Of a stretch of DNA of 19,202 bases, positions 1 through 19,202 are shown one piece after another (within the stretch, counting starts at the first letter, position 1; each line of letters opens with the position of its first letter). The stretch covers positions 1 to 19,202 of the forward strand of contig JAISAX010000482.1 in the NCBI GenBank assembly GCA_031266495.1, read 5' to 3'. Below the pieces are notes generated by a model. That model did no database searches and was not told the origin of the DNA. It saw nothing but the letters and a program-made list of their open reading frames with translations. Source of the stretch: Opitutaceae bacterium. Lineage in GTDB: Bacteria > Verrucomicrobiota > Verrucomicrobiae > Opitutales > Opitutaceae. The translations under genes were made by a program, and so were the position numbers.

Positions 1-438
1 CAGGCCGCCACCTTATCCCGACCGGGGCGCGGCGTTTCGCGCCTGGTCCGCCATGCGTCCGGCATTGTGCCGGCGATGCTGGCCATTGTTTCCCTCGCGC
101 AGGCGCAGGACGTTTCCCGATACGCAAGCTGGAAGGCGAACGATACGGTTTTTTCGGGAAACAGCCATGGCTCGCTCCTCAATCCGACGGGGAACGCATG
201 GAATTATTACCATCAGGCCGGACGCGACGAGAGCGGGACGATCATCAGCCAGTTGACGCCGTCCCTCTGGACCGGGCTGTCCTTTTCGTCGGCCAACGAC
301 AACTTCTACGTCTATGAGCCCGGCGGGGGACGCAACCGGGGCAGGGCGGAGATCAACGCGAACGGGCTGAGCACGGCGTGGGATGTCACGTCGGGCACGT
401 CGCCGATCAACAGCTTCCCCACGACACGAACGTTTTGA
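1..438 (+). CDS. Partial exported protein, cut at the window edge and probably at its 3' end
   Basis: The frame is open from base 1. The first residues are Arg-rich, followed by a hydrophobic stretch ending in SLAQAQD, which reads as a signal peptide with cleavage after an Ala-Gln-Ala site. The mature part begins DVSRYASWKAND and is rich in Asn, Ser, Gly and aromatic residues, typical of secreted beta-structured proteins. I do not recognise the family. The true start is probably left of the window; the GTG at 67 would leave out the basic residues. The last residues (after TSGTSPINSF) overlap the 3' end of the DUF5615 gene on the other strand, so the natural C-terminus appears to be lost and the short tail is probably antisense toxin sequence. 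Likely a gene remnant. Confidence 0.5.
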   Translation, partial: QAATLSRPGRGVSRLVRHASGIVPAMLAIVSLAQAQDVSRYASWKANDTVFSGNSHGSLLNPTGNAWNYYHQAGRDESGTIISQLTPSLWTGLSFSSANDNFYVYEPGGGRNRGRAEINANGLSTAWDVTSGTSPINSFPTTRTF

Positions 439-737
439 TCCAGCAGGGTTACCACCTGAGCGATCTGTGGTAGCAGCCAGCGACGCAAGGCGGCGTTGGA
501 AGTGTTGCCAATACGCAGCCACACAATGGCCGGACCGGCTGCGCCCGTTTGTGCCCTTTGCGCAAAATCTTCGTCCTTTGTTATGATTACCTGACCATTG
601 GCGTGGGCCTGTCGCCAGATTTCGCTGTCATCGGCGTCGCGCAAACCTGCGTCACGTACCGCCTGTGCTTCATAACCTGCTTCGCGCAACCATTGCGCGA
701 GCGCAGGCGACAACTGGGCATCGACCAGAAATCTCAT
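312..737 (-). CDS. DUF5615 PIN-like toxin, C-terminus extended into foreign sequence
   Basis: The N-terminus MRFLVDAQLSPALAQWL, the middle DADDSEIW and the segment VIITKDEDFAQR match the DUF5615/COG4634 family of small PIN-like predicted nucleases, in which the acidic residues of these segments (D6, the DADD group, the KDEDF pair) are thought to bind metal. The start at 737 is set by an ATGA overlap with the upstream antitoxin gene, the usual translational coupling of such pairs; a longer frame from 794 would run inside the antitoxin. The family-like part ends near NVRVV. The next 30 or so residues (GKLLIGDVPD onward) are the antisense of the exported-protein remnant, so the original stop seems to have been lost at a rearrangement near 400-425. 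Whether this longer protein is active cannot be told. Confidence 0.82.
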   Translation of the reverse strand: MRFLVDAQLSPALAQWLREAGYEAQAVRDAGLRDADDSEIWRQAHANGQVIITKDEDFAQRAQTGAAGPAIVWLRIGNTSNAALRRWLLPQIAQVVTLLDQNVRVVGKLLIGDVPDVTSHAVLSPFALISALPRLRPPPGS

Positions 738-967
738 TGAGCAGCCAGTGTCAGCACGGGGTGATCGACCTGTCCGGCCGCGTATTCCAGGCATGCCCGG
801 ATGTCGGCGGCTTCGAGATCAGGGTAATCGGCGAGAATTTCCGCTTCCGAAACGCCGGCAGCCAGCAGGTCGAGCACATCCCGAACGCGGATACGCATAC
901 CCCGGATACAAGGACGCCCCCCGCACTGGTTGGGGTTAAAGGTAATCCGTTCCATCGTCGTATTCAT
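734..967 (-). CDS. DUF433 antitoxin
   Basis: A 77-residue protein, MNTTMERITFNPNQCGGRP and onward. The pattern ITFNP...CGGRPCIRGMRIRV...DVLDLLAAGVS...ILADYPDLEAADIRACLEYA is the typical DUF433 (COG2442) HTH-like domain at full length. DUF433 proteins are regularly encoded just upstream of DUF5615 proteins as predicted antitoxins, and here the genes overlap by 4 bases (ATGA). A second in-frame ATG lies four codons in (955) and could be the real start. The much longer upstream frame overlaps the LacI gene and is not needed. It lies 52 bases downstream of the LacI gene on the same strand, so read-through transcription is possible. Confidence 0.85.
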   Translation of the reverse strand: MNTTMERITFNPNQCGGRPCIRGMRIRVRDVLDLLAAGVSEAEILADYPDLEAADIRACLEYAAGQVDHPVLTLAAQ

Positions 968-1019
968 GGTTTCAGCTTGTTCGCATCGTCCGGTTGCGCA
1001 AGCCCCGCCTGCCTGTGCG

Positions 1020-2048
1020 CTACGCGGTCGGCCCGTCGGTCCACACACCGTCGATGAGCGTGACCCTGGGCACGGCGGGCAGGCCGATCTCGTTGCGCGA
1101 GAGTTGCCCGGCGAGGAACTCGATCCCGGTCGAAAAAATCTCGCCCCACGACTGCCGGATGCCGGCCAAGGGGCGCGCCGAGCCGTTGAGAACATCGAGA
1201 CAGGCATAGCGCACCTGCGCCGGCACCGCGATGCCTCGCTGCGCCAGCCAGCCAAGCAGCACATCGCGGCTCATGCTGATGATCGCATCCGGACAGGCAT
1301 GGTCGAACCACCGGTAAAATTCGTCCCGGTCCATCTCGAAATCCGTCAGCAACGGCGGCAGCGCATCGCCGCCGTGCACCATCGAGGCGCCGAGAAAACC
1401 CGACAGCCAGTAGTGGCGCGCCCGGTCATCGTCATCGCGGCGCAGCACCAGGCCAATCCGTCGGCAACCGCGCTCGCGCAGCTTTTTGTAGCAGGTGACG
1501 ATGCCGTTGAAATGCGCGTTGACCACCCGGTGCGGATCGGCCCGGGAAAACGAATACCCGAGCGCCACCACGGCGAACCGCTCCCAGTCGATTTTCAGAG
1601 GCAACAGATTCGTGGGCAACGGAGGCAGCAGCAGCGCACGGTAGCCGCGGTTCTCCAGCACGCGCGCCACCTGCGCGGAGTTTTCGCCGCGTGGTCCCAT
1701 GTAAAAAACCTCCGTGCGCAACCCCAGTTGCGCCGCCCGTTTGCCCGCCTGGGCCAGCCCGGCGGCGACGCTTGGCAGGGCTAGCCACTCGTTGGCCGGC
1801 AACGCGGTGAGGAACGTCACCACCTCACCCTCGTTCCGCAACCGCCCGTTCCGCACCTGTGAAAGCAGCGCGCTCACCAGCAGGTTGCTCCGATACCCCA
1901 GCTTGCGCGCCATCGCCTGCACGCGCTTGCGGGTGCGCGGCGGGATGCTCGCGTGGTTGCGCAACGCCAGCGACACCGTCGTGTGGCTCACCCCGAGGCG
2001 GGCGGCGAGATTGCGAATCGTGGGCCAGATGAATTGTTCGTTATTCAT
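1020..2048 (-). CDS. LacI-family transcriptional regulator
   Basis: The 342-residue protein is of normal LacI length. Residues about 8-55 form the HTH and hinge helix (WPTIRNLAARLGVSHTTVSL, then ALRNHASIPPRTRKRVQAMA, then RKLGYRSN). A periplasmic-binding-protein-like effector domain follows, with the family segments VNAHFNGIVTCYKKLRERG and RRIGLVL. The C-terminus ends in the common pattern TLIDGVWTDGPTA. It is divergent from the truncated PEP-CTERM gene at 2224, and the 175 bases between them carry palindromes likely to be its operators. By analogy with related cassettes it probably senses a sugar and controls the adjacent exported proteins; the ligand is unknown. No clear Shine-Dalgarno sequence precedes the ATG. 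Confidence 0.93.
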   Translation of the reverse strand: MNNEQFIWPTIRNLAARLGVSHTTVSLALRNHASIPPRTRKRVQAMARKLGYRSNLLVSALLSQVRNGRLRNEGEVVTFLTALPANEWLALPSVAAGLAQAGKRAAQLGLRTEVFYMGPRGENSAQVARVLENRGYRALLLPPLPTNLLPLKIDWERFAVVALGYSFSRADPHRVVNAHFNGIVTCYKKLRERGCRRIGLVLRRDDDDRARHYWLSGFLGASMVHGGDALPPLLTDFEMDRDEFYRWFDHACPDAIISMSRDVLLGWLAQRGIAVPAQVRYACLDVLNGSARPLAGIRQSWGEIFSTGIEFLAGQLSRNEIGLPAVPRVTLIDGVWTDGPTA

Positions 2049-2068
2049 TGCTCGTTGGCTGACAGCAA

Positions 2069-2096
2069 GTTACAGGAAAACAGTTTTATGCGGAAA
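2069..2096. promoter_or_regulatory. Conserved leader block with AAAACAGTTTT palindrome (putative LacI operator)
   Basis: The perfect palindrome AAAAC-A-GTTTT lies at 2077-2087 inside a block (TTACAGGAAAACAGTTTTA, then GCGGAAAGTGA) that recurs before the paralogous PEP-CTERM gene at 11412. It sits between the divergent lacI-type gene and the PEP-CTERM gene, where a LacI operator is expected. A second operator-like sequence, GTTTCCGGAACC, is at 2145-2156. Confidence 0.5.
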
Positions 2097-2173
2097 GTGA
2101 TAGTGGAATTATTTTGCCCGTCAACCGGAAACATTATGGCCCGCGTTTCCGGAACCCCGTTTCCCGAGGCCTC

Positions 2174-2202
2174 CGCCAACCTCCCGCCAACCTCCCGTCA
2201 AC
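2174..2202. repeat. 11-bp tandem repeat in leader
   Basis: The unit CGCCAACCTCC occurs twice back to back, followed by a partial third copy (CGTCAAC), about 20 bases before the PEP-CTERM start. The paralogous leader at 11412 lacks it, so it probably arose by slippage. Confidence 0.7.
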
Positions 2203-2223
2203 ACCACAACCCGTCTCCGTATC

Positions 2224-2679
2224 ATGAAAACCACCCGTCCACTCCCGCCACTCCCGCGCTTTTTTCCGGCGCTCGCCGTCCTGTTTGTTTTCGACGTCTC
2301 CGCCCATGCCGCCGACAACGTTTCCGTTTCCCTGTCCACTGAAAAACCCTCCGGCAACATCATCCTGTCCTACACGCCAGGCGCCTACACCGGTTACTCA
2401 TGGAACGCGAATTCCGATACAACCCCGACGCAGGCATGGCGTGATGTCGGGCAAACCTTCACCACGACGCAGGATTTCTCCCTGGCATCCATCAGCCTCC
2501 GTGCCAACCTCTCCAACGGCAGCAACAGTCCGGCGCTTGATACCTCCTTCACGCTCACGGTTTATTCCTTCTCCGGTATTTATTCCAACGCTCCCGCCGC
2601 CACGCCTGCGCAAGCGTTGGGATCTCCCCCCCCCCCCCCGCTGACGCGGGGAAATCAAGAATCAAGGATCAAGGCGTAA
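2224..2679 (+). pseudogene. Truncated PEP-CTERM-type exported protein
   Basis: The product starts with a clear signal peptide (LPRFFPALAVLFVFDVSAHAAD). It is then colinear with the intact protein at 11412-12227: both have NII-SYTP, AWRDVGQ-FT-TQ and an LTVYSF/LTIYSF strand. Similarity stops near ATPAQAL (about 2620), where a 14-base poly-C tract and a heptad-arm repeat begin. The final residues SPPPPPLTRGNQESRIKA are encoded by that repeat. The second half of the domain and the PEP-CTERM sorting signal are missing, so the product could not be anchored by the exosortase route. The leader CGTCTCCGTATCATGAAAA is the same as in the paralog. A frameshift in the C tract would not restore the lost part. 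Confidence 0.8.
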
Positions 2680-2699
2680 GAAGCAAGAACTCTTGTATT
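2626..2699. repeat. Poly-C plus heptad-arm element, collapsed copy
   Basis: Fourteen C's (2626-2639) run into a CCCCGC-TGAC-GCGGGG hairpin and then 7-base units AATCAAG, AATCAAG, GATCAAG, GCGTAAG, AAGCAAG (2653-2687), ending at AACTCTTG. The conserved core and most of the right arm seen in the copies at 13968 and 15226 are absent, so this is a shortened member of the same family. It ends the truncated PEP-CTERM frame and directly precedes the pseudopilin start. Confidence 0.75.
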
Positions 2700-3398
2700 A
2701 TGGAAACTACTACACGACATTTCCTTCCGTCCGCTGTCCGGCGCTCCGGGTTCACGCTTGTCGAGCTGCTCGCGGTTGTAGCGATAATCGGGATACTTGC
2801 GGCGATTATCATTCCCGCTGTCGGATCGGTCCGCCGGTCCGCCCGGGCCATCCAGTGCAAAAGCAACATGCGCCAGATCGGCATGGCCATCCTCCAGTAT
2901 GCCGACGAGAACCGCGGCCTCTCGCCGAGGGCGGGCGGCCAGAACAATCCCAATCCCGACTATCCCGGGGAACCGGACGAGAAAATCAGCTGGTTGCAGC
3001 TCATCCAGAAACGCCTGTCCCTGCGTTTCCCGACCGCCGGCATTGACAACCTGTTTCTCTGTCCCGACGCGAGGGCGGCGTTCACGGTGCCGCCGCGCCG
3101 CACCTATGCCCTCAACACGGCCGGAGGCAACGCCGACACTCCAATCGCCCTCTTCCAGCTTTCCGCCTCCTCGCAGTCGATCCTTCTCGTCGAGGCCGCG
3201 CAGAATGGCGCGGGAGGCGACAGTTATGACGCCGTCGGTGCCGGCGCGGTCACGAATGGCAATCTCGACTGGCGACACAAAGGCGAGACCATGAACGTGG
3301 TCTTTGCAGACGGCAGCGTGCGCACGCTCAAGAGCGGTACCCTGACCGACGGCACACCGTCCTCCTTCGAAACCCTGCTCCGCAACATCCGGAAGTAG
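2700..3398 (+). CDS. Prepilin-type (DUF1559-like) pseudopilin
   Basis: The 232-residue protein has the type IV prepilin signal RRSGFTLVELL. A short basic leader is cleaved after the Gly by prepilin peptidase, and the Phe+1 and Glu+5 residues are present. A membrane helix follows (VVAIIGILAAIIIPAV), then SARAIQCKSNMRQIGMAILQYADEN. The C-terminal part WRHKGETMNVVFADGSVRTL has the H...N..F.DG pattern of the planctomycete/verrucomicrobial pilin-like proteins. It is a close paralog of the protein at 15398-16087; the last 42 residues differ at one position. Such proteins accompany carbohydrate gene clusters in these phyla, but their job (pseudopilus, surface structure or secretion) is not established. 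The start lies just after a repeat and lacks a Shine-Dalgarno sequence. Confidence 0.9.
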   Translation: METTTRHFLPSAVRRSGFTLVELLAVVAIIGILAAIIIPAVGSVRRSARAIQCKSNMRQIGMAILQYADENRGLSPRAGGQNNPNPDYPGEPDEKISWLQLIQKRLSLRFPTAGIDNLFLCPDARAAFTVPPRRTYALNTAGGNADTPIALFQLSASSQSILLVEAAQNGAGGDSYDAVGAGAVTNGNLDWRHKGETMNVVFADGSVRTLKSGTLTDGTPSSFETLLRNIRK

Positions 3399-3400
3399 CC

Positions 3401-3419
3401 CCTGCGTAACATCCGTTAT
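3401..3419. repeat. Half copy of the CTGATGTTACGC terminal-repeat family
   Basis: CCTGCGTAACATCCGTTAT differs by one base from the arms of the 40-bp palindrome at 19086-19125 and resembles the ends of the element at 9709-9846. It fills the 17 bases between two convergent genes and overlaps the stop codon of the oxidoreductase gene. Confidence 0.55.
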
Positions 3420-4498
3420 GGATAGTCTGGCTTGGGCAGGGGATCAGGAAAAACGGAGTCCCGCCATGATCCTGGCCCGCGATTGTGAAGCATGGCGGCG
3501 GCATGGCAGAGTTCCATCGAGGGCAATACGTCGCACGGGGCCGGTTGAAGGGCTTCGCCGGTTCGCAGGTTTTCGAGAAACGCGCGAGTCTCCGCGCAGG
3601 TGCCGTTGGAGACGCAGGCAGGGGTGCCGGGGGGGAGGGTCTTGTCGTGGACGAGCACGCCGTTCTCCCATCCGCGCCAGGTGGAAAGGGTGTTCTCCGA
3701 ACAATGGATCTCGGCCCGGTAGCCGGCGCCGAAAATTTCGTAGGTTTCGCTGATCGCACCCGTGGTCGGCAATACGTCAACCAGTCCCCTGGCTCCGCTG
3801 GTGAATACGGTTTCGATCTGTATCCACGGAATCCCTTCAACGATGTTTTCCCCGGCGCGCCATGAACGGACGTCGCCCGCGATCATCCGCAGCGTATCGA
3901 CGGCGTGGAGACCGGTTTGTTCAAGGAATTTTTCCTCGCGCCGGTTGTGCCTCGCCATGGTCACGCGCACGTAGCGCGCGGGGCGTCCGCCGATCCAGGC
4001 GAGGGCTTCGCGCAGCAGGGGATCGAAGCGGCGGTTCATGCTGACCATGACGCGGGCATCGAGCCGCGCGGCCACTTCCGCGACCCGCCGGGCCTGCCCG
4101 ATGGTCGCGCCAAGCGGTTTCTCCATGAGCACAGGAATGCCCGCTTCCATCAGGCGGATGGCAACCGGAGCATTGTGCGAAACGGAAACGAGGGCGAAAC
4201 ACGCATCGGGCCGTTCCTCCCGCAACATGACTTCAAAATCGGTATAAACCCGGCCGGCTCCGGATATCGTGGCGGCGGACTCCGCAAGGGCGCGGTTGGT
4301 GTCGGCGATGCCGGCCAGCACCACGCTTCCGGGATGTTGGCGGCGGTAGTGTTCGAGGGCTGGCAGATGGCACAGGCGGCTGTGCCCGCCGGCGCCGATG
4401 AGGCAGAGGCGGATGGGGGCGACGGCGGCGGCTTCGCCGTCGGGGGGCGTTTGGCGGAAAATGCCCGCGCCATTCCTCCGGAGGTTCCCTTTCGTCAT
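3416..4498 (-). CDS. Gfo/Idh/MocA-family NAD(P)-dependent oxidoreductase
   Basis: The 360-residue protein has an N-terminal Rossmann fold: beta strand IRLCLIGAGGHS with the GxGxxS-type nucleotide loop at residues 35-40, and ADTN at the end of the second strand. The family hallmark EKPLG is at 126-130, and GLHAVD at 196-201 carries the usual catalytic-region His. A beta-sheet domain for substrate binding and oligomerisation follows. Length is normal, with about 27 extra residues before the fold. The start overlaps the heparinase stop (ATGA), so the two are translationally coupled and the enzyme probably oxidises or isomerises a sugar or uronic acid released by that pathway. The substrate cannot be read from the sequence. 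Confidence 0.93.
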   Translation of the reverse strand: MTKGNLRRNGAGIFRQTPPDGEAAAVAPIRLCLIGAGGHSRLCHLPALEHYRRQHPGSVVLAGIADTNRALAESAATISGAGRVYTDFEVMLREERPDACFALVSVSHNAPVAIRLMEAGIPVLMEKPLGATIGQARRVAEVAARLDARVMVSMNRRFDPLLREALAWIGGRPARYVRVTMARHNRREEKFLEQTGLHAVDTLRMIAGDVRSWRAGENIVEGIPWIQIETVFTSGARGLVDVLPTTGAISETYEIFGAGYRAEIHCSENTLSTWRGWENGVLVHDKTLPPGTPACVSNGTCAETRAFLENLRTGEALQPAPCDVLPSMELCHAAAMLHNRGPGSWRDSVFPDPLPKPDYP

Positions 4499-6651
4499 GG
4501 ACGGACGGATACGGGGATGATGATGGTGTGGAGGGTGGCGGTTACGACAGGAGCGGGCAGGTCGAGGCCGAGGCGGGTGCCTTTGCTCCCCCGTCCGGGG
4601 TCAATGCCGATGACGGGTTCTTCAAGCCGGGCGAGGCGCGTGTCGCGTCCGTCCGCGACGGCTTTCCAGGTGACGTCAAGGGCGTGGTCGCCGGTGGCGG
4701 CGTGGATGCGGAATCCGGCGGCGGGGTTTGTCGTGCGCCGGTCCGGGGCGGGAAGGGGGTGGAGGGTTTGCCGGAGGGGGATTATCAGGGCGGTGCCGAA
4801 GGTGGCCGGCTGGTTTTTGTGGAAGCGAACGCGGTCGATGATTTCGACGCGGCCGGCGGGGGCGTCGGGACAGGGGCGGGTGAAGATGAAGGTGCGGGTG
4901 AGTTTTTCGAGCGCGGGGGCGTCGGGGAGGTAGGCGCTGGTGATGTCGATTTCCCAGAGGTCGCGTGTATCCGAGAATTCGATGCGGAGGGTTTCGGCGC
5001 GGGCGTCGCGGGCGTGGCGCTGGAGTTTGCCGGCCACGCGGGGGACGGCGTGGCCGAGGGAGTTCATGACGGCGCTGGTGTAACGCCTGGGGCTGAAGGT
5101 GTCCTTGACGTAGTCGTCGGCGCCGAGGTCGGGGAGGAGGGTTTGCGAGCCGAGGGCGATTTCAAAGGAGCCGAGGTCGTTGTGGTTGTGCGGCTGGTCG
5201 TTGTGCCCGCCTTTGAAGGCGGCCGAGAGCGGGGGGGCGTCCGGCGCGGGGGGGTGGCTGCGAACGACAAGGGCGCCGCCGTCGGGAAACCAGTCGCGGG
5301 GGGCGAGGGTGGCGCGGCGGTTTTCGATGGCCCGGGCTTCGGGGGTGCCGGGCGCGGGGCGGGGGAGGGAGAGGTCCATCGCGGTGGCGTAGAGGAAGTC
5401 GCCCATGGGGTGTTGGTAAAGGATGCGGGGGGAGAGGCCCATGAGGCCGCCGTCGCCGTGGTGGCGCAGGGTGGCGAAGTCGTTCATCCATGCGGGTATG
5501 GTTTTGTCGTGAAAGGTGTCACCGAATTGCGGATACAGGCCGGGGGCCATCCTCCAGCGGGAGCCGAAGGCGGCGATGCGGCGTTGTTTTTCGAGGGTGA
5601 GCGGGTCGATGGCGCCGCCGGTGGCCAGGCGGACCAGTTCGGCGCCGAGCATGTAGTGGCCGTATCCGTAAATCCAGTATCCGATGCCTTCGTGGCAGTA
5701 GCCGTCGTCGCCAAGGCCGGCGATGAAAAAGGCGTTGGTGTTGGTCTCGAAGGAGGCGAGGATTTCGGCGCGTTCGGCGAGGGTGGCGCCGCCGGGCGGG
5801 AGGAGTGGCGGGAGGGGGTCGGCGAGGAGGAGGGCGGCGGCGAGGACGCCGGCGTTGCAGATGGCGTTCCAGTTGTGGCCGGTGTGCATCCACCAGGAGT
5901 CGAGGCTGTCGCCGGCGCGGACGCTGGCGAGGTAGGGGGTGATGAGGCGGTCGCGGATTTCGGCGCGGATGCGGGCGCGGGTGGCGGGTTTGAGTTGGTC
6001 GGCGAGGAGGTAGTCGGCGAGGGCGAGGTTCCAGGCGCGGTGGGCGGCGCCGAGGTCGATGATGTCGCGGGCGTGGAGCCAGCCGGGACGGCTGGCGGCG
6101 TGGGGGGGGAGGGCCCAGGTGGGTTCATCAAGGATGGCGGCGAGTTCGGTTTCGATGGCCGCAAGGTAGTGGTCGCGGGGACGGTCGCGGGTGCGGGGGT
6201 GGTGGCGGGAGAGGCCTTGGGCGTAGAGGAAGTAACCGAGGCGGGTGGTGCGGCGTTCAAAGGGTTTTTCGTAGGGGGCGCGCTGGCCGGTTTCCTTGAA
6301 GGTGTCGAAGAGGGCCTGGGTGAGTTCGGGCGGGGGGCGGGTGAGTTCGTTGTCGGCCTGGGCGAGGAGGGTGTCGAGCGGGCCGGCGAGGGCGCGGGCT
6401 GCGTCGTCCCACCAGGTCTGGTCAGCAAAGGGAGGAGCCCAGAAGACGGGCGTGGCGCGCCGGGCGTCTTGTTCGCGGAGCCAGGCGGTGATTTGGGTCA
6501 CGCGGTCGGGGTCGGGTTTGGGGATGGGTTTGGCAGTGAGCGTGGTCACCGTGGCAATCGTGAGAGCGGTTGCGAGGGCGGTTGCGAGGGTGGTTGCGGG
6601 GGCGGGTTTGTTGCCGGGTGTCGTGAGCGCTGGCCGGGTGTTGTGTGTCAT
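4495..6651 (-). CDS. Heparinase II/III-like polysaccharide lyase family protein
   Basis: The 718-residue protein has an N-terminal alpha-helical barrel and a C-terminal beta-sandwich, as in heparinase II/III-type lyases. Visible motifs are HNWNAICNAG (259-268), CHEGIGYWIYGYGHYM (319-334, candidate catalytic Tyr and His) and HNDQPHNHNDLGSFEIALG (483-501, His/Asp-rich active or metal site). It should cleave an acidic polysaccharide by beta-elimination; the specificity is unknown. The first 40 residues form a weak signal peptide (ATTLATALATALTIATVTTL), with its core encoded by a 12-bp tandem repeat. On the coding strand a run of 15 C's ends about 10 bases before the start, where a ribosome binding site would be. 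It lies between the autotransporter-repeat PEP-CTERM gene and the coupled oxidoreductase gene. The long plus-strand frame over this region is an antisense artefact of high GC. Confidence 0.93.
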   Translation of the reverse strand: MTHNTRPALTTPGNKPAPATTLATALATALTIATVTTLTAKPIPKPDPDRVTQITAWLREQDARRATPVFWAPPFADQTWWDDAARALAGPLDTLLAQADNELTRPPPELTQALFDTFKETGQRAPYEKPFERRTTRLGYFLYAQGLSRHHPRTRDRPRDHYLAAIETELAAILDEPTWALPPHAASRPGWLHARDIIDLGAAHRAWNLALADYLLADQLKPATRARIRAEIRDRLITPYLASVRAGDSLDSWWMHTGHNWNAICNAGVLAAALLLADPLPPLLPPGGATLAERAEILASFETNTNAFFIAGLGDDGYCHEGIGYWIYGYGHYMLGAELVRLATGGAIDPLTLEKQRRIAAFGSRWRMAPGLYPQFGDTFHDKTIPAWMNDFATLRHHGDGGLMGLSPRILYQHPMGDFLYATAMDLSLPRPAPGTPEARAIENRRATLAPRDWFPDGGALVVRSHPPAPDAPPLSAAFKGGHNDQPHNHNDLGSFEIALGSQTLLPDLGADDYVKDTFSPRRYTSAVMNSLGHAVPRVAGKLQRHARDARAETLRIEFSDTRDLWEIDITSAYLPDAPALEKLTRTFIFTRPCPDAPAGRVEIIDRVRFHKNQPATFGTALIIPLRQTLHPLPAPDRRTTNPAAGFRIHAATGDHALDVTWKAVADGRDTRLARLEEPVIGIDPGRGSKGTRLGLDLPAPVVTATLHTIIIPVSVRP
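6566..6601. repeat. 12-bp tandem repeat (3 units) inside the heparinase signal peptide
   Basis: GCGGTTGCGAGG occurs twice exactly and a third time as GTGGTTGCGGGG. On the coding strand it encodes repeating Ala-Thr-Ala/Thr-Leu. Loss or gain of a unit keeps the frame and changes the length of the hydrophobic core by four residues. Confidence 0.85.
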
Positions 6652-6661
6652 GTTGACGGGA

Positions 6662-6676
6662 GGGGGGGGGGGGGGG
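6662..6676. repeat. Homopolymer tract (15 G on plus, poly-C on sense strand)
   Basis: An uninterrupted run of 15 G's lies in the 62-base gap between the PEP-CTERM and heparinase genes. Read on the coding strand it is poly-C, about 10 bases before the heparinase ATG. Confidence 0.85.
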
Positions 6677-6713
6677 AGGAACCTGCGGATGTTGGATGTT
6701 GTCTGCCGTAGTG

Positions 6714-8609
6714 TCAGGAGCGGGCGTGGTGGCGGCGGCGGCGAAGGGTTCCGGTGGCGAGGGCGGCGAGGGCGCCGAGGCCGGCGAACATGGCGAATGC
6801 GGCGGGTTCGGGTACCGGATATGTGGATACGTAGAGGTCGCCGTTGGCGGCGTTGAGGGTGAACAGGTGGCCGTCGCTGCTGGTGGCGGTCCAGGCGGCG
6901 CCGGTGTTGGTGAGGGTGATTCCGGAGTAGTACTGGCCGGCGAGGACAACGGAGGTGAATGAGCCGGTGAGGGTGGCGCCGCCAAAGAGGTTGTAGTGGG
7001 CGTCGGCGAGGGCGGGCGCGTCGCCAAAGTCGAGAGTGAGCGTCGTGCCGGTGGCGGTGAAGGCGTTGGTGGCGCCGGTGAGGATTTGGCCACTGGTGTC
7101 GCCGGTGATGCCGAGGGTGAGGGATTGGGTGGTGGTGGTGAAGGCGCGGTCGGAGATGTCGAGGATGCCGCCGGCTTTGACGGTGACGGTGGTGGCGGTG
7201 ATGTCGGCGGTACCGGCGAGTTTCAGCGTGCCGCTGTCAACGCGGAGGTGGCCGATGGAGCGGTTGGACTGGAGTGTGGAGGAGGCGGTGCCGGCTCCGG
7301 CGGCATAGGCGAAGGTGCTGCCGGCGGAGATGGCGCCGTCGCTGTTGTCGCCGAGGTTGTTGGCGGAGTTTGCCCTGGTGGCGATGAGGGTGATGGTGTC
7401 CGCGATGGTGGTGGTGGTCGCGGCGGCGAGGTTGATCACGGGGGTTTGTAGGGTGCCGTCGCCCTGGAAGGTCCATGCGACGGTGGAGAGGATGAGGTTT
7501 CCTATGGTGAGTGTGCGGGCGTTGTCGTCGGCGTCGTTGGTGTCGATGGTAAAGCGGGTGCCGGCTGTGCTGCCCCATTGTTGTAGCGTGTTGATTGTGA
7601 GGTCGCCTCCGGATTTCAGGGTGACGGGTCCCGTGGCCCGGAACTGGAGGGTGCCAATGAGTCCTTCGCCGGAGAGGGTTTTTACGCCGGAGGCGCGGAG
7701 GGTGAGGAACGAGATGGATTTGTCGGTCTGGAGGCTTTGGTTGGCGCCGCCATCGAGAACGATTCTGAGGTCGTCGTTGCCGCTGCTGTTTTTGTAGGTG
7801 CCGGCGAGTGTGAGGGCGCTGGACAGGATGTTGGTGGCGCCCCGGAGGGCGAGGCGGTTGTCGTTGTTGGCGGTATTGCTTTCGAGGATACCGCCGAGGG
7901 CGATGAAATCGCCGTTAACATCGAGGCGGGTGTCCGTGATGTCGGTGTAGCCGGTTTCGGTGTTGGTGCTGGCCGCGCCCAGTATGAGGTGTCCGCCGAT
8001 ATTGAGGGTGAGTGCGGCGATTTGGAATTCGAAGCTGGCGGGGCCGGCGTCGGTTTTGGCGGCATTCTGGACTTTCAGGGTGCCTCCGTTTCCGATGGTG
8101 ACGGGGCCGCTGAGGTAGGTGAGCCAGTTGCGGTTGGTGTTGGCCTGGCGTCCGAGTTCGAGGGCGCCTCCGTTCTCAATGGTGATACCCGCGTTGGCGG
8201 TGAGTACGGTGCCGGAGTTGATGACGGCGAAGCCGTTGGCGGCGTCGTCCGTTCCTGTTGTGTTGATGAAGAGGCGGGTTGCGCCAGAAAGGGTGAGGGC
8301 GTCACTCAGGTTGAGTGACCGGCGGATTTCGAGCGTGCTGGTCGCGGCGGAGGTTTGGCCGAAGGTGAGCGTGCCGAGCGCGCCGGAGGCGCCGGCGTCG
8401 TAGATGAGGGTGCGCGCGGTGGCGGCGTCGCCAAGGATGGCGGTGTCTCCCGCGCCGGGGGCGGCGGCGGTGTCCCAGTTGGCGGTCGGAGACCAGAAGG
8501 TGTTGTGGTCGGTGTCAGCGCCGGTCCAGGTGCTGGTTCCGGCTTGGGCGAGCGTGGAAAGCGCAACCGCAAGAAGGGCGGCGGCGGCGGTTGTTGTTGT
8601 AGTGTTCAT
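6714..8609 (-). CDS. PEP-CTERM protein with autotransporter-associated strand repeats
   Basis: The start at 8609 (MNTTTTTAAAALLAVALSTLAQAG) gives a good signal peptide and a 631-residue protein; a frame from 8705 adds an implausible Pro-rich leader. The mature protein opens with STWTGADTDHNTFWSPTANW followed by AAAPGAGDTAILGD, the usual N-terminal module of autotransporter-repeat (PATR) proteins. It continues as a long passenger-like beta-helix rich in Gly, Thr, Leu and Asn with repeated patterns such as GTLTFG and GTLKLAG. The C-terminus is a full PEP-CTERM signal: VPEP, hydrophobic helix (AAFAMFAGLGALAALATGTL), then RRRRHH. It should be processed by an exosortase/archaeosortase and displayed at the cell surface. 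No beta-barrel translocator is present. It sits downstream of a pseudopilin and upstream of the heparinase gene in one operon. Confidence 0.92.
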   Translation of the reverse strand: MNTTTTTAAAALLAVALSTLAQAGTSTWTGADTDHNTFWSPTANWDTAAAPGAGDTAILGDAATARTLIYDAGASGALGTLTFGQTSAATSTLEIRRSLNLSDALTLSGATRLFINTTGTDDAANGFAVINSGTVLTANAGITIENGGALELGRQANTNRNWLTYLSGPVTIGNGGTLKVQNAAKTDAGPASFEFQIAALTLNIGGHLILGAASTNTETGYTDITDTRLDVNGDFIALGGILESNTANNDNRLALRGATNILSSALTLAGTYKNSSGNDDLRIVLDGGANQSLQTDKSISFLTLRASGVKTLSGEGLIGTLQFRATGPVTLKSGGDLTINTLQQWGSTAGTRFTIDTNDADDNARTLTIGNLILSTVAWTFQGDGTLQTPVINLAAATTTTIADTITLIATRANSANNLGDNSDGAISAGSTFAYAAGAGTASSTLQSNRSIGHLRVDSGTLKLAGTADITATTVTVKAGGILDISDRAFTTTTQSLTLGITGDTSGQILTGATNAFTATGTTLTLDFGDAPALADAHYNLFGGATLTGSFTSVVLAGQYYSGITLTNTGAAWTATSSDGHLFTLNAANGDLYVSTYPVPEPAAFAMFAGLGALAALATGTLRRRRHHARS

Positions 8610-8670
8610 TGTGATACAGATGAGGATTGCGATTTGCGGGTTGCGTGGTGTCGGAACGGTGGTGTGTGTG

Positions 8671-8700
8671 CGGGGAGGGGGGGGGGAGGGGAGGGAGGGG
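8671..8700. repeat. G-rich tract (poly-C/CT on sense strand) between two operon genes
   Basis: Runs of 4, 10, 4, 3 and 5 G's are separated by single A's just after the pseudopilin stop (coding sense). On the transcript this is C/U-only. It resembles the other gene-boundary poly-C tracts of the window and gives no coding information. Confidence 0.75.
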
Positions 8701-8701
8701 G

Positions 8702-9577
8702 TCACGGGACTTTGCGAGCGGCGATGTGCCAGTCGAAAAAGAGGACGTTGCGGTAGTTGCCGTGAACGGGTTTTTGAGGGATGTCGTCTATCGATGCATC
8801 GGCCCCGTGGTTGACGCGATCAATGTCGGTCAAGGCTCCGGTTTGTGAATAGGTGTTATAGAGGGAGATGAATTGATAGGTGCGGGGAGGTTGCGGGTCG
8901 GGCGAACCTTCGGGTGGCGTGGGGCCGTACCCCCACGGCGAGGCGGTGGCGCCGTGTTCATCGACTTTGACTTCATTCATGAGGGACCAGATGGAGATGC
9001 CCCGATTGGTGAGGAGGTTCCGGGCGTTGCGCCGGTATCCGAGGCAGAGGAGGTCATCGGGGACAATGGCGCCTGGTTGCAGTCCGATGTAGGGAGCGAG
9101 ATACGTGTAGAGGTGCCATTGGTTTTGCGCACGACTGACGCCGCCCATGCAGCGTCCGGGGAGTTTGCCTTTGTTGTCGTCGATGAACAACTGGATGGCC
9201 ATGCCGTTGCCGCGAAGGACGGACTTGCATTGCGCGGCGGCGGCGGCAGAGCGGACTTTGCCAACAACAGGAATGATGATGGCGGCGAGAATGCCGATGA
9301 TGGCAATGACGGTGAGCAGTTCGATCAGCGTGAAGGCGCGGGAGGCGCGGCTGATTTTCGATTCTGGATTCTCGATTTTCGATTGGGCGCTGCCGCGCCA
9401 TTGGATTACGGATACACTGGCCTGGTCGTTCGGAAATCGAGAATCGGGAATCGAAAATCGAAAATCCTTCATGCGTTCGATCAGCGTGAAGCCGCCGCGC
9501 CGTGGGAAACGCGGCGGGACGGGACGCGGCGGGAAGAGCGGGAGGAGCGGAAGGGGCCGGGAAGCTCGGGTATTCAT
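8702..9577 (-). CDS. Prepilin-type pseudopilin with an in-frame insertion in its leader
   Basis: The 291-residue frame contains two prepilin motifs. The first, RRGGFTLIE (about residues 26-34), is followed by RMKDFRFSIPD and not by a membrane helix. The second, RASRAFTLIELL, is followed by a proper helix (TVIAIIGILAAIIIPVV) and by QCKSVLRGNGMAIQLFIDDN, so it is the functional one. The 52 residues between the two Phe residues come from a palindromic heptad repeat flanked by 17-bp direct repeats. A second ATG at 9472 lies inside the insertion and could begin a shorter 256-residue protein with a leader of about 46 residues. The C-terminus YRNVLFFDWHIAARKVP is the family's usual end. First gene of the minus-strand operon; unlike the pseudopilins at 2700 and 15398 in its C-terminal half. 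Confidence 0.85.
   Translation of the reverse strand: MNTRASRPLPLLPLFPPRPVPPRFPRRGGFTLIERMKDFRFSIPDSRFPNDQASVSVIQWRGSAQSKIENPESKISRASRAFTLIELLTVIAIIGILAAIIIPVVGKVRSAAAAAQCKSVLRGNGMAIQLFIDDNKGKLPGRCMGGVSRAQNQWHLYTYLAPYIGLQPGAIVPDDLLCLGYRRNARNLLTNRGISIWSLMNEVKVDEHGATASPWGYGPTPPEGSPDPQPPRTYQFISLYNTYSQTGALTDIDRVNHGADASIDDIPQKPVHGNYRNVLFFDWHIAARKVP
9319..9491. mobile_element. Palindromic heptad element (AATCGAA type) inserted in a pseudopilin gene
   Basis: The 17-bp sequence GTTCGATCAGCGTGAAG occurs at 9319-9335 and 9475-9491, 156 bases apart. Inside lie two arms of 7-base units: on the plus strand AATCGAG, AATCGGG, AATCGAA, AATCGAA, AATCC at 9435-9467, and the inverted set at 9353-9384. A core of about 50 bases separates them and includes a GGCGC-TGCC-GCGCC hairpin. 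The flanking repeats look like a target duplication, but recombination between two pilin genes at the conserved FTLIE codons would give the same picture. Confidence 0.7.
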
Positions 9578-9669
9578 CAGGGATTTGCAGGTGATCGCAC
9601 CGAAAACCAGCGATTATCCCGCAGGCTGACAACTTTCGCATAACTCACACAGTAAAGTAGCGGCACGAT

Positions 9670-9681
9670 GTTTCCGGAAAC
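9670..9681. promoter_or_regulatory. GTTTCCGGAAAC perfect palindrome, putative LacI-family operator
   Basis: A 12-bp perfect palindrome with the central CG step typical of LacI-family operators lies 93 bases upstream of the minus-strand operon and near the second LacI gene. A close relative (GTTTCCGGAACC) is at 2145-2156 beside the first LacI gene. Confidence 0.45.
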
Positions 9682-9698
9682 CAGGCAGGATCCGGTTC

Positions 9699-9856
9699 GT
9701 GAAATAACTGATGTTACGCGGTACCCTTCGCAGGGGCTTCGCTTGCGAAGCCCGCGAGGACCTGACGCAACGGGAGATTCGCCAATTCTCTCCGCCTGGC
9801 GCGGGCGTCGCAAGCGACGCCCCTACCTTCGGCGGGCGTAACATCAGTGAAATAAC
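9699..9856. mobile_element. Small MITE-like element with TGATGTTACGC terminal repeats
   Basis: TGATGTTACGC (9709-9719) and its reverse complement GCGTAACATCA (9836-9846) bound 138 bases. The same 10 bases GTGAAATAAC stand directly outside both ends (9699-9708, 9847-9856), consistent with a target duplication. Inside are two perfect hairpins, GGGCTTCG-CTTG-CGAAGCCC and GGGCGTCG-CAAG-CGACGCCC style. No coding capacity, so it would have to be mobilised in trans. Confidence 0.65.
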
Positions 9857-10027
9857 AATACTATGGATACGCATGACGCGCGCGACGCCGGCAAGGGGAC
9901 GGTCGGCAAGGGACGGACGCCGCGCCAATGGACGCGACCGGAGCCGGAGCCGGGATGTACACATATGCAGAAGATGGCGGCATTTTTGGGCTTGTTGGCA
10001 ATTTCATCATTACTCACAGAATAAAGT

Positions 10028-11152
10028 ATGGGCGCGAAAGAAACCTCCGGTGCTGGAAAAACAGGTTCAGGGAAACGGGTGACGCAGCAGGATATCGCGG
10101 ACAGGGTGGGGGTGAGCCGTTCGGCGGTGTCGATGGCATTCAGGAATCATCAGGGGATTTCCGCGGCGATGCGGGAACGTATCCAAAAGGAAGCTACCGG
10201 AATGGGTTACGCGCCGGACCCGATGCTGGCGTCGCTGGCGGCGTATCGCAACCGGCAGAGGCCGGCGAGTTTTCACGGGACGCTGGCGTGGCTGGTGAAC
10301 ACTACGAGCGACTTCCAATGGGACACGGTCGGGCAGTTCACCGAGGTTTTTGAAGGCGCGCGGGACTCGGCGGCGCGGCATGGGTTTACAATGGAGGTTT
10401 TCGATGTGGCGCGCGACGGGGCGCCGCGTCTGGCCCGGGCGGGGGCGGTGTTGCGGGCGCGTAATGTGGCGGGCATCCTGGTGGCGCCCCAACCGGCGCC
10501 GGATACATCACTGGAGGAGTTCCCGTGGGCGGATTTTTCCGCCGTGGCGTCGGGTTACACGCTGGCCAGGCCAAGGCTGCATGTGGTGGCCGCAGCCCAG
10601 TTCAGCGCAGTGCTGGAGTGCTTGCGGCAGTTGCGCGAGACGGGGCACAGGCGGATCGGTTTCTGGTTGAGTCCCATGCACCTGAAACGCACGCGGCTCC
10701 AGTATCTGGGAGCGTGGCTGGCAAGTCAGGAGGTGGCCGGGCTTGGCGGGCAGGTGCTGGCGGTGCTGAGGGAAAAGGAGTTCAACCCGGGGGTGCTCGA
10801 CAGGTGGCTCCGGCGTTACAGGCCGGACGGGATCATCAGCAGCAGTTACATGCCGGACCGGTTGCGCGAGCTTGGCTGGCGGGTGCCGGAGGATGTGAGC
10901 GTGGTGTGTCCACATTTGCCGAATGGCGAGAGTCCGGTTTCGGGTGTGTGCGAGGCGCCGCGTGATTGCGGCTCCGCCGCGGCGGATTTGCTGGTGTCAC
11001 TCATCCACCGGGGCGAGCGCGGGATGCCGAGGGTGCCGCGGACGGTATTGGTGGACGGGTGCTGGGTGGAGGGGAAAACGCTGCGAGCGCGGTCGCTGCT
11101 CACGGAAGTTCGCGTTGCAGGAAAAACCGGAAAACCGGATACGGGATCCTGA
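10028..11152 (+). CDS. LacI-family transcriptional regulator
   Basis: The 374-residue protein carries an N-terminal HTH after about 16 Gly/Lys-rich residues (VTQQDIADRVGVSRSAVSMA, then FRNHQGISAAMRERIQKEA, then TGMGYAPDPML). A LacI-type effector domain follows, with VAAAQFSAVLECLRQLRETG and HRRIGFWLS, and the C-terminal pattern RTVLVDGCWVEG. It is a distant paralog of the regulator at 1020-2048. It is followed on the same strand, after 259 bases containing a hairpin and an operator-like palindrome, by the PEP-CTERM and beta-helix genes it probably controls; the divergent heparinase operon is a second candidate target. The ATG is preceded by AATAAAGT and no Shine-Dalgarno sequence. Confidence 0.93.
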   Translation: MGAKETSGAGKTGSGKRVTQQDIADRVGVSRSAVSMAFRNHQGISAAMRERIQKEATGMGYAPDPMLASLAAYRNRQRPASFHGTLAWLVNTTSDFQWDTVGQFTEVFEGARDSAARHGFTMEVFDVARDGAPRLARAGAVLRARNVAGILVAPQPAPDTSLEEFPWADFSAVASGYTLARPRLHVVAAAQFSAVLECLRQLRETGHRRIGFWLSPMHLKRTRLQYLGAWLASQEVAGLGGQVLAVLREKEFNPGVLDRWLRRYRPDGIISSSYMPDRLRELGWRVPEDVSVVCPHLPNGESPVSGVCEAPRDCGSAAADLLVSLIHRGERGMPRVPRTVLVDGCWVEGKTLRARSLLTEVRVAGKTGKPDTGS

Positions 11153-11221
11153 AAATGGTGGAGAGATGCCCGCCTGCGGAGCCGCGGTGCTGTTGACCTG
11201 CCGCCGTCGCCGGACGCACAA

Positions 11222-11245
11222 CGACCCACTGCGGATCGTGGGTCG
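11222..11245 (+). terminator. Stem-loop downstream of LacI gene, possible weak terminator
   Basis: CGACCCAC and GTGGGTCG form a perfect 8-bp stem around an 8-base loop, 70 bases after the LacI stop. No T-run follows, so intrinsic termination is doubtful; it could also be a regulatory or mobile-element hairpin. The rest of the 11153-11411 gap shows only the leader block. Confidence 0.3.
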
Positions 11246-11278
11246 ATGTTCGAGATCGTCGGGCATGGTCTGGCAACA

Positions 11279-11305
11279 GATTACAGAAAAACGGTTTTAC
11301 GTGGA
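11279..11305. promoter_or_regulatory. Conserved leader block with AAAACGGTTTT palindrome (putative LacI operator)
   Basis: The palindrome AAAAC-G-GTTTT (11288-11298) lies within ATTACAGAAAAACGGTTTTA followed by GTGGAAAGCGA. It aligns without gaps to the block at 2069-2096 in front of the paralogous PEP-CTERM gene. Conservation of this block amid diverged surroundings points to a shared regulatory site. Confidence 0.5.
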
Positions 11306-11411
11306 AAGCGACAACGGCGTTGCCGCGTTTGTCAACCGGGAGCAACGTCTGTCGAGTTCTTCGATCCCCGTTCTTCCGAAGCCTCCACAACACCGCAATC
11401 GTCTCCGTATC

Positions 11412-12227
11412 ATGAAAAATATCCGCCTATACCTACACTTCCCGCGCGTTCTTCCGGCCCTCGCCGCCACCGCGGTTTTGCTCGCCGCGAATCTCGCCGC
11501 CAGCCTCCCCGCGCAAGCCGCGGACGCCGGCACAGGCACGGTCACTGTTGTATCCACAACAGCACGACCCGATGCCAACATCATCGCGTCCTACACGCCT
11601 TCGGCCGTCAATGGCCTGGATTGGCGCGCCAATACGTCTGCATCGAGCGAAGCCTGGCGTGACGTCGGCCAGTCGTTCACTGCCACGCAAAACGTCACGT
11701 TCGACGCCGTTTCTTTCTTTGTCTCGTCGGGCCTCAACACCCCGGCCAACTACACCAACGCCGCCATCACACTCACCATTTACAGTTTCGCCGCCGATTT
11801 CTCGTCCGCCTCCGCGACGAAGCTTGCCACCCTTCAAGGTTTCACTCCGGCCTCTGTCGCCAAAAGCGATTACCTGACGTTCGACGTGCGTAACGCGGGC
11901 CTTCAGTTGCAAGCCGGCATTGTTTACGGCGTACTGCTCCACTTTGACGCGATGGCCGACAACCGCCACATCACGCTCTCGGTTCAGAACGCCACCGGAC
12001 AGGAAATCGCCTACTCCGGGGGCAGGCATCTCAAAGTTCTCAACGACAAGGATACCGGCACTCCCGGCTCGCTGACCTCCAGCGGTTCGGCCCTCGAATT
12101 TTACGTCCAGGGCACGCCCCTCGGGACTCCCGGCATCCCCGAACCCGCCACCATCGCCGCCTTGTTCGGGATCGTCGCACTCGCATCCGGATTCCGGCGT
12201 CTCCGTATCCGCAATCTCCGCACATGA
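11412..12227 (+). CDS. PEP-CTERM surface protein (intact paralog)
   Basis: The 271-residue protein starts with MKNIRLYLHFPRVLPALAAT and continues to a cleavage site near AQAADAG. The mature domain is a beta-sandwich-like region with ANIIASYTP, EAWRDVGQSFTATQNVTFD, ITLTIYSFAADFS and LEFYVQGTPLG, resembling the choice-of-anchor domains common in PEP-CTERM proteins. The C-terminus has IPEPATIAALFGIVALASGF followed by RRLRIR: PEP motif, hydrophobic helix and basic end, as recognised by exosortase. The start at 11412 is chosen because the leader CGTCTCCGTATCATG is identical to that of the paralog at 2224; the longer frame from 10923 runs through the LacI gene. Its stop overlaps the next start (ATGA), coupling it to the beta-helix protein. 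Binding function unknown; glycan binding is a guess from context. Confidence 0.92.
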   Translation: MKNIRLYLHFPRVLPALAATAVLLAANLAASLPAQAADAGTGTVTVVSTTARPDANIIASYTPSAVNGLDWRANTSASSEAWRDVGQSFTATQNVTFDAVSFFVSSGLNTPANYTNAAITLTIYSFAADFSSASATKLATLQGFTPASVAKSDYLTFDVRNAGLQLQAGIVYGVLLHFDAMADNRHITLSVQNATGQEIAYSGGRHLKVLNDKDTGTPGSLTSSGSALEFYVQGTPLGTPGIPEPATIAALFGIVALASGFRRLRIRNLRT

Positions 12228-13963
12228 TCCGCCCGCTCGCCGCCCTCCTTCTCGTGTTCGCGTCCGGAACCGCCTCTGTCCTCGCCCGCCTGGCCGAGCC
12301 GTCCGCGCCCTCCGCGCCCGACCTCCAGGCGCTGATCGACGGCGCTGCGGCGCGCGGCGAATCACGGGTGGTTTTCCCGCCCGGCGAACACCGGCTGGCC
12401 TCCGCGCTTCAGTTGCGCAACCTCTCCAACCTCGTCATCGACGGCAACAGCGCCCGCCTCGTCTTCACCAGCCTGAAGGACGGCGGTATCGCTATCTCCG
12501 ATACGAACGCTCTCGTCCTGCGCGGCCTTACCATCGATTTCGATCCGCTGCCGTTCACGCAGGGCGTCATTGAAGCCATCGACACCGCCGCCGGCACGCT
12601 CACCTGGGCCGTGCACGACGGGTATCCCGACCTCTCGCCGGTTTACCTCAGCCATCGCGCCCACGCCTTCGACGCCACCACCCGCGAATGGAAACGCGAC
12701 GCGCCCGATATCTACGCCTCCTCCGCCCGCGCCCTCACCCCGCGCCGCGGACAACTTTCGTTTTCGCCCGACCGGCGCTGGCAGCTCGAAACCCTCGCCG
12801 CCGGCGATTGCCTCGTGCAGGACGTCCGCCGCGAACGCGGCATCCGTATCGACCGCAGCCGCGACATCACGCTCGAACACATCACGATCCACAGCGCGCC
12901 CGGCCTCGCCATGACCCTGCGCTTCATGGACGGCCAAAACCGCTTCAGCCACCTCACCATCACGCCCGGCCCTCTCCCCGCCCGCGCCACCGAACCCCGC
13001 CTCCTCTCCACCTCTGCCGACGGTTTCAACTACGCCTACGCCCGCACCGGCCCCGTCCTCGAACACTGCGACTTTTCCCGCATGGGCGACGACTCCGTCA
13101 ACCTCCACGGCATCGCCTTCGTTGTTGCCGAAGCCGATCCGGCCACCCGCACCATCAACCTCATCCGTCCCTACGGACCCGAGGGTTTTCCGTCCGTCGT
13201 TCGTCCGGGCGACGAAGTCCATGCGCTGGCCCAGGGCAACTTCGACTTCACCGGCACCGCCCGCGTCGTCCGTTTCGACATCGATCCTGCGCCCGACGCG
13301 CATTTCCGCGCACTCGCCGAACGCATGTTCCCGCACGTCGGTGCCATCCGGAAATTTACCGTGTATCGACTCACACACGACGCTCCGCTTTCTCTCGCCA
13401 CCGGCGATTTTGTAGAAATCCCCGCCATCGCCGCGCCCGGCTACACGATCCGCCAGAACCGCTTCAGCCAGCACCGGGGCCGCGCCCTGCGCCTCATGAG
13501 TCCCCGCGGGCTTGTCGAGGACAACGTCATCGACGGCATCAAGCAGGCCGCGATCACGCTCGGCCCCGAATTCGTCGGCTTTCGCGAAGCCGGCTGGGTG
13601 TGCGACGTCACTGTCCGCCGCAACACCATAAAAAACTCCGCCTTCGACCCCGTCCTCCTTCGCGGCGCCGCCTGGACGCCCGGCGCTCTCTCCGTGATCT
13701 GGCGCGGCGAAACCCCCGACGCTCCCCGTCCTGTCGCCGCCCGCCACCGCAGCCTCCGTATCGAGCAAAACACCATCAAGAATGTCGGCGGACCCGCCAT
13801 CCATATCAACCAGGCGGAAAACGTCCTGATAAAAAACAATCGCGTCACCCGCGCCAACCAGGCGCCTGCCGTCGGCGCGAAGAACAAAAATCCCTGGGGC
13901 CTCGCCACCGCCGACCCCATCGAGGTGGACCATTCCGAAAACGTCACCATCGAAACCGACTGA
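12224..13963 (+). CDS. Secreted right-handed parallel beta-helix protein, GH110-like candidate
   Basis: The 579-residue protein has a signal peptide (MIRPLAALLLVFASGTASVLA). Successive beta-helix coils follow: LSNLVIDGNSARLVF, ALVLRGLTIDF, DITLEHITIHSAPGLAM, and late coils YTIRQNRFSQHRGRAL, CDVTVRRNTIKN, LRIEQNTIKNVGG and NVLIKNNRVTR. The segment CDFSRMGDDSVNLHGIAFVV, with two adjacent Asp, resembles the active-site region I recall for family GH110 alpha-1,3-galactosidases, so an exo-acting glycosidase on galactose-containing glycans is possible. This is recognition from memory and needs a profile search. Translationally coupled to the upstream PEP-CTERM gene. It ends naturally, just before a poly-C/heptad repeat. 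Confidence 0.85.
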   Translation: MIRPLAALLLVFASGTASVLARLAEPSAPSAPDLQALIDGAAARGESRVVFPPGEHRLASALQLRNLSNLVIDGNSARLVFTSLKDGGIAISDTNALVLRGLTIDFDPLPFTQGVIEAIDTAAGTLTWAVHDGYPDLSPVYLSHRAHAFDATTREWKRDAPDIYASSARALTPRRGQLSFSPDRRWQLETLAAGDCLVQDVRRERGIRIDRSRDITLEHITIHSAPGLAMTLRFMDGQNRFSHLTITPGPLPARATEPRLLSTSADGFNYAYARTGPVLEHCDFSRMGDDSVNLHGIAFVVAEADPATRTINLIRPYGPEGFPSVVRPGDEVHALAQGNFDFTGTARVVRFDIDPAPDAHFRALAERMFPHVGAIRKFTVYRLTHDAPLSLATGDFVEIPAIAAPGYTIRQNRFSQHRGRALRLMSPRGLVEDNVIDGIKQAAITLGPEFVGFREAGWVCDVTVRRNTIKNSAFDPVLLRGAAWTPGALSVIWRGETPDAPRPVAARHRSLRIEQNTIKNVGGPAIHINQAENVLIKNNRVTRANQAPAVGAKNKNPWGLATADPIEVDHSENVTIETD

Positions 13964-13967
13964 TCCT

Positions 13968-14110
13968 CCCCCCCCCCCCCCGCTGACGCGGGGAAATTAA
14001 GAATTAAGAATTAAAAAAACGAACCTGCGCACGCGAAGTACTCATGATCTGCCCAATTCAACCCGACGGCGAAGCCGTCCTTTCTTGATTCTTAATTTCC
14101 CTCCCCCCCC
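13968..14110. repeat. Poly-C plus palindromic heptad element (AATTAAG type), full copy
   Basis: Order of parts: 14 C's (13968-13981) leading into the hairpin CCCCGC-TGAC-GCGGGG, then AATTAAG, AATTAAG, AATTAAA (13995-14015). Next comes a core beginning AAAAAAACGAACCTGCGCAC and ending in the hairpin GACGGC-GAA-GCCGTC. The inverted arm CTTGATTCTTAATTTCC follows, and finally a second run of 8 C's. The core matches the copy at 15226-15387 closely. It fills the gap between the two beta-helix genes. Confidence 0.8.
14065..14086 (+). terminator. Rho-independent-like terminator within the heptad element
   Basis: The 6-bp GC-rich stem GACGGC/GCCGTC with a GAA triloop is followed by CTTTCTT. It lies about 100 bases after the beta-helix stop. 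It may end part of the transcription before the second beta-helix gene. Confidence 0.5.
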
Positions 14111-14138
14111 GGCTCCGGCCTTGTTCTTCTGTTTTTCC

Positions 14139-15272
14139 ATGTATCCACGTTTCCATTTTGTTTCCCTGTTCGTCCTGAACACGCTCGGCGTTCTGTCTGC
14201 GGGCAGTCCGCTTTGCGCCGCCGTTACCGCCCGCATCGCCGAAGACGCGCCCGCGCCCGCGCCCGCCGCCGCCGGACGCTGGCTCCGTGTCGATCCGCGC
14301 GACCCCGCCGCCTTCCCCACGCTCGCCGCCGCCGCCGCCGCGGTGCGCCCCGGCGACACCCTCTGGCTCGCACCCGGCAGCGGACCGTATCGGGAAGAAC
14401 TCTACATCGTAAAATCCGGAACCTCCGACGCGCCCATCACCATTGAAGGCAACGGCAACGAGATCACCGGCTTCGATCCGGTCATTTTCTCATCGCAGCG
14501 TAGTGCTACGGTCACGACAGAGTATCCCTTCGTTCTCCGCCACCGTGGCGTCCGCATTCCCGAGGACGCCGCGACCGGACGCTTCGCGGCCCCGTCTGCC
14601 GCTTCCGCCATCACGTGGGATGCCGCGACAAAAACCCTCGCGCTCGGCCCGGAGGCCGATCCCGGAGGCTGGGAAATCTCGACGCGTTATTTTGTCGTCC
14701 GCATTCAGGGCGTCTCGCATCACCGGTACCGCAACCTCGTTGCCAGCGGCGCACGCAACGACGGCTTCAACCTGCACGGACGTGGCTCCGATCTGCTCTT
14801 CGAGAACATCACCGGTTGCCACAATCTCGACGAAGGATTTTCCGCGCACGACGACATTTTGTCCGAAATCCGCGAAGGCCGTTTTTTCGGCAACGACAAC
14901 GGTGTGTACAACATCCAGCGTTCGCACACTCGTGTCCGCGACCTCCTGATCTGGGAAAACCTCGGCATCGGGCTGTGCCAGCGCGAGGCCACGCTTGAGG
15001 GCGAAAACATCCGCATCTGGGGCAACGGCATGGTGCAGCTTGCGACCGAAAAATCCGGCGTCATCCGCGTGAGCAATCTCGTCGTCCATCGCAATCCGCA
15101 CGCCACCCGTCCCTGGCGCACGTACATGGAATCCGCCAAATCAACCGCCGCTCCCGCCACGTTCGGCGGCGAGGCCCGGCGACAGCAATCCACCGCCGTC
15201 ACTGGTCTTGTGGAAAACCCCGCGGCCTCCCCGCTGGCGCGGGGAAATCAAGAAGCAAGAGTTAAGAATTAA
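14139..15272 (+). CDS. Secreted right-handed parallel beta-helix protein, C-terminus supplied by a repeat
   Basis: The start at 14139 (MYPRFHFVSLFVLNTLGVLS) gives a good signal peptide and 377 residues; the frame from 14085 lies in the repeat. The N-terminal domain has the usual opening of polysaccharide-lyase-like helices (FPTLAAAAAAVRPGDTLWL, then APGSGPYREELYI, then SGTSDAPITIEGNGNEI). Coils such as YRNLVASGARNDGFNLHG, SDLLFENITGCHNLDEGFSA and VRDLLIWENLGIGLC follow. Asp, His and Asn residues line the predicted cleft, but I cannot assign a catalytic family. The last residues, SPLARGNQEARVKN, are encoded by the heptad repeat in the same frame as in the truncated protein at 2224. A full helix usually has more coils and a cap, so loss of the C-terminus is likely, though not certain. 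Confidence 0.8.
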   Translation: MYPRFHFVSLFVLNTLGVLSAGSPLCAAVTARIAEDAPAPAPAAAGRWLRVDPRDPAAFPTLAAAAAAVRPGDTLWLAPGSGPYREELYIVKSGTSDAPITIEGNGNEITGFDPVIFSSQRSATVTTEYPFVLRHRGVRIPEDAATGRFAAPSAASAITWDAATKTLALGPEADPGGWEISTRYFVVRIQGVSHHRYRNLVASGARNDGFNLHGRGSDLLFENITGCHNLDEGFSAHDDILSEIREGRFFGNDNGVYNIQRSHTRVRDLLIWENLGIGLCQREATLEGENIRIWGNGMVQLATEKSGVIRVSNLVVHRNPHATRPWRTYMESAKSTAAPATFGGEARRQQSTAVTGLVENPAASPLARGNQEARVKN

Positions 15273-15387
15273 GAATCAAAAAAAACGAACCTGCGCACAC
15301 GAATCACTCACGGCCTGCGCAACGCAACCCGACGGCGAAGCCGCCTTTTTTAACTCTTGATTCTTAATTCGTCTCCCCCCCCCCCCC
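15226..15387. repeat. Poly-C plus palindromic heptad element (AATTAAG type), full copy
   Basis: A CCCCGC-TGGC-GCGGGG hairpin precedes units AATCAAG, AAGCAAG, AGTTAAG, AATTAAG, AATCAAA (15246-15280). The core AAAAAAAACGAACCTGCGCA and onward matches the copy at 13968. The inverted arm is at 15350-15369 and 13 C's follow at 15375-15387. The left poly-C is only 4 long here. The element overlaps the 3' end of the beta-helix frame, and its C tract ends 10 bases before the pseudopilin start. Confidence 0.8.
15331..15351 (+). terminator. Rho-independent-like terminator within the heptad element
   Basis: The stem CGGC-GAA-GCCG, extended by one more G-C pair past a mismatch, is followed by six T's. 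It lies 60 bases after the beta-helix stop and 47 before the pseudopilin start, so it could separate the two genes transcriptionally. Confidence 0.5.
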
Positions 15388-15397
15388 GCACACTGCC

Positions 15398-16087
15398 ATG
15401 AAAACGAATATCCATCATTCTCTGCCACGCATTGCCCGCTGCTCCGGGTTCACGCTTGTCGAGCTGCTCACGGTTGTAGCGATAATCGGGATACTTGCGG
15501 CGATTATCATTCCCACGGTCGGTTCCGTCCGTCGCTCCGCCCGTGCCATCCAGTGCAAATCCAACATGCGCCAGCTCGGCATGGCCGTCCTCCAGTATGC
15601 CGACGAGAACCGCGGCCTCGCGCCGATTTCTCAAAACCCCAATCCCGACTACCCCAAAGAAAGCTCCCAGACCATCAGTTGGTGGCAACTCATCCAGAAA
15701 CGGCTGACCCTGCGTTTCCCGATCGCCGGCATCGATAACCTGTTTCTCTGTCCCGACGCGAGGGCGACATTTACGGTGGCACCGCGTCGCACCTATGCGC
15801 TCAATCTGGCCGGAGGCGACGACACCGATCCGGTCACCTTTTCCCGGCTCTCCGCCCCTTCGCAGTCGATTCTTCTCGTCGAGGCCAAACAGAACGGCAC
15901 GGAAGGCGACAGTTTCAGCGTTGTCGGCGTCGGCTCGATCACGCGCGGCGAGTTCGACTGGCGTCACAAGGGCGAGACCATGAACGTGGTCTTTGCCGAT
16001 GGCAGCGTGCGTACGCTCAAAAGCGATACCCTGACCGACGGCACGCCGTCCTCCTTCGAAACCCTGCTCCGCAACATCCGGAAGTAG
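15398..16087 (+). CDS. Prepilin-type (DUF1559-like) pseudopilin
   Basis: The 229-residue protein has a short basic leader, then CSGFTLVELLTVVAIIGILA with Gly-1, Phe+1 and Glu+5, a membrane helix, and SARAIQCKSNMRQLGMAVLQ. It is the close paralog of the protein at 2700-3398. Most differences lie in the leader and in two loops (after NRGLAP and around LAGGDDTDP). The region from WRHKGETMNVVFADGSV to the end differs at one residue. Nucleotide identity ends sharply at the stop codon, where a GC-rich inverted repeat begins here and a different terminal repeat begins in the other copy. Last gene of the right carbohydrate cassette; needs a prepilin peptidase encoded elsewhere. Confidence 0.9.
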   Translation: MKTNIHHSLPRIARCSGFTLVELLTVVAIIGILAAIIIPTVGSVRRSARAIQCKSNMRQLGMAVLQYADENRGLAPISQNPNPDYPKESSQTISWWQLIQKRLTLRFPIAGIDNLFLCPDARATFTVAPRRTYALNLAGGDDTDPVTFSRLSAPSQSILLVEAKQNGTEGDSFSVVGVGSITRGEFDWRHKGETMNVVFADGSVRTLKSDTLTDGTPSSFETLLRNIRK

Positions 16088-16094
16088 CCGGAAG

Positions 16095-16214
16095 CGGGAG
16101 CGGCGGTCTCCAGACTGCTGCGACGACGCGAAGCGTCGCCGGTTGGAGTGGTGCAGAGGCAAGGGGCGAGGCGCTTCGCGCCTCGTCGCAGCGGCAGGAA
16201 TGCCGCCGCTCCCG
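16095..16214. mobile_element. GC-rich inverted-repeat element (GAGCGGCGGCATTC family)
   Basis: Arms of 32 bases (16095-16126 and 16183-16214) start and end with CGGGAGCGGCGG/CCGCCGCTCCCG and are complementary apart from mismatches in their middle. Inside are the hairpins GACGC-GAA-GCGTC and CGAGGCGC-TTC-GCGCCTCG. Related copies are at 17274-17403 and, partly, 19126-19202. No coding content; a non-autonomous or REP-like repeat. Confidence 0.75.
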
Positions 16215-16229
16215 CCGCGCCCGATCGTG

Positions 16230-16261
16230 CATTCCCGTTCATTTTCATTCCCGTTCATTTT
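16230..16261. repeat. 16-bp tandem duplication upstream of argF
   Basis: CATTCCCGTTCATTTT occurs twice, back to back, about 50 bases before the argF start. It may be a simple duplication or a paired regulator site; it does not look like a standard ARG box. Confidence 0.6.
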
Positions 16262-16309
16262 ACTCTCGTCGGTGGCTTGCGAACGCCTTACGCATGATCG
16301 CTTCCTTTT

Positions 16310-17272
16310 ATGAAGCACTTCCTCAAAGAGACGGATTTCTCGCCACGCGAAGTGGCCGAAATCTTCGCGCTGGCCCGGGACCTCAAACAGAAACGCGGCA
16401 CCGCCGCCTCTCCGGACATCCTCCGGTACCAGACGTGGGCGCTCATTTTTTCCAAATCCTCCACCCGCACGCGTGTCTCCTTCGAGGTCGGCATTCATGA
16501 GCTGGGCGGCAATCCGCTCTTTCTCAACAAGAACGACATTCAGCTCGGCCGTGGCGAATCCGTCGAGGATACCGCGCGCGTGCTCTCGCGTTTCGTCCAC
16601 GGCCTGATCGTGCGCACTTTCGACCATTCCGAAGTCGAGCGCCTCACCGCCGCCGGCTCCATTCCGGTGATCAACGCCCTCACGGATTTTCTCCATCCCT
16701 GCCAGATCTACACCGACGCCTTCACGCTGGCCGAACGCTGGGCCGCGCCCGGCGGCGACCTCTTCGCCTCGCTCCGGGGCCGCAAGATCGCCTTCCTCGG
16801 CGACACCGCCTGCAACATGGCCAATTCGTGGATTCTCGGCGCCAACCTCTTCGGCATGGAAATCGCGCTCGCCGGACCGCAGGGTTTTGCGCCTTCCGCC
16901 GACTTCAACGCCCTGCTCGCGAAGGAGGATTTCGGCGACGGCTGCGGTCCCGGCAGCGGACGTTATCACTTCACGCACGATCCTTACGAAGCCGTGAAGG
17001 GCGCCGATGTCGTTTACACGGACGTGTGGGTGAGCATGGGCAAGGAAGACGAGGCGAAGGAACGCATCGCGCAGATGAGCCCGTACAGCGTGGATGCGAA
17101 ACTTTTTGCCGCCGCCAAACCCGATGCCTGGTTCATGCACTGCCTGCCCGCCTACGTCGGCAAGGAAGTGACGCAGGAGGTTCTCGATAACCCGCGCTCG
17201 ATCATCTTCGACCAGGCCGAAAATCGTCTGCACACGCAAAAAGCCATCATGGCCACGCTCGCCCGCAGGTGA
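16310..17272 (+). CDS. argF: Ornithine carbamoyltransferase
   Basis: This enzyme transfers the carbamoyl group of carbamoyl phosphate to ornithine, giving citrulline in cytoplasmic arginine synthesis. The 320-residue protein has all family signatures: carbamoyl-phosphate loop SKSSTRTR (residues 48-55), HPCQ (129-132), the ornithine-side DVWVSMGKE (about 237-245) and the catalytic-Cys segment MHCLPA (about 275-280). Length is normal and no residues of these motifs are missing. The anabolic enzyme is the likely role, since no arginine deiminase genes are near; no other arg gene is in the window. It is a single gene flanked on both sides by GC-rich inverted-repeat elements, the second starting 2 bases after its stop. 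No Shine-Dalgarno sequence is visible (CTTCCTTTT before the ATG). Confidence 0.97.
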
Positions 17273-17273
17273 A

Positions 17274-17403
17274 GGAGCGGCGGCATTCTTGCCGCTGCTG
17301 ACGACGCGAAGCGTCTCCGGACCGAAGAGATCCGCAGCGCAAACCGATGGGGAGAGGCGATGCGCGATGCGCCTCGTCGCAGCGGCAAGAATGCCGCCGC
17401 TCC
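17274..17403. mobile_element. GC-rich inverted-repeat element with perfect 25-bp arms
   Basis: Bases 17274-17298 and 17379-17403 are perfect reverse complements (GGAGCGGCGGCATTCTTGCC and five more bases). The interior holds GACGC-GAA-GCGTC and an imperfect GAGGCG...GCGCCTC hairpin. It belongs to the same family as 16095-16214. The 130-base element nearly fills the gap between argF and the trpB leader and, once transcribed, would form a strong hairpin that could end argF transcription. Confidence 0.8.
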
Positions 17404-17489
17404 TTCACCCGATCCCCGATTTCCGGTTTTTCTTTCGTGTCTTTTCGTGCGTTCCGTGGGCACTCTCCTTTCTTCTTCCCTCGCACACC

Positions 17490-18740
<1,251 letters not shown>

Positions 18741-18758
18741 TCAGCAAAAGGCAAGGAG

Positions 18759-18796
18759 CGGCGGCGTCCCCGCCGCCGGACGGGACAACAGTCCCG
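18759..18796 (+). terminator. Two stem-loops after trpB
   Basis: CGGCGGCG-TCCC-CGCCGCCG (18759-18778) and CGGGAC-AACA-GTCCCG (18781-18796) are perfect adjacent hairpins 18 bases after the stop. No T-run follows, so they may slow or end transcription only weakly, or belong to a repeat element. Confidence 0.4.
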
Positions 18797-18832
18797 CCAA
18801 TCGAATTCTGTAACTGATGTTACACGCTTGCG

Positions 18833-18951
18833 ACGTGGCACGGGCATCTTGCCCGTGGACGGCGCTCCGCGCCGCAAGCGTCCCGACCCGGCAAGCGTCC
18901 CCCTCCTTTCCCCCCCCCCGGCAATCATGGACCAGGATGCCCATGCCACGT
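18833..18951. repeat. Inverted repeat with ACGTGGCACGGGCATC arms and nested hairpins
   Basis: Arms at 18833-18848 and 18936-18951 are complementary with one mismatch. Nested inside are CACGGGC-ATCTT-GCCCGTG, GGCGC-TCC-GCGCC, a direct repeat of GCAAGCGTCCC and a run of ten C's (18910-18919). Just before it, TAACTGATGTTAC (18811-18823) is an end of the terminal-repeat family seen at 9709. Confidence 0.6.
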
Positions 18952-18962
18952 GACGCTTCGCT

Positions 18963-19054
18963 AATGAAGAATGACGAATGAAGAATGCAGAATGAGGTGC
19001 AGGAGCTTCGGTTTCCGCAGGGATCGGCCCATTCTTCATTCTCCATTCTTCATT
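18963..19054. repeat. Palindromic heptad element (AATGAAG type)
   Basis: Left arm units AATGAAG, AATGACG, AATGAAG, AATGCAG, AATGAGG (18963-18997) face a right arm at 19031-19054. Read on the other strand, the right arm is AATGAAG, AATGGAG, AATGAAG, AAT. The core between is 33 bases. The layout is the same as in the AATTAAG and AATCGAA elements, with a different unit sequence. Confidence 0.75.
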
Positions 19055-19085
19055 GGATGCGGGCTGGAAGCCCGTGCCACCGTCG

Positions 19086-19125
19086 GCCTGCGCAACATCA
19101 GTTCTATAACTGATGTTACGCAGGC
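19086..19125. repeat. 40-bp palindrome made of two facing CTGATGTTACGC ends
   Basis: The arms GCCTGCGCAACATCAGTT and AACTGATGTTACGCAGGC are complementary except for one position and enclose CTAT. It reads as two terminal repeats of the 9709-type element joined back to back. Confidence 0.65.
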
Positions 19126-19202
19126 GGGAGCCGGAGCGGCCGGAGCGGCGGCATTCCTGCCTCTGCGGCGAGGCGCAACGCGCCTCGCCCCTTGCCCCTC
19201 CG
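19126..19202. repeat. GC-rich inverted-repeat element, cut by the window end
   Basis: GGAGCGGCGGCATTCCTGCC matches the arm of the 16095 and 17274 elements, followed by a perfect 10-bp hairpin GGCGAGGCGC-AAC-GCGCCTCGCC (19167-19189). The right arm would lie beyond the window. Confidence 0.6.

Follow-up and report, generated by a model that had tools for sequence, protein, structure and literature searches.

Separate reports on Xanthomonas, Nostoc and Geobacter have already described heptamer repeats, inverted pairs of such repeats and heptamer stems that swap their sequence. In Xanthomonas, GGGAATC heptamers occur mostly as four units, are mainly intergenic and form 70 convergent inverted pairs in Xcc and 75 in Xac; these repeats have been investigated as G-quadruplexes (PMC4692102). 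The available excerpts of that report describe neither core families nor insertion at one coding motif, unlike what is found for the elements presented here (PMC4692102). The Nostoc trnL intron carries a P6b stem of 7-nt repeats of the classes TDNGATT and NNTGAGT, one of which repeatedly supplants the other at the same site (PMC4476775). The reverse complement of TDNGATT is AATCNHA, which AATCGAA fits; the Nostoc stem is a single locus within a group I intron, unlike the dispersed elements here (PMC4476775). In Geobacter metallireducens, tandem heptamers, some of them drawn as opposite-strand sites, carry annotations as putative regulator sites or as RNA elements; their units are other than those found here (PMC2700814). 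The TAACTGA heptamers of Beggiatoaceae are intergenic tandem repeats known from several phyla; they are described as direct repeats, with one indirect repeat in the main genome, whereas the repeats here are inverted (PMC4679880). Rickettsia palindromic elements (RPE) are palindromes of about 150 bp that lie in frame within unrelated genes, whereas the AATCGAA type described below recurs at one motif (PMC10969869). The terminal inverted repeats of Foldback and Galileo contain tandem repeats and several transposase binding sites; these elements are eukaryotic and longer, with a known transposase in the case of Galileo, whereas the elements here are bacterial and shorter (PMC3688188). In the literature searched, the inverted form was not found described for the present lineage, in line with the original prediction; as a form in general it is not new, being known in Xanthomonas and Nostoc.

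Hairpin analysis of the window (the whole 19,202-nt stretch of DNA) with an arm of at least 18, a complementarity of 84% and a loop of 10 to 200 revealed six hairpins, four of which were 7-periodic. Their arm pairs were located at 9353-9384/9435-9466, 13991-14010/14082-14101, 15246-15268/15347-15369 (with a slight shift in register in a second detection) and 18963-18987/19030-19054. In 100 shuffles of the window, the mean number of hairpins was 0.12 and the maximum was 1, and no 7-periodic hairpin appeared; all shuffles in this study were first-order Markov samples. Single-stranded DNA folding, applied to three elements, was better than in shuffles for 13990-14101 (z of -3.6), 18963-19054 (z of -4.3) and 9345-9470 (z of -5.2). 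An Rfam search of the window returned nothing at the gathering threshold. The inverted period-7 arms of the original prediction are thus real, and the shuffling control that it had proposed came out in their favor both here and in the Ereboglobus sequence described below.

Three elements of the window with AATNAAG-type units, and a fourth with such units and a different core, comprise the following features.

13978 to 13993, no strand: GC-rich hairpin CCCCGCTGACGCGGGG on the left margin of AATNAAG element 1, present in the four aligned copies
13991 to 14010, no strand: left arm of AATNAAG element 1, with units from 13995
14065 to 14079, no strand: core hairpin GACGGCGAAGCCGTC, followed by T-rich sequence
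14082 to 14101, no strand: right arm of AATNAAG element 1
15226 to 15387, no strand: AATNAAG element 2, with the core of element 1 and five left-arm units
about 2624 to 2700, no strand: collapsed AATNAAG element, with GC hairpin and left units and without core
18963 to 18987, no strand: left arm of the AATGAAG element, which has a different core
19030 to 19054, no strand: right arm of the AATGAAG element

The CCCCGCTGACGCGGGG hairpin is one base shorter in the copy from a TAV5-like genome (G012), and its loop letters differ in two other copies. Element 2 overlaps the 3' end of the upstream open reading frame, whose stop lies at 15272. The G012 copy has the core of the 13968 and 15226 elements, and its arms mix AATGAAG, AATTAAG and AATTAAA. 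Because unit types are mixed in this core-sharing copy, AATTAAG, AATGAAG and AATCAAG are variants of one kind, AATNAAG, and the view that the window holds three unrelated unit types has to be given up. The core of the 18963 element showed no similarity to those of the 13968 and 15226 elements in a self-comparison of the window, though its units are AATNAAG-like. The element families are defined by their cores. A period that is kept while the unit is replaced, which had been regarded as a puzzle, is less strange because unit letters vary inside one core family. Contrary to the earlier assumption, orientation is not uniform: in the AATNAAG elements it is the left arm that reads AAT, and in the 9319 element the right one.

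Searches with the AATNAAG core gave 25 matches in TAV2, 9 of them covering at least 98 of the 126 query bases, and 11 matches in the TAV5-like genome, 2 of them with that coverage. A query of the plasmid collection with positions 13960-14120 of the window gave no match. The 13968 and 15226 elements are absent from the orthologous, syntenic sites of the TAV5-like genome, and the 15226 site differs from its counterpart also by replacement. By eye, C-runs are seen on both sides of the 13968 element. An orthologue of the 18963 element was not found in the TAV5-like genome, where the alignment ends at window position 18776.

Abundance was determined in 0.79 Mb of an Ereboglobus genome (G004), which contained 96 hairpins, 22 of them 7-periodic with arms of 18 to 43 bp and loops of 22 to 162. 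Three shuffles of this sequence gave 10, 11 and 9 hairpins, none 7-periodic. Arms of period 8 occurred in 8 hairpins of the same sequence and arms of period 10 in another 8; the proposal of a common period of 7 thus holds for the commonest period and not for all arms. Two Ereboglobus genomes yielded 104 array clusters (61 + 43, some sites being counted once from each genome), of which 46 had an orthologous interval (23 in an earlier round with less sequence) and the others were dropped. Among 11 distinct orthologous hairpin sites, the analyst read 3 as shared and 6 as confined to one of the genomes; at the other 2, the two genomes were read as having unlike unit types in the corresponding gap. 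These last two assignments were made by eye, in one case with a local alignment as well, and the detector had not called the sites as arrays. No clean target-site duplication was seen at the Ereboglobus presence/absence sites, several of which resemble a replaced spacer. The comparison of sites with and without the element, suggested at the outset, revealed presence/absence differences, in support of the original prediction.

The arms themselves change in unit steps. The left arms of four core-sharing AATNAAG copies have 2, 2, 3 and 5 units, and their alignment has gaps of 15 and 22, each of which deviates by a single base from a multiple of 7 and adjoins a run of A. Comparison of orthologues revealed an indel of exactly one 7-bp unit in an array and a 14-bp unit indel in a hairpin arm. 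At C1:230515 of G004, an identical change is present in both arms compared to the orthologue; such mirrored change is clear in one of the three shared hairpins, partial in the second and absent in the third. The unit indels and the mirrored change favor the mechanism put forward earlier, slippage with priming from the opposite arm. In a collection of 38 elements whose right arm reads AAT, mostly of the AATCGAA type and drawn from loci partly chosen by searching such units, 28 had a loop of 43 to 48. True arm pairs of this collection matched at 0.895, compared to 0.843 (standard deviation, 0.010) in shuffled pairings, with 0 of 1,000 as good, a value that kinship among the AATCGAA copies may inflate. 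For the AATGAAG type, true arm pairs did not match significantly better than shuffled ones (0.653 and 0.614, respectively; 108 of 1,000).

These data are best explained, with a probability of roughly 55%, by small non-autonomous palindromic elements similar to MITEs or foldback elements, which disperse and whose arms are remodeled by slippage and arm-to-arm template switching. The elements would be units of about 90 to 160 bp that belong to a family by their core and have heptamer microsatellites as their terminal inverted repeats. Copies would arise at new sites, as the presence/absence pattern and the shared cores suggest. In place, whole 7-bp units would be gained or lost through replication slippage, as the unit-step indels suggest, and the mirrored change points to a nascent strand that may switch to the opposite hairpin arm and copy the change into it. 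Acting together, dispersal and remodeling would allow the unit to drift without loss of the period or the palindrome. As in MITEs, the elements are short and non-coding, with terminal inverted repeats and many dispersed copies (38 + 10 elements and the AATNAAG core copies). Head-to-tail heptamers that change in length by unit steps are also the mark of STRR/SSR, and inverted repeats made of tandem repeats that of Foldback, the latter being a likeness of build and not of kinship.

The 9319 element lies within a gene and comprises the following features.

8702 to 9577, minus strand: prepilin-type gene (PF07963) with an insert between two FTLIE motifs
9319 to 9335, minus strand: left copy of a 17-bp direct repeat, codons of FTLIE in the prepilin cleavage motif, exact match to 9475-9491
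9336 to 9474, no strand: AATCGAA-type element between the direct repeats, in frame, with the frame uninterrupted
9353 to 9384, no strand: left heptamer arm, GATTTTCGATT..., the reverse complement of AATCGAA units
9435 to 9466, no strand: right heptamer arm, AATCGAG AATCGGG AATCGAA AATCGAA
9475 to 9491, minus strand: right copy of the 17-bp direct repeat

The interval 9319-9491, described at first only as a palindrome, thus contains the direct repeat at both ends, spaced by 156 nt, and FTLIE appears twice in the translation of the gene. AATCGGG, a unit of the right arm, is a rotation of the Xanthomonas unit GGGAATC. An AATCGAA-type insert between two FTLIE-like motifs was found in 28 of 129 prepilin-like proteins, the window's own included; the proteins were picked by similarity to inserted genes, and this value is therefore no frequency. 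The regular expression for the duplicated motif overlooks P0123 and P0124, which have the insert and a slightly different left motif, and several proteins without a full left motif (e.g., P0021, P0046 and P0047). P0064 combines the duplicated motif with an insert of another kind and was excluded from the 28; P0022, one of the 28, has the AATCGAA-type insert twice in tandem. Median identity among the first 22 insert-bearing proteins was higher in the inserts (61%) than in the bodies (31%) and the leaders (25%); the 25 residues directly after the motif were 64% alike, on par with the inserts, compared to 25% for the remaining body. P0128 carries the insert, and its TAV5 relative P0003 (58% identical) has a single motif. 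In other proteins, six to eight residues are shared between the two sides of the insert. Like an RPE, the AATCGAA type is a palindrome in frame within coding sequence; RPE are not known to have heptamer arms. A 7-periodic array upstream of a prepilin motif was present at only 2 of 79 sites in the genomes examined, the window's site included, and the regular expression revealed no duplicated prepilin motif over the collected family-genome loci. When 252 family genomes were searched at the protein level, 185 had a match, and the matches listed lay mostly behind the second motif. The unit types seen in pilin leaders (AATCGAA, AATTCCA and GATGTTG) are all stop-free, which proves nothing about a prerequisite for coding insertion because about half of all heptamers (8,264 of 16,384) are stop-free.

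The favored explanation includes that one family, whose main units are stop-free in all frames, would repeatedly have entered the prepilin cleavage motif of pilin-like genes and doubled it. The reading frame of the host gene is kept, and the insert is expected to be lost together with the leader peptide. It is tentatively proposed, as a reading less likely than not, that this palindromic family has specialized on the prepilin-peptidase motif, entering the FTLIE codons of many different pilin-like genes with a long target duplication. Recombination between paralogues could mimic insertion because the 17-bp repeat sits in the most conserved pilin motif. The likeness of the residues next to the motif and the scarcity of arrays upstream of prepilin motifs also weigh against the favored explanation.

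The strongest competitor, itself improbable, is an origin without mobility, in which slippage and template switching would generate palindromes de novo in rapidly evolving spacers and mutational bias would make their units resemble each other. The Ereboglobus sites agree with it, showing spacer-like replacement instead of clean insertion and different unit types in the same gap of two genomes that are 96% identical over a 7-kb probe, as does the coexistence of arrays of periods 7, 8 and 10. It accounts poorly for cores shared between different places and genomes and for the recurrence of one kind of insert at one motif in 28 proteins with diverging bodies. A second alternative, of still lower probability, is that the arrays are selected, the heptamers binding a regulator or the hairpin working in the transcript. 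Judged by eye, an ATG lies within about 40 bp downstream of the three AATNAAG copies of the window and of the TAV5-like copy. A core hairpin is followed by T-rich sequence, and the heptamers of Geobacter carry an annotation as putative regulator sites (PMC2700814). The TAV2 copy, in contrast, has no ATG shortly after it, units differ between families, elements are gained and lost between relatives and occur inside genes, and the window lacks an Rfam match at the gathering threshold.

Searches for the Y1 and reverse transcriptase (RT) families identified neither an autonomous element with matching ends nor a transposase or other mobilizing enzyme. Pattern searches across the phylum gave matches in 137 of 240 genomes, a value that is hard to interpret because several genomes match the reversed control pattern equally often; the matches overlap and are not counts of elements. 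REPIN-like elements moved by hairpin-recognizing RAYT/Y1 HUH transposases are about as improbable as selected arrays, or slightly more so. Y1 (PF01797) is present in 107 of 120 family genomes, its correlation with pattern matches per Mb is weak (Spearman, 0.29; P = 0.001; kinship not corrected), and Opitutus terrae is reported to be highly enriched in GTAG repeats (PMC3733652). A screen around 16 Y1 genes (one locus, L314, partly masked) was positive for hairpins at 9 loci, but the hairpins nearest to the genes were other sequences. Heptamer elements were seen at two of these loci, L312 and L313, which come from element-rich Ereboglobus genomes, at 1.5 to 3.4 kb from the gene; none adjoined the Y1 genes examined, and one of these checks was restricted to L311-L318. 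Arms and loops exceed REP size, the elements do not match the REP/REPIN format of a 20- to 40-bp hairpin with a GTAG/CGTC-type tag linked to a Y1 gene, and a constant GTAG/GGAG foot was not seen, though the units AGGAGTC and GTAGCGA contain such letters. An RT, one of the agents named in the original prediction, is not supported. An RT or telomerase-like enzyme that writes 7-periodic arms from a short template would explain a period fixed across units but is very improbable, since 41 of 120 family genomes carry RT (PF00078) with no significant association (median, 1.9 matches per Mb with RT and 0.8 without; P = 0.24), 18 RT-negative genomes, including G009 and G012, have at least 20 matches, and periods 8 and 10 occur too.

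Taken together, several unit types and the periods 8 and 10 share one build within one genome, and a common origin through mobile cores, slippage and arm-to-arm copying is therefore testable in near-identical strains. The strongest new point is the recurrent in-frame insert with its 17-bp direct repeat at the prepilin cleavage motif. If this is a true insertion, it would represent a mobile element neutralized at the level of protein processing, where a host enzyme would play the part that splicing plays for introns, and it could diversify the large pilin-like gene families of Opitutaceae.

Screening of the window by local self-alignment and hairpin search recovered all four palindromic elements, in which inverted arms of 7-bp units surround a core:

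9319, element of the AATCGAA type
13968, element of the AATNAAG kind (AATTAAG units)
15226, element of the AATNAAG kind
18963, element with AATGAAG units and another core

The inverted 7-periodic arms claimed in the original prediction were confirmed: four of the six window hairpins were 7-periodic, whereas 100 shuffles yielded a mean of 0.12 hairpins and no 7-periodic ones. DNA folding of three elements gave z-scores of -3.6, -4.3, and -5.2. The window and 80 loci of relatives (1.19 Mb) contained 77 hairpins versus 10 in one shuffle, and 7 sets of 7-periodic arms (4 of them the window's) versus 0. Shuffled sequence was likewise not equally rich in such arms in Ereboglobus sp. PH5-10 (G004), where 0.79 Mb contained 96 hairpins versus 10, 11, and 9 in three shuffles, with 22 of the 96 being 7-periodic versus 0. 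Other window repeats were a 25-bp-arm hairpin without 7-bp periodicity at 9732-9824, whose part 9799-9824 is identical in Geminisphaera colitermitum TAV2, and a second dispersed palindromic repeat (16094-16215, 17268-17409, and 19133-19199; GGCGGCATTCCTGCC... with a GCGAGGCGCAACGCGCCTCGC hairpin), which has many matches in the TAV5-like genome.

Tandem arrays in G004 mostly had a period of 7 (51 arrays), followed by 8 (18) and 14 (7); every other period from 4 to 15 accounted for at most 3 arrays, and one shuffle gave none. At a looser threshold, a second copy within 250 bp was inverted for 50 of 77 period-7 arrays and direct for 12. The inverted-arm units within this single genome included AATCGAA, AGGAGTC, AATTAAG, AATGAAG/AATGAAT, GTAGCGA, and AATTCCA-like words. 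Thus, the proposal of a shared build with differing units held, but period 7 was not exclusive, since in G004 period-8 arms (GAAAGGCT- and GCGGAAGC-like) were also present in 8 hairpins and period-10 arms (ACACGGATTA-, ACGCGAATGG-, and ACGCAGATGA-like) in 8. Both periods comprised several word types, paralleling the heptamers (period 8, GGCTGAAA; period 10, CACGGAT/CGCAGAT/CGCGAAT); C1:252486-252564 and C1:34552-34708 are examples of such hairpins. A search for four AATNNNN units followed by AAT gave 2043 overlapping matches in 87 of 120 family genomes, versus 182 matches in 39 of 120 for the reversed control pattern. Phylum-wide, 137 of 240 genomes matched, several of them matching the reversed control about equally often.

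Comparison of copies suggested how the types are related. Elements 13968 and 15226 of the window have the same core as L270, from the TAV5-like genome, and L105, from TAV2. The left arms of these four copies had 2, 2, 3, and 5 units, and the alignment gaps were 15 and 22 bases, each 1 base off a multiple of 7, by an A-run. Since the L270 arms mix AATGAAG, AATTAAG, and AATTAAA units, the AATTAAG and AATGAAG types did not originate independently, contrary to their initial treatment as distinct. Matches to the AATNAAG core numbered 25 in TAV2, 9 of them spanning at least 98 of the 126 query bases, and 11 in the TAV5-like genome, 2 of them reaching this span. Judged by sequence comparison, the families are defined by their cores, with apparently drifting units. 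Among the loci collected, partly by searching for such units, 38 elements had AAT in the right arm, predominantly of the AATCGAA type; typically, they had four units per arm, with ATTCTCG as the third left-arm unit, and the loop measured 43 to 48 bases in 28 of 38. True arm pairs agreed at 526 of 588 variable positions (0.895) versus 0.843 for shuffled pairs (0 of 1000 shuffles reached 0.895), to which kinship among copies may contribute. Ten AATGAAG elements of opposite orientation showed no significant excess of arm agreement (108 of 1000 shuffles).

Comparison of orthologous sites revealed positions with and without the element. The window derives from Opitutaceae: its ornithine carbamoyltransferase is 86% identical to the TAV2 counterpart, and synteny with the TAV5-like genome extends over 11.2 to 18.8 kb; 13968 and 15226 are both missing from the syntenic sites. 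At 13968, the window element has a C-run on either flank and the empty site contains a single short stretch rich in C. Besides the missing element, the 15226 site shows a replaced spacer and a replaced end of the upstream gene. The C termini that 15226 and a partial element at 2624 supply to their upstream reading frames are nearly identical (LTRGNQESRIKA and LARGNQEARVKN). C-runs of 10 to 14 near elements (window ~2626-2639, 13968-13981, 15375-15387, and 18910-18919) are possible slippage or phase-variation tracts. For G004 and its congener G009 (96% identity with a 7-kb probe), orthologous intervals were found for 46 of 104 array clusters. On inspection, 11 distinct hairpin sites appeared to comprise 3 shared, 6 in one genome only, and 2 with different units in the same gap: AATCGAA versus GAGTGAA/GGGTGAA (G004 C2:15983) and GTAGCGA (G009 C1:2036085) versus an AGGAGTC-like array in G004. 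No clean target duplication was found at the sites compared. Shared sites differed by unit indels of 14 bp and 7 bp. In G004, CGAGAATCG was changed to CGAGAATTC in both arms at C1:230515, the outer units of two arms were partially co-changed at C2:13740, and no joint arm change was seen at C1:474014. In yeast, homogenization of inverted-repeat arms through template switching has been described (PMC8604942).

No mobilizing enzyme was found among the reverse transcriptase and Y1 transposase (PF01797) families examined. The reverse transcriptase suggested in the original prediction was not supported, its association with the elements not being significant. Y1 transposases correlated weakly with the element pattern; hairpins occurred at 9 of 16 Y1 loci, but those closest to the gene differed in sequence from the heptamer elements, which were seen at two Ereboglobus loci only, 1.5 to 3.4 kb from the gene. 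Known systems each share one feature with the present elements. In Xanthomonas, GGGAATC heptamers occur as inverted pairs (PMC4692102), and in Nostoc trnL, heptamers form stems in which one class has repeatedly replaced another (PMC4476775). Heptamers are also described in Geobacter (PMC2700814), and TAACTGA forms direct repeats (PMC4679880). Rickettsia has palindromes inserted in frame (PMC10969869), and Foldback-like elements have arms that bear several transposase binding sites (PMC3688188). Among the matches listed by searches of open-licence full texts, there was no account uniting these features or describing the prepilin insert.

That insert is the 9319 element, which lies within a prepilin-type gene (PF07963) between two exact 17-bp copies encoding the prepilin cleavage motif FTLIE. 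These copies are 156 bp apart, and the insert is therefore in frame. A shared 12-mer with such flank spacing occurred at 255 of 20000 random places, but the FTLIE-encoding DNA is itself not random. Three protein searches yielded 129 prepilin-like proteins, with the window translation (P0121) set aside; 29 contained two FTLIE-like motifs separated by 28 to 75 residues, and 28 of these, counting the window's own, carried a translated AATCGAA-type insert. The remaining one (P0064) has a different repeat between the duplicated motifs, and P0022 contains two tandem copies of the insert. The leader of P0015 contains a repeat peptide resembling that of P0064, and that of P0065 an apparent TTGGATG-type array. 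Prepilin-like paralogues at 2700-3398 and 15398-16087 (~84% DNA identity) each have an AATNAAG element directly upstream, collapsed at the first. Of two related proteins with 58% identity, P0128 bears the insert and its TAV5 relative P0003 has a single motif. An AATTCCA array in a G004 pilin leader is absent from the shorter G009 interval. In the first 22 insert-bearing proteins, median identity was 61% for inserts, 31% for bodies, and 25% for leaders, indicating an insert common to otherwise divergent genes. Alternatively, it may have spread by recombination via the conserved motif region; the 25 body residues adjoining the motif are 64% identical and the remainder 25%. Given how type IV pilins are generally processed, the insert would be expected to be removed together with the leader by prepilin peptidase.
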